A DNA stretch of 64,000 bases from Woeseiaceae bacterium (GTDB taxonomy: Bacteria > Pseudomonadota > Gammaproteobacteria > Steroidobacterales > Woeseiaceae). The position numbers and the translations under genes are program-made. Below are positions 1-64,000 of this stretch, piece after piece (the first letter of the stretch is position 1; the number at the start of each line of letters is the position of its first letter). The notes below the pieces were generated by a model. That model was not told the DNA's origin, made no database searches, and saw nothing but the letters and a program-made list of their open reading frames with translations. The stretch is from NCBI GenBank assembly GCA_030066075.1, contig JASJCH010000018.1:1-64000 (forward strand), given 5' to 3'.

Positions 1-308
1 GCGGCGCCCATGTCGCGTTCGGGCGAGTAGCCCATCTGCCCGGCGACGGCAATGAGGTCGTCAAGAAGCTTCGCCATGCTCCGTGCGTCGCGCGTCTCGA
101 GTTCGTGCACGAGTTGGCGCTCGGGAATGATGTCGATGGCTGCGCCGGACGTGATGAAGGCGCGCTGAGCGTCGTTCAATGCATTGACTTGTGGCTGCAG
201 CTCATCGGGCACGGTCCAGTCGCCGATCGCGCTTGCGACAGGCAGCGCCAGCGAAGCCAACAAAAACGAACGCATACCCCAGGTGTTCTTATTCGTTCTC
301 AAGGGCAT
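1..308 (-). CDS. Exported protein of unknown function (3' end outside window)
   Basis: The minus strand is open from base 308 to the window edge; the ORF track omits it. Two in-frame ATGs exist, at 308 and 275. The ATG at 275 gives a convincing signal peptide (MRSFLLASLALPVASA), so 275 is the likelier start. The visible mature part, about 75 residues, is hydrophilic and helical (for example QLVHELETRDARSMAKLLDD) with no recognisable domain. It is divergent from the membrane protein at 414, with a 105-base shared promoter region. I do not recognise the family; the C-terminal part is missing. Confidence 0.6.
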   Translation of the reverse strand, partial: MPLRTNKNTWGMRSFLLASLALPVASAIGDWTVPDELQPQVNALNDAQRAFITSGAAIDIIPERQLVHELETRDARSMAKLLDDLIAVAGQMGYSPERDMGA

Positions 309-413
309 ATCCTCGATTCGAGTTTGCACAGCATAGTAGCGGACCCACGGCAAATCCGCGAATGGCGCTAACGTGCTAGCATCGCTGCTGTCTCCGATTC
401 GGCGGGAGCGAAC

Positions 414-923
414 ATGCCTGCAATTTCACCACTCGGCTGGCTGCATACCGTGCTCGGCGCGATCGCGCTCATCAGCGGCGTCATTGCGCTGGCCAAATAC
501 AAGGAGATTACGCTGGAGACGCGCTCCAGCCAGGTCTACCTGTTTGCCACGCTGATTACCGCGGTTTCCGCGCTCGGCATCTACCAGCACGGCGCCTTCG
601 GACCGGGGCACGGATTGGCGCTGATGACGCTGCTCGCCCTGGGCGTAGGAACCTTCGCCGCGAAGAACAAGCTCTATGGAAATACGTCGCGTTACGTGCA
701 GGCGATTGCCTATTCGGCGACGCTGTTTTTTCACAGCATCCCTGCGGTGACAGACGCGCTGTTGCGCCTGCCCGTGGGCGACCCGGTGCTGGATTCGATC
801 GATGACCCTGTGCTGAAGATCTGCTACCTGGCCTTCTTTGCCGTGTTCCTGGTTGGCATCGGCCTGCAGTTGCGTTGGATCTACCGGCAGACCCACCAGG
901 ACAGCGGCGCGGTCGTTACTTAA
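414..923 (+). CDS. Small four-helix membrane protein, DUF2306-like
   Basis: The protein has 169 residues with four hydrophobic stretches (about 6-27, 40-60, 68-82 and 138-158) and loops carrying Lys and Arg. The start is backed by a GGCGGGAG ribosome-binding site 5 bases before the ATG. The N terminus (LHTVLGAIALISGVIALAK) resembles that of the DUF2306-type protein at 8819-9466 (LHVVFGSLALLGGVTAMATA), so the two may be distant paralogues. Its 3' end overlaps the convergent NYN gene by 8 bases. No biochemical role can be assigned; the family call is tentative. Confidence 0.7.
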   Translation: MPAISPLGWLHTVLGAIALISGVIALAKYKEITLETRSSQVYLFATLITAVSALGIYQHGAFGPGHGLALMTLLALGVGTFAAKNKLYGNTSRYVQAIAYSATLFFHSIPAVTDALLRLPVGDPVLDSIDDPVLKICYLAFFAVFLVGIGLQLRWIYRQTHQDSGAVVT

Positions 924-1629
924 GTCGTACGTAGATGTGCGCGCCGCCCGAGCCGGAGCCGGCCTTCTCTTTGCGGACTTCGAGATACGACTGCCTGTTG
1001 ACGAGTTCGACCAGCTTCTTGAAGCCGTAGTTGCGCGAGTCGAATGACGGATCATTCTTGACGAGTAGCGAACCCACGGTGCCGAGGTTGGCCCAGCCAT
1101 CGTCGCCCGAGGCCTTGTCCACCGCCTCGACCAGTTTCTTTTTCGGCGAGGGAAACCGCGGCTTGCCTTTCGAGCCCTGCTTCTCGGTCGGCTTGAGGAT
1201 GTCCGTGTAAATGAACTTGTCACAGGCCGCGACAAACGGTTGCGGCGTCTTGCGCTCGCCGAAGCCGTAGACAACCAGCCCGGATTCGCGAATGCGCGTT
1301 GCCAGGGGTGTGAAGTCGCTGTCCGACGAGACCAGGCAGAAGCCGTTCAGATCGCCCGAGTGCAACAGGTCCATGGCGTCGATGATCAACGCGGAGTCCG
1401 TCGCGTTCTTGCCTTTCGTGTAACTGAACTGCTGCACGGGTTTTATGGCATGGGTGTGCAACTCCTCTTTCCACTTCTTGAGCTGCGGTGTGGACCAGTC
1501 GCCGTAAGCGCGCTTCACGCTGGCCGTGCCGTAGCGCGACACTTCTTCGAGCAGCTCGTGAATCGGTGACGCCTGCGCGTTGTCCGCGTCGATCAGTACG
1601 GCGAGATTGTCATTGGGGGGTGTCTTCAT
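916..1629 (-). CDS. NYN-domain (PIN-like) protein with C-terminal LOTUS/OST-HTH domain
   Basis: The 237-residue protein begins with a NYN/LabA-type nuclease fold. AVLIDADNAQ supplies D14, D16 and N17, KNATDSALIIDAMDLL supplies D78 and D84, and LVSSDSDF supplies D103 and D105; together they form the acidic cluster expected of a Mg2+-dependent RNase. A Lys-rich linker (about 146-165) leads to a winged-helix segment (about 166-235, DDGWANLGTVGSLLVKNDPS) typical of OST-HTH/LOTUS domains. All expected acidic residues are present, so it is probably catalytically competent. Activity on structured RNA is inference from the family. It is divergent from the antiporter at 1812 and monocistronic. Confidence 0.85.
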   Translation of the reverse strand: MKTPPNDNLAVLIDADNAQASPIHELLEEVSRYGTASVKRAYGDWSTPQLKKWKEELHTHAIKPVQQFSYTKGKNATDSALIIDAMDLLHSGDLNGFCLVSSDSDFTPLATRIRESGLVVYGFGERKTPQPFVAACDKFIYTDILKPTEKQGSKGKPRFPSPKKKLVEAVDKASGDDGWANLGTVGSLLVKNDPSFDSRNYGFKKLVELVNRQSYLEVRKEKAGSGSGGAHIYVRLK

Positions 1630-1811
1630 GGCGTGGTCGATAGTCAGGTGAATGGGGATAGCATAGTCCGTCGCGGCGCTATCGCCTAACGCCAGAGTAG
1701 AAACCCTTATTGCTCAATGAGCTGAGAAGGAATAAAGCTAAAATCTGGTGAGCTGTAGCCGCAGAGGACAGGTCGCTGGACGTACTGCTGATCATCCTGA
1801 TCCTGCTCGTC

Positions 1812-3011
1812 GTGACCCGCGCGTTCGGGGAGGCTGCGGAACGCGCCGAGATGCCGGCACTCGTCGGCGAACTCGTGGCCGGCATCATGCTCGGGTTCCT
1901 GTTGCAGCAGTTCCAGCACCTTACGCCGTCAATCTGGTTCGCCGCCAACAGCGAAATCTTCGATGGCCTCGCGGAACTCGGCATGTTCTTCCTGATGCTG
2001 CTTGCGGGTATCCGGATGGAACCGCTGGACTTTGCGCGTTCATCCCGTTCTGCCGTGCTGATCGCCATCGGCGGCATGCTTGTGCCGATGGGTATCGGTT
2101 TCGCGTTCGGCCAGGCGGTGCTGCCCGAGTCGGACCTCAAGTACGCGCAGGCGCTGTTCATCGGCGTGGCGCTCGCCATCACGGCGGTGCCCGTCGCGGT
2201 GCGCATCTTCATGGATATGGGGGCGCTCGAGTCCCGCGTTGGCAAGACCGTCATCGCGGCCGCCCTCTGGGACGACCTGCTCAGCCTGTTCCTGATGGCG
2301 CTGCTCGTGGCGACCATCGGCAGCCAGGCCGTGGGTTCGTTCTCGGTCGACACGCTCCTGCCCGTCCTCGGCAAGGTAGTGCTGTACTTTGCTGTTGCGA
2401 TCCCGGTGGGGCTCTACCTGTTCCCGCTCGTCATCCGGTGGTTCCGCAAGCTCAGTTTCCCCGAGGTGGGCTTCAGCATGACGCTGATCGCGGCGCTGGC
2501 CTACGCCGTCCTCGCGGAGTATCTCGGCTTGCACCAGATCATCGGCGCTTTCATGGCCGGCATGTTCTTCCATCCGAAGGTCGTCGAGCAGCAGGTTTAC
2601 GAACGGGTTCACCAGCAAATGTCCGGCCTGACGCGCGGCTTCCTGGCGCCAATCTTCTTCGTGTCGGTGGGCTTTCACCTCGATGTGAGTGCCGTCGCCC
2701 AGGCTCCGGGCTTCGTCATTGCGCTCACGGGTCTCGCTATCATCAGCAAGCTTGTCGGCTCTGGCATTCCCGCCTACTGGGCCGGATTCTCGAAACGCGG
2801 CTCGCTGCTTGTCGGCGTCGGGATGAGCGGCCGCGGGGCCGTCGAACTCGTGATTGCGGGTATCGCTTTCGAGGCTGGCCTGTTCCTCCAGCCCGACCCG
2901 CCGGGGCCCATCGTGGACAGCTTGTTCTCGGCGATTGTCGTCATGGCAATCATCACGACTATAGCAACGCCGATAGCGCTGCGGTTATTGTGGCGCCGCA
3001 GGCAACCATAA
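1812..3011 (+). CDS. Cation:proton antiporter, CPA2/Kef-type membrane domain
   Basis: From the GTG at 1812 the product is 399 residues with about 11 hydrophobic segments and the CPA2 pattern (ALVGELVAGIMLGF, ALAITAVPVAVRIFMDMG, WDDLLSLFLMALL, GMSGRGAVELVIAG). It lacks the C-terminal TrkA/RCK domain of KefB/C, so it is a bare exchanger. The start is doubtful: the same frame is open back to 1752 and encodes LDVLLIILILLVVT, which looks like the first membrane helix, but no ATG, GTG or TTG precedes it. An AAGGA at 1727-1731 would suit a start near 1738, which lies behind an in-frame TGA at 1749. Either a rare start codon (CTG at 1776) or a frameshift near 1750-1775 is likely. Confidence 0.85.
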   Translation: MTRAFGEAAERAEMPALVGELVAGIMLGFLLQQFQHLTPSIWFAANSEIFDGLAELGMFFLMLLAGIRMEPLDFARSSRSAVLIAIGGMLVPMGIGFAFGQAVLPESDLKYAQALFIGVALAITAVPVAVRIFMDMGALESRVGKTVIAAALWDDLLSLFLMALLVATIGSQAVGSFSVDTLLPVLGKVVLYFAVAIPVGLYLFPLVIRWFRKLSFPEVGFSMTLIAALAYAVLAEYLGLHQIIGAFMAGMFFHPKVVEQQVYERVHQQMSGLTRGFLAPIFFVSVGFHLDVSAVAQAPGFVIALTGLAIISKLVGSGIPAYWAGFSKRGSLLVGVGMSGRGAVELVIAGIAFEAGLFLQPDPPGPIVDSLFSAIVVMAIITTIATPIALRLLWRRRQP

Positions 3012-3060
3012 GGGCAGGCGCAGGGCCTATTCGCTTGGCCATACGCGTTATAGTTGGGCG

Positions 3061-4770
3061 ATGGACAAGTTGATTCGGAAAACCCTCGCGGGCGTTGTAT
3101 CTTTGCTGCTCCTGTTGTCGCAGCCGCTGCTGTCTTCGGCGGACGATACAGGCTTCAGGAACCCGATTCTGCGCGGCAGCTCTCCTGACCCCTCCATCTG
3201 CCGCGTTGGCGACGACTACTACATCGTCAATTCGACGTTCGAGTATTTCCCGGGGCTGCCGATCCATCACAGCACCGACCTCGTTAACTGGGAACTCATC
3301 GGTCATGGAATGCACCGCGAGAGCCAGGCGACCGGGGCGGTCAATTTGGTCGACGTGCAGTCCAATGGCGGCATTCACGCGCCGACCCTGCGTTGCCGCG
3401 ACGGACGCTTCTACATCATCACGACGAATGTCTACCTGTCACCGGAGGAGGGCGCGGAGACCGAGTTCGTCAACTTCGTTATCACGGCCGACGATATTCG
3501 CGGCCCGTGGTCCGAGCCACATGTCATCGACGGGGCGCCGGGCATCGATCCCGATCTTTTCTTTGATGACGACGGCAGGGTCTGGTACGTCGGCACACAC
3601 TCGCCCGAGAAGCCGAATTTCGACGGCGAGGGGGAGATCTGGCTGCAGGAACTCGACCCCGACACCTGGTCGCTGACAGGCGAGCGATACCTGCTTTGGC
3701 GCGGGGCCTGCGGCGGCGTCTGGGTAGAAGGACCGCACATGTACAAGCGTGACGGTCGTTACTACCTGATGGTTGCAGAGGGTGGCACCAGTTTTAACCA
3801 TGCCGTCATGGTAGCGGTTAGCGATGACATTACCGGACCGTATCAGTCCAATCCGCGCAATCCGATTCTCACGTCGCGGCATCTTTCCTACGATTTCTGG
3901 GTGAACAGCACGGGCCATGCCGATCTGGTCGAGCTGCCAGACGGGCGCTGGTACATGGTGGCGCTGGGCATTCGCGGCGACGAACAAGGTAGTTCCAACA
4001 TGGGACGGGAGACACACCTGATACCGGTGGTATGGGAGCGCGAGCCGTTCGAATGGAAGGAGATTAAGTACCTGTGGCCTGTTGCGGCGCCGGAAACGGG
4101 CCGGGTGGAACGCGAGAATCCACTGCCCTTCGCGGGCGAAACGCAGGCCGAAGACCCGGGATTCTCGGACGATTTCGATGCGGATGCGCTGCAGATTGGC
4201 TGGACGTTCCGGCGCGTGCCGCGAGAGGGCACTTATTCACTCGACGCCCGCGACGGTCACCTGCGGCTGTTTGCCAGCGCCACTGCGATAGGCGAACGCC
4301 AGCGAGCCAGCCTGCTGGGTTTCCGCCAGTCAGAGTCCGATTTCGACTATAGCGTGCTGATGCAGTTCGCCGCAGAAGGAGATGCTGCCGAGGCCGGCAT
4401 CAGCCTGATCCAGAAGGACGACAAGTACCTCAACTTCACGGTCGTTCGCGAGGATGGGCGTGTGTCCGCCAGGCTGATGCTCGCGGCGCCGCGGCAAGAG
4501 CCGCGCGTCATCGAAGAGACCGAATTGTCCACGTACGACGGCCAGATACTGCTTACGGTTGCATCCCGCAATGGTGAGTACGTGTTCTCCTGGTCAGCGG
4601 GTGAGGGTGAGCAAGCGGTTCAGTTTGCCACGACGGCGGCCGATCACATCCTGGCCCACTCCAGCTACACGGGCGCTTTCCTGGGCCTGTACGCATCCAC
4701 CAATGGCGGGGCTACAGGACCATTCGCCGATTTCGACTGGGTGCGTTACCGTGGCATCGAGAGGCCCTGA
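3061..4770 (+). CDS. Glycoside hydrolase family 43, beta-xylosidase/arabinofuranosidase type, exported
   Basis: The 569-residue protein has a signal peptide of about 27 residues and then a GH43 five-bladed propeller (about 32-340). The catalytic triad is readable: general base D43 in SSPDPSIC, pKa modulator D163 or D165 in GIDPDLFF, and acid E223 in WVEGPHMYKR. Residues about 365-565 form a concanavalin-A-like C-terminal module of the XynB type found in two-domain GH43 enzymes. The substrate is probably an arabinose- or xylose-containing oligosaccharide in the periplasm or outside the cell; the exact specificity cannot be read. A TATAGT at 3049-3054 lies only 6 bases before the ATG, which may indicate a leaderless transcript. 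The aminotransferase follows closely. Confidence 0.9.
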   Translation: MDKLIRKTLAGVVSLLLLLSQPLLSSADDTGFRNPILRGSSPDPSICRVGDDYYIVNSTFEYFPGLPIHHSTDLVNWELIGHGMHRESQATGAVNLVDVQSNGGIHAPTLRCRDGRFYIITTNVYLSPEEGAETEFVNFVITADDIRGPWSEPHVIDGAPGIDPDLFFDDDGRVWYVGTHSPEKPNFDGEGEIWLQELDPDTWSLTGERYLLWRGACGGVWVEGPHMYKRDGRYYLMVAEGGTSFNHAVMVAVSDDITGPYQSNPRNPILTSRHLSYDFWVNSTGHADLVELPDGRWYMVALGIRGDEQGSSNMGRETHLIPVVWEREPFEWKEIKYLWPVAAPETGRVERENPLPFAGETQAEDPGFSDDFDADALQIGWTFRRVPREGTYSLDARDGHLRLFASATAIGERQRASLLGFRQSESDFDYSVLMQFAAEGDAAEAGISLIQKDDKYLNFTVVREDGRVSARLMLAAPRQEPRVIEETELSTYDGQILLTVASRNGEYVFSWSAGEGEQAVQFATTAADHILAHSSYTGAFLGLYASTNGGATGPFADFDWVRYRGIERP

Positions 4771-4829
4771 ACAGACATCATCCAGCTGAGGATTTCGTCA
4801 TCGCTATTGTTGATCATACTCGCCGCCGC

Positions 4830-6107
4830 TTGCTGACCGGCATCGCCGCCAGCTCGGCTATCGCGGCGGCCGGTTTGCCACGCATTGGCAGGACCGCCAG
4901 CCTGCCCGTCCCGCCCGCCAACACCGCTCCGGCCGACGTCGCGCGTGACGAGGCGTTCTGGCAGGAAGTCGCCACGCACTACGATCGTACCGACGGCATC
5001 CTCAATCTCGAGCACGGCTACTGGGGCAAGATGGCGAGCCCGGTGCAGTCTGCCTATCTGGACGCTTTGCGCATGGTGAACACGCAAAACTCGTTCTACG
5101 CGCGCAAGGACTTCGCCGATGACGAGGTCGAGGCGACACGACGCATAGCCAACGCCCTCGATGCTCATGAAGACGAAATCGTCATCACGCGCAACGCCAC
5201 CGAGGCGGCGCACAACCTGATTCGCCAGTACCGCGGCCTGGGCGCGGGCGACGCGGTGCTGCTGGCCGATATCGACTACCCGGGATTCAAGTCACACATG
5301 CACTGGCTGGCAAAGGGCCGCGGCGTGCGAGTCGTCGAGATCGAGATTCCGACGTGGACCAACCAGGCCGAGATTTTGGAGCTGTACCTCGACGCATTTG
5401 ATGCGAACCCGGACCTGAAGCTCGTGCTGGTGACACATGTGTCCAACCAGCAGGGCCTGGTCGTGCCTGTTGCCGAGATCACGGCCGAGGCAAAGCGGCG
5501 CGGCATCGACGTTATCTGCGACGCCGCCCAGTCCTGGGGCCTGCTCGACTTCCAGGTCACCGAGCTCGGCGCCGATTGGGTCGCGTTCAACCTGCACAAG
5601 TGGATTGGCGCCCCTGTGGGCACGGGTGCGCTGTACATGCGCCGCGGAACACTGGGCAAGGTCGCGCCGTACCCGGGCGAGGAAGACCCGGAAGGGACGC
5701 GCGTGGCGGCGCGCGTTCACCCCGGAACGTTCAACTTTGCCGCCCGTGTTGCCATCCCGGCGGCGCTCGATTTCCACGAAGCAATCGGCAGCGCCAACAA
5801 GGAGGCGCGCTTGCGTTACCTGCGCGGCCTGTGGAGCAAGGATGCGCTGGGCATGGGCCATCTCGAAGTGCTGGGCGGCTCGGACGAGGCGTCCTGGACC
5901 GGCATCGGCTCGTTCCGGCTCGTCGGCAAGACCACGATCGACGACGCCATCGCGCTGCAGCAGCGGCTCGAGAACGACTTCGGTATCTTCAGCGTGGTGC
6001 GCAAGGGTCTGGCGTCGGGCGGCTGCGTGCGTATTACGCCGCAGGTGTTCAACACGCCCGATGAGATCGGCCAGCTCGTCGACGCGCTGCAAAGACTGGC
6101 TGCGTAG
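4830..6107 (+). CDS. Class V aminotransferase-fold PLP enzyme with probable Tat signal
   Basis: This is a fold-type I PLP enzyme of the isopenicillin N epimerase/cysteine desulfurase group: DAAQSWG (D231, Q234) binds the cofactor ring and FNLHKWIG carries the Schiff-base lysine K257. The TTG start called at 4830 cuts into a Tat signal. Upstream in frame the sequence reads VDHTRRRLLTGIAASSAIA, with twin arginines directly before the hydrophobic core. No ATG, GTG or TTG lies in frame there. A TGAGGA at 4787-4792 is well placed for ATC at 4800 (ATT at 4806 is another option). Tat export implies that the enzyme folds with PLP before reaching the periplasm. The substrate is unknown. A 59-base gap separates it from the GH43 gene. 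Confidence 0.85.
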   Translation: MLTGIAASSAIAAAGLPRIGRTASLPVPPANTAPADVARDEAFWQEVATHYDRTDGILNLEHGYWGKMASPVQSAYLDALRMVNTQNSFYARKDFADDEVEATRRIANALDAHEDEIVITRNATEAAHNLIRQYRGLGAGDAVLLADIDYPGFKSHMHWLAKGRGVRVVEIEIPTWTNQAEILELYLDAFDANPDLKLVLVTHVSNQQGLVVPVAEITAEAKRRGIDVICDAAQSWGLLDFQVTELGADWVAFNLHKWIGAPVGTGALYMRRGTLGKVAPYPGEEDPEGTRVAARVHPGTFNFAARVAIPAALDFHEAIGSANKEARLRYLRGLWSKDALGMGHLEVLGGSDEASWTGIGSFRLVGKTTIDDAIALQQRLENDFGIFSVVRKGLASGGCVRITPQVFNTPDEIGQLVDALQRLAA

Positions 6108-6124
6108 CCTGGTTCGCCCCCGGA

Positions 6125-7246
6125 CTAGCTCGCGATTGCAGCCCTGGCGTCGGTTTCGAGTTGCTCGGCGACGCTCGGATCGATGCCCATCGACTTGATC
6201 ATGCTGTTGAGAACACGGCGCTGGCGGTCGCTGATGTGGCCGTCCTCCAGCGCCGCCTGCACGGCATTCTCATAGACCTGTAACTTGCGATACGACGCGT
6301 ACTCGGGCGTGTCATGTGTGTTCGGCATAGCCGCGTCCGACAGCCGCTCGGCCGCTCGCTGGATCGGGTCGAGGAAAAAGACGAGACCGCCCGTCATGAG
6401 CACGCCCAGTACCGCGCCTAGCTGGTTGGACAGGAAGTTGCCCGCCAGCTCGGAGACGACGAAAAAGGTCGCGACGAAGGCAGCAGCGACGGTGCTGCGC
6501 TTCAGGGACCGTTTGATGCGCAGGTCGATGTCGAACAGCTGCACGCGCAGAACACCGTAGGCGATCAGGGGTACGAAAAGTATCAGCCCGACCTCGTACA
6601 GGAACCGGGCGGACAGGAGCAGCGAATGTGATAGATCGGGCACCCCGTTCGCGTCGTCGCTGAGGACCGCGTAGAAGTACACGACGATGAGACCGAAAGA
6701 CACGGTCCAGAATATGTCCCTGATACCGAATGCCATCGTGAAGGCCCTGGCGCGTTCGCGTTTTGCCTCGGTCGTCGCGGTGAACCAGGAATGCACGGCC
6801 GCTGCGAATCCCCAGGTGAGCACAACGCAGATCACCACATAGAATGGCACGCGAAACGCCTCCCGGATCTCGATGGGAAGAACGAACATCGACAATGCGA
6901 TCGCGAGTCCGCCATACAAAACCGCATTGCGGACTATCGGGTTTCTTAGAGGCGCGACCAAAGCAGAGTCCAGGGTCATGCCGAGGAAAGGCAGGTAGAC
7001 GGCGACCAGCGCCCAGTCGGATGCCTGGTGTATCTCGCCCCAGGGAAGCATCACCAGGCCGAAGTCTGTCAGCAATCCATCGACAAAGCGCCAGTTGGTG
7101 TAACTCGACATCAGAGCGATCCCGTCGATGACGAGCATGGCAACGAGGTATCGAGAGCCGCGAGTCGATGGCGCCACGATGAACACGTACAGCGCGAAAC
7201 CCCAGGCGATCAACGCCGCCGGTACTCCCAGCCAATCTATCGCCAT
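6125..7246 (-). CDS. Seven-helix membrane protein with short C-terminal DG..R helical module
   Basis: The 373-residue protein has about seven membrane segments (roughly residues 5-280), resembling the 7TM sensor regions found in front of histidine kinases, but no kinase domain follows. After the last membrane helix come a linker and a helical tail, ALEDGHISDRQRRVLNSM. That tail resembles the C-terminal tail of the K+ channel at 16523 (LLRDGILDERDRWLLEGL). The tail pattern is TerB/EF-hand-like and may be a regulatory module. It is convergent with the aminotransferase, with an 17-base gap. Function is unknown; a sensory role is inference. Confidence 0.65.
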   Translation of the reverse strand: MAIDWLGVPAALIAWGFALYVFIVAPSTRGSRYLVAMLVIDGIALMSSYTNWRFVDGLLTDFGLVMLPWGEIHQASDWALVAVYLPFLGMTLDSALVAPLRNPIVRNAVLYGGLAIALSMFVLPIEIREAFRVPFYVVICVVLTWGFAAAVHSWFTATTEAKRERARAFTMAFGIRDIFWTVSFGLIVVYFYAVLSDDANGVPDLSHSLLLSARFLYEVGLILFVPLIAYGVLRVQLFDIDLRIKRSLKRSTVAAAFVATFFVVSELAGNFLSNQLGAVLGVLMTGGLVFFLDPIQRAAERLSDAAMPNTHDTPEYASYRKLQVYENAVQAALEDGHISDRQRRVLNSMIKSMGIDPSVAEQLETDARAAIAS

Positions 7247-7280
7247 GCGGAACGAACCCCCGAACCCAGGATCGCTGATT

Positions 7281-8003
7281 CTAGCGCGGTTTGCCGCCGC
7301 GCAGGGCGAGCCGCACGGCGTCGATGAGGTCGAGCGGGATCGAGTAACGAATTCTGCGTATGAGCCTGGAGCGAATGCGGCGCTTGGAGTCCTTGTGCGC
7401 CCGCGCAGGCAATTGCCGGTAATGATCGGCGAGTGCGGCGGCTCGCTCCATCAGTGCATCCGCCTCAACCAGCTCGTCGAAGAAGCCGGCTTCCAGCGCC
7501 GAGTCGACATCGAAAAACTCGGACAACGTCACCGCGCGCTGATATGCGCCGGGGGTCAGCCGGTGACGTAGCATGGCGGCGGCGACGCGCGGCATCGTCA
7601 AACCGAGTGCGACTTCGTTGGCCGCTACCTTGAAATCACCGCGGCTGCCGATGATGTGGTCGGCCGACAGCATCAGGAATACGCCCATTGCCATCACATG
7701 GCCATTGCAGGCAGCAATAACAGGGCGGGGATGAGCCAGGACGCGTGCGGTAAGGGCATAGCCGCTGCGCAACATACCGAGCGCGGCCGTGCCGCCGCGT
7801 TTCATGACATTGAGATCGAATCCTGCGGAGAACACGTCCTCGCGTCCGGTGAGAATGACGACCGCGTCGTCGGCCTCGGCCTGATCCAGTGCCCCGTATA
7901 TCTGCCGCAACACCTGCGGCGCCAGCGCATTGCGCTTGCCGTCATCGATTGCGATCGTGGCAACGCCGTCCCGCAGGCTGTAGGTGACTGTTTCGTTCCC
8001 CAT
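7281..8003 (-). CDS. Enoyl-CoA hydratase/isomerase (crotonase) family protein
   Basis: The protein is about 240 residues from the ATG at 8003; the ORF track extends 2 codons to a TTG, which is less likely. It has the crotonase core: GKRNALAPQVLRQI, the first oxyanion-hole motif FSAGFDLNVMKRGG, and PVIAACNGHVMAMGVFLMLSAD carrying the second oxyanion-hole Gly. The hydratase Glu pair is not evident; NGHVMAMG replaces the usual NGxAxGGG. Isomerase or hydrolase activity on an acyl-CoA is therefore as likely as hydration. The C terminus is unusually basic (KDSKRRIRSRLIRRIRY). The gene is divergent from the lipoprotein at 8117. Confidence 0.85.
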   Translation of the reverse strand: MGNETVTYSLRDGVATIAIDDGKRNALAPQVLRQIYGALDQAEADDAVVILTGREDVFSAGFDLNVMKRGGTAALGMLRSGYALTARVLAHPRPVIAACNGHVMAMGVFLMLSADHIIGSRGDFKVAANEVALGLTMPRVAAAMLRHRLTPGAYQRAVTLSEFFDVDSALEAGFFDELVEADALMERAAALADHYRQLPARAHKDSKRRIRSRLIRRIRYSIPLDLIDAVRLALRGGKPR

Positions 8004-8044
8004 ACGCAAAGAGTACTACGGCAAGCAATCATCAGGTATCCGTC

Positions 8045-8061
8045 AGGCCTGCATCAGGCCT
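8045..8061. repeat. Inverted repeat between divergent crotonase and lipoprotein genes
   Basis: AGGCCTG-CAT-CAGGCCT has perfect 7-base arms around a 3-base centre. It lies 42 bases before the crotonase start and 56 bases before the lipoprotein start, a position suited to a regulator binding both promoters. A short hairpin is the alternative, but no gene ends here, so a terminator is unlikely. Confidence 0.4.
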
Positions 8062-8116
8062 TTGCTTGCGGCCTTGCCTAGTTTGTACCCGGGGAGACAA
8101 AACGCGGGGTAGCGCC

Positions 8117-8818
8117 ATGAGAAAAGAAAAACCACGATCACGCACGGGCGCCATGCTGGTGCTGTGCCTGCCCATACTGCTGGGCGGCTGCGGCACTCTG
8201 CCGGATATCGAAGATGCCACGACCATCAGCCTGAAAACGGCCTACCGGGCGCCCTGGGTACCGGAGGTCGATGTCCACGGGGACCCCGATCTGCGACCGG
8301 GCGCCATGGCATTGGACGGTCTCGAGGCGTCCACGTCGTGCGACTACCTGTTCGTGTTCTGTGCAGCGGTCGTCGTGCCGCTCTCGGCGGTAACCGGGGC
8401 CGTAATCACGGCGGCCGACACGCTACCCGAAGAGGAAGCAAAGTTGTTGAACGGCCTCAGCGCGAAGGCCGCCGCCGGCCTGCATATGCCGCAGATGTTC
8501 CAGAGCGTGATGCTGTCGGAAGCTATACGGCAGGGCGTCGATATTCAGGCGTCCGGCGCGGACGCAACGGTCGAGTTCGTGGCCACGAATCTCTGGTGGG
8601 AAGTGAGCATCGGCAACCAGGTGTCGCTGCGACTGACAGTAGAAGCCCGTGCCTTTCACCGCGGCGAGTTCGGCAGGCGCCGGCTCGGCTATCGCAGCGA
8701 ACCGGCGCCGATCGATGAGTGGCTGGTGGGCGGCGAGAAGCACATACGCGATGCGCTGGAATCGTTCATGCCCGAAGCAAGCGAAGCCATCTGGCTGCGC
8801 GTGCTCGATCGCGACTGA
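8117..8818 (+). CDS. Uncharacterised lipoprotein
   Basis: The ATG at 8117 gives a 233-residue protein; the ORF track start at 8066 lies upstream without support. A charged n-region and hydrophobic stretch end in the lipobox LLGGC (C25), so it should be lipidated. A second hydrophobic segment (about 75-100, YLFVFCAAVVVPLSAVTGAVI) is odd for a lipoprotein and may insert in a membrane. The rest is mixed alpha/beta with no recognised domain. Its TGA (8816-8818) directly abuts the stop of the convergent DUF2306 gene at 8819. No function can be assigned. Confidence 0.75.
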   Translation: MRKEKPRSRTGAMLVLCLPILLGGCGTLPDIEDATTISLKTAYRAPWVPEVDVHGDPDLRPGAMALDGLEASTSCDYLFVFCAAVVVPLSAVTGAVITAADTLPEEEAKLLNGLSAKAAAGLHMPQMFQSVMLSEAIRQGVDIQASGADATVEFVATNLWWEVSIGNQVSLRLTVEARAFHRGEFGRRRLGYRSEPAPIDEWLVGGEKHIRDALESFMPEASEAIWLRVLDRD

Positions 8819-9466
8819 TCAGCCCTGGTCGGCTGGCTCGGAAACGGGATACTTGCGATAGACGACGGCGATGACAATGGCGGCAGCGATGAGAGGCAGG
8901 ATAACCGACATCTCCAGCGACAGGCCGAAGTTCAGGCCAATGCGGACCAACGCCATGATGGCAAACGTGAAAGCCAGGATCATGCGGGTGAGGTGCCGGC
9001 GTAACCACGCGTTGGGATGCGATGGTGGTGAGCCCAGCATGCGCCAGTCCTGAACCAACAATGTGCCGAACAAGGCCGCCAGAAATGCCGGGCCAACGAA
9101 GAGAGAATCAGAGATGAGGTTGATCCGGACAAACTGCACGGTCGCAAAAGCGAACAACAGGCCTAGCAAAGTCATCAACAGGACATTGGCGGCTTTGAAT
9201 CCGGGTACAGCGTGGTTAACCGAGAGTATAGCGCTGGGCACAAGATAGATAACTGTCAGGCACATGACGATTGCCAGGGGCAGAAACTCGTGGAACATCT
9301 GTACGAACGTTGTAATGACCACGAGGCCCATCATCAGCGCGAAGAGTTGGCCACCCCGAACATGCCAGAGAGATCCTTTGGCTGTAGCCATCGCCGTAAC
9401 GCCGCCGAGCAAGGCCAAGGATCCGAAGACCACGTGCAGTAAGTTGATGATTTCGAACACCGACAA
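8819..9466 (-). CDS. DUF2306-type multi-pass membrane protein
   Basis: The 215-residue protein has about seven hydrophobic segments. It starts with MSVFEIINLLHVVFGSLALLGG and has the small loops and conserved His residues (LHVV, WHVRGGQLFAL, WLRRHLTRM) expected of DUF2306-like integral membrane proteins, whose function is not established. The His residues could bind haem or metal, but this is not demonstrated. It lies downstream of gdhA on the same strand, separated by 81 bases that contain a strong hairpin, so it is probably transcribed separately or by readthrough. Confidence 0.75.
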   Translation of the reverse strand: MSVFEIINLLHVVFGSLALLGGVTAMATAKGSLWHVRGGQLFALMMGLVVITTFVQMFHEFLPLAIVMCLTVIYLVPSAILSVNHAVPGFKAANVLLMTLLGLLFAFATVQFVRINLISDSLFVGPAFLAALFGTLLVQDWRMLGSPPSHPNAWLRRHLTRMILAFTFAIMALVRIGLNFGLSLEMSVILPLIAAAIVIAVVYRKYPVSEPADQG

Positions 9467-9475
9467 GCCCCCAAA

Positions 9476-9511
9476 GCCGCGACAACCATATCAGATATGG
9501 ACTGTCGCGGC
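9476..9511 (-). terminator. Strong hairpin downstream of gdhA
   Basis: Nested inverted repeats: outer arms GCCGCGACA (9476-9484) and TGTCGCGGC (9503-9511) pair perfectly, and inner arms CCATATC and GATATGG pair around a single A. This gives about 16 base pairs with only small internal mismatches. It begins 36 bases after the gdhA stop. On the minus strand only three Ts follow, so it is either an imperfect intrinsic terminator or an mRNA 3'-end stabiliser. Confidence 0.6.
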
Positions 9512-9547
9512 CCTCGGGACCGTCAGTTCAGGCGCTACAGGCGTCTG

Positions 9548-10876
9548 CTACGGCCAGATATCCCGCTGCAGCACGACCGTTGCGATGCGCTTGATCGCCA
9601 GCACAAGTGCGGCGTCTCTCAGCGTCGGCGCGGGTTTGTCCTTGTCGTCGCCGGCCTCGTAACGCTCGCTGAGCTCGTCGTAAAGGTCCACGACTTCGTC
9701 GACCGCGCGGCACATCTTCTCGTTGAGCAGCGTTTCGACCTTTTTCAGGCTCCACTTCTGGTTCTCGAGATTCTGCACCCACTCGAAATAACTAACGACG
9801 ACGCCGCCCGCGTTCGCGAGTATGTCGGGCAGTACGATGATGTCTTTCTGCCGCAGGACCTCGTCCGAGACTGCCGTCAACGGACCGTTCGCATCCTCGA
9901 CGATGAGCTTGGCCTTGACGTCGTGCGCGTTGGCCGTCGTGATCTGGCACTCCAGGGCAGCCGGAATCAGGACGTCGCAGTCATACGCCAGGACGTCTTC
10001 ATTCGTAATGGCCGTCGAGCCCGGGAACTCCATGACGCTGCCGGTCTCTTCCTTGAATGCCAGGACTTCGCGCGGATCCAGCCCTTCGTCGTTGCTGATG
10101 CCGCCACGTGAGTCGCTGACTGCGACAATGATGGCGCCTGCATCGTGGAACAGGCGGGCTGCGATCGAGCCGGCGTTGCCATAACCCTGGACGGCGACAC
10201 GCGCGCCTTCGAGCGTGTGCATGCCGTGGACGACGCCGCGCCGGAGTAACTGTTCGGTAGCGTTCCAGCTGCCGCGGGCCGTGGCTTCATCCCGGCCCAG
10301 CGAACCGCCGATCTCCAGCGGCTTGCCCGTGACAACGGCCAGGTTGTTGCCGCCCGGATGCATCCGGTCATAGGTGTCGTAGATCCAGGCCATGGTCTGG
10401 GCGTCGGTGTAGACGTCCGGGGCCGGGATGTCGGTGTAGGGTCCGATGTTGTCGCCGAGTTCTGCGACGAAACGGCGCGTGATATGGCGCAGCTCGCGGC
10501 GGCTCAGTTCTTTCGGATTGCATATGACGCCGCCCTTGCCACCACCGTAAGGGATATCCACGACGGCCGTCTTCCAGGTCATGAACGCGGCGAGCGCGGC
10601 GACCTCGGCCTCGGACACGTCAGGGTGGTAGCGAATACCGCCCTTGCCCGGACCGCGCACGTCGCTGTGCATGACTCGGAATCCGTGGAAGGTCCGTGTC
10701 GAGCCATCGTCCATGTTCACGGGGAACTGCACGTGGAGCGTACGTTTAGGATTGATCAGGAAGTCGATGATCCCTTCCTTGATACCGTCGACCCAAGTCA
10801 GGGCCCTTTCGAATTGCTGTTTAGCATTGACGAAAAGGTCGAGACTCTCGGCGGATTTGACAGGCATATCCATCAT
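9548..10876 (-). CDS. gdhA: Glutamate dehydrogenase (Glu/Leu/Phe/Val dehydrogenase family)
   Basis: The 442-residue protein interconverts glutamate and 2-oxoglutarate plus ammonium. The N-terminal domain contains GKGGIRYHPD and the active-site signature IPYGGGKGGV (catalytic K114, with K102 in MTWKTAVVD). The Rossmann domain contains VAVQGYGNAGS followed by VSDSRGGI, where the end of the second strand favours NAD+ over NADP+ (inference). PAPDVYTDAQTMAWIYD is typical. A GCGAGG ribosome-binding site precedes ATGATG. The length is normal for the hexameric class. It lies 90 bases downstream of the RND adaptor gene on the same strand, with its own likely promoter in that gap. Confidence 0.93.
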   Translation of the reverse strand: MMDMPVKSAESLDLFVNAKQQFERALTWVDGIKEGIIDFLINPKRTLHVQFPVNMDDGSTRTFHGFRVMHSDVRGPGKGGIRYHPDVSEAEVAALAAFMTWKTAVVDIPYGGGKGGVICNPKELSRRELRHITRRFVAELGDNIGPYTDIPAPDVYTDAQTMAWIYDTYDRMHPGGNNLAVVTGKPLEIGGSLGRDEATARGSWNATEQLLRRGVVHGMHTLEGARVAVQGYGNAGSIAARLFHDAGAIIVAVSDSRGGISNDEGLDPREVLAFKEETGSVMEFPGSTAITNEDVLAYDCDVLIPAALECQITTANAHDVKAKLIVEDANGPLTAVSDEVLRQKDIIVLPDILANAGGVVVSYFEWVQNLENQKWSLKKVETLLNEKMCRAVDEVVDLYDELSERYEAGDDKDKPAPTLRDAALVLAIKRIATVVLQRDIWP

Positions 10877-10966
10877 TCACCTCGCAAGAATTGGAGAGTC
10901 CTCAAGGGAATTTTCGCGCGTTTTTCGGGGTGGGGCGCTAGGTAGTTTCGCCTATTGTTGTGTCGT

Positions 10967-12052
10967 TTATCGTGCGCTGATGGTGTCGATGATCTCAACC
11001 GCCTGGCCTGGCGACAGGCGCTCCGCCCCCCGCACGATGACCTGCTCGCCGGCCGCTATGCCGTCCGTCACTCCGACCCAGAGACCGACGATGGCGTTGA
11101 TGTCGACGGCGACCTGCTCGGCTGTGTTGTCCTCGCCGACTTTGTAGACGTAAGCAAGGCCGCCGCGCTCGACGAGCGCATCGCGCGGCACGGCAACGGT
11201 CGAGACCGGCGCGTCGCTCGGCAGGCTAACCTGTACGGGCGTGCCCACGAGCCACTCGCCCTCGGCGACTTCAAGGCGCACCTCGATCATCCGCGACACG
11301 GCGTCGCCAACAGGAACCACAGTGCGCACCACATGCTCACGCGAGACTGCGCCGCTTCTGACGGACACGCGCATCCCGGGAGAGATGTACTGCGACAGCC
11401 CGATTGAGGCGGGCAAGGAGATCTCGATCCGATGCGTGTCGACCAGCCTCAATACGTCTTCGCCCAGGGTGATGAACTCACCCACCGACGCCAGACGCTC
11501 GACCACGTGCCCGGCGAACGCCGCGCGAATCTCGGACCGCTGCAGGTCGCCTTTGGCGCGATCCAGTGCGGCCCGCGCGTCGGCCAGCGAATGCTGCGCC
11601 TGGTCGCGCTGCGCAATTGCCTCATCAAGCAACGTCTTCGATGTACTGTTCTTGGCAGCCAGCTCCTCGATGCGCTCGAGCTGGCGCTCGCGGTAGTCGT
11701 AGTCGGAGGCAAGTCGGGCGACGTTGGCCTCGGCGCGCGCAACGTCGATGCGAAGAAGCCGCGGATCGATGCGCGCAATGACTTCGCCCTGGTCGACGGC
11801 ATCGCCGACGTCGGCCAGCCAGGTGAGCACGCCCTCGACCTCGCTCGCGATGCGCGAGTCATTGAGACTGACTACGGTGCCGGAAACATCGACCGAAGGC
11901 GCCATTTCCCGCAACTCGGCCGTCGCAACTTCCACTCGTGCCGGCGGAAACGCGAAACCCTCCTGCGCAAGTGCAGGGGTAGCAGCCGCGCACAGCACCA
12001 CGGCCGCCAGCAGGCTGGCAAACATCGGGTAGTGGCGCTGACTGTTCGTCAC
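10967..12052 (-). CDS. RND efflux periplasmic adaptor (membrane fusion protein)
   Basis: The 361-residue protein has a cleavable-looking signal (ASLLAAVVLCAAATPALA), then a barrel strand SRIASEVEGVLTWLADVGDAVDQGEVIARID typical of lipoyl/barrel-sandwich adaptors. A helical hairpin follows (about 85-150, with AEANVARLASDYDYRERQLERIEEL), then beta-barrel and membrane-proximal domains. It bridges the inner-membrane RND pump to an outer-membrane channel, which is not encoded nearby. It follows the permease gene by 11 bases, the reverse of the usual adaptor-first order. Confidence 0.9.
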   Translation of the reverse strand: MTNSQRHYPMFASLLAAVVLCAAATPALAQEGFAFPPARVEVATAELREMAPSVDVSGTVVSLNDSRIASEVEGVLTWLADVGDAVDQGEVIARIDPRLLRIDVARAEANVARLASDYDYRERQLERIEELAAKNSTSKTLLDEAIAQRDQAQHSLADARAALDRAKGDLQRSEIRAAFAGHVVERLASVGEFITLGEDVLRLVDTHRIEISLPASIGLSQYISPGMRVSVRSGAVSREHVVRTVVPVGDAVSRMIEVRLEVAEGEWLVGTPVQVSLPSDAPVSTVAVPRDALVERGGLAYVYKVGEDNTAEQVAVDINAIVGLWVGVTDGIAAGEQVIVRGAERLSPGQAVEIIDTISAR

Positions 12053-12063
12053 GGCGGCTCCTG

Positions 12064-15000
12064 TTACTCGGTCCCGGACGCCACGCTGGGCTCCGGCACA
12101 CGAGCTTGGCGCAGTCGCGGCCTGATTTGCAACAAACTGGGTAGCAGCAACAGCGTAAACAGGGTCGAAACTGCCATACCGCCGACGATTGCCGCCGCCA
12201 TGCCGCGATAAATCTCGCTGCCGGCGCCCGGCACGACGAGCAGTGGCAGCATGCCGAACAGGCTCGTGAGCGTGCTCATGAAGATAGGCCGCAGACGGTA
12301 TCGCAGCGCCTGGTGCACGGCATCCCGGCGATTCAGGCCGCGGTTTTCTGCCGCTCGCGTCTGCGCGACGAGCAGGATGGCGTTATTGACGACGAGACCA
12401 ATGAGAATGATGAAGCCGATCATGCCCAGCAGGTCGAGCGGCTGGAACTTGATGGCATTGACAATGGTGATCGCGAACACACCGCCGACTGCGGCGAGCG
12501 GAATAGAAATTGCGACGCGTACGGCGTCGGTGAGCGAGCGAAACAGCCCGGCCATGATCAGGACGAGCAGGCCGATGGCCGTCAGGAAGTTCGTGCCCAG
12601 CGTGCCTACGGCGCGCTCGAGATCCTCCACGCTGCCTGCGTACTGGATGGTGCCGTCGGGCGGCAGCAACGGCCTCAGTTCCGGTTCGATATTCGTTTTC
12701 AGCTCGTCGACCAGCGCCTCGAGCGACATGCCGTAAGGGGGGTTGACGATAAGGCTGTAGACGCGCGACCGGTTGATGCGCACGATTTGCGCAGGCGATG
12801 GCGCGACGGCGATCGAAGCAAGCTCACCCAGGGGCACGAGACCGCCCTCCGGCGTCGACACTGGCAGCGACGCCATTTCCTCGGGCGTACGGAAGCGCGT
12901 TGATTTCAGGTAGATGTCGACGCGCTCGCGACCGGTGAAGTATTCGCCAAGCCAGACTCCCTGGCCGAGCTGCAGAATGACCCGCGTCAGGTCCTGGCGG
13001 GTCCAGCCGACTTCGGCAAGCCGCACGTCGTTGGGTGTGAAGCGCAGCTCATTCGCCTCGGCGAAGGGGTCCGGGTTGGGCTGTGCCGACGACCCGGGCA
13101 TCCGTTCAGGAACGAGTTGCATAGCGCGGGCCACGACGTCCTTGAGGGCGTCCGTGTCGGTCGAGCCGAGGCGCATCTCTACACTGTTGGAGCTCTCGAA
13201 GCCGCCGAACAGGCTGCGGCGCATCGTGAAGCCGAACATATCCGGGACACCTGCTATCAGATCGCCCTGGACCACGGACTGGAATTCGTCGAGGTTGGTG
13301 CCCTCTGCCGGGTTGATGGCCAGCCAGCCGCCGGCGCCCCCAGGGAACGACCACAGGAAGTAATCGCGAATCGCGGGTTCTTTCTCGCCGTTCATGTGCG
13401 GCTCGAGCCGGTCGATGAGCAGCTGCGCAATCTCGCGGTCGGCGGTGTCAACATTGGTACCAGGCGGAAAGAACAGGAAGCTGTCGACCGTGTCGCGTTT
13501 CACGGGTGGCAGGTAATTACTCTCCGGCCACAGCAATACGGTGAACAGCACCGACCCCGTCATGAGGCCAGCGATCCAGCCGAGTCGCCGCGTTGGTGTG
13601 CCCGTGAGGTTCATGATGCGATCGGCCATCCGGTTCCAGATGGAATCCTCCGCCGGTTTTGCCGGCGCCTCGCGCATCAGGTAGCGCGCGGCCGTGGGCA
13701 GGATCGTAATCGCGACCACCAGCGAGACGGTGATGCCGATCGCGATCGTCAGCGCAAGGTCGGCGAACATCTGGCCCTCGACATCCTTGAGGAACATGAT
13801 TGGTATGAAGATCGCAACCGTGGTGGCGGTTGACGCGAGCAGGGCGCGCCAGACCTGCGTAGTGCCACGATCGCTGGCCTCCAGCGGCGTTTCGCCACGC
13901 TCGCGCAGTCGCACGATGTTCTCGAGCACAACGATGGCGGCATCGAGCACCATGCCCGTGGCGAACGCGAGGCCCGCCAGGGAGATGACGTTGAGGGACC
14001 GTCCGGCCATCGACAGCACGACGAAGGTCGTTAGCAGCGAGACCGGAATCGCGAGCGCGATAATCAGCGTCGCGCGCCATTGCCGCAGGAACAGCCACAG
14101 GACGCCGAGAGCGAGCAGGATGCCGGCCGCGAGGTTACCGGTCAGCAAATTAATGGAGCGTTTGATATAGACCGACGGGTCGAAGCTGTAGGCGGCCAGA
14201 AGGTCGCGGTCCGGGAAGACGGTCTCGTTCAGGTTGTCCATGTGCTGCTTCACGCCGTCGAGCGCCTCGAGCACATTGGCGTCATTGGTCTTGGCGATGG
14301 AGAAGCGCGCGGCCGGACGACCGTTGTGATAGATGAAGCCCTCGCGCTGCGGCGGACCGTAGTCGATTGTGGCGATGTCGCCGAGCTTGATCGGCAAACC
14401 GCCGCGCCATTCGAGAATCAGATTCTCGAGTTCATCGATATCCCAGCGACCCTCGACACGCAGTGTGTAGCTGCGCCGGCCGACGTCGACGACGCCCGAT
14501 GAAATGTTGGCCGAGCGGCCGATACGATCGGCTGCGCGCGCAATATCGATACCCAGTTCGGCGGCCTTGTAGGGATCGATGATGATCTGCAATTGGTCGC
14601 TGGCATTGCCGCTGGTGTCGAACATGCTGACGCGCGACACGCCATAGAGACCCGCGACTTCAGGCCGGATAACTTCGCGCAGCCAGCGCTTGTTACGAAT
14701 GAGATCGTCCTCGTCGCCCTCGAGCTGCTCGATGAAATACTCGATGAGCTGGTCGTTGGCGTCACCCCATTCGCCCAGGCTGACATTGGGCCGGTCGGCA
14801 TTGCCCGGTAACGGCCGCAGCCGATTGAGGCGGCTGATGATGTCAATCAGCGCCCGCGTCATGTCGGTCTCGAGCGCAAATTCGAGCTGGGTCCAGGAGA
14901 AGTTAGACATGCTCCATGACGACATCTCGGTCATGCTCGGGGTGCCCTGCAGCACCTCTTCGATAGGAACCGTGATCTCGGACTCGATCTCGCGCGGGGA

Positions 15001-15162
15001 CGCGCCGGGCCAGGCAGCGGACACCGTAACGACGGGTTTCTCGATCTGCGGCAGCAACTGCGCCGGAATCTGGAAGATAGACAGAATTCCGAGCAGCACC
15101 ACAACTGCTGCCACGATCGCGACGGCGGCAGGATTGGCCAGGCTGGATTGTGTCAGCCGCAT
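12064..15162 (-). CDS. RND efflux permease, HAE1-like, with altered proton-relay residues
   Basis: The 1032-residue protein has the RND layout: TM1, a large periplasmic loop, TM2-6, TM7, a second loop and TM8-12. In TM4 the AcrB pair D407-D408 reads GMVLDAAIVVLEN, so D407 is kept and position 408 is Ala. In TM10 the AcrB lysine (K940) region reads IGLVVNNAILLV, with Asn instead. Such replacements occur in some efflux RND subgroups, and the proton path must differ from AcrB. The porter loop has PGASPREIESEITVPIEEVL. The substrate is unknown. It forms a two-gene operon with the adaptor and is divergent from the reductase gene at 15294. Confidence 0.9.
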   Translation of the reverse strand: MRLTQSSLANPAAVAIVAAVVVLLGILSIFQIPAQLLPQIEKPVVTVSAAWPGASPREIESEITVPIEEVLQGTPSMTEMSSWSMSNFSWTQLEFALETDMTRALIDIISRLNRLRPLPGNADRPNVSLGEWGDANDQLIEYFIEQLEGDEDDLIRNKRWLREVIRPEVAGLYGVSRVSMFDTSGNASDQLQIIIDPYKAAELGIDIARAADRIGRSANISSGVVDVGRRSYTLRVEGRWDIDELENLILEWRGGLPIKLGDIATIDYGPPQREGFIYHNGRPAARFSIAKTNDANVLEALDGVKQHMDNLNETVFPDRDLLAAYSFDPSVYIKRSINLLTGNLAAGILLALGVLWLFLRQWRATLIIALAIPVSLLTTFVVLSMAGRSLNVISLAGLAFATGMVLDAAIVVLENIVRLRERGETPLEASDRGTTQVWRALLASTATTVAIFIPIMFLKDVEGQMFADLALTIAIGITVSLVVAITILPTAARYLMREAPAKPAEDSIWNRMADRIMNLTGTPTRRLGWIAGLMTGSVLFTVLLWPESNYLPPVKRDTVDSFLFFPPGTNVDTADREIAQLLIDRLEPHMNGEKEPAIRDYFLWSFPGGAGGWLAINPAEGTNLDEFQSVVQGDLIAGVPDMFGFTMRRSLFGGFESSNSVEMRLGSTDTDALKDVVARAMQLVPERMPGSSAQPNPDPFAEANELRFTPNDVRLAEVGWTRQDLTRVILQLGQGVWLGEYFTGRERVDIYLKSTRFRTPEEMASLPVSTPEGGLVPLGELASIAVAPSPAQIVRINRSRVYSLIVNPPYGMSLEALVDELKTNIEPELRPLLPPDGTIQYAGSVEDLERAVGTLGTNFLTAIGLLVLIMAGLFRSLTDAVRVAISIPLAAVGGVFAITIVNAIKFQPLDLLGMIGFIILIGLVVNNAILLVAQTRAAENRGLNRRDAVHQALRYRLRPIFMSTLTSLFGMLPLLVVPGAGSEIYRGMAAAIVGGMAVSTLFTLLLLPSLLQIRPRLRQARVPEPSVASGTE

Positions 15163-15293
15163 AGGTCCCCCCTAGACCCCTTTATTGCGGTGCTGGTGCT
15201 ATCACCTTGATTTTCTTGGACCAACACCGTCTTGCATGGTTCGGGACATTGTATAGCGAGCGGCTTCTCCATGTATGGCTATATACTTGAAAA

Positions 15294-16526
15294 ATGAGCA
15301 ATCGTGACTTTGATATCGTCGTCTGGGGTGCAACAGGATTTACGGGTGCGCTCGTAGCTGAGTACCTGCTGGCACAATATGGCACCGGCCATGACCATGA
15401 ACTGCGTTGGGCCATTGCCGGGCGCAGCGAGGACAAACTCGAGCAACTGCGACATGCGCTCGGCCCGGAGGCCGCGGCACTGCCTACCGTCGTCGCCGAC
15501 AGCTTCGACGAACAGAAGCTCAACGACATGGCGGCGAAGACGCGCGTTGTCATTACCACTGTCGGTCCCTACGCAAAGTATGGCTCGCAACTGGTCGCGG
15601 CCTGCGTGGAGCAGGGCACGCACTATTGCGACCTGGCCGGTGAGGCGCAGTGGATTCGCAAGATGATCGATACCCACCATGAGGCGGCTGCCAAATCCGG
15701 CGCCCGCATCGTGCATTGTTGTGGCTTCGACTCGGTGCCGATGGATATCGGTGTGCACTTCCTGCAATCGGAAGCAAAGAGCCGGCACGGCGATTACTGC
15801 GAATCGATCGTCATGAACGTCAAGGCCATGAGCGGCACGTTCAGCGGCGGCACGATGGCGAGCATGATGAACCTCATGAAAGAGGCGCGCGACGATCGCG
15901 ACATTGCGCGCGTGCTCATGAATCCCTATAGCCTCAATCCGGACGGCGAGCGCAGAGGCCCCGACCAGGGCGACCAGCGCGGCGTGAAGTTCGACGAAGT
16001 GGCCGAGTCCTGGACGGCGCCGTTCATCATGGCCGGCATCAACACCAAGGTCGTGCGGCGCAGCCATGCCCTCCAGGGGTATCCCTATGGCAAGGATTTC
16101 CGCTACAGCGAAGCAATGATGATGGGCGAGGGCGCTCGCGGCTGGTTGCGCGCCAGCGGCGTTGCCGGCGGTCTTGGCGGTTTCGTACTCACAGCCAGCC
16201 TGGGTCCAACACGTCGCCTGCTCGAACGCTACGTTTTGCCCAAGCCGGGTGAGGGTCCGAGCAAGCATCAGCGCGAGACCGGATTCTTCGACCTGCGGCA
16301 GTTCGGCACGCTCCCGGATGGCACCGTCATCCGAACCCGGATCACGGGCGATCGCGACCCGGGCTACGGTTCCACGAGCAAGATGCTGGCGGAATCGGGT
16401 GTCTGCCTGGCGAAAGATGAGCTGGCGTCGGAGGGTGGCGTTCTCACGCCGGCGGCGGCAATGGGTGACGCTTTGCTCAACAGGCTCAGGGAGAACGCCG
16501 GGCTGACGTTCGAGATCCTCGAATGA
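15294..16526 (+). CDS. Saccharopine dehydrogenase-like NAD(P)-binding reductase
   Basis: The 410-residue protein starts with a Rossmann motif (FDIVVWGATGFTGALVAEYL) and continues VITTVGPYAKYGSQLVAACVEQGTHYCDLAGE, the hallmark of the saccharopine dehydrogenase/trans-acting enoyl reductase group. Members of this group reduce enoyl or keto groups on lipids or polyketides, or are of unknown activity; lysine metabolism is not implied. A hydrophobic stretch near residue 280-300 (VAGGLGGFVLTASLG) suggests membrane association. TATATA at 15280-15285 lies only 8 bases before the ATG and no ribosome-binding site is visible, so translation may be leaderless. The stop overlaps the K+ channel start (ATGA). 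Confidence 0.85.
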   Translation: MSNRDFDIVVWGATGFTGALVAEYLLAQYGTGHDHELRWAIAGRSEDKLEQLRHALGPEAAALPTVVADSFDEQKLNDMAAKTRVVITTVGPYAKYGSQLVAACVEQGTHYCDLAGEAQWIRKMIDTHHEAAAKSGARIVHCCGFDSVPMDIGVHFLQSEAKSRHGDYCESIVMNVKAMSGTFSGGTMASMMNLMKEARDDRDIARVLMNPYSLNPDGERRGPDQGDQRGVKFDEVAESWTAPFIMAGINTKVVRRSHALQGYPYGKDFRYSEAMMMGEGARGWLRASGVAGGLGGFVLTASLGPTRRLLERYVLPKPGEGPSKHQRETGFFDLRQFGTLPDGTVIRTRITGDRDPGYGSTSKMLAESGVCLAKDELASEGGVLTPAAAMGDALLNRLRENAGLTFEILE

Positions 16527-17488
16527 ATATACGCAAGCGCGCGGCCGAGCTGCTGGAGCAAGGCCATTACAATGACCGGCCGAGCCGGATCGTCAACACG
16601 CTGCTGATCGTGCTCATCTCGCTGAACGTGGTCGCTATCTTTCTCGGGTCAGAGGACGACTTCTACGAACAATACCGAGATGCGCTGTGGCTGTTCGAGG
16701 TTTTCTCTGTGCTCGTGTTCACGGTCGAGTACCTGGTGCGAGTGTGGAGCGCCGTCGATCTCCAGGAGTTCGGGGACAGGCGGCCCGTTATCGGACGATT
16801 GCGCTACATGCTCACGCCGATGGCCCTTATCGATCTACTCGCTATCCTGCCCTTCTACCTGAGCCTCTACCTGTCGTTCGATCTGCGTTTCCTGCGCGTG
16901 GTGCGCATGCTGCGGCTGCTCAAGCTGACGCGCTATTCGCCGGCGCTCGGCGCCCTGCTCGATGTCATCCAGCGTGAGGCGGAAGCCTTGCTGGCCGCGT
17001 TCGTCGTGCTGTTGTTGATGCTCGTTTTCTCGGCTTGCGGCATTTACCTGCTCGAAGGGGATACGCAGCCTGAAGTGTTCGGCAGCATTCCGGAATCAAT
17101 GTGGTGGGCTATCGTGACGCTGACGACCGTGGGTTATGGGGACGTTGTCCCGATTACGGTTGGCGGCCAGGTGTTCGCCGGCCTGATCGGACTTATCGGC
17201 ATCGGCATGATCGCCGTGCCCGCCGCAATCCTGGCGTCTGGTTTCGCCGAGTGCATTCACGAGCGGCGCCAGAAATACACGCATCACATCCACGAACTAC
17301 TGCGCGACGGCATCCTGGACGAGCGTGATCGCTGGCTACTCGAGGGGCTGCGACGCGACCTCGGCCTGCGTAGCGACGAGGCCTTGCACCTGATTCGCAA
17401 CATGTTGCACGAGGCAAGACAAACGAAGATGTCGCACTGTCCGCACTGTGGAGAGCATCTTCACGAAGACCAGGTAACGGGCCAGTGA
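16523..17488 (+). CDS. Voltage-gated K+ channel-like ion transporter with C-terminal regulatory tail
   Basis: The 321-residue six-helix channel has an S4-like helix with regularly spaced Arg/Lys (LRFLRVVRMLRLLKLTRY, about 121-138), a pore helix and the K+ selectivity filter TTVGYGD (201-207), then S6 (GLIGLIGIGMIAVPAAILASG). The cytoplasmic tail contains LLRDGILDERDRWLLEGLRRDLGL, resembling the tail of the protein at 6125. It ends in SHCPHCGEHLHED, a small Cys/His cluster that may bind zinc. Tetrameric K+ conductance at the inner membrane is expected from the family. It is translationally coupled to both neighbours (ATGA before, GTGA after). Confidence 0.92.
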   Translation: MNIRKRAAELLEQGHYNDRPSRIVNTLLIVLISLNVVAIFLGSEDDFYEQYRDALWLFEVFSVLVFTVEYLVRVWSAVDLQEFGDRRPVIGRLRYMLTPMALIDLLAILPFYLSLYLSFDLRFLRVVRMLRLLKLTRYSPALGALLDVIQREAEALLAAFVVLLLMLVFSACGIYLLEGDTQPEVFGSIPESMWWAIVTLTTVGYGDVVPITVGGQVFAGLIGLIGIGMIAVPAAILASGFAECIHERRQKYTHHIHELLRDGILDERDRWLLEGLRRDLGLRSDEALHLIRNMLHEARQTKMSHCPHCGEHLHEDQVTGQ

Positions 17489-18459
17489 TCGTCCCCGAAT
17501 ACTGGTCGGAGGCGAAAGAGCGGGTTGTCGTCAACGGCAGGCGGCGCACGCTCAAGCGTTTCGGCTGGTCGGACGTCAGCGAGGCGGAAGCGCTCGCTAA
17601 CGCCAAGGAGCGGGTTGCCGAAGCCGCCGCCCGGGCGCGGGCAGGCGAGCAGGTTCGCACCATGGACCACAAAATTCCCTACAACGGCGCCGAGGGCTTG
17701 CCGATTCGCGAGGAGATTATTTCACGGCACGGCGATGCGGTGATCACCCGCAACTCCTATGGCGCGCTGTGCCTGAACACGCCGGATACGGTATTTGCCG
17801 ATGTCGATGTCGAGGAACCAAGCGGAATCGGGCTCGGCTGGATCTATTTCCTGATTATTGCTGCCGCGGGCGTCTGGGGTAGCAAGGAGTTCGGCACCTG
17901 GTGGGTCCTGGCTGTGGCGGTGCTGGTCGGTGCGCTCCTCGCCCACGAATCGGCGAAGGCTACGCTGCGATTACTCGGGGTTTTCCGCACTGATCCTGTT
18001 GACGCGGCACGTGCGCGGATCGAGCAGTTTGCGACTGACAACCCGGACTGGCACTTGCGCCTGTATCGCACTCCAAGAGGCTATCGCGTGCTGGTGATGC
18101 ACCAGACCTTCGACCCCACCGAAGAGCCGGCCTTCGAGTTCCTGAAAAAACTGGGCAGCGACCCCCTGTACGTGACGATGTGCCGTAACCAGAAGTGTTT
18201 TCGCGCGCGTGTCAGCCCCAAGCCCTGGCGAATCGGCATGGAGCACATTCGACCGCGCCCCGGGGTTTGGCCGATCAAAGCCGAACGAATGCCGCAGCGA
18301 CACGAGTGGGTGCGGCGTTACGACGAACAATCACATCGCTATGCATCATGCCGGTTCGAGGCCACGCTCGGTTCCGGCCGCACGGATCGAAAATGCGAGG
18401 CCGTACGTCGGGTTCATGACAAGCACTGCAAGGCCGAGCAGGATCTCGCGCTGGCTTAG
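17485..18459 (+). CDS. Unknown membrane protein coupled to the K+ channel
   Basis: The 324-residue protein starts at a GTG that overlaps the channel stop (GTGA). It has a soluble N-terminal part with LNTPDTVFADVDVEEP, two adjacent membrane helices (about 113-155), and a soluble C-terminal part with NPDWHLRLYRTPRGYRVLVMHQ and VTMCRNQKCFRARVSPKP. The arrangement of FADVDVEE followed by TPRGYRVLVMHQ loosely recalls motifs of archaeo-eukaryotic primase-like folds interrupted by membrane helices; this is weak pattern matching, not an assignment. Coupling suggests a function linked to the channel or to ion stress. The C-terminal 45 residues are rich in Arg, Cys and His. Confidence 0.7.
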   Translation: MIVPEYWSEAKERVVVNGRRRTLKRFGWSDVSEAEALANAKERVAEAAARARAGEQVRTMDHKIPYNGAEGLPIREEIISRHGDAVITRNSYGALCLNTPDTVFADVDVEEPSGIGLGWIYFLIIAAAGVWGSKEFGTWWVLAVAVLVGALLAHESAKATLRLLGVFRTDPVDAARARIEQFATDNPDWHLRLYRTPRGYRVLVMHQTFDPTEEPAFEFLKKLGSDPLYVTMCRNQKCFRARVSPKPWRIGMEHIRPRPGVWPIKAERMPQRHEWVRRYDEQSHRYASCRFEATLGSGRTDRKCEAVRRVHDKHCKAEQDLALA

Positions 18460-20219
18460 TAGCGATTCGGCGACTGGTTCTGGCGCCGGACCCGTTCCAG
18501 CATTTCTTCCTGCGTAAGCTCGCGTCCCGTAACCGGCTTGTCGTTCCAGCCGCGATTGTAATTGTCTGTGCCATCCGGGCCAGCGCCCATCGCACGCCGC
18601 GCGCGCCGCATCGACAGGTTGCTCGCGACAATGACGATCAACACGATCAGGCCGAACAGCCCTTTCCAGAACAGCGGGTTTTCGAGAATGCCGCGCACCT
18701 GCGCCTCATCCTTGAGCGCGTCGGCCAGGCCCTCGAGTCCCTCGAAGTCGGCCTGGTGCACGGAGCGCATAAAGCTCGGCCAGGCCGCATTCGGGTTATT
18801 CGCTTCGGCAGTCTCGATGATGTGTCGTCGCGCCGCGGCGTTGCCGCCCCACTTGTTCTGCGAGAAGTTCAGGGCGGTCGCGTAGATGGGCTCGTGCGTT
18901 GGCGCAACTTCGGCCGCCGTATCGAAGGTGGTCATGAGTTTCGATGAGTAGCCGCCGTTGGAACCGATACCGCTGAGTTTCATCACCCACAGGCCACCAT
19001 TCTTGTTGTTCATCCGCAGCGCCTTGTCGATGATCTGGTCCGACAGGAAGCTCATGAGCCTGAAGGTCTTGCGGTTGGGTTCCGGGACTTCGGCCCATAG
19101 CGTTTCGCCGCGCACCTGCCAGGCGTGCCGGCTCACGAGCCACCCCAGCGTCCACCAGCCGCGGTAGTTGTCGGGCCAGCGCTCGACAATCTCGAGAGCT
19201 ACGGAGATACCCTCGTGGATGTCTCCCTGTTCACCCCAGGCGTTAGCGTAATTGATCATGATCATCGGGTCGTTCGGGTTGGCCACGACCAGGTCGCGGA
19301 GCCCGTTCAGGCGTCTCTCGAGCTCGTAGTCCTCGAGTGCGGTGACCTCGAGCGACCGGTACGACTCGAGCGCGACGCCGGCATGCCCGGGGAACGCCTC
19401 GCGAGATCGATTGGAGATTTCGAGGTTCTCCCGGGCTTCCCGGAGATTGGTTGGGAACGACTTCGCATGCAGTTCGTAGAGCTGGAACATGGCCAGCGTC
19501 GGGTGCGCTTCGCGAAGCTCGGCGAGCAGCTCCTGCCGTACGACGAGGTCGGACATGTTCAGGTCAATATAGTTTTCGAGGTACGCCTGGACCGCTTCGG
19601 GCGTCAGCGTCGATGTGTCTTCGAGGTAAGCGCGCTGGCTCTCGGTGAGCTCGACGCCAAGTTCGTCGTAGACCCAGCTCGAGATGTCGATCAGCGCTGC
19701 GGGCAGCGTCTCGTCGGTTACCCGCCAGCTCGAGTTGGCGAGCTCCTCGCCTTTCCTGGAGTCCACGAGCTGCGCCTCGATCTGCAGCGCGTCACCCTCC
19801 CGCGTGACAGTACCGGTGAGAATGTTCTCTATGCCCATCGCCCTGCGCAAACCGTTAAAGTGCGCGGGCGTCGCCAGCACGGGATCGTAGAAGTCGCGAT
19901 CCACGCCGGCGTCGAGCGCCGTGTAATACGCCGAAGGCATCGTTAGTCGCACAGTCGGAACGTACTGGATTCTCCGGCGGAGGAGGTCACCGATAGCAAA
20001 GTGCCAGTTCTGCAGCGTCTCGTCATCGGTCAGGAAATCGCCGATGGCCAGTGACGGCACCGGGCTATCCGGCCGCTCGTAGCCGGGTGCGAGCTTATCC
20101 ATGGGAAACAGCTCACCGGCAAATTCGTGGCGCACCTGGGCGACGAAATCATCCTCGGCCCAGGCCGGGGTGCTGGCTCCGAGGAGCACGAGCAGCATGC
20201 TTAGACGACGCAAAATCAT
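18456..20219 (-). CDS. Exported TPR protein with N-terminal TolB/FlgO-like domain and C-terminal membrane anchor
   Basis: The start is set at the ATG at 20219: it has a GGAG 9 bases upstream and yields a signal peptide (MILRRLSMLLVLLGASTPAWA). The ORF track start at 20468 adds 83 residues with no such support. The product is about 587 residues. Positions about 40-190 are alpha/beta (ILTGTVTREGDALQIEAQLVDSRKGEEL), like the TolB-N/FlgO-type domain of adenylate-cyclase-associated proteins. TPR-like helices follow, then a C-terminal membrane helix (FWKGLFGLIVLIVIVASNLS) and a short cytoplasmic tail. The stop codon overlaps that of the convergent gene at 17485. Role unknown; scaffold or sensor is inference. 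Confidence 0.75.
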   Translation of the reverse strand: MILRRLSMLLVLLGASTPAWAEDDFVAQVRHEFAGELFPMDKLAPGYERPDSPVPSLAIGDFLTDDETLQNWHFAIGDLLRRRIQYVPTVRLTMPSAYYTALDAGVDRDFYDPVLATPAHFNGLRRAMGIENILTGTVTREGDALQIEAQLVDSRKGEELANSSWRVTDETLPAALIDISSWVYDELGVELTESQRAYLEDTSTLTPEAVQAYLENYIDLNMSDLVVRQELLAELREAHPTLAMFQLYELHAKSFPTNLREARENLEISNRSREAFPGHAGVALESYRSLEVTALEDYELERRLNGLRDLVVANPNDPMIMINYANAWGEQGDIHEGISVALEIVERWPDNYRGWWTLGWLVSRHAWQVRGETLWAEVPEPNRKTFRLMSFLSDQIIDKALRMNNKNGGLWVMKLSGIGSNGGYSSKLMTTFDTAAEVAPTHEPIYATALNFSQNKWGGNAAARRHIIETAEANNPNAAWPSFMRSVHQADFEGLEGLADALKDEAQVRGILENPLFWKGLFGLIVLIVIVASNLSMRRARRAMGAGPDGTDNYNRGWNDKPVTGRELTQEEMLERVRRQNQSPNRY

Positions 20220-20334
20220 GCCCAAAGTCTCCGGTGTGACTCGCGAATTCACAAGGTAAGGGCACACACTTTGGCGAATTCCGGCCGAAAATCGAGAACT
20301 GTGACGCATTTTTTTGCGATACCATCCGGCCGCG

Positions 20335-20856
20335 ATGACCGACGCGACCAGAATCAAGAAGCTACGTTCTCTGCTGCTCAATGCAGGGCTAATTGCCGCT
20401 GTGTTTTTTGGCGGCCTCGCTTTCCAGTCGCGCAACATGCTGCCCACCGACGCGCAGCCCGCGCCCAACTTGCGCGGTACGACCCTGGCGGGCGAGGTCT
20501 ACGACCTGGGCGACGCGGCTGCGCGGCCCGCGATGGTCTATTTCTTTGCGCCCTGGTGCCGGATCTGCGCCTTGAGCTCCGGGAACCTGAATCGATTGCG
20601 ACGCTGGCGCGATCCCGAGGACATCGAGATTGTCGCCGTGGCGCTCGACTGGGGCGCCGCTCAGGAGGTGCGCGACTACGTAGAGCGCCACGACCTCAAT
20701 GTCACGGTCGTGCTGGGCGACGCCACCGTCTCCCGGCAATGGCAGATCCGGGGCTTTCCGTCCTATTACGTACTCGATAGCGAGCACCGCATCGTGCGGC
20801 GCGATATCGGCTACAGCAGCCAGCTCGGATTGTGGCTGCGGGCGTGGCTGATCTAG
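20335..20856 (+). CDS. Membrane-anchored thioredoxin-like (TlpA/ResA type) protein
   Basis: The 173-residue protein starts at the ATG at 20335; the track start at 20314 is unsupported. A single N-terminal helix (SLLLNAGLIAAVFFGGLAF) anchors a periplasmic thioredoxin fold with the redox motif FFAPWCRICALSS (C75-x-x-C78) and the cis-proline loop IRGFPSYYVLD. It should reduce disulfides in an extracytoplasmic target. It stands alone, with no cytochrome c maturation genes beside it. Its TAG overlaps the stop of the convergent methyltransferase gene (CTAG). Confidence 0.88.
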   Translation: MTDATRIKKLRSLLLNAGLIAAVFFGGLAFQSRNMLPTDAQPAPNLRGTTLAGEVYDLGDAAARPAMVYFFAPWCRICALSSGNLNRLRRWRDPEDIEIVAVALDWGAAQEVRDYVERHDLNVTVVLGDATVSRQWQIRGFPSYYVLDSEHRIVRRDIGYSSQLGLWLRAWLI

Positions 20857-21596
20857 AGCACGTACGGCACCAGCCACCAGGTGCGCTGCTTGTACTCCGC
20901 CCACTCCGGGTAACGCGACATGCTGGCCTCTTTCATGATCATGTTGACGGCGAACAGGCCGAGCCAAACCCAGGCCAGCACGAGGACCGGAAGCCAGTGC
21001 CAGATCATCATCACGAAGCTGCCATAGATCATCATCTCGCCGAGGTAGTTCGGATGGCGCACGTAGCGGTGCATGCCATCAGTAATCAGTCCGCGTTCGA
21101 TGCGTAGCGTGTAGAACTTCTGTGCATCCGCGGCGATCATGATTGTGCTGCCTACGAGGCACAGGCTGATGCACAGGCAGAACCAGGCGAAGTCGGGCAG
21201 CGGGTAGTCCGGCTGCGCGACGCCCGAGATCAGCAACCAGCCGAATACCCAGTACCAGCCCAGGACGCCGAGGAAGGCGTTGATGCCGCCGCCGATCGTG
21301 ATGCGCTTTTGCCAGTTCGGGTCTGGGAACGCGACGTCCTTGAGTATCCACACGAGGCCGTAACTGCCGTGCATGGCCGTGTAAACCCACGCAGCGGCCG
21401 AGTAGTTGTCGTACCAGGACATCAACGCGAGCAGGAAGACGAACGTGCCGGCCTTCTGGAAGTTGATGACCCACGAGAACTTCCAGGGCCGCGGACCACC
21501 AAGGAAATCGATGACCAGGTAATCGGTGAGGCGGCGCATCGCCTGTGCCCACCCAGGTGCCTGGTATGGTGTGCCCGTTTCGGGCTGAGAATTCAT
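20853..21596 (-). CDS. Isoprenylcysteine carboxyl methyltransferase-like membrane protein (DUF1295/ICMT family)
   Basis: The 247-residue protein has about six membrane helices and the C-terminal signature GMHRYVRHPNYLGEMMIYGSF, found in ICMT/PEMT-like methyltransferases, where it binds S-adenosylmethionine; it ends with EASMSRYPEWAEYKQRTWWLVP. Substrates of bacterial members are mostly unknown lipids or isoprenoids. It is the last gene of an overlapping set, YceH - TolB/TPR protein - methyltransferase, and its ATG overlaps the TGA of the TPR gene (ATGA). Methyltransfer is inferred from the motif only. Confidence 0.82.
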   Translation of the reverse strand: MNSQPETGTPYQAPGWAQAMRRLTDYLVIDFLGGPRPWKFSWVINFQKAGTFVFLLALMSWYDNYSAAAWVYTAMHGSYGLVWILKDVAFPDPNWQKRITIGGGINAFLGVLGWYWVFGWLLISGVAQPDYPLPDFAWFCLCISLCLVGSTIMIAADAQKFYTLRIERGLITDGMHRYVRHPNYLGEMMIYGSFVMMIWHWLPVLVLAWVWLGLFAVNMIMKEASMSRYPEWAEYKQRTWWLVPYVL

Positions 21597-23638
21597 TGTT
21601 CAGCGAGTTCCGCTACCAGCTCGACGAAGACAGGCTCGTCCCGTATCGGGTCGTAGAAAGGCAGGTCGGTCTCGAGAAATGGAAAGACACTGCTGGGGTT
21701 CTCGAGCCCGTCGCGAATGCAGTCCACGGCGGCTTGCGCCGCGCCGCCTATACCCAGCGTCCGGCAGACGAGGTTCCAGTGAACGGCGCGTTCTGCCAGG
21801 TCCCGGCCGATACCCTGGTCCCAGGCGCGCGCCAGGCGTACGGTTTCCTCGGTATCGCCCTCGACAGCTGCCAGTAGCGCCAATGAGAGGACCGAGAACT
21901 TATCCATCATCTCCTCCATCGTGCCCAGTTCGGCGAATTCCGCACGGGTCCTGGCCACGAGCTCTGCAACGCTCTCGTCATCGCCCAGCAGCCTGTAGAT
22001 TATGAGCAAGAGGGACCGTTTTTCTGAGAATCCCCACGTCAGAGACACCGAATCGTCGGGCATCGATTGCAGTAGCTCGAGCGCACCTGGAAAATCCCTG
22101 GCGACAACGCGCGCAAACGAGATCTCACTTGCGGCAGTTTCGGGCGGCATTTCCCTGGCAAGTGTTTCCGTATCTCTCAAAACCTGTTGCAGGTCACGAT
22201 GGTCTCGATAGGCGAGCCACAGTTTGCGGGTACGCAAGTGCCTGCTCGGTTGCTCTACCGCTTCAATTTCAGCAAGTGCTTCGTCGTATCGATGCGTGAG
22301 CGACAAGTCGTTGATGATCTCCCCGGTCCACTGCGGATTGCCGGGTTCGAGTTGCCGCGCCAGTCGCAATGTTTCGAGGCGGCCGGCATAGTCGCCCTGG
22401 CGGCGCTGGATCCAGCTGCGCATATATATCAGGTGAGTATCGCTGGGCATGCTCTGCAGCGCCCGGTCGATGAGCTGCAGCGCGAGCCCGTAGTCCCTGA
22501 GGATGTAGTAGGTGTGATAAGTCTGCGCGACGAGATAATCGACCGAATCGGGCGCGATCGCGCGGAACTCCTCAAGGGTGGCTTCCGCCATGGCGACGAA
22601 TTTCGGATCTTCGTCATTGAGTGATGAATAGGCGTAGCTGCCCACCAGCAGAGCCCAGGCGCGGTGGAATCCCGGATCAAGATCCACAGCCTTGCGCAGC
22701 AGGTCCCGGTACTCATCGGTCCTTCTGCCCCCGTGGACAGTGTCGCGGATGTTCATCGCTTCGTGGAAGGCGCGATAGGCTGCCATGTTGGATGTCGGTA
22801 TCAGGCTTTCCGCGGCCGGTGCGGCCAGTTCGACGTGCAGGGCTTCCGCAATAGCGCGAGCAATGTCGTCCTGGACGTCGAAGATGCTCTCGGCCGTCAG
22901 TTCACGATCGAACGTCTGCGCCCACAGATTTTCGTCGGTTTTGGCATCAACAAGCTGCGCGTTAATACGAATGCGATCGCCGGCGCTTTGCACGCCTCCC
23001 TCGAGAATCGCATCGGCGCCGAGTGCCGCACCGATCTCGCGAATGTTCTGTTCCGTGTCTTTGTACTCGAGTACCGACGTGCGAGAAATTACGAGCATCG
23101 ACGGCAACTGAGCCAGCTTGGTCAGGAGGTCGTCATGCACGCCAGCAGCGAAGAACACGCTGTCATCGGTGTCGGTAACCGCGGTAAAGGGCAGCACCGC
23201 CAGGACCGGTGGACCGGCATCACGCGCCGCCTGCGCCGCCTCTGTCCGGCCTTCTTCCCTCGCGGCCTCGGCGATGGCTTCATCGCGCGCCGGGTCCAGC
23301 ATGAATTTGTCGAATGCGAAGTAGCCCACGGCCAGCGCCAGTGCGACCATCACGGTACGGTCGAGACGTTTGGTGCTCGCTTGCACGGCCGCCGAACCGC
23401 GATCGACCTCGCTGTCCCGCACGAAGCCTCCCGGTGTCAGTTCGAACGCCCACGCTACGATCACGGCTGGCACGAAGCCAATCGCCAGCACTATCACGAC
23501 CGCACGAATGGCCGCGTCGCTGAGCCCGAATACCGGGAACAGCGTCTCCACGACCTGGATCAGCAACCAGCTCAGGGCGACATAGGCCGCGGCGACGCGC
23601 AGGACGTTGCGGCGTCTCAGTTCCGCCAACAGGCTCAT
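21593..23638 (-). CDS. Membrane-anchored TolB-like/TPR protein
   Basis: The 681-residue protein begins LLAELRRRNVLRVAAAYVALSWLLIQ, with three N-terminal membrane segments (about 10-35, 40-65 and 93-110). The periplasmic part starts with a TolB-N-like domain (VLAVLPFTAVTDTDDSVFFAAGVHDDLLTKL ... ILEGGVQSAGDRIRINAQLVD) and continues with TPR repeats to the end. This is the class often found fused to adenylate cyclase or wHTH domains in Gammaproteobacteria, but no catalytic or DNA-binding domain is present here. It is paralogous to the protein at 62102. Translationally coupled to YceH upstream (ATGA) and the methyltransferase downstream. Confidence 0.85.
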   Translation of the reverse strand: MSLLAELRRRNVLRVAAAYVALSWLLIQVVETLFPVFGLSDAAIRAVVIVLAIGFVPAVIVAWAFELTPGGFVRDSEVDRGSAAVQASTKRLDRTVMVALALAVGYFAFDKFMLDPARDEAIAEAAREEGRTEAAQAARDAGPPVLAVLPFTAVTDTDDSVFFAAGVHDDLLTKLAQLPSMLVISRTSVLEYKDTEQNIREIGAALGADAILEGGVQSAGDRIRINAQLVDAKTDENLWAQTFDRELTAESIFDVQDDIARAIAEALHVELAAPAAESLIPTSNMAAYRAFHEAMNIRDTVHGGRRTDEYRDLLRKAVDLDPGFHRAWALLVGSYAYSSLNDEDPKFVAMAEATLEEFRAIAPDSVDYLVAQTYHTYYILRDYGLALQLIDRALQSMPSDTHLIYMRSWIQRRQGDYAGRLETLRLARQLEPGNPQWTGEIINDLSLTHRYDEALAEIEAVEQPSRHLRTRKLWLAYRDHRDLQQVLRDTETLAREMPPETAASEISFARVVARDFPGALELLQSMPDDSVSLTWGFSEKRSLLLIIYRLLGDDESVAELVARTRAEFAELGTMEEMMDKFSVLSLALLAAVEGDTEETVRLARAWDQGIGRDLAERAVHWNLVCRTLGIGGAAQAAVDCIRDGLENPSSVFPFLETDLPFYDPIRDEPVFVELVAELAEQ

Positions 23639-24324
23639 TCAAGCTTCGCTTTGATCGCGGCCACCTCGGCTTCGAGCGTGCTCAGGCGCGCTTCGAGGTC
23701 AGCAACGTTGCTTCTGGCAGGAGCAGCAGCGGCCTGTTTCTCACGCGCCTGGCTGGCATGCGCTTCCACGTCAATCGGCCCCGAGAACAGGTGCATGAAC
23801 TCCGAGTCCTTGCGCCCTGGCGTTCTCGGCAGCTTGACCACGAGCGGGTCCGGGTCCCGTTCGGCGAGGCCGGTGAGCGCAGCCGCGACCTCGGCGTTGT
23901 CCTCGAAGGTATGGAGCCGGCCGCTGCGCGAGCGCAGCTCGCCCGGCGTCTGCGGTCCGCGCAGCAGGAGCAGGCACACGATGGCCAGCTCGGCATCGCT
24001 GAACTGCAGGTTGCTATAGCGAGTGTTGCAAAAGCGCTGCGCATACTTCTCGGTTCGGCTCTTGAAATTCTCGTCGGTGCGGACCAGGTGCTTGTCCTCG
24101 AGTTCGCGGACGGCGTGCTGCACCTCACCCTGAGTCAGCGACATCACCGGGTTTCGCGACGACTTCTGGTTGCACGCGTTGGTCAGTGCATTCAGCGTCA
24201 GCGGGTACTGATCGGGCGTCACGATTGATTTCTCGATGAGGCAGCCAATGACCCGTGCCTCTGTTTCAGTAAGTGGCGTGTGCAAGCCGGAATCTCCGCG
24301 GGAGGGTGGTATCGAGAATGGCAA
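23635..24324 (-). CDS. YceH family protein (DUF480)
   Basis: The 229-residue protein matches the YceH pattern: PLTETEARVIGCLIEKSIVTPDQYPLTLNALTNACNQKSSRNPV, then two winged-helix domains (LTQGEVQHAVRELEDKHLVR; LLRGPQTPGELRSRSGRLHTF). The C-terminal 40 residues form a coiled coil (VADLEARLSTLEAEVAAIKAKL), as in the family. The function is not established biochemically. It is the first gene of the YceH - TPR - methyltransferase set and is divergent from the GbsR-type regulator across a 142-base region rich in palindromes. Confidence 0.92.
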   Translation of the reverse strand: MPFSIPPSRGDSGLHTPLTETEARVIGCLIEKSIVTPDQYPLTLNALTNACNQKSSRNPVMSLTQGEVQHAVRELEDKHLVRTDENFKSRTEKYAQRFCNTRYSNLQFSDAELAIVCLLLLRGPQTPGELRSRSGRLHTFEDNAEVAAALTGLAERDPDPLVVKLPRTPGRKDSEFMHLFSGPIDVEAHASQAREKQAAAAPARSNVADLEARLSTLEAEVAAIKAKLE

Positions 24325-24377
24325 TTCTAGCCGAAGGCGCGGGATCGTATACCAGCGTGTCTCGACGGGGCAGCGAC

Positions 24378-24456
24378 GAGCGAAATTTTCGCTCCACGAG
24401 GTTCCAAACCGGGAACTCCGGGTTTAGACTGTGTCTAATTTCAGGAATTCTTGAAA
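24378..24456. promoter_or_regulatory. Four consecutive inverted repeats ahead of the GbsR/oxidase genes
   Basis: In 79 bases: GAGCGAAA-T-TTTCGCTC (24378-24394, perfect 8-base arms); AAACCGGGAACTCCGGGTTT (24406-24425, 8 of 10 pairs); TTAGAC-TGT-GTCTAA (24424-24438, perfect 6-base arms); and TTTCAGGAATTCTTGAAA (24439-24456, 8 of 9 pairs). The last ends 10 bases before the regulator ATG. TCTAAT at 24434-24439 is a 5/6 match to a -10 box. The sites are unlike each other, suggesting several regulators or sites of different type, including autoregulation by the adjacent GbsR-type protein. Confidence 0.55.
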
Positions 24457-24466
24457 AGTCTGAATC

Positions 24467-25021
24467 ATGTCACCTTACGTACAGCGCTTCGTCATGCATA
24501 TCGGCGAAATGGGCTCCAAATGGGGCCTCAACCGCACGCTCGGGCAGATGTGCGGACTGCTCTATGTGACGCCTCGGCCGATGAATGCAGAGGAAATGGC
24601 CGAGACGCTCAACATTTCGCGCTCGAACGTCAGCATGGGGCTCAAGGAGCTCAAGGCATGGCGCCTGGTGCAGCCGGCCAGCGTGCCGGGCGACCGCCGC
24701 GAGTACTGGACCACGTCCAAGGACGTCTGGGAGATCTTTCGCGTGCTGGCGGAGGAACGGCGCCGTCGTGAAATCGACCCGACGCTCTCGATGCTGCGTG
24801 ACACGCTGCTCGCGGATCCGACCTCGGAAGAGGATCGCTACGCCCAGGACCGGTTGCAGGAGATGCACGACCTGATCGAGCTACTGAACAACTGGGTCGA
24901 TGACATGAGCGGGCTGCCGTCGAAGACGCTCGTGCGCATGTTGAAACTCGGCCGCAAGGTCGGGCGGCTGCTCGGCCCGCGTCGTACGAAGACCGAATCA
25001 CACGAAACCACCCTTAACTGA
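24467..25021 (+). CDS. GbsR/MarR-family transcriptional regulator
   Basis: The 184-residue protein has a winged helix at about 35-95 (PMNAEEMAETLNISRSNVSMGLKELKAWRLV) followed by a wing (VPGDRREYWTTSKDVWEIF) and a helical C-terminal dimerisation part. This is the GbsR-type branch of MarR regulators. It sits 12 bases before the oxidase gene and so probably regulates the operon containing itself; the palindromes just upstream are candidate operators. The effector is unknown. No clear ribosome-binding site is visible before the ATG. Confidence 0.9.
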   Translation: MSPYVQRFVMHIGEMGSKWGLNRTLGQMCGLLYVTPRPMNAEEMAETLNISRSNVSMGLKELKAWRLVQPASVPGDRREYWTTSKDVWEIFRVLAEERRRREIDPTLSMLRDTLLADPTSEEDRYAQDRLQEMHDLIELLNNWVDDMSGLPSKTLVRMLKLGRKVGRLLGPRRTKTESHETTLN

Positions 25022-25033
25022 GCAACGACTGAC

Positions 25034-26392
25034 ATGGAAGCCCTGGCCCTGGCGAGAGTACAGTTCGCCGCTAACATCACTTTCCACATCCTGTTCCCGG
25101 CCATCACTATCGGTCTGGCCTGGATACTGGTGTATTTCAAAGCGAAGGAGAACCGCACCGGTGAGAGCCGCTGGCGCGACGCCTACCGTTTTTTCGTGAA
25201 GGTGTTCGCCCTTACGTTTGCGCTGGGCGTGGTCAGCGGCATCACGATGAGCTTCCAGTTCGGCACCAACTGGCCGGGCTTCATGGAAACGGTCGGCAAC
25301 ATCGCCGGGCCCCTGCTGGGCTATGAAGTGCTGACGGCGTTCTTTCTCGAAGCGACCTTCCTCGGCATCATGCTGTTCGGGCGCAAGCGGGTCAGCAACC
25401 GGGTGCATACGTTCGCGACCTGGATGGTTGCCGTCGGGACCTCGATGTCGGCCTTCTGGATTCTCGTGCTCAACTCGTGGATGCAGACGCCGACCGGCTT
25501 CGAAATGCGTGACGGCCAGGCTCATGTCGTGAGCTGGATGGACGTCATCTTTAACCCCTCGATGCCATATCGGCTGGTGCACATGATGATCGCCGCCGGC
25601 CTGACGGCCGCATTCGTCGTTGCCGGGCTCGCGGCGTTTCGCCAGCTTCGCGGCGACAAGACCGAGGGCAATAAGACTTCGCTACGCGTCGGCGTGTGGC
25701 TTGCCGCCATACTGATTCCCATCCAGATCGTCGCCGGCGATCTGCACGGTCTGAACACGGTCGAGCACCAGCCGGCGAAGGTCGCGGCCATGGAAGGACT
25801 CTGGGAAGACACCAAAGGCGCGGACCTGCTGATATTCGCCTGGCCCGACGAAGAGAAGCGCGAGAACCGCTTCGAGATCGGCATACCCAAAGCGGGAAGC
25901 CTGATCCTGACGCACGATCTTGACGGGTTGGTGCTGGGTCTCAACAGTTTCGAGGGTGAGCACCCCAGGGTTGCGCCGGTGTTTTTCGCGTTCCGCATCA
26001 TGATCGGTGTGGGACTATTGATGCTGGTCGTCTCCTGGGCCGGCGCGTGGGCCATGCGCAAGGGCAGGGACGCGCCGGCATGGCTGTCGCGGACACTGGT
26101 TGCCATGACGTTCTCCGGTTGGGTAGCCACTGTCGCCGGCTGGTATGTCAGCGAGATTGGCCGGCAGCCGTGGCTGGTGCAGGGGGTGCTTCGGACCGCG
26201 GACGCCGTCGGACCGGTCGGCGCCGGCGCAATCGCCATATCCCTATCCGTGTACCTGCTGCTTTACCTCGGCCTGTTGGTCGCTTACGTGTCGGTGCTGT
26301 TCTACCTTGCTTCGCAGGCTGCGACTGGCCACATCCCCCGTGAGCGCGAGCGCCTCGACAACCCGCTGCGGCCGCAGCCGGCGAGGGCGTGA
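25034..26392 (+). CDS. cydA: Cytochrome bd-type ubiquinol oxidase subunit I (CioA-like, short Q-loop)
   Basis: The 452-residue protein has about nine membrane helices. Haem ligands and partners align with E. coli CydA: H18 (NITFHILFPA), H183 (PYRLVHMMIAAG), M323 (FRIMIGVG), and E98/E106 in GYEVLTAFFLEATFLG. The Q-loop is short and the GWYVSEIGRQPW and LRTADA motifs are present, as in the cyanide-insensitive oxidase group. It oxidises quinol and reduces O2 to water with high affinity. It is in an operon with the GbsR-type regulator and subunit II. Confidence 0.95.
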   Translation: MEALALARVQFAANITFHILFPAITIGLAWILVYFKAKENRTGESRWRDAYRFFVKVFALTFALGVVSGITMSFQFGTNWPGFMETVGNIAGPLLGYEVLTAFFLEATFLGIMLFGRKRVSNRVHTFATWMVAVGTSMSAFWILVLNSWMQTPTGFEMRDGQAHVVSWMDVIFNPSMPYRLVHMMIAAGLTAAFVVAGLAAFRQLRGDKTEGNKTSLRVGVWLAAILIPIQIVAGDLHGLNTVEHQPAKVAAMEGLWEDTKGADLLIFAWPDEEKRENRFEIGIPKAGSLILTHDLDGLVLGLNSFEGEHPRVAPVFFAFRIMIGVGLLMLVVSWAGAWAMRKGRDAPAWLSRTLVAMTFSGWVATVAGWYVSEIGRQPWLVQGVLRTADAVGPVGAGAIAISLSVYLLLYLGLLVAYVSVLFYLASQAATGHIPRERERLDNPLRPQPARA

Positions 26393-26394
26393 CG

Positions 26395-27387
26395 ATGGAA
26401 TTCTGGCTCCCGGTTGTCTTTGCCGGCCTGATGGCGCTGGCCATGCTGATCTACGTCGTGCTCGACGGCTACGATCTCGGCGTGGGGGTGCTGCTCAACG
26501 GCGCCGATGACAATGAAAAGGACATGATGATTGCCTCGATCGGGCCATTCTGGGACGCGAACGAAACCTGGCTCGTACTGGGAGTCGGTATCCTGCTGAT
26601 CGCATTCCCGATGGCGCACGGCGTCATCCTGTCGTCACTCTACCTCGAGGTGGCCGTGATGCTCGTTGGCCTGATCTTGCGGGGCGTGGCGTTCGACTTT
26701 CGCGTGAAGGCGCGCGAGCCGCACAAGCCGTTGTGGAACGCAGCGTTTTTCGGCGGATCGTTGCTCGCTGCGCTGGCGCAGGGTTTCATGCTCGGCCATT
26801 ACATCACCGGTTTCGAGAACAGTGTCGGCGCCTTTGCGTTTTCGCTGCTGATAGGCGTCTGCGTCGTGGCCGGCTACGGCCTGCTCGGCGCGACCTGGCT
26901 GATCATGAAAAGCGAGCACGAACTGCAGAGGAAGGCGGTGCGCTGGGCGCAAGGCGCACTGTGGCTGACGGCGGCCGGCATTGCAGCGGTGTCGATCGCG
27001 ACGCCGCTCGTCAGCGAGCGCGTGTTCGCCAGGTGGTTCGAGTTTCCGCAGTTCCTGCTGCTGTCACAGATCCCGGCGATATCGATTGCGCTGATACTCG
27101 CCTGCCATTTCCGCCTGCGCCGGCTCGCCCGGGAAATCGATCACACGGAGTGGCAGCCTTTCGCGCTCGCCGTATCCATTTTCCTGCTGGCGTTCGCCGG
27201 CCTTGCCTACAGCCTTTTCCCCTACCTGGTTATTGATGAGATCACGATCTGGGACGCGGCCAGTGCGCCCGAGTCGCTCCTGGTCATCCTGTGGGGCGTC
27301 GTCATTACCTTGCCGGCAATCCTCGGTTATACCGTGTTCGCTTACCGGGTATTCTGGGGCAAGACGCGCGAGCTGAGTTACGAATGA
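26395..27387 (+). CDS. cydB: Cytochrome bd-type ubiquinol oxidase subunit II
   Basis: The protein is 330 residues from the ATG at 26395; the track start at 26389 is a GTG overlapping the cydA stop, also possible. GAGGG lies 8 bases before the ATG. It has about eight membrane helices and the family motifs MEFWLPVVFAGLMALAMLIYVVLDGYDLGVG and WDANETWLV. It pairs with subunit I to form the oxidase. No cydX-like small ORF is evident directly downstream; instead a DUF393 protein overlaps the stop codon (ATGA). Confidence 0.95.
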   Translation: MEFWLPVVFAGLMALAMLIYVVLDGYDLGVGVLLNGADDNEKDMMIASIGPFWDANETWLVLGVGILLIAFPMAHGVILSSLYLEVAVMLVGLILRGVAFDFRVKAREPHKPLWNAAFFGGSLLAALAQGFMLGHYITGFENSVGAFAFSLLIGVCVVAGYGLLGATWLIMKSEHELQRKAVRWAQGALWLTAAGIAAVSIATPLVSERVFARWFEFPQFLLLSQIPAISIALILACHFRLRRLAREIDHTEWQPFALAVSIFLLAFAGLAYSLFPYLVIDEITIWDAASAPESLLVILWGVVITLPAILGYTVFAYRVFWGKTRELSYE

Positions 27388-27776
27388 TGAACACCGCAGC
27401 CCATCCAGGCGTCACGGTGTGGTACGACAGTGAGTGCCCGCTATGTGTCCGCGAAATCCGGCTGATGCGCCGGCTCGACCGGCGGCAGGCTATCGACTTC
27501 GTCAGTATCCAGGGCGGTACGGGCTGTCCGATCAGTACGGACGAGCTTATGAAGCGCTTTCATGCCCAGGAGCGTGGGGAGCCCATCGTCTCCGGGGCGG
27601 CGGCATTTGCCGCGATGTGGCGGGCCATCCCGCTACTGAGGCCCCTCGGACTGCTCGCCCGTTTCCGACCGATTCTTTGGATACTCGAGCGACTATACCG
27701 CGGCTTCCTGGTGATTCGGCCGTGGCTGCAGCGTCGCGCACGCAGCCTATCTGCTGAAGAGCAGGCGCAGCGCTGA
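27384..27776 (+). CDS. DUF393 thiol-disulfide oxidoreductase-like protein
   Basis: The ATG at 27384 overlaps the cydB stop; the longer ORF in the track lies inside cydB. The product is 130 residues with the DUF393 signature VWYDSECPLCVREI (C18-x-x-C21), a thioredoxin-like CxxC after a first beta strand, and a C-terminal amphipathic region. Family members are predicted oxidoreductases with unknown partners. Its position as the third gene after cydAB suggests involvement in oxidase assembly or redox balance (inference). The last 30 bases overlap the convergent gene at 27747. Confidence 0.85.
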   Translation: MMNTAAHPGVTVWYDSECPLCVREIRLMRRLDRRQAIDFVSIQGGTGCPISTDELMKRFHAQERGEPIVSGAAAFAAMWRAIPLLRPLGLLARFRPILWILERLYRGFLVIRPWLQRRARSLSAEEQAQR

Positions 27777-28103
27777 CAGGCGCAGATTGATCGAGCCGAG
27801 CCCAAGCAAGCGTGCTAACCAGCTCGGCGGGGTGTCGTGACCCAGGCGTACAACGGGCCGTCCGTCCGTCTCGAGGCTGAGCGCCAGCTCGTGCGTCGCC
27901 AGCTGGTCCGCGACGAACCGCACGGCCCGGGCGCGGCCGCGCAGCGAGCGTGGCAACAGGCTGCGCGAGTCGCTCCAACCCGGCAGCTCCAGGCGCAGCG
28001 TGTCGCCTTCAGCTACCAGGTTGAGCGAGCGGCCGCCGGGCGTGTCGAGACACAGCGTGCCGTGCGCCTCGACGGGCCGGGAGTTTTCAGGCTTCGACGC
28101 CAT
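27747..28103 (-). CDS. Small uncharacterised protein, second gene of a pair
   Basis: The start is taken at the ATG at 28103, giving 118 residues; the track start at 28172 lies inside the preceding gene. Predicted mixed alpha/beta (GTLCLDTPGGRSLNLVAEGDTLRLELPGW), with a basic C terminus (NLRLSALRLLFSR). No known domain. It overlaps the upstream small gene by 17 bases, implying a two-gene transcript, and overlaps the 3' end of the DUF393 gene tail-to-tail by 30 bases. Function unknown. Confidence 0.65.
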   Translation of the reverse strand: MASKPENSRPVEAHGTLCLDTPGGRSLNLVAEGDTLRLELPGWSDSRSLLPRSLRGRARAVRFVADQLATHELALSLETDGRPVVRLGHDTPPSWLARLLGLGSINLRLSALRLLFSR

Positions 28104-28287
28104 CGCGAGCCCGGATCTTGAGCGTGCCATTGATCTTCCATTTCGCGTGTACTGCCTGCTCACCGACGCCACTGGGTACCCACACTTCCATGTCGGCGGC
28201 TTCGTAGGTGATTTCGGCGTTGCGGCCAGTCAACTTGTCATACAGTGAAATTGCGAGTTCTGACCAATCCGTCGTCTGCTGGGACAT
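28087..28287 (-). CDS. Small uncharacterised acidic protein, first gene of a pair
   Basis: From the second Met of the track ORF (ATG at 28287) the product is 66 residues: MSQQTTDWSELAISLYDKLT followed by beta-rich sequence (NAEITYEAADMEVWVPSG). An upstream ATG at 28299 is possible. There is no signal peptide or membrane segment, so it is a soluble cytoplasmic protein of unknown role. It overlaps the next gene (27747-28103) by 17 bases and shares its promoter region with the divergent gene at 28472. Confidence 0.65.
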   Translation of the reverse strand: MSQQTTDWSELAISLYDKLTGRNAEITYEAADMEVWVPSGVGEQAVHAKWKINGTLKIRARDGVEA

Positions 28288-28377
28288 TACGTTCTCCAAA
28301 AGTTGTGATGAAAGCGAAGCGCAAGGTACCGGCCGAAACGCGCCGCGGGAAGACGCCGAAACGCGAGGAAACGACTT

Positions 28378-28430
28378 GTTACAGGCGGTTACAGGTCGCC
28401 GTTGAGAGCGGCAACCGTAACTCTTTGTAT
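28378..28430 (+). promoter_or_regulatory. Tandem GTTACAGG repeats and possible promoter
   Basis: GTTACAGG occurs at 28378-28385 and 28388-28395, a 10-base period typical of OmpR/PhoB-family response-regulator half sites. Directly downstream, TTGAGA (28402-28407), 17 bases and TTGTAT (28425-28430) form a plausible but weak sigma70 promoter for the gene at 28472. The divergent pair starting at 28287 could use the same box. A similar period-10 G(T/A)TACA pair lies ahead of the RND operon at 30422. Confidence 0.4.
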
Positions 28431-28471
28431 CGCGTGAGTGACTTTCGCCGGCGGCGGGTTAGTCTTGCGGG

Positions 28472-29131
28472 ATGGACACGGCAATGACACCGACTGTGCA
28501 AACCGAACTGCGCGCGCTGCGGCCGAAAACCGACGGCAATCCCGAGGGCAAGGGTACCAATGGTCTGCTCGCGGACTGGCGCGCAACGGAGCCGCGCGGC
28601 ATCGTCGCGAAGCCGCAGCGCCAGGTGCTGGCGGAGCTGTTCACGTCGATGCTGGTGTTATCGGCATCGTTCAAATACCGACCCGTGCCGGGCGGGACCA
28701 ACTACCTGTACTGGATCGATGGCGCCTGGTCGCTGAGTCTTATTGGCCCCGATGAATGGTCGAAACAACGGCGCGACGGCTACGTTGGCCGGTGCACGCT
28801 GCAGCGCGACATGACGTGGACCATCGAGCCGTCCGAGCGACTGGCCGAGGATAACCCGCTCAGCGCCGGAGTACGGCGCGTCTTCGAGGCCTTTGCCAAC
28901 ATGCTCAATACCGACCTTACCCTCGAAGAGATCCTGCCGTTCCACGTCGGCACCCTGCCTTACTACCAGCGGCTTCACGCCAGCGGGCTGAGCCGTTCGC
29001 TGCGAGCGTCGGTTACGCTTGGCGAGGACGCGTCGCTCAGCTGCCGGGACTGGCGCACGCAGCTTCCTGGCCTCACCCACGAGCTGCTTGCGAACAGTCG
29101 CGACGAGCTCGCGTCGGAGGGCATGGTGTGA
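28472..29131 (+). CDS. DUF2452-like cytoplasmic protein
   Basis: The 219-residue protein has an N-terminal NPEGKGTNGLLADWRATEPRGI and a following segment RQVLAELFTSMLVLSASFKYRPVPGGTNYLYW, with SLIGPDEW, matching my recollection of DUF2452 proteins (NPQGKG motif, YLY strand, tryptophan-rich end). The function of that family is unknown. Start is ATG at 28472 or 28484; the second has a GGGATGG at usable distance. The 3' end overlaps the CIA30-like gene by 4 bases (GTGA), so they are co-translated. Confidence 0.65.
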   Translation: MDTAMTPTVQTELRALRPKTDGNPEGKGTNGLLADWRATEPRGIVAKPQRQVLAELFTSMLVLSASFKYRPVPGGTNYLYWIDGAWSLSLIGPDEWSKQRRDGYVGRCTLQRDMTWTIEPSERLAEDNPLSAGVRRVFEAFANMLNTDLTLEEILPFHVGTLPYYQRLHASGLSRSLRASVTLGEDASLSCRDWRTQLPGLTHELLANSRDELASEGMV

Positions 29132-29736
29132 GAATTGTTGCCCTGACGATTGCCCTGATAATCGGAGGATTGCTGATGACCGTTTCCGCCCATTCGCGCG
29201 ACGGCGAGGGTACCGCAACCGGGTTGCTGTTGACCGATTTCGTGAGCGCAAAAACCGATCTCGGCTGGTTCGTGGTGAACGACAACGTCATGGGCGGACG
29301 CAGCCAGGGCGATTTCAAGGTGGAGCAGGGCGAGCTGCACTTCGCCGGCAGCACCAACACGCGCGGCGGCGGCTTCAGCTCGATCCGCACGGGCGCCATG
29401 CGGCTCGACCTGTCGCAGTACGAGGGTGTTCGCCTGCGGGTCAAGGGCGATGGCCGCCGTTACACCTGGCGATTAACGACGAATGCGCGCTACTGGGGTC
29501 GGCAGGTGAGCTACTGGGCCGACTTCGAGACCGAAGATGGGGCCTGGACCACGGTAGATATCCCCTTCTCGCGATTTGTTCCACGGTTCCGCGGAACCCG
29601 GCTTAGCGGCCCTGCGCTGGACCCCGCACAGGTCACGGGCATGGGCCTGATGATTTACGACAAGCTGGACGGTCCTTTCGAGCTGCGCCTCGATAGCGTG
29701 CGCGCTTTTCCTGCCGAGGAGCAGATCAAGCTCTAG
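29128..29736 (+). CDS. Exported CIA30-like (NADH:ubiquinone oxidoreductase intermediate-associated protein 30) domain protein
   Basis: The 202-residue protein starts at a GTG overlapping the previous stop and has a signal peptide (ALTIALIIGGLLMTVSAHS). The mature part is a beta-sandwich with the CIA30 pattern: WFVVNDNVMGGRSQGDFKVEQ, STNTRGGGFSSIRT, LRVKGDGRRYTWRL, and DGAWTTVDIPFSRFVPRFRG. Bacterial exported members have galactose-binding-like folds and unknown roles; complex I assembly should not be assumed. It is co-translated with the DUF2452-like gene. Confidence 0.82.
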   Translation: MRIVALTIALIIGGLLMTVSAHSRDGEGTATGLLLTDFVSAKTDLGWFVVNDNVMGGRSQGDFKVEQGELHFAGSTNTRGGGFSSIRTGAMRLDLSQYEGVRLRVKGDGRRYTWRLTTNARYWGRQVSYWADFETEDGAWTTVDIPFSRFVPRFRGTRLSGPALDPAQVTGMGLMIYDKLDGPFELRLDSVRAFPAEEQIKL

Positions 29737-29749
29737 CACTGCGCCACGC

Positions 29750-29777
29750 TTGATGTATCCCAATCTGGCCTTATACT
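29750..29777 (+). promoter_or_regulatory. Sigma70-type promoter for the gene at 29811
   Basis: TTGATG (29750-29755), a 16-base spacer and TATACT (29772-29777, 5/6 match) are placed to start transcription near 29784, giving a leader of about 27 bases before the ATG at 29811. It is located in the only gap between the CIA30-like gene and this gene. Confidence 0.55.
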
Positions 29778-29810
29778 CGCCGCGCCTTGACACGAATGGG
29801 ATGACCCCTG

Positions 29811-30344
29811 ATGACTGAATTAGAACGTCTCGCCAACATGGCGGAGATCCTCGGCGCGCTGGTCGTGATCGGCGGTCTGGTCTTCGCGATGATCCAGATG
29901 CGCAGCCTGCGCCAGCAGCGTCGGGAGCTGGCAGCCATTGAGCTTTTCCGTTCTTTCGGCAACGCCAACTTTAATCGGGCCTACGAGACCATCCTCGCAC
30001 TGCCCGAGGGCCTGCCCCGCGCCGAGCTCGTCGCGCGCGAGCCCACGGCAAACAGCTGCGCTACCTTGATTTGTACGACCATGGAAAACGTCGGCGTGAT
30101 GACCTACCAGCGCATCGTGCCGTTCCAGGTGGTTCATAACCTCATGGGAACCAGCGCGGTCCTCCTGTGGCGGCGCCTGGACAAGTGGGTGGGCGAGCTG
30201 CGTGACGACCTTGGCAACCCGGAGGCATTCGAGTGGTTCCAGTGGCTGGCGGAGAAGCTGGACGAGCACAATGACCCGAGTTCGGGCCCGGCCTACGCGG
30301 CGCACAAGGACTGGGTACCCGCGAGTCTCAGCAGCGAAATCTAG
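29811..30344 (+). CDS. Uncharacterised protein with one N-terminal membrane helix
   Basis: The 177-residue protein has a single membrane helix (MAEILGALVVIGGLVFAMIQM) and a helical cytoplasmic domain beginning RSLRQQRRELAAIELFRSFGN, ending HKDWVPASLSSEI. The layout, one helix plus a helical domain with conserved Trp residues, resembles DUF4760-type proteins of unknown function. It has its own promoter, and a GC-rich hairpin (arms GCCGCCG and CGGCGGC, 30348-30366) begins 3 bases after the stop, so it is probably monocistronic. Confidence 0.7.
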   Translation: MTELERLANMAEILGALVVIGGLVFAMIQMRSLRQQRRELAAIELFRSFGNANFNRAYETILALPEGLPRAELVAREPTANSCATLICTTMENVGVMTYQRIVPFQVVHNLMGTSAVLLWRRLDKWVGELRDDLGNPEAFEWFQWLAEKLDEHNDPSSGPAYAAHKDWVPASLSSEI

Positions 30345-30347
30345 CCC

Positions 30348-30366
30348 GCCGCCGGGCAACGGCGGC
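30348..30366 (+). terminator. GC-rich hairpin after the gene at 29811
   Basis: GCCGCCG-GGCAA-CGGCGGC has perfect 7-base arms and a 5-base loop and begins 3 bases after the TAG. No T-run follows, so it is a weak intrinsic terminator or an mRNA-end stabiliser. Confidence 0.4.
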
Positions 30367-30379
30367 TGAGAAACGAATT

Positions 30380-30437
30380 GTTACAAATGCCCGCGGCGCT
30401 CCGGCCGCTGCGGGCCCGCCCGTTACATCTCGATACA
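30380..30437. promoter_or_regulatory. GTTACA boxes ahead of the second RND operon
   Basis: GTTACA occurs at 30380-30385 and 30422-30427, the latter followed 10 bases on by GATACA (30432-30437). The 14-mer TACATCTCGATACA (30424-30437) matches the RstA-type box TACATNTNGTTACA at all but one fixed position. Between the sites is an imperfect hairpin (30389-30415, outer arms GCCCGC/GCGGGC). An OmpR-family response regulator is a reasonable candidate to control the pump, but none is encoded in the window. Confidence 0.4.
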
Positions 30438-30493
30438 CACAGGGCGGGCGAAAGCGGTCACCATAAGCATTCGGCCAATACACCCCGGATGTC

Positions 30494-31657
30494 ATGACAA
30501 AACTCATAAAACGCTTTGCGGGCTCATTCCAGCTAATGTTCGTCTTGTTCGTCGTTGGCGGCGCCATCATGATGTCGGTGTCGCTCAAGCCCGAATCTTC
30601 GAACGGCTATGCCTCGCAAGCCCCCGACACGATCGGCGTTTCCGTCGTCGAGCCCATCGCCACGGCGTACGAACCCTTCGTAAGGCTTAACGGCGTCGTT
30701 GTGGCGCGCACCGTCACGGACGTGACGCCGCAGGTCGGCGGGCGCGTCATCGACGTTTCACCCGACTTCCGGCCCGGCGCCGCGTTTTCGAGGGGTGACG
30801 TCCTGTTTCGAATCGAGGCAGATGACTACGAACTGGCGGTAGAGCGCACGCTCGCCGATATCGAAGCCGCGCGCAGCGATCTCGCCCTGCTCGAGGCCCA
30901 GTCCGAGGCCGAGAAGCGGGTCTGGGACCAGCAGTTCGAAGACCGCCGGATACCCGACCTGGTTGCCAAGGTGCCGCAGATCGCCGCCGCCAAGGCGCGC
31001 ATTCACAGCGGCGAAGCCGCGCGCGACGCGGCGCAGCTCTCGCTGAAGAGAACCATCGTGCGGGCGCCCTTCGACGGCTACGTGCTGGATACCCGACTCG
31101 ACATCGGCCAGGTCGTGAACGCCGGGCAGGCCGTCGGCGCGATCTTTTCCGCCGACAGCCGCGAGATTACGGTTCCGGTATCGAGCGAGGAGCTCGCTCT
31201 GCTTGGCGATGCGGTCGGAAGGCAGGCCGAGGTATCACGCGCAGGTTCGGCAACCGCCCCGTTCGCGGCTCAGGTCGCACGCCAGGCGGCGCAGCTCGAC
31301 GAGAGCACGCGTCTCGGCACCCTGTTCCTGAAGGTCGAACAGGCTGACCAGCTGATGGTCGGCGAGTTCGTCGACGTCAGTATTCGCGGTGAAACCGCCC
31401 AGAACGTCGTTCGCGTTCCGGCTGCGTCGCTCACCTCGCGCGACCAGGTTTGGGTGGTCGATGACGGCGCCATTCGCGAACGCCAGGTCGACGTTGTCGG
31501 TAACGAGGACGGCCTCGCCGTCGTGCGCAATTTCGATATGGCGGAAGGCGTGGTCGTCGTTCCGCCGTCGAACGCCCGGGACGGCTTGCCAGTCCGGGTG
31601 CAGTCCGACAACCGTTTGGCGGGCGGCGCCGCCACGCTGGCGCACGGCGCCGAGTAA
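30494..31657 (+). CDS. RND efflux periplasmic adaptor, membrane-anchored
   Basis: The 387-residue adaptor has an uncleaved-looking N-terminal membrane helix (FQLMFVLFVVGGAIMMSVSL). Barrel-sandwich halves follow (RTVTDVTPQVGGRVIDVSPDFRPGAAFSRGDVLFRIE and KRTIVRAPFDGYVLDTRLDIGQVV), flanking a helical hairpin (about 120-175), then beta-barrel and membrane-proximal domains. It precedes the permease by 7 bases in the normal adaptor-first order. No TolC-like channel is present in the window. Confidence 0.9.
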   Translation: MTKLIKRFAGSFQLMFVLFVVGGAIMMSVSLKPESSNGYASQAPDTIGVSVVEPIATAYEPFVRLNGVVVARTVTDVTPQVGGRVIDVSPDFRPGAAFSRGDVLFRIEADDYELAVERTLADIEAARSDLALLEAQSEAEKRVWDQQFEDRRIPDLVAKVPQIAAAKARIHSGEAARDAAQLSLKRTIVRAPFDGYVLDTRLDIGQVVNAGQAVGAIFSADSREITVPVSSEELALLGDAVGRQAEVSRAGSATAPFAAQVARQAAQLDESTRLGTLFLKVEQADQLMVGEFVDVSIRGETAQNVVRVPAASLTSRDQVWVVDDGAIRERQVDVVGNEDGLAVVRNFDMAEGVVVVPPSNARDGLPVRVQSDNRLAGGAATLAHGAE

Positions 31658-31664
31658 TCGAACA

Positions 31665-34600
31665 ATGGAAGCTGCAGCCAATATCCGCCGCGGTTTGATC
31701 GGCTGGTTCATCGCAAATCCGGTTGCGGCAAACCTGCTGATGATCGTGCTGCTGGTCGGCGGTGCTTTGTCTGCGCTCAACCTGCGCTCGCAGGTCTTCC
31801 CGACCATATCGCCCGGAACGGTAGTCGTTACCGTGCCGTTCCCGGGAGCGACGCCGGCGGAAGTCGAGGAGGGCATCACGCGGCGTGTCGAAGAGGCCGT
31901 ACTGGGCATCGACGGCGTCAAACGCGTAACGTCCAATGCCTCGGAGAATGTCGGCATTGTCACGATCGAGACCAACGATTTCGCCGATCGCGACGTCGTC
32001 AAAGACGACGTCGAATCAGCGGTCGACCGGCTCAGTGACTTTCCACCAGAGAACGCCGAAAAGCCGATCGTCGTGGCGCCAAAGCCGACCGGTGGCGTCG
32101 TCACGCTGGCCATCGCCGGCGAAGTCGGCGAGGCGGCGCTGCGGCGCGCCGCTGAGGAAATCGAGCGCGACCTCTTGAGCCAGCGCGGCGTGTCGCTGGT
32201 GCAACTCGAGGGCGCGCGCGACTACGAGATTTCAATCGAGATCAGTGAGGCAACACTGCGGCGCTACGGACTCAGTTTCAACGAGGTGGCCAACGCGGTG
32301 CGGCGCTCCTCCCTGGACCTGGCGGGCGGTTCCATCGCTTCCGAATCGGGTGAAATTCTCCTGCGGACCAACCAGAAGCGCCAGGCCGGCGAAGACTTCG
32401 AGTCCATCGTGGTCCGGACCCAGGCCGACGGTTCGGTGATCACGCTGGCCGACGTCGCCACGGTGCGCGACGAATTCGTCCGCGAGCGGCTCAACAATCT
32501 CTACAACGGAAGACCGGCCGTGTTCGTGCGGGTGTCCCGCGCGGAGGCCGAGGACGTCCTGGCGGTGAAGGAATCTGTCGACAGCTTCCTGGCAGGCTAT
32601 ACCCCGCCGCCCGGGATCGAAGTCGTCGAACTCCGGGACGAGACGCAGCTGCTGCGCGAGCGTGTCAACCTGCTGCTGCGCAACGGCGCGTTCGGTTTTG
32701 CGCTCGTGTTCCTGTTCCTGGTGCTGATGCTCGACCTCAAACTGGCGGTCTGGGTCAGCATGGGCATTGCAACCGCCTTTGCCGGCGGATTCCTGTTGTT
32801 CGGAGCGCTCGGCGTCACGATCACCATGATTTCTCTGTTCGGACTGATCATCGTGCTCGGACTCGTCGTCGACGACGCCATTGTCATCGGTGAGAACATC
32901 GATGCCGAACGACAGCAGGGCTACTCGGGGCCCGTGGCGGCGGACCGCGGCGCGCATGGCGTGCTTGCGCCCGTGACCGTCGGCGTACTGACTACAGTGG
33001 CGGCTTTCGCACCGCTGCTCGTTACCGGTGGCACCTTCGGCGATATTACGCGCGCGATTCCCCTGGTTGTCATCAGCGTCCTGATCGTCTCGCTGCTCGA
33101 GGCGTTCTGCATTCTGCCGTCTCACCTGAGTCACGGCGGATCGTGGTCGCGGGGCGTCATCAAGAAGGTCCAGGGTCGCATTGCCACGGGCATCGCCTTT
33201 ATCCGTGACAGGGCCGTGCAACCTGGCGTCGCGTTTGCGGCGCGCTGGCGTTACGCGACAGTCGGTCTGGCGATGGCATTCTTTATCCTCTGCATGAGCC
33301 TGTTGTCCAACGGGCACGTACGCTTCATCTTCTTCCCGCAGATCGAAGGCAACAACATCTCGGCGACGCTGACGATGCCGGAGGGCACGCCCTTCGAGCG
33401 CACGGACGCCGCGATTCGCGCCATGACCGCGGCCGCTTACCAGGTCGCCGAAGAAGCCGGCGCAGAGACGGGCGAGTCGCTGTTTGTATCCGTCACGTCG
33501 ACGAGCGGCGGTCGCACGGCCAATAACAACGGGCCGGGTGGACAGAGCAGTTTCTCCTCGTCCGAGAATATCGGCCAGATACAGATCGAACTCGTGCCCT
33601 ACGGCGAGCGGCAGACGCCCGCTGCAGAGATCGAGCGCCGCTGGCGCATGGCCGTTGGCCAGGTCGAAGGCGCGGAGCGCGTCAGTTTCAACTCCGGCTT
33701 CGAGGGTTTCGGTTCGGACATCGAATTCGAGCTGGCCCACCAGGAGGAAGAGACGCTGATCGCCGCCGCAGACGCCATGAAAGCGCGGATTGCCGATATC
33801 GAAGGGGTCACCCAGATAGAAGACAGCTTCGACCTGGGCAAGCGGCAGCTCGTGTTTGAGCTGACGTCAGCCGGGCAGGCGGCTGGTCTGCGGCCGGCCG
33901 ATGTAGCAGTGCAGGTACGCCAGGCGTTCTTCGGCGAGGAAGTGCAACGGATCCAGCGCGGTCGTGAAGAGGTCCGGGTTTACGTGCGTTACCCGGAGGC
34001 CAGCCGCGCGAGCCTGGCGGCCCTCGACAGTTTCCGCGTGCAGTTGCCGAATGGTGATCGCGCGCCGCTGTTCACCGTAGCTCGCGTCGAGGAAAGCCGC
34101 GCTTATTCCTCCATCCGGCGCATCGACGGCCGCCGCGTCGTCACGGTGAGCGCCGACGTCGACCAGTCGCTGTCCACCCCGAACATCGCGAACGAGGCCA
34201 TACTCAGTAGCGTCATGCCGGAGCTCGAGGCCGGCTACCCGGGACTGCGCTGGGTGCGAGCAGGCGCTACTCGGGAGCAGAATGAAGACCTGGCGGCTAT
34301 CGGTAGTGCTTTCATCGTCGTGCTGTTGATTATTTTCGCAATGATCGCAACGCAGCTGCGGTCGTACCTGCAACCGCTCGCGATCCTCGTATCCATTCCG
34401 CTGGGTGTCGCCGGCGCCATCCTGGGTCACCTGGTTCTCGGGTTCTCGCTGTCCTTCATCTCCATCTTCGGTATCGTTGCGCTGGCCGGTGTGGCCGTTA
34501 ATGCGTCCGTGGTGCTTGTCGATCTCTACAACAAGCATCGGGCTGATGGAAAGACCCCGGTCGATGCGGCGGCGGCCGCCGCAGCGCGGCGTTTCCGTCC

Positions 34601-34841
34601 CGTGATGCTGACGACCCTGACGACCGCGCTCGGCCTGGCGCCGCTGCTGTTCGAGACCAGCCCGCAGGCCCAGTTCCTGATCCCGATGGCTGTCAGCCTC
34701 GGCTTCGGCATCGTCATCTCGGGATTCATGGTGCTGTTCGTGACGCCGTCGGTGGCCGTCATCACCGAGGACCTGCGCCGGCTCGTGGGCGCGAAACGCA
34801 GGGAGTCCGACGCGGCACCCGAGCCGTCTTCGCTGACCTGA
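31665..34841 (+). CDS. RND efflux permease with intact proton-relay aspartates
   Basis: The ATG at 31665 gives 1058 residues; the track start at 31389 lies inside the adaptor. The RND architecture is complete. TM4 reads GLVVDDAIVIGENI, so D403-D404 correspond to AcrB D407-D408. TM10 reads ALAGVAVNASVVLVDLYN, with Asn at the AcrB lysine position. The periplasmic loop has PFPGATPAEVEEGITRRVEEAV and a Gly/Asn/Ser-rich insert (GRTANNNGPGGQSSFSSS). Substrates are unknown. In contrast to the pump at 12064, the Asp pair is preserved. Confidence 0.92.
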   Translation: MEAAANIRRGLIGWFIANPVAANLLMIVLLVGGALSALNLRSQVFPTISPGTVVVTVPFPGATPAEVEEGITRRVEEAVLGIDGVKRVTSNASENVGIVTIETNDFADRDVVKDDVESAVDRLSDFPPENAEKPIVVAPKPTGGVVTLAIAGEVGEAALRRAAEEIERDLLSQRGVSLVQLEGARDYEISIEISEATLRRYGLSFNEVANAVRRSSLDLAGGSIASESGEILLRTNQKRQAGEDFESIVVRTQADGSVITLADVATVRDEFVRERLNNLYNGRPAVFVRVSRAEAEDVLAVKESVDSFLAGYTPPPGIEVVELRDETQLLRERVNLLLRNGAFGFALVFLFLVLMLDLKLAVWVSMGIATAFAGGFLLFGALGVTITMISLFGLIIVLGLVVDDAIVIGENIDAERQQGYSGPVAADRGAHGVLAPVTVGVLTTVAAFAPLLVTGGTFGDITRAIPLVVISVLIVSLLEAFCILPSHLSHGGSWSRGVIKKVQGRIATGIAFIRDRAVQPGVAFAARWRYATVGLAMAFFILCMSLLSNGHVRFIFFPQIEGNNISATLTMPEGTPFERTDAAIRAMTAAAYQVAEEAGAETGESLFVSVTSTSGGRTANNNGPGGQSSFSSSENIGQIQIELVPYGERQTPAAEIERRWRMAVGQVEGAERVSFNSGFEGFGSDIEFELAHQEEETLIAAADAMKARIADIEGVTQIEDSFDLGKRQLVFELTSAGQAAGLRPADVAVQVRQAFFGEEVQRIQRGREEVRVYVRYPEASRASLAALDSFRVQLPNGDRAPLFTVARVEESRAYSSIRRIDGRRVVTVSADVDQSLSTPNIANEAILSSVMPELEAGYPGLRWVRAGATREQNEDLAAIGSAFIVVLLIIFAMIATQLRSYLQPLAILVSIPLGVAGAILGHLVLGFSLSFISIFGIVALAGVAVNASVVLVDLYNKHRADGKTPVDAAAAAAARRFRPVMLTTLTTALGLAPLLFETSPQAQFLIPMAVSLGFGIVISGFMVLFVTPSVAVITEDLRRLVGAKRRESDAAPEPSSLT

Positions 34842-34888
34842 CTCAGGGCATCGGTGATACGCTGCACCCAAACTGAAGAGGTGCCACC

Positions 34889-35632
34889 ATGGAACTGCGT
34901 TTTTCCACCTGGCAGGAGGTCGATACCTACCTGCAAGACTCCAGGACAATCATCCTGCCGATAGGCTCGACGGAGCAGCACGGTCCCAACGGGCTGATTG
35001 GCACCGACGCGCTCTGTCCCGAGTCGCTGGCGATTGCGCTGGGCGAAAACACCGGCGCCCTGATCGCGCCCACGATCGCCGTGGGCATGGCCCAGCACCA
35101 CCTCGGGTTCGCCGGGTCTATCACGCTGCGGCCGACGACGCTGATTGCCGTGATCCGGGACACCGTCAACTCACTGGTCCGGCACGGCTTCGAGCGTTTC
35201 TATTTCCTGAACGGCCACGGCGGTAACGTGGCGACGGTGAACGCGGCCTTTGCCGAGATCTACGCCCAGTCCAGCCTGGGCCAGTCGGCGGCGGATCAGT
35301 CGGGCGTGCGCTGCAAGTTGGTTAACTGGTGGGAGGCCGAGGGCGTTATGGCCCTCAGCAAGGACTTGTTTGGCGAAGCGGACGGCAGCCATGCAACCTG
35401 CGGCGAAGTGTCACTGACGCAATTTGTCTACCCGCACAGCATCAAGTCCGCCGAGATGGACCCGCCGATCGCACCGACAGGCCCCATTTACGATGCCGCC
35501 GACTATCGCCGCCGTTTCCCCGACGGCCGCATCGGCTCAAACCCGTCCCTCGCCAATCCCGAGGCGGGTGAGAAACTGTTCAAGCAAGCGCTCGAGGGAC
35601 TCGAGAAAGACTATCGCAAATTTGCGGCCTAG
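34889..35632 (+). CDS. Creatininase family amidohydrolase
   Basis: The 247-residue protein has the creatininase metal motifs: PIGSTEQHGPNG (E29, H31), GTDAL (D40) and FLNGHGGN, with GEVSLTQF near residue 170. These bind two divalent metals. The family includes creatininase, MftE-type peptidases and enzymes acting on cyclic amides; substrate cannot be chosen here. GAGGTG precedes the ATG by 6 bases. The last bases form a CTAG tail-to-tail overlap with sbtB-like gene on the other strand. It is a single gene downstream of the RND operon, separated by 47 bases. Confidence 0.88.
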   Translation: MELRFSTWQEVDTYLQDSRTIILPIGSTEQHGPNGLIGTDALCPESLAIALGENTGALIAPTIAVGMAQHHLGFAGSITLRPTTLIAVIRDTVNSLVRHGFERFYFLNGHGGNVATVNAAFAEIYAQSSLGQSAADQSGVRCKLVNWWEAEGVMALSKDLFGEADGSHATCGEVSLTQFVYPHSIKSAEMDPPIAPTGPIYDAADYRRRFPDGRIGSNPSLANPEAGEKLFKQALEGLEKDYRKFAA

Positions 35633-35931
35633 AATTTCTCCGGCCGCATGATGCCGACGTCGGAGATAAACAGCACCATCGCGTAGTCGCGGTAGTAGTG
35701 CTCCTGCAGGTAGTCGGCGATTTTCTCGGCCATCAGCGCGTCGCAAATCACTTCGACGCGAATATTGCTGCTGGTCGACCAGCCAGCGTCGCGAACGCCG
35801 CGGCTGCCGCGGCCGCGCGCGTTGACGATCGTGTAACCGCTCGCGCCCAAACGATCCAGCGCTTCGGTCAGCTCGTTCTCGAGCGCGGCCTCGGTGACGA
35901 CGGTCAGCAGTTTGAAGTTGCGGTCGATCAT
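35629..35931 (-). CDS. sbtB: SbtB-type PII-like regulator of bicarbonate uptake
   Basis: The start is the ATG at 35931, giving 100 residues; the track start lies inside the permease gene. It has a ferredoxin-like PII fold: FKLLTVVTEAALENELTEALDRLGASGYTIVNARGRGSRG, a T-loop-like GVRDAGWSTSSNIRVEVIC, then EKIADYLQEHYYRDYAMVLFISDVGIM. The arrangement directly after an SbtA-type permease identifies it as SbtB-like. Cyanobacterial SbtB senses adenine nucleotides including cAMP and binds SbtA; this copy ends at PEKF and lacks the C-terminal CGPxGC redox loop of many cyanobacterial forms. It is 13 bases downstream of the permease and is the last gene of the Mrp-Sbt operon. Confidence 0.8.
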   Translation of the reverse strand: MIDRNFKLLTVVTEAALENELTEALDRLGASGYTIVNARGRGSRGVRDAGWSTSSNIRVEVICDALMAEKIADYLQEHYYRDYAMVLFISDVGIMRPEKF

Positions 35932-35944
35932 GGCGTCCGGGCGA

Positions 35945-36883
35945 TCAGGCTCCGTGAAGGCGCTTGGCAATCTCGAGGTAGATCGGGATGCCGACAAAGA
36001 TGTTGAACGGGAATGTTACGCCGAGTGACGCTGTCAGCGATAGGGCGGGATTGGCCTCGGGCACGGCGATGCGCATTGCCGCCGGCGCGGCGATGTAGGA
36101 ACAGCTACCGGCGAGCGTCGCCAGCAGGGCCGTGCCGCCGACCGACAGGTCCAGCGACCAGCCGAGCAGCGCGCCGCAAATGGCGAGAGGGATCGGCGCG
36201 ATCACGCCGAAGGCCACCAGGAATATGCCGCGCTGCAGGATTTCGCGCGCCTGGCTGGCGGCGATCAATCCCATTTCGAGCAGGAACAGCGCCAGTACGC
36301 CCTTGAATGAATCGATGAACAGCGGCTCGAGCGGCTTGATGCCCTCGGGCCCGATGGCCCAGCCGATCAGTAACCCGCCCACCAGCAGCACGATGCTCTT
36401 GCCGAAGAAGATCTCGTGCAGCAGCTTGCCCCAGCGGGTGCCGCTGTGGATGCCGCGCGCCAGCAGGATGCCGACAACGATAGCCGGTACCTCGAGCAGC
36501 ACGAGGAACAGCGCCAGGTGCGGCTCGAAGGCAATGCCGGCGCTCGCCAGGAAGGCCACGGCTACGGCGTAGGTGCCGACGCTGACCGAGCCGTAATGAC
36601 CCGCGATCGATGCGGCATCAGGCCGACCCAGCCGCCCGATATACAGCAGGACCGGGTAGACGAACAGCGGCAGGATGAAGCCCATGGCCAGCACGGCGAC
36701 CATCTGCGGCAGCACCGAGCTCATCTGCTGCTGCGACAGCTCCATGCCGCCTTTGAGACCAATGGCCAGCAGCAGGAGGATGCTCAGGAGCTCGTAGATG
36801 GCCGGAGGCAGGCGCAGGTCGGAGCGCGCCAGGCCGGCGATCAGCCCGAGCAGGAAGAACAGGATGACGGGATCGATAGACAT
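35945..36883 (-). CDS. sbtA: SbtA-type sodium-dependent bicarbonate permease
   Basis: The 312-residue protein has about ten membrane helices in two inverted halves. Family features include FFLLGLIAGLARSDLRLPPAIYELLSILLLLAIGLKGGMELSQ near the N terminus and GLIAASQAREIL and SCSYIAAPAAMRIAVPEANPALSL in the second half. This is the DUF897/SbtA family, a Na+/HCO3- symporter in cyanobacteria; here it is shorter than the roughly 370-residue cyanobacterial proteins. It starts 3 bases after the last antiporter subunit and is followed by an SbtB-like PII protein, so Na+ gradient production and Na+-driven uptake are encoded together. Bicarbonate as substrate is inferred from family and partner. Confidence 0.85.
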   Translation of the reverse strand: MSIDPVILFFLLGLIAGLARSDLRLPPAIYELLSILLLLAIGLKGGMELSQQQMSSVLPQMVAVLAMGFILPLFVYPVLLYIGRLGRPDAASIAGHYGSVSVGTYAVAVAFLASAGIAFEPHLALFLVLLEVPAIVVGILLARGIHSGTRWGKLLHEIFFGKSIVLLVGGLLIGWAIGPEGIKPLEPLFIDSFKGVLALFLLEMGLIAASQAREILQRGIFLVAFGVIAPIPLAICGALLGWSLDLSVGGTALLATLAGSCSYIAAPAAMRIAVPEANPALSLTASLGVTFPFNIFVGIPIYLEIAKRLHGA

Positions 36884-36886
36884 GGG

Positions 36887-38587
36887 CTAGAAGTAATAGA
36901 CCAGGACGTAACCTGTGAGCAGCACGGCAATCCAGAGCGCGGTGCTGCCGATGGGCCAGGTGCGTGCGAACACACCCGGTTTTTCCTTGTTCGCGCCGGT
37001 CGACATGTGGCGTATCGCCAGCGACTGCAGCCGGGACAACAGTGACTGCGTGATCCCCGCTACACCGTTCCCGATCGCTGCTGTCGTTGCCGTCAGCGCG
37101 CGCCCGATCCGGTACAACAGCACGCGCCACAGCCAGTCGGTATCGAGGCTGATGGTCAACGTGCGCTTCATGAGCGGCAGTAGCAGGAAGAACGCCAGGC
37201 CCGAGAACAACAGCAGCTGCGTGTAGAACAGCACCTTGCCAGCCGTGTAGGCCTCGTACTCGACCGGGTAGGGCAGGTACTTGTAGAGCAGTTCGGGCGC
37301 GACACCGAGCAGGATGCAAAGCACCGAGAAGATCACCATCGCCACGCCCATGTTCCACGGCGCGTCTTTCGGGCGCAGCCCGGAGTCCTTCTGGAAGAAC
37401 ACGAACCACGGGAACTTGATGCCCGCGTGCAGGAATACGCCGGCCGAGGCGGCTGCCAGCATCATGTACACGAACGCGAGGCTCTCGTCGGCGGCGGCCT
37501 GCGAGATCATCGTCTTGGTCGTGAAGCCCGATGTCAGCGGGAAGCCCGAGATAGCCAGCGCGCCGATAATGCCGCAGATGGCGGTGAGCGGCATGGTGCG
37601 GAACAGGCCGCCGACCTCGGTGCACTTGTTCATCCCGGTGCGGTAGACGACCGCGCCCGCGCTCATGAACAGCAGCGCCTTGTAAATGATATGGGCGAAC
37701 GCGTGCGCCGCGGCGCCGTTGATCGCCATCTGCGTACCGATGCCGATGGCGCAGACCATGAAGCCGACCTGGTTGACGATGGAGTAGGCGAGGATGCGCC
37801 GTATGTCGTTTTCGAGCAGCGCGTAGATAATGCCGTACATCACCATGAACAGGCCGATACCGATCAGCACCGACTCGCCGGGGAACAACAGGATGAGCGC
37901 GAGCACGGCGGTCTTGGTCGTGAAGGCCGACAGGAACACGGAACCGGTCGGGCTAGACTCCGGGTAGGAGTCAGCGAGCCACGCCGAGACGGGCGGCGCT
38001 GCCGCATTGATCAGGATGCCGATCAGCATCATCCAGGTGTCGAAGTTATTGGCCAGCATCGGCTGCACGTCGATCGAGCCGGTGTGTACGACGACGCCCT
38101 CAATGCCGACCTTGAGGATGACGCCGCCGAGCAGGTGCATCACGGCATAGCGGATGCCGGCCGCACGCGCCGCGGGCGTGCCGCCGCACCAGACCACGAC
38201 CGTCGAGAACAGCGCCATAACCTCCCAGAACAGGAACAGGCTGATCAGGTCGCCGGCAAAGCTCACGCCCACGGCGCCTGCCGCATAGGCGTAGGCCGCC
38301 GCGAGTTCATACCATTTGGCCTGGCGGAAGGCGTAGAGCCCGCCAACCAGCGCCATGCCCGCAAAGATCGTGGCAAACAGGCGCCGTACCGGGCTGCCTT
38401 CGATCGGTTCGATTCGGTAGTCGAGGAACGGCAGCTCCAGCACCACGCCATCGGGCACCTGCCAGACCGCCCAGAGCGTGACCAGCGGCGTGAGGAACAG
38501 CACCGCCGTCCGCGCGTTGCCGCGCGTGACCCCGATCAGCAGGGCGCCGATCAGCAGGTATATCGCAGGAGGTATCAACTCAAACAT
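36887..38587 (-). CDS. NuoL/MrpA-N-like antiporter subunit of the Mrp complex (third antiporter-like subunit)
   Basis: The 566-residue protein has about 14-16 membrane helices. Proton-transfer residues typical of complex I antiporter-like subunits are present: Glu in FLFWEVMALFS, Lys in SAFTTKTAVLAL, His/Lys in HAFAHIIYKALLFMSAGAVV, and Lys in FTTKTMISQ. A C-terminal extension with a long amphipathic stretch (about 470-530) precedes a final helix. It probably supplies the function of the MrpA N-terminal part, which is otherwise absent. It overlaps the small membrane protein gene by 8 bases and precedes sbtA by 3. Confidence 0.85.
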   Translation of the reverse strand: MFELIPPAIYLLIGALLIGVTRGNARTAVLFLTPLVTLWAVWQVPDGVVLELPFLDYRIEPIEGSPVRRLFATIFAGMALVGGLYAFRQAKWYELAAAYAYAAGAVGVSFAGDLISLFLFWEVMALFSTVVVWCGGTPAARAAGIRYAVMHLLGGVILKVGIEGVVVHTGSIDVQPMLANNFDTWMMLIGILINAAAPPVSAWLADSYPESSPTGSVFLSAFTTKTAVLALILLFPGESVLIGIGLFMVMYGIIYALLENDIRRILAYSIVNQVGFMVCAIGIGTQMAINGAAAHAFAHIIYKALLFMSAGAVVYRTGMNKCTEVGGLFRTMPLTAICGIIGALAISGFPLTSGFTTKTMISQAAADESLAFVYMMLAAASAGVFLHAGIKFPWFVFFQKDSGLRPKDAPWNMGVAMVIFSVLCILLGVAPELLYKYLPYPVEYEAYTAGKVLFYTQLLLFSGLAFFLLLPLMKRTLTISLDTDWLWRVLLYRIGRALTATTAAIGNGVAGITQSLLSRLQSLAIRHMSTGANKEKPGVFARTWPIGSTALWIAVLLTGYVLVYYF

Positions 38588-38846
38588 CGTCGTCCCCCTC
38601 GGCGTAGTAGTCCTCGTCGCGTTTCAGGAAGAAACCGAGACCTTTGGCGACCAGCACCATCGCCAGGCAGGACAGGAAGCCGAACACGGCGCCGAATGCG
38701 AACCAGCCGTCCACGCCGAAGTAGCCTTTGACGCTGATAAAGACCTGCGCGAGCACGGTCAGCGCCAGCACGACCGCGAATACGCGCCAGAGCAGCTTGA
38801 TGGTCGTAGGCCTCGCCAGCCAGTGATCGTCAGCGTTCGGTTTCAT
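38580..38846 (-). CDS. Small two-helix membrane protein in the Mrp operon
   Basis: The ATG at 38846 shares one base with the stop of the preceding subunit (TGATG); the longer ORF in the track extends into that gene. The 88-residue protein has two membrane helices (about 18-38 and 46-66), and its C-terminal tail is charged (KRDEDYYAEGDDDV). It is not MrpF, G or C, all of which are present elsewhere in the operon. Possible roles are an assembly or regulatory subunit of the complex; I do not recognise the family. Confidence 0.75.
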   Translation of the reverse strand: MKPNADDHWLARPTTIKLLWRVFAVVLALTVLAQVFISVKGYFGVDGWFAFGAVFGFLSCLAMVLVAKGLGFFLKRDEDYYAEGDDDV

Positions 38847-40315
38847 CAGGACATACCCGCCACGACCTGGCGCTCGAGTTCGAGTACCGGTCCGTTGAAA
38901 AAGAAAAAGGCGAGCGTGAGCAGAGCGGTTAGCGCCAGCGCCAGCACCGCGGGCCACGGGGCTTCGCCATGCGGTTTCGCCGGGGGCTCGGTCTCACGCA
39001 TGAACCACGCCATGTAAATGATCGGCAGGAAGTACGCTGCGTTGAGCGCCGTGCTCAGGATAATGGTCATGATCGCGACGTAGTTGTCGGCCTGGAAAGC
39101 GCCCGCAAGGATGTACCACTTCGACACGAAGCCGGCCGTTGGCGGAACGCCGATCATGCTGATGGCGCCGATCGTGAATGCGGTCATCGTTATCGGCATG
39201 CGATAGCCGATGCCCTTCAACTGCCACAGCTCGGTCTTCTTCGCCGCCACGTAAATGGCGCCGGCCGCGAAGAACAAGGTGATCTTGCCGAAGGCGTGCG
39301 CAACGATATGAATTGCCGCGCCGATCTCGGCCAGCGGCTTCAGTATGGCCGCCGCCATGACGACGTACGATAGCTGCGCGACCGTGGAGTAGGCCAGCAG
39401 GCGCTTGAGATTCTGCTGCCGCAGCGCGACCACGCTGGCCGCGATGATTGTGAACGCGGCCGCATAGAGCAGCCATCCGCTGCCGACGGCGCCAAACAGG
39501 TTGTCGACGCCGAAGATATACACGATGACCTTGGTGACCGTGAAGACGCCGGCCTTGACGACAGCCACAGCGTGCAGCAGCGCGCTGACCGGGGTGGGGG
39601 CGACCATTGCCGCCGGCAGCCAGCGGTGCACCGGCATTACGGCGGCCTTGCCGATGCCGAATACGAACAGCGCCAGCAGCAGGCCGACGGCGGGTCCCTC
39701 GAGCTTGCCGGCCAGGATGCCGCCCAGGACGAAGTCGCCAGTGCCGGCAACCGAATAGGTCCAGATAATGGCCGGCAGGAACAGGCCGATTGACGTCGCC
39801 AGCAGGATCCCGAGGTAAACGCGCGCCGAGCGCACCGTCGCCGCGTCGCCCTTGTGCGAGACCAGCGGATACGTGGCGAGCGTAAGAATCTCGTAGCACA
39901 GGAACAGCGTGAACAGGTTGCCGGCGAATGCAATGCCCATCGTCGCGGCGAGCGACACGGCGAACATCACGTAGAAGCGCGTCTGGTTCTTCTCGTTGTT
40001 ACCGCGCATGTAGCCAATGGAGTAGATCGAGTTGATGATCCACAGACCGGATGCCAGCGCGGCGAACAGCATGCCCAGCGGTTCCACTGTGAACGCAATG
40101 CTGATGCCCGGCAGCACCTCGGCCAGCGTGACGCCCGGGCGGCCACCGTCCATGACATAGGGCACGACTTGCCAGACCGTGTAGGCGAGGCCGCCTGCCG
40201 TGACCAGCGTGACCGTTTCACGCAGGTTGGCGCTGATGCGTCCCGCGAGGGCGATGCCGAGTGCACCAACGAGCGGCAGTGCAAGCGCAATCAGGATCGC
40301 GTTCTGCGCGGTCAT
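38846..40315 (-). CDS. mrpD: MrpD-like antiporter subunit (second)
   Basis: The 489-residue protein has about 14 membrane helices. It carries the antiporter-subunit signatures LFLCYEILTLATYPLV (Glu), HRWLPAAMVAPTPVSALLHAVAVVKAGVFTVTKV (with both Lys residues) and HIVAHAFGKITLFFAAGAIYV. The family exchanges or translocates H+ coupled to Na+ within Mrp complexes. It overlaps the first MrpD-like gene by 4 bases (ATGA). Two such D-type subunits in series is not the classical A-B-C-D-E-F-G layout. Confidence 0.9.
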   Translation of the reverse strand: MTAQNAILIALALPLVGALGIALAGRISANLRETVTLVTAGGLAYTVWQVVPYVMDGGRPGVTLAEVLPGISIAFTVEPLGMLFAALASGLWIINSIYSIGYMRGNNEKNQTRFYVMFAVSLAATMGIAFAGNLFTLFLCYEILTLATYPLVSHKGDAATVRSARVYLGILLATSIGLFLPAIIWTYSVAGTGDFVLGGILAGKLEGPAVGLLLALFVFGIGKAAVMPVHRWLPAAMVAPTPVSALLHAVAVVKAGVFTVTKVIVYIFGVDNLFGAVGSGWLLYAAAFTIIAASVVALRQQNLKRLLAYSTVAQLSYVVMAAAILKPLAEIGAAIHIVAHAFGKITLFFAAGAIYVAAKKTELWQLKGIGYRMPITMTAFTIGAISMIGVPPTAGFVSKWYILAGAFQADNYVAIMTIILSTALNAAYFLPIIYMAWFMRETEPPAKPHGEAPWPAVLALALTALLTLAFFFFNGPVLELERQVVAGMS

Positions 40316-41799
40316 TGCACGTGCCCCAGCAGGATGTCAGCGGCGGTCGCGGACAGCGCCAGCGGTAACTCGGGCGCGATACCAAAGCCGATGTTGGCGA
40401 TAGCGACGGCCCAGAGGATAACGACAAGCGCCATCGGGACTCGCGCAGGCTCGTCGCTGGTGGGCTCGCCGAAGTAGGCCGCTTCGACGATGCGCCAGAT
40501 GTACACGACGGCCATCAGCGAACTGACGAGAATCAGCGCGACCAGCGCCACGCCGCCGGTCTCGAGTTCCAGCGCGGCGTTGATCAGGTACCACTTGCTG
40601 ATGAAGCCCGCCGTGCCGGGGATGCCGATCAGGCTCAGGCCCGCGACGACCAGCGCGGCAAACGTCCAGGGCATGCGGCGCGCCTGTCCGGCGATGTCGC
40701 TCAGGCGGCTGCCGGCTACGACCATCGCGACGGCGGCGATAGCGAGAAACAGCCCGCCCTTGGCCAGCGCGTGGTTGAACATGTGCAGCGTAGCCGCTGT
40801 CAGGCCGGTTGCCGTGACCAGGCTGGCGCCGAGCATCATGTAGCCGATCTGGGCCACCGACGAGAACGCCAGCATGCGCTTGATATTGCGTTCGAACATG
40901 GCCACGGCGGAGCCGACGAGAATGCCGAGTATCGCCAGCGGCATCAGGTAGGCCGCGAACTGGAACTCGTGGCCGATGAGGTTCTGCTGGAACACGAAAA
41001 AGTCGAAGCGCAGCAGCACGTAGAGAGACACCTTGGTCGCACAGGCGGCGAGGAAGGCAGTCACGATGTGCGGCGCGTAGGTGTACGCATTCGGCAGCCA
41101 GACGTGCAGCGGGAAGATGGCGGCTTTGAGCGCAAGGCCGACCGTAATGAACCCCGCGGCGGCGAGGATCGGTTTCTGGTCAGCCACTTCGTGCACGCGC
41201 AGCTCCATGTCCGCCAGGTTCAGCGTGCCCGTCATCATGTAGATCAGGCCGACCCCGATCAGGTAGAACGTGGCGCCGATCGTGCCCATGATCAGGTACT
41301 TGAACGTTGCCGGTAGCGCACGACGGTCCGGTCCGCCGGCAACGAGTACGTAGCTCGCCAGCGACGAGATCTCCATGAACACGAAGATGTTGAACGCGTC
41401 GCCTGAGACAACGATGCCGGCCATGCCAGCGAGTGCGAGCAGCCAGGCCGCAAAGAACAGCGGCTCGCGGTCTTCCGAGATGATTGCAGCCAGGCTCTCG
41501 CGGCCGCCGATCAGCGCCACGCTGGACGCGCCGGTAACGAGTAGCAGCAGCAGCGCGGTCAATGCGTCAACGTGTAGTTCGATGCCGTAGGGCGCCGCCC
41601 AGGACCCCATCTGGTAGGTCATGGGGGTACCGCCGATCACGATCATCGTGAGCTGGATCGCGATCGCGAACGCGAGCAGGCTCGTCGCCGTCGCCGCGGC
41701 CCACGGCAGGCTGCGCGCGCGCAACAGCACGACGAACGGCGCCATGAGCATCGGCACGATGACCTGCAGTGCGGGCAAGTGTGGCGTCAGCGCGTTCAC
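40312..41799 (-). CDS. mrpD: MrpD-like antiporter subunit (first)
   Basis: The 495-residue protein has about 14 membrane helices with IFVFMEISSLASYVLVA (Glu), HVWLPNAYTYAPHIVTAFLAACATKVSLYVLLRF (Lys) and HMFNHALAKGGLFLAIAA. It is the closest of the three antiporter-like subunits to classical MrpD, judged by the YTYAPHIVTAFLAACATKV stretch. Its start overlaps the MrpC stop and its stop overlaps the next subunit (ATGA both times), so stoichiometric production is likely. Confidence 0.9.
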   Translation of the reverse strand: MNALTPHLPALQVIVPMLMAPFVVLLRARSLPWAAATATSLLAFAIAIQLTMIVIGGTPMTYQMGSWAAPYGIELHVDALTALLLLLVTGASSVALIGGRESLAAIISEDREPLFFAAWLLALAGMAGIVVSGDAFNIFVFMEISSLASYVLVAGGPDRRALPATFKYLIMGTIGATFYLIGVGLIYMMTGTLNLADMELRVHEVADQKPILAAAGFITVGLALKAAIFPLHVWLPNAYTYAPHIVTAFLAACATKVSLYVLLRFDFFVFQQNLIGHEFQFAAYLMPLAILGILVGSAVAMFERNIKRMLAFSSVAQIGYMMLGASLVTATGLTAATLHMFNHALAKGGLFLAIAAVAMVVAGSRLSDIAGQARRMPWTFAALVVAGLSLIGIPGTAGFISKWYLINAALELETGGVALVALILVSSLMAVVYIWRIVEAAYFGEPTSDEPARVPMALVVILWAVAIANIGFGIAPELPLALSATAADILLGHVQ

Positions 41800-42146
41800 C
41801 GGCGGTCCATCTCCTGGATCTCGTCTTCCTCGATGGAGCCGTACTCTTCCTTGATGCGCACGACGAGGCCGAGGCCCAGCGCCATGGTCGAAATGCCGAC
41901 AACGATGGCGGTCAGGATCAGCACCTGCGGCAGCGGGTTGGAGAAGGTCTCGGCGCCGTAGCCGAAGATCGGGGCGCTGGCGCCTTCCACGTTACCCATC
42001 GTGATGTACAGCAGGAACACGGCGGCCTGGAACAGCGACAGGCCGATCAGCTTCTTGATCAGGTTGAGCTTCGCGATGACCGCGTAGAAGCCGATCATCA
42101 GCAGGATCGCGAATACCCAGTAGTGGTAGATGCCGAGAATGTCCAT
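41796..42146 (-). CDS. mrpC: Mrp complex subunit C (NuoK-like)
   Basis: The 116-residue protein has three membrane helices with the NuoK/MnhC pattern: ILLMIGFYAVIAKLNLIKKLIGLSLFQAAVFLLYI and DPLPQ-like segment NPLPQVLILTAIVVGISTMALGLGLVVRIKEEYG. Its Glu/Lys-bearing C-terminal tail extends into the cytoplasm. It lies 3 bases after the MnhB-type gene and overlaps the following MrpD start by 4 bases. Confidence 0.92.
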   Translation of the reverse strand: MDILGIYHYWVFAILLMIGFYAVIAKLNLIKKLIGLSLFQAAVFLLYITMGNVEGASAPIFGYGAETFSNPLPQVLILTAIVVGISTMALGLGLVVRIKEEYGSIEEDEIQEMDRR

Positions 42147-42149
42147 GCC

Positions 42150-43115
42150 CTAACGACCCCGCGCCGCGAATGCGTGGAAGATGCTCAACAACACGCCGGT
42201 GACCGTAAGACCGACGCCGGCTTCGATCAGAATAATGCCCAGCTGCTGCCCCTTGACCGGGTCGTCGGACAGCACCGAGTAGTCGAGGAAATTTCCGCCC
42301 AGCAGCATGCCGGCGACGCCGACCGCGCCATAGAGAATGGCGCCACCGGCCGTCAGGCCAAGCAGCACGGGCCGCGGAATGACCTTGAGCGCCTTCTCCT
42401 CACCCTCGAGCAACGCGTACAGGATGATAGCTGCCGCGATGATCGCGCCGGCCTGGAAGCCTCCGCCGGGACCGTACTCTCCGTGGAACTGCACGTAGAG
42501 GCCGAACAGCAGGATGAACGGAATCAACAGGCGGCCGACAACGCGCGGGATCAGGTGCTGGCTCAGGCCGACGTTCGAGCTCGGGCGCTTGCCGCCGGGG
42601 CCGCCTGCCAGCAGGAACAACACGCCGATGCCGGCCGTGAACACGACGAGCACCTCGCCCAGCGTGTCGTAGCCGCGGAAGCTGCCGAGCACGGCCGTCA
42701 CCACGTTCGGGATATCGATGAATTCGCGGGTCTTGTCGAGGTACCAGGGCGCAACATACGTCTGTGTCGGCGCATCCGGGGAACCGAATGCCGGCTTGTC
42801 GAACGTCGCGTAAATCACGACGAGCGCCGCAGCCGTCACGACCGCCATCGACAGGGCCTTGCGCGAGGTAGGGGACTTTTCGCGATCGGACGTCAACGCA
42901 AGCGCGCCGAGGAACAGCACCGTCGATATGCCGGCGCCGACGGCTGCTTCGGTGAGCGCGACGTCGGCCGCGTCCAGCAGGAAGAAGTTGGCCGCAATCA
43001 GCAGGCTGGCAATGCCCAGCAGCATCACCGCAACGAACAGGTTCTTCGTGCGCACGATGGCAACCGCCGTGATCAGCAGCAGCGTGAGCAGGAAGATGCC
43101 GAATACCACCGTCAC
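42150..43115 (-). CDS. mrpB: Fused DUF4040 (MrpA C-terminal part) and MnhB-type subunit
   Basis: The 321-residue protein combines two Mrp modules. Residues about 1-75 match the MbhD/DUF4040 domain that ends classical MrpA (LLGIASLLIAANFFLLDAADVALTEAAVGAGISTVLFLGAL). The part from about 185 to the end is MnhB (RLLIPFILLFGLYVQFHGEYGPGGGFQAGAIIAAAIILYALLEG). Between them, FIDIPNVVTAVLGSFRGYDTLGE corresponds to the MbhE-like segment. The large N-terminal antiporter part of MrpA is not attached; the NuoL-like protein at 36887 may replace it. The start overlaps MrpG by 4 bases. Confidence 0.9.
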   Translation of the reverse strand: MTVVFGIFLLTLLLITAVAIVRTKNLFVAVMLLGIASLLIAANFFLLDAADVALTEAAVGAGISTVLFLGALALTSDREKSPTSRKALSMAVVTAAALVVIYATFDKPAFGSPDAPTQTYVAPWYLDKTREFIDIPNVVTAVLGSFRGYDTLGEVLVVFTAGIGVLFLLAGGPGGKRPSSNVGLSQHLIPRVVGRLLIPFILLFGLYVQFHGEYGPGGGFQAGAIIAAAIILYALLEGEEKALKVIPRPVLLGLTAGGAILYGAVGVAGMLLGGNFLDYSVLSDDPVKGQQLGIILIEAGVGLTVTGVLLSIFHAFAARGR

Positions 43116-43444
43116 GACGCACCATCCTTGTCGGTCGTCGTATCAATGCCCGGCTTGTTGCCGGCGAGCCGCGCCGCCGCGGCGAGTGCGTTGGACGCCG
43201 TGGGGCTTGTCAGCAGCAGGAACAGCAGGATGGCCGCGAGCTTGATCGTGGCGAGCGAGAGCCCGGCCTGCAGCATGATGCCGCCGATGACCAGGATCGC
43301 GCCGATGCTGTCGGTGACGCTCGCAGCATGCATGCGGGTATAGAGGTCCGGCAGGCGCAGCGCGCCGATTCCGCCAATGAGCACGCTGATGCCGCCCAGC
43401 GTCAGCAGCACCCAGCTCAGGATGTCGAGCACGGTATCCGTCAT
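43112..43444 (-). CDS. mrpG: Mrp complex subunit G
   Basis: The 110-residue protein has three membrane helices and the MnhG pattern LGGISVLIGGIGALRLPDLYTRMHAASVTDSIGAILVIGGIMLQAG. The LPDLYTRMHAAS segment is diagnostic. Overlaps MrpF upstream and the DUF4040/MnhB gene downstream by 4 bases each. Confidence 0.93.
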   Translation of the reverse strand: MTDTVLDILSWVLLTLGGISVLIGGIGALRLPDLYTRMHAASVTDSIGAILVIGGIMLQAGLSLATIKLAAILLFLLLTSPTASNALAAAARLAGNKPGIDTTTDKDGAS

Positions 43445-43722
43445 TGCCCGGCTCCCTCTTCTGCTTCGCCGCGACTGGTGCGGGTGCGGAAGAACTCGAG
43501 CACGGCGAAGACGCCGATGAAATTGATCAACGCATACGCGAGCGCCAGGTCCAGGAAGTCCGGCCGGCCAAACAGGAACGCGATGACCGAGACGAGGAGT
43601 ACCGTCTTCGTGCCGAACATGTTCACGGCCAGTACCCGGTCGTAAACCGAGGGTCCGATGACGGCCCGCGCCAGGGCGAGTCCCATCGTGACCAGCGTCG
43701 CGAGTGTGACTGCGTAATACAT
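43441..43722 (-). CDS. mrpF: Mrp complex subunit F
   Basis: The 93-residue protein has three membrane helices and the MnhF motif ARAVIGPSVYDRVLAVNMFGTKTVLLVSVIAF, followed by FLDLALAYALINFIGVFAVLEFF. It starts 2 bases after MrpE and overlaps MrpG by 4 bases. Confidence 0.93.
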   Translation of the reverse strand: MYYAVTLATLVTMGLALARAVIGPSVYDRVLAVNMFGTKTVLLVSVIAFLFGRPDFLDLALAYALINFIGVFAVLEFFRTRTSRGEAEEGAGQ

Positions 43723-43724
43723 GC

Positions 43725-44246
43725 TCAGTCCTCGTGAATGGCGGCCACGCGCCGCAACATTTCGCCTTCTTCGAGCGCAGCGGCGCCCTCGGCCGTCAGC
43801 GCATGCACGAGCAGGCGACCATCGGAGGCATCCAGGGTCAGCGTGCCGGGCGTCAATGTGATGGAGTTGCCGAGCAGTACCTGGTCAACAGGGGAGAGCT
43901 GGCTGGCGTCGATTTCGATGACCTTTGTCGATAGCCGCAGGTCGCGCGACAGCACGATGCGCGCAACCTCCAGGCTCGACTTGACGATCTCCTTGAGCAG
44001 CCAGCCCCAGAATGCAATGACGCGAAGATTGAAGCGCAACGCGAACACGCTGGTGTCGAAGTAGCCCATACGAATCGCGATCAAGGCGGCGACGGCACAG
44101 GAGAACACGCCCAGGCCCAGGAGCAGCGGCTTGAACATTCCCGACCACAGTACCCACGCCGCGATCAGCAGCGCTATGAACAACAAATAGGCGCTGAAGT
44201 GCCCGGCGCCGCCCGGCGCCGTTGGTTTGTCAACGGGTTGTTTCAT
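43725..44246 (-). CDS. mrpE: Mrp complex subunit E
   Basis: The 173-residue protein has two membrane helices (about 20-58), then a cytoplasmic domain with the MnhE pattern FWGWLLKEIVKSSLEVARIVLS and LLGNSITLTPGTLTLDASDGRLLVHAL. Its ATG overlaps the TGA of the Rap1a/Tai-like gene (ATGA), which makes that gene part of the same operon. It is the first recognisable Mrp subunit in transcription order; classical operons start with A. Confidence 0.93.
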   Translation of the reverse strand: MKQPVDKPTAPGGAGHFSAYLLFIALLIAAWVLWSGMFKPLLLGLGVFSCAVAALIAIRMGYFDTSVFALRFNLRVIAFWGWLLKEIVKSSLEVARIVLSRDLRLSTKVIEIDASQLSPVDQVLLGNSITLTPGTLTLDASDGRLLVHALTAEGAAALEEGEMLRRVAAIHED

Positions 44247-44707
44247 TCTTCCTCGGTTGCGTCGCAGGGGAACTGCATGCGCAAAGTGGCGTAGACGAAG
44301 TCCCTGGCAAGCGGCTGATTGACGACACGATCGGCGTTTTCGAGGTCTGCAACCACCAGCTCGACGACGGTCCTCAACGGCACGGGCTCGCCCAGGCAGA
44401 ACTCGGCGTAATACGTTTCGAAGCGCTCAACGCGGCGGCCGAGGCGGGTCCGCGTAGCGCGCTGGCTGAACGACTCGCTGGCCTCGTACTCGGCGGACAC
44501 GTTGTTGGTGACGCGCTCATCGGTCGCGACCGCGCCGTCGATGAAACCCTGGATGTAACGGACGCAGAACACGCCGTCGACGCTTTCGGGTTGCTCCTCG
44601 TAATAGATGCAGTGCGACACCAGCTCTTCCGTGGACAGAGCTTCCACGGCGTTGGCGTTAGACAATGCCAGTAGGGCAAGGCCACAAAGAATGAATACTC
44701 GGTACAT
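44243..44707 (-). CDS. Exported Rap1a/Tai-like protein within the Mrp-Sbt operon
   Basis: The 154-residue protein has a signal peptide (MYRVFILCGLALLALSNANA). The mature domain shows four Cys and the Rap1a/Tai arrangement: LVSHCIYYEE, FCVRYIQGFIDGAVATDERV, YYAEFCLGEPV, RDFVYATLRMQFPCD. In that family some members are periplasmic immunity proteins against type VI effectors, but no effector or secretion genes are present here, and many members are of unknown role. Its coupling to mrpE suggests a periplasmic accessory function for the complex (inference). It lies 21 bases after the regulator gene. Confidence 0.75.
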   Translation of the reverse strand: MYRVFILCGLALLALSNANAVEALSTEELVSHCIYYEEQPESVDGVFCVRYIQGFIDGAVATDERVTNNVSAEYEASESFSQRATRTRLGRRVERFETYYAEFCLGEPVPLRTVVELVVADLENADRVVNQPLARDFVYATLRMQFPCDATEEE

Positions 44708-44728
44708 TTCGGTCTCCCCAGCCCGACC

Positions 44729-45067
44729 TCAGCTCGACATGCGGGCGTTGTAGTTGGCGTGTTCTTTCTCCAGGCGCCGCACACGGGCGGGCGACAGGAT
44801 GGTTTCCAGTAGCTCACCGACCGTGCAGTGTTCCTCCAGCGGATGCCGCAGGTGAACGCTGGTGTCGATGATGTATGAATTGCGACGGCCGTGTTTCTCA
44901 CGACTCAGGATGCCGGCCTCGTCAAGGTGGCTGATGAGCCGCTGCGCGCTGCGCTCGGTGATGCCGACCCGTTCCGCGACCTCGCGCAATGTGGCCTCGG
45001 GCGTCTCCGCCAGGCAAACCAGCACGTGCGCGTAGTTGCTAAAAAATGTCCAGTGCGAATCTGTCAC
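44729..45067 (-). CDS. Winged-helix (MarR/ArsR-like) regulator heading the Mrp-Sbt operon
   Basis: The 112-residue protein starts at GTG (45067). It has a helix-turn-helix (about 25-55, ATLREVAERVGITERSAQRLISHLDEAGIL) and wing (SREKHGRRNSYIID), followed by a helical tail. This small stand-alone winged helix lacks an obvious ligand domain. As the first gene of the operon, with repeats just upstream, it is a likely autoregulator of the Mrp-SbtAB genes. The signal could be Na+, pH or inorganic carbon; nothing in the sequence decides this. Confidence 0.85.
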   Translation of the reverse strand: MTDSHWTFFSNYAHVLVCLAETPEATLREVAERVGITERSAQRLISHLDEAGILSREKHGRRNSYIIDTSVHLRHPLEEHCTVGELLETILSPARVRRLEKEHANYNARMSS

Positions 45068-45095
45068 GTCTGCACTCTCGCTATTGAATACGGAA

Positions 45096-45101
45096 ATTAT
45101 A
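45096..45101 (-). promoter_or_regulatory. TATAAT -10 box of the Mrp-Sbt operon
   Basis: A perfect TATAAT on the minus strand lies 28 bases upstream of the regulator's GTG, predicting a start of transcription near 45089. The -35 region at 17-base spacing reads TTTATT, a poor match, suggesting dependence on an activator; the repeats at 45128-45163 lie about 39-74 bases upstream of the predicted start. Confidence 0.55.
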
Positions 45102-45127
45102 CGACACTAAAAACAAGAAATAAATAT

Positions 45128-45163
45128 CCGGACAAATAAAACCGGACAATTATTTCATAATTG
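45128..45163. promoter_or_regulatory. Candidate operators: TTGTCCGG direct repeat and a 17-base palindrome
   Basis: CCGGACAA occurs at 45128-45135 and 45142-45149, a 14-base period. Overlapping the second copy, CAATTAT-TTC-ATAATTG (45147-45163) is a perfect 7-base inverted repeat. The region is strikingly AT-rich against a GC-rich window. The most likely ligand is the winged-helix protein encoded next to it. Confidence 0.5.
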
Positions 45164-45169
45164 TGACAA

Positions 45170-45197
45170 GGGTCCGCCAGACCCGCATCGCTGCGGG
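45170..45197 (-). terminator. Two mutually exclusive hairpins after the hibernation factor gene
   Basis: CCCGCA-TCGC-TGCGGG (45182-45197) and GGGTC-CGCCA-GACCC (45170-45184) share bases and cannot form at once. The first begins 17 bases after the stop of the gene ending at 45215. No T-run follows on the minus strand, so termination is uncertain, but the position would insulate the Mrp promoter from readthrough. Confidence 0.35.
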
Positions 45198-45214
45198 CCT
45201 AAAGGGGATGGCGG

Positions 45215-45583
45215 TTAGACGTTGGCCGCGGGATAGCGGCCGAAAACGTGGAATTTCTGCGGAACGCGCGCCTCGGCGACCTGCTTCGAGCGCTCGAGTT
45301 GGCGGTCTACGGCGCGCGCCGAGTCCGAGATACTGCGGCGAATGGCTGCGTAGAGGTTGTCGTCAACAATCTCGGCTGCCAGCGCGCGGTGATTGCGCAG
45401 GTCAACGCGCACAACCGCTTTCATGTCGTAGCGGTCGCGGGTTTGGTGAATCGCCTCGAGTCGTGCGTCGACCGAGACGATCTCGTCAGCCACATGGCCG
45501 AACTCATTGCGCAGCGTGTCTTCCACGTACTCGCAGATGTCGTCGGTCAGTTGCACGTTGTAACTGCTGGTCGAGATGATCAT
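45215..45583 (-). CDS. Ribosome hibernation promoting factor (HPF/RaiA family)
   Basis: The 122-residue protein has the HPF fold: an N-terminal strand MIISTSSYNVQLTDDICEYVEDTLRNEFGH, a strand VSVDARLEAIHQTRDRYDMKAVVRVDL and a helix EIVDDNLYAAIRRSISDSARAVDRQLERSK. It lacks the long C-terminal dimerisation domain, so it is the short type that binds the 30S decoding centre in stationary phase. It has an independent position between the DevBCA operon and the Mrp promoter, 52 bases after the ATPase gene. The specific subgroup (HPF or RaiA) is not resolved. Confidence 0.85.
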   Translation of the reverse strand: MIISTSSYNVQLTDDICEYVEDTLRNEFGHVADEIVSVDARLEAIHQTRDRYDMKAVVRVDLRNHRALAAEIVDDNLYAAIRRSISDSARAVDRQLERSKQVAEARVPQKFHVFGRYPAANV

Positions 45584-45635
45584 GAACGCAGGATAGCAAT
45601 CCGCAAGGCAAGGACCAGTCGAAGTAATCGATACT

Positions 45636-46739
45636 TTAGTTCGGTTTTTTCGAGCTTATGTGCTTTGCCAGGCCGAACTCAGAGGCGATCGCCTCGATCT
45701 CCACGAGTTCCTCGCTCGTGACCTTGCCGTCGGCTCGTGCGATCGCGAAAAGGGACTCCATGAAGTGCTCGGCGCGCTCCTCGTCGAGCGCCGGGTTGTC
45801 CAGGCGATTGTCGAGGCCGGATTCGGTGCGCTTGAGCATCATGGACAACTCCATGATGAACTCGACCTCAGCGGGCTCCAGCCTGGCAACCTCGTGCAGG
45901 ATACGGCGCATCTCGGCACGCTCGCTGTCTCGGACCAGCCCGTCAGAGTAGGCGATGCGGGCGAGGGCGAAGGAGAATGACGCGAGGTAGTTGGCCGAGT
46001 CCGGGTCGTGCTTCTCGAGCAGGTTGAGCATGCGACTGGTGCCCTCCGAGACGACCTCACTCAGCGGTCGCATGTGCCCGTCCTCGAGATGCAGGATGCG
46101 GTCGGCGACGTCGAGGATGCGATTGTCGTGGGTCACGAGAATAACCGCCGAACCGTCTTCACGCGCCAGGTCCTCGATCAGCTCCACGACGTAACGGCCC
46201 GTGTGCTTGTCCAGCGACGCCGTGGGCTCGTCGGCGAGGATGATCTGCGGGCGAGTCACGAGCGCCCGGGCAATGCCGGCGCGCTGTTTCTGGCCGCCCG
46301 ACAGTTCGCGTGGGTACTTGTGCTCGTGGTCTCTCAGGTCGACGCGATCGAGCACCTCGCCGATACGGTCGCGGGCCTCGCTGCCGCGGATGCCGGCCAG
46401 CTGTAGCGCCATGCGTACGTTCTGGTGAATCGTCAGGCTGTCGAGCAGGTTGTGGGACTGGAAGATATAGCCCATCTTGCGGCGCGCTTTGATCAGCGCG
46501 CGCTCCTTCGCGTTGAGCAATTCCTCGCCGAGCACCTTGACGCTGCCGACCTGGGCGGAGCGCAGTGCGCCGATGAGCGTCAACAAAGTCGTTTTACCCG
46601 AGCCGGACGGCCCGGTGAGGATAACGATCTGGCCCGCCTCGATCTGCGCGTCGACGTCGAACAGGATCTGCTTTTTCAGGGCGCCCTTGCCATAGGAGTA
46701 CGACACCTTCTCCAGGGCAATGCGGGTGTCGCCGGCCAT
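45636..46739 (-). CDS. devA: DevA-type ABC exporter ATPase with C-terminal TerB-like domain
   Basis: The start is the ATG at 46739, which shares one base with the permease stop; 367 residues. The ATPase domain (1-225) has Walker A GPSGSGKTT (43-51), signature LSGGQKQR, Walker B IILADEP and switch LVTHD, typical of MacB/LolD/DevA ATPases. About 130 further residues are not part of such ATPases: they form helices with ARIAYSDGLVRDSERAEMRR and FAIARADGKVTSEELVEIEA, resembling TerB/TerB-like DG-x(5)-E modules. A fused sensor of ions or redox state is plausible but unproven. It forms a three-gene operon with the permease and adaptor. Confidence 0.88.
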   Translation of the reverse strand: MAGDTRIALEKVSYSYGKGALKKQILFDVDAQIEAGQIVILTGPSGSGKTTLLTLIGALRSAQVGSVKVLGEELLNAKERALIKARRKMGYIFQSHNLLDSLTIHQNVRMALQLAGIRGSEARDRIGEVLDRVDLRDHEHKYPRELSGGQKQRAGIARALVTRPQIILADEPTASLDKHTGRYVVELIEDLAREDGSAVILVTHDNRILDVADRILHLEDGHMRPLSEVVSEGTSRMLNLLEKHDPDSANYLASFSFALARIAYSDGLVRDSERAEMRRILHEVARLEPAEVEFIMELSMMLKRTESGLDNRLDNPALDEERAEHFMESLFAIARADGKVTSEELVEIEAIASEFGLAKHISSKKPN

Positions 46740-47896
46740 CAGAATATCTCCGCCGGGTCGGCCGCGCGCAGCTTGCGCAGCGCCATGATGCCCGATACGG
46801 CGCACATCGCCACCGTGAGAGCAAATACGCCCAGCGCGCTCTGGACGCTCATCTCCAGCGGCAGTCGCGTCGCGTCGGCGCCCCGGGAAAACACCAGGTA
46901 CGCGACGCCCATGCCCGGAATGAAGCCGAGCACCGCCAGGATGACCGCTTGCTGCAGCACCACGTTGCGCAGGTAGCCGTGGGTGTAGCCCATCGCCTTG
47001 AGCGTGGCGTATTCCTTCAGGTGGTCCTGCACATCGGAAAACAGGATCTGGTAAACGATAATCAGCCCGACGATCAGGCCCATCACTGCGCCGAATGCGA
47101 AGATGTAGCCGATCGGCGTCGTCTTGTTCCAGTACTCCCTCTCGAGATCCATGAACTCGTCCCGTGTCAGGACCAGGACGTCCTGAGGAATGGTCGCCAC
47201 GATGCGGGCCTGCACGTCGGCGGCATCGGCGCCCGGCGCGAGCTTGATCAGCCCGAAATCGATGGCCGAGCGCTTGCGAGTCGGCAATATGCGCAGGAAA
47301 TTCAGGTCGGAGGTAATCACACCGCCGTCGAGGCCGAACGACGTGCCGATTTCATACATGCCGGCAATGTCGACGCGGCGATCGTTGATTTCAGCGCTCA
47401 CGGGCTGGCCGGCGTCGAGCATCTCCCGCACCGGGCCGTATTCGTCACGGCCACGCCGGTCGAAGATCACCTTGTCCGGCTGCTTGATGGCCTCGAACTG
47501 CTCGTCACTCAGCAGTCGCTCGAACCCGGGTTCGCTCGGGTCGAAACCGATTGCGAGGATGTTGCGGGCATTCGACGGGTCCGACGGGTTGCGCCAGCTC
47601 ACGAGCCGCATGTAGACGGCCGTAGCCGACTCCACGCCCTCGAAACCCAGCACCTGGTAAGCGCGCGACCGGGCGAACTGTTTGGACGACACCAGGAAGT
47701 CGGTTTTCGGACTCACCATGACGAGGTCGTAGTCCATGGCCGTGTGGTAGCGCACGGCGCTGACGAACAAGGCCTCGCGAAACTCGAGCTGCACGAATAT
47801 CAGGATCACGGCGAACGTGATGCCCGTGATCGCGGCGAACAGCCGCAGCTTTTGCGCCTTCAGCTGCAGCCAGCCGAGCGGGAGCGAGCCGAACAT
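46739..47896 (-). CDS. devC: DevC-type ABC exporter permease (FtsX-like)
   Basis: The 385-residue protein has four membrane helices, one at the N terminus (LRLFAAITGITFAVILIFVQLEF) and three at the C terminus, flanking a periplasmic domain of about 220 residues. The opening GWLQLKAQKLRLFAAITGITFAVILIF is diagnostic of DevC. In cyanobacteria DevBCA exports glycolipids with TolC; the substrate here is unknown. It overlaps the adaptor stop by one base and the ATPase start by one base. Confidence 0.9.
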   Translation of the reverse strand: MFGSLPLGWLQLKAQKLRLFAAITGITFAVILIFVQLEFREALFVSAVRYHTAMDYDLVMVSPKTDFLVSSKQFARSRAYQVLGFEGVESATAVYMRLVSWRNPSDPSNARNILAIGFDPSEPGFERLLSDEQFEAIKQPDKVIFDRRGRDEYGPVREMLDAGQPVSAEINDRRVDIAGMYEIGTSFGLDGGVITSDLNFLRILPTRKRSAIDFGLIKLAPGADAADVQARIVATIPQDVLVLTRDEFMDLEREYWNKTTPIGYIFAFGAVMGLIVGLIIVYQILFSDVQDHLKEYATLKAMGYTHGYLRNVVLQQAVILAVLGFIPGMGVAYLVFSRGADATRLPLEMSVQSALGVFALTVAMCAVSGIMALRKLRAADPAEIF

Positions 47897-48678
47897 CAGG
47901 GATAGATCTCGACCTTGACCTGCATATTCGTGAAGCGCGATACGGCTTCACTGTCGTCGAGCAGGATGAAGACCTCGACGACCCGGGCATCGGTCTTGGC
48001 GATCGGGTCGGTGCCGATAGCATCAAGTCGACCGACCTTCAGCGCGACGCGCTCGACTTTGCCGGACAGTTCCGTCTCCATCGCGGGTACCTGCACGGTC
48101 GCGCGCTGGCCGGCCTTAACCTGGGTGATATCGGTCTCATAGACCTCGGCAACGGCGTACATGCGATCCGTGCGGCCGAGCTCCATGATGCCCTCGGGAC
48201 CCACGCGTTCCCCTGGGTAAGCGTGGATCTCGAGCACCTGGGCGCGCACTGGCGAGCGGACCACGGCGAGTTCGAGGTTGGCCTCGGCGGCGGCCAGGTC
48301 GGCGATCGCGATGTCGAGTTCCATGCGAGCTTCGTCGAGTGCGGAACGACTCGTCGACGAGGTTCGGGACAGGTCCTCTTGCCGGGCCAGCTCGCTGCGC
48401 GCATTGGCGAGTATGGCATTGAGCCGCTGCACCTCGGCGCCGCGCAGCGCGTAGCTGTCGAGACGGGCAATCACCTGGTCCTTGTCCACCCAGTCGCCTT
48501 CGCCAACTTCGAGTGTTTTCAGGACGGCGCCCGTAAAGCCGCTGCCGGACGGTCCGGAGAGTTCCACCACGCCGTTCTCGGGCTCGAGCCTTCCAAGGCT
48601 CGATATGACCCGTTCGGCAGAGGCGGGCAGCGCGAGTAGCAGGCACAGCAACGGCGCGAGCAGGATACGTAGGCGCAT
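47896..48678 (-). CDS. devB: DevB-type periplasmic adaptor (HlyD family)
   Basis: The ATG at 48678 (with GGGGA 7 bases upstream) gives 260 residues with a signal or anchor (ILLAPLLCLLLALPASA). Then ISSLGRLEPENGVVELSGPSGSGFTGAVLKTLEVGEGDWVDKDQVIARLD and LAVVRSPVRAQVLEIHAYPGERVG form the lipoyl halves around a coiled coil (about 85-130). It is shorter than typical RND adaptors and matches DevB in the GRLEP opening. The operon begins here; the DNA upstream to 48790 is shared with the GH13 gene. Confidence 0.88.
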   Translation of the reverse strand: MRLRILLAPLLCLLLALPASAERVISSLGRLEPENGVVELSGPSGSGFTGAVLKTLEVGEGDWVDKDQVIARLDSYALRGAEVQRLNAILANARSELARQEDLSRTSSTSRSALDEARMELDIAIADLAAAEANLELAVVRSPVRAQVLEIHAYPGERVGPEGIMELGRTDRMYAVAEVYETDITQVKAGQRATVQVPAMETELSGKVERVALKVGRLDAIGTDPIAKTDARVVEVFILLDDSEAVSRFTNMQVKVEIYP

Positions 48679-48790
48679 CGATATTTCCCCGGTGTTCTTG
48701 TTGTTATTGACCATCATTTTGGACTGCGGGGGATATTTCGCAAGTCAGGCCCTGTAGCAACCGCTATTCACCGTCCTTTATGATGCGGCG

Positions 48791-50389
48791 ATGACCAACG
48801 AGGAGTGGTGGCGCGGCGCCGTCATCTACCAGATCTATCCGCGCAGTTTCCTGGACACCAATGGTGACGGTGTCGGCGACCTCGCGGGCATCGCGCAGAA
48901 GCTGGACTACGTCGCGAGCCTGGGCGTGGACGGGTTCTGGGTGTCGCCGTTCTTCACATCACCGATGAAGGACTTCGGCTACGACGTTGCCGACTACTGC
49001 GACGTCGACCCGCTGTTCGGGACGCTGGCTGACTTCGATGCCATGGTGGCCCGGGCGCACGAGCTGGGGCTCAAGGTCATCATTGACCAGGTCTATTCGC
49101 ACACCTCGGACCGGCATGCCTGGTTCGAGGAAAGCCGGCAGTCGCGCGACGGCCCGAAGTCTGACTGGTACGTCTGGGCCGATCCAAAGTCCGATGGCAC
49201 GCCGCCGAATAACTGGCAGTCCATCATGGGTATCCCGGCCTGGACCTGGGACGCGCGCCGGCAACAGTACTACCTGCACAATTACCTCGCGGAGCAGCCC
49301 GATCTGAACCTGCATAACCCCGACGTGCAGGACGCGCTGCTCGACGTGGCGCGATTCTGGCTGGACCGCGGCGTCGACGGGTTCCGGCTCGATGCCATCC
49401 ACTGCGGCATGCACGATCCGGAGCTGCGCGACAATCCGCCCGCCGTCGGCGAGGCCCGCGGCGAGACGCGCCCGTATTTCATGCAGACGCAGCAGTACAA
49501 CATGTGTCACGACGACCTGCCCAAGGTGCTCGAGCGGCTGCGTGAAGTCCTCGACACTTACGACGGCATCCTCACGGTGGCCGAGGTCGGTTCGCCCGAC
49601 CCGCTGCCGCTGATGAAGGACTACACGCAGGGTTCGCGGCGGCTCAACACGGCCTATGGGTTCGATTTCCTGAGCGCCCGGGAGCTGACCAAAGACCTCG
49701 TCGAAAGCACACTGGGCGGCTGGCCCGGAGATTCCGGCGAGGGCTGGCCGTCGTGGGCGTTCTCCAACCACGACGCGCCGCGCGTGGCCAGCCGGTGGTG
49801 CCAGGGCCTCGAGCACGGGCATCGCGTGCGGCTCATCGCGCTGCTGCAGGTGGCGCTGCGCGGCAACATGTTCCTCTACCAGGGCGAGGAGCTGGGACTG
49901 ACCCAGGCGACCATTCCGTTCGACAAGCTGCAAGACCCGGAAGGCATCAACAACTGGCCGCACGGACTGGGACGGGACGGGGCCCGCACGCCGATGCCGT
50001 GGCAATCCGCCGCGGTGCATGCAGGCTTCGGCGATCACGAGCCGTGGTTGCCCGTTGCCGATGAGCACTATCCGCTGGCGGTTGATGTCCAGGAGCAGGA
50101 CCCGGAGTCGTTGCTGAACGTGTTTCGACGACTGATCGACCTGCGCGAGCAGCATCCGGCGCTGCGCTACGGCGAGCTGGAATTTCTCGAGGCGCCAGGG
50201 ACTGTTCTCGCGTTCACTCGCAGCTACAAAGGACAGTCGCTAACTTGCGTCTTCAACTTCGGCGCTGCGGCCACCGCATGGTGCCCCGGAAACATCATCG
50301 TGCACGCCAGCGCAGGACTTGTTGATGACAACGTGAAGGACGGCGTGCCGGGCTGGTCCGGCTACATAGGGGAGGTGCGAGATGGCTGA
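48791..50389 (+). CDS. GH13 alpha-glucosidase (oligo-1,6-glucosidase-like)
   Basis: The 532-residue protein is an intracellular GH13 without a signal peptide. It has the Ca2+-binding DTNGDGVGD (22-30), then catalytic nucleophile D201 (GVDGFRLDAIH), acid/base E265 (LTVAEVGSPD) and transition-state stabiliser D328 (FSNHDAPR). The first conserved region is VIIDQVYSHTS. It should hydrolyse alpha-glucosidic bonds of short oligosaccharides. The first gene of a carbohydrate operon; no clear ribosome-binding site precedes the ATG, and TATGAT at 48779-48784 lies 6 bases before it, which may mean a leaderless transcript. It overlaps the P450 gene by 8 bases. Confidence 0.92.
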   Translation: MTNEEWWRGAVIYQIYPRSFLDTNGDGVGDLAGIAQKLDYVASLGVDGFWVSPFFTSPMKDFGYDVADYCDVDPLFGTLADFDAMVARAHELGLKVIIDQVYSHTSDRHAWFEESRQSRDGPKSDWYVWADPKSDGTPPNNWQSIMGIPAWTWDARRQQYYLHNYLAEQPDLNLHNPDVQDALLDVARFWLDRGVDGFRLDAIHCGMHDPELRDNPPAVGEARGETRPYFMQTQQYNMCHDDLPKVLERLREVLDTYDGILTVAEVGSPDPLPLMKDYTQGSRRLNTAYGFDFLSARELTKDLVESTLGGWPGDSGEGWPSWAFSNHDAPRVASRWCQGLEHGHRVRLIALLQVALRGNMFLYQGEELGLTQATIPFDKLQDPEGINNWPHGLGRDGARTPMPWQSAAVHAGFGDHEPWLPVADEHYPLAVDVQEQDPESLLNVFRRLIDLREQHPALRYGELEFLEAPGTVLAFTRSYKGQSLTCVFNFGAAATAWCPGNIIVHASAGLVDDNVKDGVPGWSGYIGEVRDG

Positions 50390-51539
50390 CTGGGACGCGT
50401 CTGATCCGTTTGCCGCCGCCCGCCGCGAGCAGGGCGCGCTGGAAGGCGATTTTCTCGGCGAGCGTATTCCGCTGATCCTGCGCTACAAGGACGTCCGCGC
50501 GGCGGCGGGCGACTATGAGACCTACAGCTCCGACGCGCCGTTTCGGGTACCGATTCCGAGCGAGGAGAACGTGCGCAACGTACGGCAGCTGCCGATCGAG
50601 ACCGATCCTCCGGACCACGCCGACTACCGCGCGATCGTACAGCCGTTTTTCAGCGCGCCGAAGCGCCCCGAGATGATCACAAAGGTCGAGGCCCTCGTCG
50701 GCGACATGCTGGCCGAGGTCGTTGGCGCAGAGCCGGTGGAGATCATGGAGGACTTCGCGTTGCCCTTGCAGTCACGGGCCCTGACGCTGTTGCTGAACAT
50801 GCCGATGTCGGAGGCCGACGAGTGGATCAGCTGGGGGCAACACGTCTTTCACGGCGAAGACGGCCACAGCGCGGAGAAAGGCAGTGTCCTGGACCGGTAC
50901 CTGCACCGGCAATTCGACCGGGCCGAACAAGAGCCGGGCGACGACTTCTTCAGCGCGCTCGTGAATGCCGACTTTCGCGGCCGCCGCCTGACGCGTGACG
51001 AACTGATCGGTTTCGCCAACCTTGCGTTCGCCGGCGGGCGCGACACAGTCATCGCAACCGTCTCGCTCGCGCTGGCGCATCTCGCGGCGCATCCGGACGA
51101 CGTCGAACGCCTCCGACAGAGGCCGATGCTGGTGCGCAGCGCAACCGAAGAGATCGTGCGCATTGCCTCGCCGCTGACGATGATCGGCCGCACCTGTCCT
51201 GCCAATTCCGACGTGAGCGGCCTGCGAGTGAAGGCGGGGGACCGAGTCGCCATCTGCTGGGCATCGGCGAACCGCGACGAGACGGTGTTCGAGGCGCCCG
51301 AAGAGCTGCGCATCGACCGCAAGCGCAACCCGCACGTTGCGTTCGGCGCAGGACCGCACATGTGCCTGGGCGCGTCGCACGCGCGTCTTGTCTTGCGATC
51401 ACTGATCAGCCGGGTGTGCACGCAGACCGGCGGCCTCGAGTTGCTCGACAGCGAGGCGAAATACGAGGAATGGCCCGCCTATCGGCGGCAGACAGGATTT
51501 CATTCATTGCGCATTCGTTTCCTTGGCAAGGCGGAATGA
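50382..51539 (+). CDS. Cytochrome P450
   Basis: The 385-residue soluble P450 has the I-helix AGGRDT (217-222), the ExxR pair E257-R260 (TEEIVRIASP) and the haem-binding loop FGAGPHMCLGASHAR with ligand C328. It lacks a membrane anchor, so it is a class I bacterial enzyme needing ferredoxin and a reductase, neither of which is encoded nearby. Its embedding among GH13, GH127-like and sulfatase genes suggests oxidative attack on a modified sugar, as known for P450s that demethylate 6-O-methylgalactose from porphyran; that comparison is inference. Coupled to both neighbours (8-base and 4-base overlaps). Confidence 0.92.
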   Translation: MADWDASDPFAAARREQGALEGDFLGERIPLILRYKDVRAAAGDYETYSSDAPFRVPIPSEENVRNVRQLPIETDPPDHADYRAIVQPFFSAPKRPEMITKVEALVGDMLAEVVGAEPVEIMEDFALPLQSRALTLLLNMPMSEADEWISWGQHVFHGEDGHSAEKGSVLDRYLHRQFDRAEQEPGDDFFSALVNADFRGRRLTRDELIGFANLAFAGGRDTVIATVSLALAHLAAHPDDVERLRQRPMLVRSATEEIVRIASPLTMIGRTCPANSDVSGLRVKAGDRVAICWASANRDETVFEAPEELRIDRKRNPHVAFGAGPHMCLGASHARLVLRSLISRVCTQTGGLELLDSEAKYEEWPAYRRQTGFHSLRIRFLGKAE

Positions 51540-53488
51540 CGAAGTTCGCGACAACGGCAATCCTGGTACTCGCGGCGACGACCGCCTTATCCGCGCACGC
51601 TCAACAGGAACCGCTGCCCGTCGGCGCCATTCGTCCCGATGGCTGGATGTTCGATCAGATGCAGAACGACATCGAACAGGGGTTTGTTGGCGCACTGGAC
51701 CGGCTGGTGCCCGGCCAGGTACTCGATGACGACATTTATGGACGCGACCGCCTGACGAAACTGGTTGATCGCAAGGACGTGGGAACACACACGACGGGCG
51801 CTGAGTGGGAGGTGCAGTTCCTGTGGTGGAACAGCGAGACGCAGAGCAACTGGTGGGACGGCTATCTGCGCAACATCTTGTTGACGGGCAACCAGGAACT
51901 GCGACAAGAGCGCGTGGATGCCTATGTTCGTGACAAGCTCGCGACCGCCGATGCGAACGGCTACATCGGCATCTACGGCCCGGATCTCCGCTATGGCCAC
52001 AGGACCGAGAATGGCGAGCTCTGGGCCCAGGCCTCGCTCTTTCGAGGCTTGCTGGCTTACCACGAGGCGACGGGCGACGACGACGTGTTGAAGGCTGTGA
52101 GGAAGGCAGTCGATCTCACCATGGAAACGTGGCCCGAGGGCGAAGCCGAGCCGTTCAACATCACGAATGCGTTTGCCGGTGTCGGCCATGGCCTGATGTT
52201 CGTCGACGTGCTGGATACCCTGGCGCGGCTGACCGGCGATGATCGCTATCTCGATTACGCGGTCTTTCTCTTTGACGACTACAACCGGCACGAGTTGCCG
52301 GAAGCGGATATCCAGCTGGCTAATCTCAATGACCCGGAGTACCGGTTCAAGGGCCACGGCGTTCATACCTATGAGCACCTGCGGGCCCTGGTGATTGCGG
52401 CGTATCACACTGGCCGCGCCGACTACCTCGCGGCACTCGATCGCTACCTTGCCAAACTGGATAGCGTCCTGACTGCCGCCGGTGCGCCGATTGGCGATGA
52501 GTGGGTGTTCGGTCGTCACGCGCACCCGTCCTCGACCGGCTATGAGTACTGCTCGTTGCAGGAACTGCTGCATAGCTACAGCGTGCTTCTCGAACGGACC
52601 GGCGAGGCGCAATGGGCCGACCGCATCGAGTGGTTGCTTTACAACGCCGCGCAGGGAGCACGCCACCCAAACGGCCGTTCGATCGCCTATGTGAAAACCG
52701 ACAATGCTTTCCAGGCTCTGGGTCACGTCGATATGGATGACCCGCAGAAAGAGGAGCGGGTCAAGTACTCACCTGCCCACCAGGATGTAGCGATCTGCTG
52801 TGCGCCGAATGCCGGGCGCATCTATCCGTACTTCGTTCAGGCCATGTATCACCGCACGCCCAACGGGCTGAGCGTAAACCTGTTCGGCGCCAGCGAGGTG
52901 ACGACGCAACAGGCTGGAACGCCGGTTCGCATTCGCCAGACGACCGACTACCCGTTCGAAGACCTCCTGCGCTTTGAAGTGAGTGCTGAGGAACCAGTCG
53001 ATTTGCAACTGCGAATTCGCATGCCGGCCTGGGCGGACGGCGTCGAGCTTCAGGGCGCCGAGTTTGTGCGTGACGGCGACTGGCTGACCATCGGGCGGCG
53101 CTGGGAAGGCGCTACACAGTTCAGTGTCAGGTTCGAACGCCAGGTCCGGATCCTCTCCCACCTGAGCGGAACATCCGCCGTCGCGCACGGGCCGCTGCTG
53201 TATGCGCTGCCGATTGCGCACGAGGAAATAACAGGAAGGAGCTATGGGCAGCCCGGCTTCCACGACATCTATGCAAAGCCCGCGGTCGAGTTGGATGCCG
53301 AGTGGCAACTCGCGAGCGACAGTGCTTTCGAACTTGTGGCGGCCGAGGACAGGATTCCGGGACCGTTCGATAGCGTTGCGCTCAAGGGCAAGCTCTACAA
53401 CAAAACGGAAGACCGCACTGTTGACGTCGAGCTCGCGCCAATGGGTGGCACGGTCCTGAGGCAGGTCAGTTTTTGTCCGGTTGAGTAG
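51536..53488 (+). CDS. Exported GH127-like glycosidase (DUF1680)
   Basis: The ATG at 51536 overlaps the P450 stop (ATGA) and gives 650 residues with a signal peptide cleaved near AHA (22). An (alpha/alpha)6 barrel carries residues matching GH127 beta-L-arabinofuranosidase HypBA1: the ExC motif E337-x-C339 (GYEYCS), the Cys pair C421-C422 (VAICCAPNAGR) that bind zinc and include the nucleophile, and E322 (GDEWVF) as candidate acid/base. A beta-sandwich domain follows. Known GH127 activities include beta-L-arabinofuranosidase and 3,6-anhydro-galactosidase; which applies here is open. It precedes the sulfatase gene by 3 bases. Confidence 0.88.
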   Translation: MTKFATTAILVLAATTALSAHAQQEPLPVGAIRPDGWMFDQMQNDIEQGFVGALDRLVPGQVLDDDIYGRDRLTKLVDRKDVGTHTTGAEWEVQFLWWNSETQSNWWDGYLRNILLTGNQELRQERVDAYVRDKLATADANGYIGIYGPDLRYGHRTENGELWAQASLFRGLLAYHEATGDDDVLKAVRKAVDLTMETWPEGEAEPFNITNAFAGVGHGLMFVDVLDTLARLTGDDRYLDYAVFLFDDYNRHELPEADIQLANLNDPEYRFKGHGVHTYEHLRALVIAAYHTGRADYLAALDRYLAKLDSVLTAAGAPIGDEWVFGRHAHPSSTGYEYCSLQELLHSYSVLLERTGEAQWADRIEWLLYNAAQGARHPNGRSIAYVKTDNAFQALGHVDMDDPQKEERVKYSPAHQDVAICCAPNAGRIYPYFVQAMYHRTPNGLSVNLFGASEVTTQQAGTPVRIRQTTDYPFEDLLRFEVSAEEPVDLQLRIRMPAWADGVELQGAEFVRDGDWLTIGRRWEGATQFSVRFERQVRILSHLSGTSAVAHGPLLYALPIAHEEITGRSYGQPGFHDIYAKPAVELDAEWQLASDSAFELVAAEDRIPGPFDSVALKGKLYNKTEDRTVDVELAPMGGTVLRQVSFCPVE

Positions 53489-53491
53489 CAT

Positions 53492-55126
53492 ATGAAACAG
53501 AATCCACGCCCCCACATAGCATCCGTGTTCCTGGCGTCAGCGTTGCTGGTCGCCTGCGGCGAAACCACTGTAGAGACGGTCGCCGATGAAGAGCCGCAGC
53601 GTCCGAACATCATCTTCATCATGTCGGACGACCATGCCTACCAGGCCATCAGCGCCTACGGCTCGCAACTGATCGAGACGCCCAATATCGACCGCATTGC
53701 GGCAGAGGGCCTGCGCTTCGACCAGGCCTTCGTCGGCAACTCCATCTGTTCGCCGAGTCGCGCGACCTTGCTGACGGGCAAGTTCAGTCACGCGAACGGA
53801 CTGCGCAACAACATTCACGTCTTCGACGGCAGCCAGCCGACGTTGCAGCGGCTGATGCGCGAGGCCGGTTACGAAACCGCCATCATCGGTAAGTGGCACC
53901 TCAAGTCGGAGCCCACCGATTTCGACTACTGGGATGTGCTTCCCGATCAGGGCGAGTACTACAACCCGGATTTCGTCAGCCGCAACGGCACGCGGCGCGT
54001 GCAGGGCTACGTGACCGACATTACGACCGATCTCGCGATCGACTGGTTGGAGCAGCGCAGTGACGAGCAGAAGCCGTTCCTGCTGTTCTACCACCACAAG
54101 GCGCCGCATCGTGAATGGTGGCCGCCGCTCGACGGTGCCGATGAATTTCACGGGGAGACGCTGCCCGAGCCGGACTCGCTGTTCGATGACTACACTGGCC
54201 GCGGTCGCGCGGCGCGCGAGGCCGAGATGCGTATCAGCGATCACATGGGGCTGACCAACGACAACAAGATCACGCCCGAGAATGCGGCGGCGCTCGGTCG
54301 CGAGCCCTTCATGGACTGGTACGACGATGCGTATCGCCGCCAGTTTGATACTTACATGAACGATGCCCAGCGCGATGCGCTCAACGCCGTGTACGGACCG
54401 ATCAACGACGACTTCGTGGCCCGCGATCCGCGCGGCGAAGACCTGACGCGCTGGAAGTACCAGCGCTACCTGCAGGATTACCTCGCGACCATTCGCAGCG
54501 TGGACGACAACGTCGGGCGCCTCATGTCATGGCTGGAGGTTGATGGCCAGCTCGACAACACCGTGATTATCTACACCTCGGACCAGGGCTTTTATCTCGG
54601 CGAGCACGGCTGGTTCGACAAGCGATTCATGTACGAGGAGTCGTTCCGCACGCCGCTGTTGATTCGCTGGCCCGGCGTGGTAGAGGCGGGGGCGGCGCGC
54701 AGCGCCATCGTGCAGAACATCGATTTCGCGCCCACGATTCTCGATATTGCGGGCGCCGATGTGCCTGCAGACATGCACGGCAAGAGCATGGCGCCGCTTT
54801 TCGAGGCTGACGATGCCGATTTTCGCGACGCGGCCTACTATCACTACTACGAGTACCCGGGAATCCATGCCGTCAAGCGGCATTACGGCGTGCGCACCCA
54901 GCGCTACAAGTTGATGCACTATTATCACGACATCGACGAGTGGGAGCTTTACGACCTGCAAACCGACCCGGCGGAGATGCGCAATGTCTATGCCGACCTG
55001 TCATACGCGGACGTGCGCGAGACGATGACGGCCCTGCTGGCCGAGGTGCAGGCCCGTTACGGGGACTCGCCGGCGCTTGCCCGCGAGTTTCTCGAGGCGG
55101 ACCTGGCGGAACTCGCGTCTGAGTAA
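53492..55126 (+). CDS. Type I (FGly) sulfatase lipoprotein
   Basis: The 544-residue protein has a lipobox ending LLVACG (C22), so it is probably an outer- or inner-membrane lipoprotein. It has IIFIMSDDHAY (metal-binding D46, D47) and the sulfatase signature GNSICSPSRATLLTG, with C86 to be converted to formylglycine and R90. IIGKWHL and the later YTSDQGFYLGEHG complete the active site. It removes sulfate esters from a carbohydrate. No maturase (FGE or AtsB) is in the window. Together with the GH127-like enzyme and P450 it points to a sulfated, possibly methylated polysaccharide of algal origin (inference). Confidence 0.92.
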   Translation: MKQNPRPHIASVFLASALLVACGETTVETVADEEPQRPNIIFIMSDDHAYQAISAYGSQLIETPNIDRIAAEGLRFDQAFVGNSICSPSRATLLTGKFSHANGLRNNIHVFDGSQPTLQRLMREAGYETAIIGKWHLKSEPTDFDYWDVLPDQGEYYNPDFVSRNGTRRVQGYVTDITTDLAIDWLEQRSDEQKPFLLFYHHKAPHREWWPPLDGADEFHGETLPEPDSLFDDYTGRGRAAREAEMRISDHMGLTNDNKITPENAAALGREPFMDWYDDAYRRQFDTYMNDAQRDALNAVYGPINDDFVARDPRGEDLTRWKYQRYLQDYLATIRSVDDNVGRLMSWLEVDGQLDNTVIIYTSDQGFYLGEHGWFDKRFMYEESFRTPLLIRWPGVVEAGAARSAIVQNIDFAPTILDIAGADVPADMHGKSMAPLFEADDADFRDAAYYHYYEYPGIHAVKRHYGVRTQRYKLMHYYHDIDEWELYDLQTDPAEMRNVYADLSYADVRETMTALLAEVQARYGDSPALAREFLEADLAELASE

Positions 55127-55136
55127 ACGGTGACCT

Positions 55137-55943
55137 ATGACCAATCCTGCGAACAAGACAGTCCTCATTACCGGCGCCGGCGGCGGCTTCGGTATCGAAA
55201 TGGTGCGCCAGTTTCGCGCTGCCGGCGCGAAGTTGTTGCTCACCGACATCAGCGACGCGGCACTCGCTCATGCCATCGACGATGCCGGCAACCGGCTGGT
55301 TGGCTGCCTGGCGACCGATCTCGCTACGACGGAGGGCTGCGATGCGATCGCCGAACTTTGTGCGGCCAATGACGCGCCCGACATCCTGGTCAACAACGCG
55401 GGCATTGCCGTTGCCGGGCGCGTGGACCACGTGCCGCAGGAGCGTTGGGAGACGCTCATGCAGCTCAACCTGTTGGCGCCCATGCGGCTGAGTAGCGCAC
55501 TGATTCCGGGCATGATCGAGAGAGGCGGGGGGCACATCGTAAACATCTCGTCGGTCGCCGGCTGGATCGGCGCCCAGGGGCTGTCCTCGTACTGTGCATC
55601 CAAGTTTGGACTCCGCGGTTACGGCGATTCGCTGGCCTACGAACTCGACGGCACCGGCGTGCGCGTCACCACGGTTTTTCCATGCTTTAGCCGCACGCCC
55701 ATTCTCGACTCGCCGCAGTACGGTTACGAGGAAAGGCGCGAGGTGCCGGAGTACCTGGTCTCGGAGCCTGCGGACGTCGTCAGGCGCGTGGTCAAGGGCG
55801 TGCGCCGCAACCGGCGCTATGTCTACCCGGACAAGTACGCGCGACTCATTCAGTACATCACGCGCGTTACGCCATGGGCTTTGCCGTATATCGACAAGCG
55901 CCTGGACGCCCAGTCGATCGCCGAGGGGAATCAGTCCGACTGA
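55137..55943 (+). CDS. Short-chain dehydrogenase/reductase
   Basis: The 268-residue protein has the SDR cofactor motif TGAGGGFG, NNAGIAVAG, and a catalytic triad of Ser (NISSVAGW), Tyr and Lys (SSYCASKFGLRGYGDSLAYEL). The C-terminal part (RRVVKGVRRNRRYVYPDKYARLIQYITRV) is typical of SDRs of the lipid/steroid-acting type. It starts 10 bases after the sulfatase and closes the operon. It could oxidise a sugar released by the upstream enzymes, but the family is too broad to decide. Convergent with the SRPBCC gene 14 bases on. Confidence 0.88.
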   Translation: MTNPANKTVLITGAGGGFGIEMVRQFRAAGAKLLLTDISDAALAHAIDDAGNRLVGCLATDLATTEGCDAIAELCAANDAPDILVNNAGIAVAGRVDHVPQERWETLMQLNLLAPMRLSSALIPGMIERGGGHIVNISSVAGWIGAQGLSSYCASKFGLRGYGDSLAYELDGTGVRVTTVFPCFSRTPILDSPQYGYEERREVPEYLVSEPADVVRRVVKGVRRNRRYVYPDKYARLIQYITRVTPWALPYIDKRLDAQSIAEGNQSD

Positions 55944-55957
55944 GCGGCGTGCACGGA

Positions 55958-56977
55958 TCAGGTTCTCGCCTCACCCGCACGTACCTCGCTACGCCCTTTG
56001 TACAGGCCGAGGATCGTATTCACGAAGTCCCGGCCGAGCACCTTGGCAACCGGTACGGCGTAGAAGTTGATGCTGCTGCTGACGCGATAGTGCGCGATGA
56101 TTTCCAGCTCGGTTCGGTTCCCGGGCAGTGCCGTGAGATTGAACGTGGTGTCTTCGAGGCCGAAGAACTCGCCGCCGATTTCCACGTGTTCGTCCATCGA
56201 GCCTTCAGGAAACGAATGGGCGTCGAACGCGTAGTGCCAGCGTATGGTCTCGTGCAGCCGTCGCTCCGAGACACGAGCCTCGAAGCGAACGCCGCGCTCC
56301 CAGCGTGAGTAGCGAATCTCGCCGTCCGGGGTCATGCGATTGACGCCTTCGACCGGCTTGGGCACGCCGATCATGTGCGCGAGGCTCAGCGGCAGCTCGT
56401 CGGCGTGGATCGACTCCGCGGTCATGATTTCCTCCCACACCGTTTGCGGGTCCGCGTCAATAATCACCGAGTCCCGAATCTCCGCGTCGGCGTCGATCAG
56501 CGGCGCGAAGCTCTCGGCAATCAATACCAGGAACGGCAGCACCGCGAACGCGCCGACGTGATTGCGCCCGGGCCGGCCGAAGTACAGCAGAACGCCCATG
56601 ACCAGCCCGCCGGCGCTGCCGCAGAAAAGGAACAGCGGCGACATCAGCGCAATGCAGATCGATCCTTCCAGCAGCGTGATGGCACAGCCGACCATCATGA
56701 GCCCGACCGTGGCCCAGGGGCCGAAAATCATGTAGCTCAGGGAAGGGCCCTCGTGGCGGCGCCCGTAGACCGTGATCGCGCCGATGACAAAAGGCGTGCC
56801 CAGCAGGAAGGCGGCGGACATGACGCCGTCAACCGGCAGCCACTGTGGCAGGACACCGAAGACAAAGCGCACCAGGACGCCATAAGCGGCGCCGAACAGC
56901 ACCCAGGCAAACCCGGCCAGCCAGCCGCGCTCCGTTGACTTTGGCGTGTTACTGCGATCGCGTGTGTGATTAGTCAT
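55958..56977 (-). CDS. Membrane protein with C-terminal SRPBCC (polyketide cyclase-like) domain
   Basis: The 339-residue protein has about five membrane helices (residues 20-175), followed by a START/SRPBCC domain (about 180-330): RDSVIIDADPQTVWEEIMTAESIHADELPLSLAHMIGVPKPVEG and WERGVRFEARVSERRLHETIRWHYAF. The domain could bind a hydrophobic ligand. The link between helices and SRPBCC is seen in uncharacterised proteins; function is unknown. Its start overlaps the preceding small membrane protein gene by 8 bases, making a two-gene operon downstream of an AraC regulator. Confidence 0.75.
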   Translation of the reverse strand: MTNHTRDRSNTPKSTERGWLAGFAWVLFGAAYGVLVRFVFGVLPQWLPVDGVMSAAFLLGTPFVIGAITVYGRRHEGPSLSYMIFGPWATVGLMMVGCAITLLEGSICIALMSPLFLFCGSAGGLVMGVLLYFGRPGRNHVGAFAVLPFLVLIAESFAPLIDADAEIRDSVIIDADPQTVWEEIMTAESIHADELPLSLAHMIGVPKPVEGVNRMTPDGEIRYSRWERGVRFEARVSERRLHETIRWHYAFDAHSFPEGSMDEHVEIGGEFFGLEDTTFNLTALPGNRTELEIIAHYRVSSSINFYAVPVAKVLGRDFVNTILGLYKGRSEVRAGEART

Positions 56978-57350
56978 TGAAACGACTCCTCGTCACCGTG
57001 TCCGTCCGGCGCTGCAGCATGGCGCGCTGGTTGTACTTGGTGAGCTGCCAGCCAATGGCGGCCAGCGCCAGCAGGCAGCCGCCAATGACGCTGGCGAAGA
57101 TCCGGGTCATGCCGATTGCAGGCTCAACGCCGTGCTGAGGAACCGAAGCGACGCCGAATACGAGCCCGACGAACAGTGGCACGAGGTAGAGCATCGCGAT
57201 GGAGAACGGGACCCAGTAGGCGACGCTGTCGCTGTTTTGGGTGTTTTCCTCGAGCGTGGTGCGCAGGGATCCCGCGGTGATCGCTGCCAGGGCCGTGCTG
57301 AGGCCGAAGCTGATGGGGATCATGAAGAACAGGGCGACAAACGTGGTCAT
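56970..57350 (-). CDS. Small three-helix membrane protein
   Basis: The start is the ATG at 57350: it has an AAGGAG 9 bases upstream (57360-57365 on the minus strand), unlike the track start at 57389. The 126-residue protein has three membrane segments (about 2-22, 44-66, 80-102) and a basic tail ending QRRTDTVTRSRFND. No family recognised. It is the first gene of a pair with the SRPBCC membrane protein and lies 145 bases downstream of the AraC-type regulator on the same strand. Confidence 0.7.
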   Translation of the reverse strand: MTTFVALFFMIPISFGLSTALAAITAGSLRTTLEENTQNSDSVAYWVPFSIAMLYLVPLFVGLVFGVASVPQHGVEPAIGMTRIFASVIGGCLLALAAIGWQLTKYNQRAMLQRRTDTVTRSRFND

Positions 57351-57439
57351 GATGCAGTGCTCCTTCACCGATGAATGATGTCGGGGCAATGCTGCGCGGT
57401 CGCGACCGGCGCCGCCTCCGGACGGCGCGCTCAGGAATA

Positions 57440-57451
57440 AAAACCGGTTTT
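57440..57451. repeat. Perfect 12-base palindrome upstream of the SRPBCC pair
   Basis: AAAACCGGTTTT, within a 25-base AT-rich segment, lies about 90 bases upstream of the small membrane protein start and 44 bases beyond the AraC gene's stop. It could be an operator for the AraC-type protein or its partner genes; AraC sites are more usually direct repeats, so this is uncertain. Confidence 0.3.
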
Positions 57452-57494
57452 AGTTTATTTAGAACAACGACTTACGCGGTTCCTGAAAGATCAA

Positions 57495-58508
57495 TCAGGA
57501 ACGGGAAAGCGTCTTTCGGTAGTCGCCCGGCGCTACACCGACGATTTCCTTGAACGCCGCGTAGAAGTTGGACTGCGATTTGAACCCGACCTCCAGGCTG
57601 ATCGAGAGGATGGATTGGTCCGGCGCCGACTCCAGCAGGCGCTTCGCCGCCTCGACGCGCTGCTCGCGCACATAGCGCGAAAACCCGACGCCCATCTGCG
57701 TATTGACCAACTCCGATAGCTGCTGGCTGGAGAGCGACATGGATTCCGCGAGTGAGGCGAGGCCGAGGTTCTCGTCGCGGTAGGCGTGTTCGACATTCAT
57801 CAGCGACTGCAGCTTCGCGAGACTTGCATCGACATCGACACCTTTCAATGTCGAGGCGCTGTACTTGATCCGGCCGGCCTCCGCGAGATCGCCCATGAGG
57901 TCGGGAATGGTGATCAGCGCCGAAATTGTGAGCAGGTAGGCCAGCCCGATACCGTTGACGTAGACGAGGTAGAAGAACCGATCATCGATAAACGGAATCG
58001 AGAAGCCGAGCACCAGCACGAATACGGCGACGATCGATAGGGTAATGAAGAAGAACAGCTCGAAGCGAAACTGCCGACGCCGCTCACGCAGGTCGTAGAT
58101 CAGCATGGCAAACCAGACCGAGTAGGCCGTGCCGGCAAGAAACAATATCGGCAACGCGACTTCCAGCGGCAGCAGATACGGCGTGGCCAGCGGCAGCAGG
58201 TGCAGCGCCAGGTAGGGTTTCAGCGGCCGCGTCGGGATGATGATCGAGCGGCTGAAGAAAAAGAACATCGGCGGCACGACAAACAGGGCCAGCCGGTACG
58301 CGGGGTCGTCCAGCGGCGCATCGCCATTGACGAAGTAGGCGACGTGACCGAGTTGGATAACGCTCAGCGACAACACGAGCAGTCCGCCGGACAGCAGGGA
58401 GTGCCAGGTCTTGTGCGGAAACTGCAGCAGGAACGCGTAGGTGACGAAGAGGATCGCCGCACTGAAGATTGAAAATCCGGCAACGAGGATGCTAATCAGG
58501 TCAAGCAC
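57495..58508 (-). CDS. AraC-family regulator with membrane-embedded sensor
   Basis: The 337-residue protein has seven hydrophobic segments (residues 1-205) and a C-terminal AraC domain (about 235-335) with two helix-turn-helix units: LGLASLAESMSLSSQQLSELVNTQMG and SILSISLEVGFKSQSNFYAAFKEIVGVAPGDYRK. This 7TM-AraC class binds DNA at the membrane; ligands are generally unknown. Candidate targets are the adjacent small membrane protein and SRPBCC genes. It is divergent from the PQQ sugar dehydrogenase gene across about 160 bases. Confidence 0.9.
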   Translation of the reverse strand: MLDLISILVAGFSIFSAAILFVTYAFLLQFPHKTWHSLLSGGLLVLSLSVIQLGHVAYFVNGDAPLDDPAYRLALFVVPPMFFFFSRSIIIPTRPLKPYLALHLLPLATPYLLPLEVALPILFLAGTAYSVWFAMLIYDLRERRRQFRFELFFFITLSIVAVFVLVLGFSIPFIDDRFFYLVYVNGIGLAYLLTISALITIPDLMGDLAEAGRIKYSASTLKGVDVDASLAKLQSLMNVEHAYRDENLGLASLAESMSLSSQQLSELVNTQMGVGFSRYVREQRVEAAKRLLESAPDQSILSISLEVGFKSQSNFYAAFKEIVGVAPGDYRKTLSRS

Positions 58509-58667
58509 TATGGAGTCGATTCCGTGGCCCGTCGCGAATCATCAGGCTACCCAAAAGGCCCTGCTACATCCAGCGCCACAGATACAACCTGTTACCGGCC
58601 GTTTTGTGGTGCTGGAGCGCGGCGTTCGCTAGAGTAGCCGCACCTTGATTACCCGGAAGCGACGACG

Positions 58668-59801
58668 ATGACCCGATTCCTGCCTCTCGCGGTTGCCATG
58701 CTGGCGATCGGCGCTGCCCAGGCGCAAGACAACCTTCCGTTCAACGTCACTGCAATCACGAGTTTCGACGAGCCGTGGTCCATGGCGTTCCTGCCCGACG
58801 GTCGCATCCTCGTGACCGAGAAAAAGGGCCTCGTGCGCGTGGTTGGCCAGGACGGCCAGTCGTTCGGCATCGTGCGCGGCGTGCCCGACGTGGATTACGG
58901 CGGGCAGGGCGGTCTTGGCGACGTCGTGCTGCACCCGGACTTTGAAAACAACGGGTTGGTCTACCTGAGCTATGCCGAGGCCGGCGTTGGCGGGACGCGC
59001 GGCGCGGCGGTCGCACGCGGCGTGCTGGAACTCACCAGCCGCGGCGGCAGGCTGTCCGACGTCGAGGTCGTCTGGCGGCAGTACCCGAAGCAGGTCGGCT
59101 TCGGCCACTACGGCCATCGCATTGCGTTCGACGATGATGGCTACCTGTGGATTTCGTCAGGCGACCGGCAGAAGTTCACGCCCTCGCAAGACATGCAGAG
59201 CAACATCGGCAAGGTCGTGCGCCTGCACGACGACGGCTCAGTGCCGGAGGACAACCCGTTCGTGGACTACTACAGCGTCGACGCGTTCGTGGACGACGAG
59301 GGCGTGTATCCCGAGATCTGGTCGATCGGGCATCGCAATCCGCTTGGCCTGGCCTTCGATCTCGACGGCCAGCTGTGGGTGATCGAGATGGGACCGGCTG
59401 GCGGCGACGAGCTGAACGCCATCAAGCGCGGCGGCAACTACGGCTACCCGATCGTCTCGAACGGCGAGCATTACGACGGCCGCCCGATTCCGAATCACGA
59501 CACGCGGCCTGAGTTCGACGAGCCCGCCATCTGGTGGACGACGATCTCGCCCGGACACCTGATGGCCTACAGCGGTGATGCATTCCCCGAGTGGCAGGGC
59601 AACCTGTTCGCGTCCGGATTGTCGTCGCGCGCCATCCTGCGCATCGAAGTCGACGGCGACAGCGCCACCGAGGCCGAGCGTTTCGAGATGGGCGCGCGTA
59701 TCCGCAACGTCACGCAAGGGCCGGACGGCAACCTGTGGGTGCTCGAAGACGAACGCCGCGAGAGCCAGGGACGCCTGCTGAAGCTGACGCCGAGGGACTG
59801 A
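58668..59801 (+). CDS. Exported PQQ-dependent aldose sugar dehydrogenase
   Basis: The 377-residue protein has a signal peptide (MTRFLPLAVAMLAIGAAQAQ) and a six-bladed soluble GdhB-type propeller: DEPWSMAFLPDGRILVTEKKG, GGLGDVVLHPDFENNGLVYLSYAE, FGHYGHRIAFDDDGYLWISSGDR, WSIGHRNPLGLAFD, GPAGGDELNAIKRGGNYGYPIVS. These match the YliI/Asd branch. H in GHYGHR is the likely catalytic base near PQQ. It oxidises aldoses in the periplasm, passing electrons to a quinone or cytochrome carrier. No PQQ biosynthesis genes are present, so the cofactor may come from elsewhere. Its stop is 3 bases from the convergent thioredoxin. Confidence 0.9.
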   Translation: MTRFLPLAVAMLAIGAAQAQDNLPFNVTAITSFDEPWSMAFLPDGRILVTEKKGLVRVVGQDGQSFGIVRGVPDVDYGGQGGLGDVVLHPDFENNGLVYLSYAEAGVGGTRGAAVARGVLELTSRGGRLSDVEVVWRQYPKQVGFGHYGHRIAFDDDGYLWISSGDRQKFTPSQDMQSNIGKVVRLHDDGSVPEDNPFVDYYSVDAFVDDEGVYPEIWSIGHRNPLGLAFDLDGQLWVIEMGPAGGDELNAIKRGGNYGYPIVSNGEHYDGRPIPNHDTRPEFDEPAIWWTTISPGHLMAYSGDAFPEWQGNLFASGLSSRAILRIEVDGDSATEAERFEMGARIRNVTQGPDGNLWVLEDERRESQGRLLKLTPRD

Positions 59802-59804
59802 CGC

Positions 59805-60452
59805 TTACTGCACGGAGTCCGGTGCGGAGATCAGCGACTTCTCGACAATGTCGCGCACGAATTTCAGGATCTGCTTGGACGTGTAGTAACGCGCGGGCTC
59901 GAGCTGGCCGTCGTTGGTCGTTCCAATAACCTGGCCGTCAGGGGCAAAGAAAGTGGCGACCGGGATGCCCCGCTGCAGGTCGATGCCGAGCTCGATCGCC
60001 AGCTCCCGGTTACGGTTGAACTTGCCGACGTCGACATTCACAAACTCAAAGACGTCGCCGGCGAAGGCCTGGACATCCTCGCTATTCAAGTGATGATGAA
60101 GCGTTCGGCAGTCGACGCACCAGTTTGCACCGAACGTGACCATCAGGAACTTGCCATCCACCTTGGCTTCTTCACGGCCTGCGGCCACCGCAGCGCGGGC
60201 ATCGGCATCGGGATTGTAGGGAAGGTCATCAGGGTCGAAAACCGCATTCGGCCCCTGGTAGTTGAACAGGTCATCGAGGAGTTCCCGGTTTTCATCCCTC
60301 AGCGCGACAATCTCGTGCAACTGCTCATCGAGGTCCTGCTGGCTGATCAATGCAAAATCGCTGACGCGAAGTGCCGCAAGACAAATAACCACGCCAATAA
60401 AAATTCCGCCAACAAATGCGAGCCCTGCGCGGTACTTAGAGAAAGCACTCAT
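59805..60452 (-). CDS. Membrane-tethered thioredoxin-like protein (DsbD C-terminal type)
   Basis: The 215-residue protein has an N-terminal anchor (FVGGIFIGVVICLAALRVS), a coiled-coil spacer (about 35-65) and a thioredoxin domain of the DsbD-gamma/DUF255 type: VTFGANWCVDCRTLHHHLNS (CxxC), DVGKFNRNRELAIELGIDLQRGIPVATFFAPDG. The cis-Pro and DLQRGIPVA fit this group. It probably transfers reducing power in the periplasm; no DsbD membrane protein is nearby. It is divergent from the receiver-like gene at 60587 (134-base gap). Confidence 0.88.
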   Translation of the reverse strand: MSAFSKYRAGLAFVGGIFIGVVICLAALRVSDFALISQQDLDEQLHEIVALRDENRELLDDLFNYQGPNAVFDPDDLPYNPDADARAAVAAGREEAKVDGKFLMVTFGANWCVDCRTLHHHLNSEDVQAFAGDVFEFVNVDVGKFNRNRELAIELGIDLQRGIPVATFFAPDGQVIGTTNDGQLEPARYYTSKQILKFVRDIVEKSLISAPDSVQ

Positions 60453-60586
60453 TAGACAGCTCCAGTTAATTTGCCGATCAAATACATGAAATCAACAACT
60501 TACAGGCGGTTTAATTGCGATCATGCGACCCGTATGTTACGTACTTGTTCAGATCAGCAAAAGTTGGCCCTTGGGGGGACCACGCC

Positions 60587-61078
60587 ATGAAAACTCGTAC
60601 TTTCCTGTTTGCATCGTTGGCGACCGCACTCATCGCAGGCAGCGCACTAGCGCCAGGCAATGCCGTGGCCTGTGGCGATAGCCTTTACAGGGTTGGCAAA
60701 GGCGTGTCGTACCGGGTCTACACGGCGCCGCTGCCGGGCAGCGTACTCGTTTATGGACATGGAGAAGGGGCCGAGCAACTGGCGCAGCAACTTGCACTCT
60801 CAGGTCACGGCGTGCGGCTCGTCAGCACTGACGAAGAACTGCAGGCCGAGATTGGTTCGGGCGCTTATGACGTGGTGATTGCAGCCTACAGTGAACAGGC
60901 AGCCGTGTTGCCGAATACAGACGCGGCGGCCGATGCTCCGACATTCCTGCCCGTCGCGCTGACGAAAGACGAGGCGGAGCAGGCGCGCGAAGAGCACGAA
61001 CGGGTAATGCTGGCCGACAAAGACGAGATCAAGCACTACCTGAAAGCCATTCACCAAACATTGAAACAAAGAGGCTGA
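60587..61078 (+). CDS. Exported receiver-like protein paired with an outer-membrane-barrel-like protein
   Basis: The start is the ATG at 60587 (after GGGGGG); the track start at 60515 is unsupported. 163 residues with a signal peptide ending near ACG. The mature part starts CGDSLYRVGKGVSYRVYTAP, then SVLVYGHGEGAEQLAQQLALSGHGVRLVSTDEELQAEI and YDVVIAAYSEQAAV, an alpha/beta layout like a response-regulator receiver but in the periplasm and without obvious phosphoacceptor Asp. A charged helix (DEAEQAREEHERVMLADKDEIKHY) closes it. Similar exported CGDxxxRVG proteins occur next to transporter-like genes in other Gammaproteobacteria as far as I recall. Function unknown. Confidence 0.7.
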   Translation: MKTRTFLFASLATALIAGSALAPGNAVACGDSLYRVGKGVSYRVYTAPLPGSVLVYGHGEGAEQLAQQLALSGHGVRLVSTDEELQAEIGSGAYDVVIAAYSEQAAVLPNTDAAADAPTFLPVALTKDEAEQAREEHERVMLADKDEIKHYLKAIHQTLKQRG

Positions 61079-61096
61079 CAAGGCCTCGAGACGGCG

Positions 61097-61104
61097 AAAG
61101 GAGG
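61097..61104 (+). promoter_or_regulatory. Perfect Shine-Dalgarno selecting the GTG start at 61109
   Basis: AAAGGAGG ends 4 bases before GTG (61109), the strongest ribosome-binding site in the window. It supports the GTG start and high expression of the barrel-like protein. Confidence 0.75.
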
Positions 61105-61108
61105 CGAC

Positions 61109-62101
61109 GTGAAAAGACCTCTGGCCTGGCTCAACCTTCCACTCGTTGCGAGTCTGCTAGCGCTTACCTTGCCTGCGCAAGGCCAGCAGCAAAAGGCTGG
61201 CGATGCCAGCTTGCGCGTAGAGTTCCAGTTCGTTAAGTCCGGTAACTTTCACACCGATAATCTCGAGTTCAGCTACTGGAGTACCGACACTCAGGTCCTG
61301 GCAATCTCCGGCGACTATGCGATCAACGATCGCTGGACGGTGTTTGCGACACTGCCTTACGTCCGCAAACGGTTTAATCCTGAGGCTGATCCGAATAACC
61401 CGTTCCATCCGCCCGATGGTGACCCACACGACCCGACCGCCCCGTACTGGACCGATTTCGTGCCGTCCGACAGACGATTCCGGGACGACGGCGACTATCA
61501 CGGCGGCCTCCAGGATTTTTCGATCGGCGTCAGCTACAGCTTCCACACGGATCGGTGGGGCTTGTATCCGTACATCAGCTACGGCGTACCTGCGACGGAC
61601 TACCCGTTCTATGCCAAAGCGGCTATCGGGAAGAATCTCTGGACACTCCCGGTGGGCCTGTCGTTCACGTTCACACCGTTCTTTTCGGACTGGCACTTCG
61701 ACGGCAACGTAGCCTATGTATTCTCAGAGGAACCGCTGGGCTACGACGTTGACTACTGGCTCGCCCATGTATCTGCGGGGTACTGGTTCAGGCCCAACCT
61801 GTCCGTAAACGCATTCCTGACCTACAAGGATGGCAATGGGGTAAGCATTTTTGCGCCTGAGTTTGTCCGTGAAGGCGGCGATCCGTTCAACTACCCCGCC
61901 GACTGGAATACCGAGGAGTGGTACAACCACGATCGTCTGATTGCGAACGAGAATGCCAATTACGGCCTCGGTATCGACTACTTCTTCAATCCCGAATGGA
62001 AGATGACAGGCACCGGTTTTCGCAGTTTCTCGACCAATGAGACGACGGCGATCGACTGGGCGTTTACGCTAAGCGTCACCCGTTTCTTCGAAGGCGACTG
62101 A
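61109..62101 (+). CDS. Outer-membrane beta-barrel-like protein
   Basis: The 330-residue protein has a signal peptide (LNLPLVASLLALTLPAQG) and then alternating amphipathic strands ending with aromatic residues (TDNLEFSYWSTDTQVLAISGDYAI, WTVFATLPYVRKRFNP, FSIGVSYSFHTDRWGLYPYISYG). The last strand ends in FTLSVTRFFEGD; Phe is near but not at the terminus. The layout is typical of transporter-like barrels without assigned function. An Asp/Pro-rich loop (ADPNNPFHPPDGDPHDP) may bind Ca2+. It follows the receiver-like gene by 30 bases, and its stop touches that of the convergent TPR gene. Confidence 0.75.
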   Translation: MKRPLAWLNLPLVASLLALTLPAQGQQQKAGDASLRVEFQFVKSGNFHTDNLEFSYWSTDTQVLAISGDYAINDRWTVFATLPYVRKRFNPEADPNNPFHPPDGDPHDPTAPYWTDFVPSDRRFRDDGDYHGGLQDFSIGVSYSFHTDRWGLYPYISYGVPATDYPFYAKAAIGKNLWTLPVGLSFTFTPFFSDWHFDGNVAYVFSEEPLGYDVDYWLAHVSAGYWFRPNLSVNAFLTYKDGNGVSIFAPEFVREGGDPFNYPADWNTEEWYNHDRLIANENANYGLGIDYFFNPEWKMTGTGFRSFSTNETTAIDWAFTLSVTRFFEGD

Positions 62102-64000
62102 CTACAAGCTGACGCCGTACTGCGCCAGTGTCGTGGGAAGACGATCGCGCAGTATGGCGCGCCGCCCATCGAAATGTTCGACCAGGGCTCGGTAGAAAGG
62201 ATTATTCTGAAACCGCGCGAAACAGGAAGAGTCCTTGAGCGACCAGTCCCAGGGCAGTTGATTATTGCCAATGGTGCGTTGGAACCGTCGATAGACTTCC
62301 GCGTCGTCACCGATAATGGCGCTCATACATGCCGCGTTGACCGACACCCACCAGCCGGTGGATTCCCCAACGTAATGAGAGTTCAGGTGCCCAGTGACGA
62401 GATCCCTGGCTTCCTCGACCTGTCCGGCCGCGTAAGCGGCGTCGATAAGTGTAAAGAAGGCGTCGAGTTCTTCGCTACCGCGCCAGCCATTAGCAATTGA
62501 ATCCAGCATGCCGGAGTTACTGATCAGGCTAATGGCCTGCTCCGGCGCTCCCGTCCGCGTGTAGGCCGCTGCGAGGTAAATGCGCAACCTGATGTCTTCG
62601 GGGTAATCAAAGATCAGGTCTTCGGCCTGTTCGATCATTTCGTCATAGCGGCGCATCTTGAATAACAGGCCGACACCGATGTCCGGCCACAGCTCCTCAG
62701 CGGTCGCGAAGTCCCCGATATCAACAAAGTACTCGGCCAGTTTCTCGATGTGCCCGGGATTGTCTGGTTGCGCGTTGCGCGCCCTGATCGTCCAGGCGAT
62801 GGCATGGTCGACATCGCCGAGGAGGTCGTAGATGTTGGCGATCGCTCGATAAGAGTCCGCGCTATCGAACATCAGGTCTATCTGCTCGATGACAGCGCGA
62901 GCCCTGTCAGGCTGGTCTTCCAGGGCGAGGAAGACTCCTAGCGCGCCGTGGCGACCGACGTTGAGCGGATCGCGATCGAGCGCCCGCTCAAACAGTTCGG
63001 CGACACCTTCTGAGCCGACATTGACCCACAGATACCAGGCGTAGGCGGAAAGTGCCTCCGGCAAGTTGGGATTGAGCTCCACGGCACGTCTGAGCGGTTC
63101 GCCCATGTTGGGGCGGCCGCGAACGAACAGGTATTTGCCCCAGGTGTTCTGTGCCTCGGCGAGCTTCGGGTCCAGTTCGAGGGCGCGGTAGGCCGGCGCT
63201 TCGGCCGAGTCGATATCGCCGTAGTAGATCAATGCGGCGGCAAGGCGGCTGTGCGCCAGCGCCGAGTACGGGTCCAGTTCAATGGCCTCGCGGTAAAGCT
63301 GGATGGCGCGCTGCAGCACTCCCGGGTCGACGGTTTCGCGACCACGCACCTGTTGCTCGTAATGACGGGCCAGCAACATCTTCTCGTGGGCCGTGGCGTC
63401 CTCCGTAATTGGCGGAGAAATTTCAGGAGGGGCGTCCGACAGCAGCGTGTTCGCAACCGCCTGCGCAATGTCCTGTTGGACGTTGAGCAGCTCCGCCCGA
63501 CCACGATCGAAGGTCTTGTTCCATACGGCGAGTCCGCTCGACCCGTCGATGAGGCGTACCGAAACGCGCAGCAGGCTGCCCTGGCGCCGCATGTTGCCCT
63601 CGAGCAGGTGCGACACGCCGAGATTAAGCGCCATTATTTTCGCGTCTGTACTCTCCCGGACGGCGGCAATAGACGATGTGCGTGCCGCAATCTGGATCCC
63701 CGCAACGCGGCCGAGTTGGTCACGCAATTCGTCGCTCAGGCCAGGACCCAGGTATCCGTCGTCCGGGTCAGGGCCGGCGTAGTCGAACGGCAGCACGGCG
63801 ACGCTGTTGGGCGAAATCGCGACAACCGTGGCGGGTGGGGCGCGGCTGTCCAGCGTCGGCTTGATCAGAAGAAAGAGGCCGGCAGTGCCGGCGACAAGCA
63901 ACAGCATCGAGAACGTGATGCTGGCCGTGCCGCGGCCGCTCTTGATATCCGTGCGACGGATACCTTCCGACGTGAGGTCGAACGTCCAGGACAGGAACAT
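62102..64000 (-). CDS. TolB-like/TPR membrane protein (N terminus outside window)
   Basis: The frame is open to the window edge. The Met at 64000 is probably internal: the visible sequence starts with FDLTSEGIRR, which in the paralogue at 21593 (FELTPGGFVRD) follows two membrane helices. Visible parts are a membrane helix (ITFSMLLLVAGTAGLFLLIK), a TolB-N-like domain (SVAVLPFDYAGPDPDDGYLGPGLSDELRDQLG ... LLEGNMRRQGSLLRVSVRLIDGSSG) and TPR repeats through about residue 560. No adenylate cyclase or DNA-binding domain is visible, although one could precede the membrane helices. The ORF is 632 residues long in the window. Confidence 0.85.
   Translation of the reverse strand: MFLSWTFDLTSEGIRRTDIKSGRGTASITFSMLLLVAGTAGLFLLIKPTLDSRAPPATVVAISPNSVAVLPFDYAGPDPDDGYLGPGLSDELRDQLGRVAGIQIAARTSSIAAVRESTDAKIMALNLGVSHLLEGNMRRQGSLLRVSVRLIDGSSGLAVWNKTFDRGRAELLNVQQDIAQAVANTLLSDAPPEISPPITEDATAHEKMLLARHYEQQVRGRETVDPGVLQRAIQLYREAIELDPYSALAHSRLAAALIYYGDIDSAEAPAYRALELDPKLAEAQNTWGKYLFVRGRPNMGEPLRRAVELNPNLPEALSAYAWYLWVNVGSEGVAELFERALDRDPLNVGRHGALGVFLALEDQPDRARAVIEQIDLMFDSADSYRAIANIYDLLGDVDHAIAWTIRARNAQPDNPGHIEKLAEYFVDIGDFATAEELWPDIGVGLLFKMRRYDEMIEQAEDLIFDYPEDIRLRIYLAAAYTRTGAPEQAISLISNSGMLDSIANGWRGSEELDAFFTLIDAAYAAGQVEEARDLVTGHLNSHYVGESTGWWVSVNAACMSAIIGDDAEVYRRFQRTIGNNQLPWDWSLKDSSCFARFQNNPFYRALVEHFDGRRAILRDRLPTTLAQYGVSL

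Follow-up and report, generated by a model that had tools for sequence, protein, structure and literature searches.

The window, i.e., the whole stretch of 64,000 nucleotides that was analysed, comes from a marine Woeseiaceae bacterium and carries at 35629-45067 a run of thirteen genes, all on the minus strand, in which Mrp antiporter genes are followed by an sbtA-sbtB-like pair. The first gene of the run encodes a small winged-helix regulator (44729..45067; HTH_IclR/MarR-like, Pfam HTH_IclR 5.6e-07), followed by a Rap1a-domain secreted protein (44243..44707; Pfam Rap1a 9.9e-10), MrpE (43725..44246; Pfam MNHE 3.2e-25), MrpF (43441..43722; Pfam MrpF_PhaF 3.6e-15) and MrpG (43112..43444; Pfam PhaG_MnhG_YufB 2.5e-22, TIGR01300 over cut-off). 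The next gene fuses MbhD and MbhE (DUF4040, the MrpA C-terminal part) to MnhB/MrpB (42150..43115; Pfam MnhB 2.2e-28, MbhD 1.6e-17 and MbhE 1.4e-06, PRK12507 over cut-off). It is followed by MrpC (41796..42146; Pfam Oxidored_q2 4.7e-24, NCBIfam subunit C over cut-off), an MrpD-type antiporter subunit 1 (40312..41799; Proton_antipo_M 4.2e-60) and an antiporter subunit 2 of MrpD/MrpA-N type (38846..40315; Proton_antipo_M 6.6e-55, plus Proton_antipo_N). A small membrane protein of about 87 aa (38580..38843, with its ATG at about 38843) lies between subunit 2 and the NuoL-like antiporter subunit 3, PRK12668, referred to here as NuoL3 (36887..38587; NCBIfam NF009310, 664.6 bits against a cut-off of 564). 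The run ends with an Sbt_1 permease of the SbtA superfamily, non-cyanobacterial class (35945..36883; Pfam Sbt_1 8.5e-115), and a PII-like, SbtB-like protein (35629..35931, start ATG at 35931; Pfam P-II 5.9e-23). The gene content, order and spacing are direct observations, as are the family memberships. The gaps between the genes, in order, are +21, -4, +2, -4, -4, +3, -4, -4, -4, -8, +3 and +13 bases, so the thirteen minus-strand genes of the original prediction are all present and its junction range, -8 to +21, is exact.

Directly upstream of the run there are 147 bp of non-coding DNA, and downstream a convergent creatininase gene abuts the 3' end of sbtB. A single transcript is predicted across the thirteen genes, from Mrp through sbtB. 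The NuoL3 stop and the sbtA start are separated by three bases (TAG CCC ATG), with no obvious Shine-Dalgarno sequence on reading of the junction. A simple promoter scan gave no sigma-70 match anywhere in the stretch, and a simple scan for terminator-like sites gave none at the NuoL3-sbtA junction and only chance-level occurrences elsewhere in the stretch.

Pfam and NCBIfam profiles showed that Mrp subunits B, C, D, E, F and G, the MrpA C-terminal (MbhD/MbhE) domains and an MrpA-N-like antiporter subunit are all present, and three Proton_antipo_M proteins are encoded in the run. The single long MrpA of groups 1 and 2 is absent, MbhD/E being fused to MnhB and the antiporter part being separate. 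By its domain content, the complex is a complete split-MrpA, group-3-like antiporter with three antiporter-type subunits, and Na+/H+ exchange is its predicted activity. NuoL3 orthologues are 46-82% identical across the order, and in relatives this subunit is normally the last gene of the operon. The small membrane protein matched no Pfam or NCBIfam family and has partners of 43-78% identity at the same place in relatives. The winged-helix regulator has partners of 54-74% identity fronting the Mrp operons of five relatives (G425, G718, G629, G494 and G468), in which a Rap1a gene also occupies the corresponding position. The search of the 79.7%-complete genome found no further antiporter subunits outside the operon. 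NqrB/RnfD-family genes are present at four places in this genome, so that Mrp may not be the only Na+ pump; the description of Mrp as "the" Na+-gradient generator is not supported, these genes being other candidates. A DabB or complex I identity for the NuoL-like subunits was also considered and rejected, since DabA is absent from the operon and NCBIfam places the last subunit in an Mrp equivalog.

Mrp and sbtA-sbtB are both known parts which are usually found apart. In tests uncorrected for shared descent or a common salt/alkali niche, their co-occurrence was far above chance: among 73 genus genomes, 12 carry this Mrp type, 12 carry SbtA and 10 carry both (hypergeometric 7e-9), and in the 31 better genomes Mrp was found in 9 of the 10 SbtA carriers and in none of the 21 others (5e-7). 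Across the 396 genomes of the taxonomic order there are 37 Mrp and 63 SbtA carriers, with both modules in 27 (1e-16), and outside the genus both occur in 17 genomes (8e-10). In 4 of the 27 two-module genomes, G629 included, Mrp and SbtA are no more than 12 kb apart, against about 0.2 expected. The functional link originally proposed between the Mrp and Sbt modules is thereby supported, genus- and order-wide. Because the parts are usually apart and yet tend to share genomes in this taxonomic order, their fusion into one run is an uncommon way of packaging a proposed Na+-driven import of bicarbonate.

The permease has the Sbt_1 fold (SbtA superfamily, TC 2.A.83) over its full length (383.7 bits, residues 5-306; Pfam cut-off 27), and in the tree Slr1512, L043 and L168 form a clade separate from it with support 1.0. 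The HCO3- contacts of cyanobacterial SbtA are Ser114, Tyr140, Ser324 and Ser327 (PMC8352866). Two of these four contacts of Slr1512 are kept in the window permease, as Ser101 and Ser262 (equivalent to Ser114 and Ser324), and Leu127 and Ala265 stand in place of Tyr140 and Ser327 (Slr1512 numbering), a pattern that is class-wide. Its pocket reads YGSSLESSYA, and YGSSxESSYA is common to all of the roughly 120 class members, one with F for the first Y, as against FGASYDSSDS in Slr1512 and two paralogues. Judged by tree and pocket, the permease is outside the cyanobacterial SbtA class, in a sister class whose substrate pocket is altered, which makes "SbtA" a family-level and not an orthologue-level name; the earlier naming holds for the superfamily and fails for grouping with Slr1512. 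The adjoining gene encodes a PII-like trimer subunit with solved relatives in TTHA0516 (1.6e-21) and Slr1513 SbtB (1.2e-14); the protein ends in RPEKF, without the CGPxGC redox motif that some SbtB proteins have at their C-terminus, and its T-loop is about 4-5 residues shorter than that of Slr1513. Because the pocket class differs from that of cyanobacterial SbtA, the permease might carry another anion or an organic acid with Na+, in which case Mrp would support Na+-coupled uptake of that solute. The presence of both permease classes in G403 and G526, which suggests divided roles, would agree with this. The retained Ser101 and Ser262 make such a substrate unlikely, however, and so does the gene neighbourhood of the class, which favours bicarbonate: its members adjoin DabA both in Nitrosomonas (L069) and in Verrucomicrobiaceae (L117), and a SulP gene in the case of Nitrosospira (L086), and the next gene downstream on the same strand is purE in 9/32 and beta-carbonic anhydrase in 3/32. 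Moreover, DIC is transported by members of the SbtA family from sulfur-oxidising Proteobacteria that share little sequence identity with their cyanobacterial counterparts (PMC6689103, PMC12628692), and two Sbt proteins from Thiomicrospira pelophila accumulate DIC and can rescue E. coli that lacks carbonic anhydrase (PMC12628692).

The Mrp-to-sbtAB order was found in none of the 29 Mrp loci of the taxonomic order and in none of about 120 sbtA loci, so that a conserved Mrp-sbtA-sbtB order is not borne out. Among the genomes examined the arrangement was found in this one only, the outcome that the original prediction had named as speaking against a conserved module. In the genus mate G629 the two modules also abut, but the other way round, sbtA-sbtB directly preceding the Mrp operon. 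The slot 3' of NuoL3 is occupied by a Na+/Ca2+ exchanger in G629 and G494 and by a NavBac channel in G576, and in most other loci no clear cotranscribed gene follows. These varied contents and the unique order are what would be expected if a rearrangement had dropped sbtAB behind a mobile Mrp operon, whose 3' end is a variable slot with sbtAB as one of several cargoes, riding its transcript with no joint function; that the operon moves follows from the NuoL3 tree, in which members of the genus are mixed among other families. Such a fortuitous neighbourhood deserves consideration but is rather doubtful, because every one of the cargoes is linked to Na+ and the modules share genomes far more often than chance predicts, also where they lie apart. 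The order in relatives is HPF-(NavBac)-sbtA-sbtB, and an S30AE gene lies upstream of the run in the window; insertion of the Mrp operon between an HPF gene and sbtA is nevertheless unsupported, since the HPF of the window and those linked to sbtA share only about 27% identity. The source genome is a MAG, and two unrelated pieces could have been joined between NuoL3 and sbtA. The permease has a 95% identical sibling, L045, whose contig begins inside sbtA with the break within the first 20 codons, and whose genome has no NuoL3 match; because it starts there, this contig neither confirms nor refutes the Mrp-sbtA order. On the other hand, NuoL3 and sbtA are both complete and only three bases apart, the downstream genes are syntenic with the sibling, and GC, GC3 and codon bias stay uniform from one side of the junction to the other, contrary to what a crude chimera would show. 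These observations render an assembly artefact very improbable.

Our preferred reading, which we hold to be reasonably probable, is a group-3-like Mrp operon to whose 3' end sbtA-sbtB has been joined in this lineage, with Na+/HCO3- import by the permease and re-export of Na+ by Mrp. Here HCO3- as the substrate, the coupling, the regulation by SbtB and the physiological role are what we infer. Mrp would expel Na+ at the expense of the proton gradient, HCO3- would enter together with Na+ through the trimeric permease, and the PII-like protein would dock on the permease and close it according to adenine nucleotides. The Na+ entering with bicarbonate would be removed by Mrp, so that co-expression would keep cytosolic Na+ and pH balanced. 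The bicarbonate would be supplied to biosynthetic carboxylases of a host in whose 79.7%-complete genome neither the RuBisCO large subunit nor a beta-carbonic anhydrase was found, absences which are weak at this completeness. The result agrees with the predicted heterotroph or mixotroph host and makes ordinary carboxylases (PurK, acetyl-CoA and PEP or pyruvate carboxylase) a more likely sink than RuBisCO. Within the genus, beta-carbonic anhydrase is missing in 6/12 SbtA carriers and 5/61 others (p 0.002; 0.02 in better genomes). Taken with the joint occurrence of Mrp and SbtA, this pattern suggests that heterotrophs of marine sediments may take up bicarbonate together with Na+ rather than produce it by carbonic anhydrase. 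More tentatively, a recurrent modular Na+ cycle for bicarbonate supply may exist in Woeseiaceae and related non-phototrophs, with exit by Mrp, NavBac or Na+/Ca2+ exchangers as further routes and PII-like-gated, SbtA-like entry; it would vary in gene order and could replace carbonic anhydrase, the window being its most compact, single-operon form. Of the original prediction, an Mrp complex, a Na+-coupled anion permease and a PII-like regulator in one predicted operon stand, and the conserved order does not.

The locus is an unusual arrangement of known parts and not a new system, and our literature search found no paper on an operon joining Mrp to sbtA, on SbtA in Woeseia or on a bacterial sodium channel associated with SbtA. 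Like the group-3 Mrp systems (CPA3; Aphanothece mrpCD1D2EFGAB and Synechocystis mnh slr2006-2013), it has split or duplicated antiporter subunits, an irregular order and the E-F-G-B-C-D subunits, to which the window run adds three antiporter-type subunits, the small membrane protein, a wHTH-Rap1a leader and the 3' sbtAB. It shares with Slr1512-Slr1513 the Sbt_1 permease followed by a PII-like gene and the Ser114/Ser324 equivalents, whereas the window pair belongs to a separate clade with Tyr140 to Leu, Ser327 to Ala, a shorter T-loop and no CGPxGC, and is fused to an Mrp operon. In DAB/MpsAB DIC-accumulating complexes of autotrophs and heterotrophs, a NuoL-like membrane subunit is likewise combined with bicarbonate supply, but the window operon has no DabA (PF10070) and its NuoL-like proteins are Mrp subunits. 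In alkaliphilic Bacillus, Mrp works with Na+ re-entry routes, the NaVBP channel or Na+/solute symporters, for pH homeostasis (PMC4225499); in the window the re-entry route would be an anion symporter, and in its relatives the NavBac channel precedes sbtA itself. A related idea comes from Synechocystis, in which a separate mnh (Mrp-like) operon and sbtAB belong to one NdhR/CcmR regulon and the Mrp-like complex is proposed to export Na+ on behalf of SbtA (PMC4390856, PMC3401165), a proposal that rests on co-regulation of two operons and is called tentative (PMC4390856). In both cases an Mrp-like complex would remove Na+ to sustain SbtA-driven HCO3- uptake. The cyanobacterial phototroph has two operons that share a LysR repressor, whereas in the window, from a non-phototroph, a single predicted operon includes a small wHTH gene of its own and thus offers both modules as one clonable cassette for a direct coupling test.

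Based on gene calls and gap measurement, all thirteen genes of the original prediction were present on the minus strand at 35629-45067, with the gaps it gave. Profile searches identified a winged-helix regulator, a Rap1a-domain protein, MrpE, MrpF, MrpG, an MbhD-MbhE-MnhB fusion, MrpC, three Proton_antipo_M subunits, an Sbt_1 permease and a PII-like protein, and matched no family for the 87-residue membrane protein at 38580-38843. Many genomes keep this protein at the same place in this type of Mrp operon, after the second antiporter subunit and before the third. The two parts of MrpA are encoded apart: the C-terminal domains belong to the MnhB fusion protein and the antiporter part has a gene of its own, which matches the irregular pattern of group-3 Mrp clusters (PMC5703873). 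The host, identified as a Woeseiaceae MAG through the 95% identical neighbour JASJBB010000112.1, comprises 2.58 Mb in 114 contigs (79.7% complete). An S30AE/HPF-like gene lies immediately upstream of the run (45215-45583); several relatives also have HPF-like genes, only distantly similar to it, beside their sbtA or Mrp loci. An Ion_trans channel-like domain is encoded at 16586-17257, apart from the run.

The Mrp-sbtA-sbtB order, for which a search of other genomes had been proposed, was not conserved. A search across 396 genomes of the order gave orthologues of the last Mrp subunit at 46-82% identity, and sbtA was absent behind the Mrp operon in all 29 loci read, 26 of which had 0.9-1.5 kb of sequence there. 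This Mrp operon was not seen in front of sbtA in any of about 120 sbtA loci (eighty named ones from GTDB, read with up to 10 kb of flanking sequence per side, and about forty more), where sbtA-sbtB is a free-standing pair. In the genus mate G629 the wHTH-Rap1a-Mrp operon is directly preceded, on its own strand, by sbtA-sbtB, a DUF4124 gene and one further gene, an order opposite to that of the window; the modules have therefore been joined in two different orders within one genus. The fused arrangement is unusual, so far confined to a single genome, and built of known modules.

The link between the Mrp and SbtA modules has real statistical support. Among the 73 genomes of the genus, this Mrp type occurred in 12, SbtA in 12 and both in 10 (p 7e-9, kinship uncorrected), and in the 31 better genomes Mrp was present in 9 of 10 SbtA carriers versus 0 of 21 others (p 5e-7, kinship uncorrected). 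Both were found in 27 genomes of the order, with 37 and 63 carriers (p 1e-16), including 17 outside the genus (p 8e-10), again uncorrected for kinship. The modules were at most 12 kb apart, a limit picked after the data were seen, in 4 of the 27 genomes, against about 0.2 expected. Genus sequences were intermixed with other families in the tree of NuoL3, the antiporter subunit directly 5' of sbtA. The Mrp operon is therefore mobile, and the association is more than the inheritance of a single block. Statistically, the two modules are functionally linked, in figures not adjusted for shared descent. The observation of gene content and gaps stood, and its interpretation stood in part.

Mrp had been regarded as the Na+-gradient generator, but it need not be the only Na+ exporter, since the host genome has four NqrB/RnfD-family matches and no complex-I antiporter subunit outside the run. 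In place of sbtA, a Na+/Ca2+ exchanger follows the last Mrp gene by 18-24 bases in the relatives G629 (L190:17410-18366) and G494 (L191:8123-9070), and a NavBac channel follows it in G576 (L198:6450-7283). In six sbtA loci, of which five belong to the genus (L193:7292-9371, L192:8299-10516, L175:5128-7760, L195:2435-4863, L196:7863-9146 and L046:656-3195), the gene immediately 5' of sbtA(-sbtB) encodes a NavBac-type voltage-gated Na+ channel, with the selectivity filter TLESWSM where read and usually an S30AE/HPF-like gene before the channel. The arrangement possibly represents a channel-symporter-PII operon. Mrp and a NavBac channel are an established pair in alkaliphilic Bacillus (PMC4225499).

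The window permease is a full-length Sbt_1 protein by profile search, and Slr1512 was its sole solved relative found by sequence. Slr1512 contacts bicarbonate through Ser114, Tyr140, Ser324 and Ser327 (PMC8352866); the window permease has Ser101, Leu127, Ser262 and Ala265 at these positions. Alignment of 125 sequences gave two sharply separated pocket classes, which form separate clades in the tree: FGASYDSSDS occurs in Slr1512 and in two paralogues from Proteobacteria, YGSSxESSYA in the window permease and nearly all others. The genus members G403 (L043) and G526 (L168) carry, besides the window-class permease, a second SbtA of the cyanobacterial class with its own PII-like gene. In Nitrosomonas communis (L069:9995-20945) and a Verrucomicrobiaceae MAG (L117:555-7014), sbtA adjoins DabA and NuoL-like DabB-type genes. 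The gene neighbours of the YGSSxESSYA class point to inorganic carbon: they include DabA (Nitrosomonas, Verrucomicrobiaceae) and a SulP gene (Nitrosospira), and among 32 downstream neighbours on the same strand 9 are purE and 3 encode beta-carbonic anhydrase. PurE's partner enzyme PurK uses bicarbonate. Beta-carbonic anhydrase was missing in 6 of 12 SbtA carriers of the genus versus 5 of 61 others (p 0.002), and more often in carriers among the better genomes too (p 0.02); 11 of the 73 genomes in this genus, that of G000, had no match to any. E. coli lacking carbonic anhydrase is rescued by Sbt proteins from Thiomicrospira pelophila (PMC12628692). Because of these neighbours, the carbonic anhydrase pattern and this rescue, bicarbonate is the best guess for the predicted substrate. 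RuBisCO was not found in the 79.7% complete host genome, which fits its being known from only a minority of Woeseiaceae MAGs (PMC12175321). The PII-like protein is nearest to Thermus TTHA0516 (1.6e-21) and also matches SbtB (1.2e-14), from which it differs in a shorter T-loop and a missing C-terminal CGPxGC motif. By analogy with the cyanobacterial pair, we infer that it may dock on the permease and sense nucleotides.

The functional idea of the original prediction corresponds to an existing proposal, because a Na+-export role has already been suggested, in terms called tentative, for the Mrp-like mnh operon of Synechocystis (PMC4390856, PMC3401165). The new element is the single-operon form, of which the literature search found no report. 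In Synechocystis the mnh and sbtAB operons are separate and belong to one NdhR/CcmR regulon (PMC4390856, PMC3401165), whereas in the window Mrp and sbtAB lie in one predicted operon.
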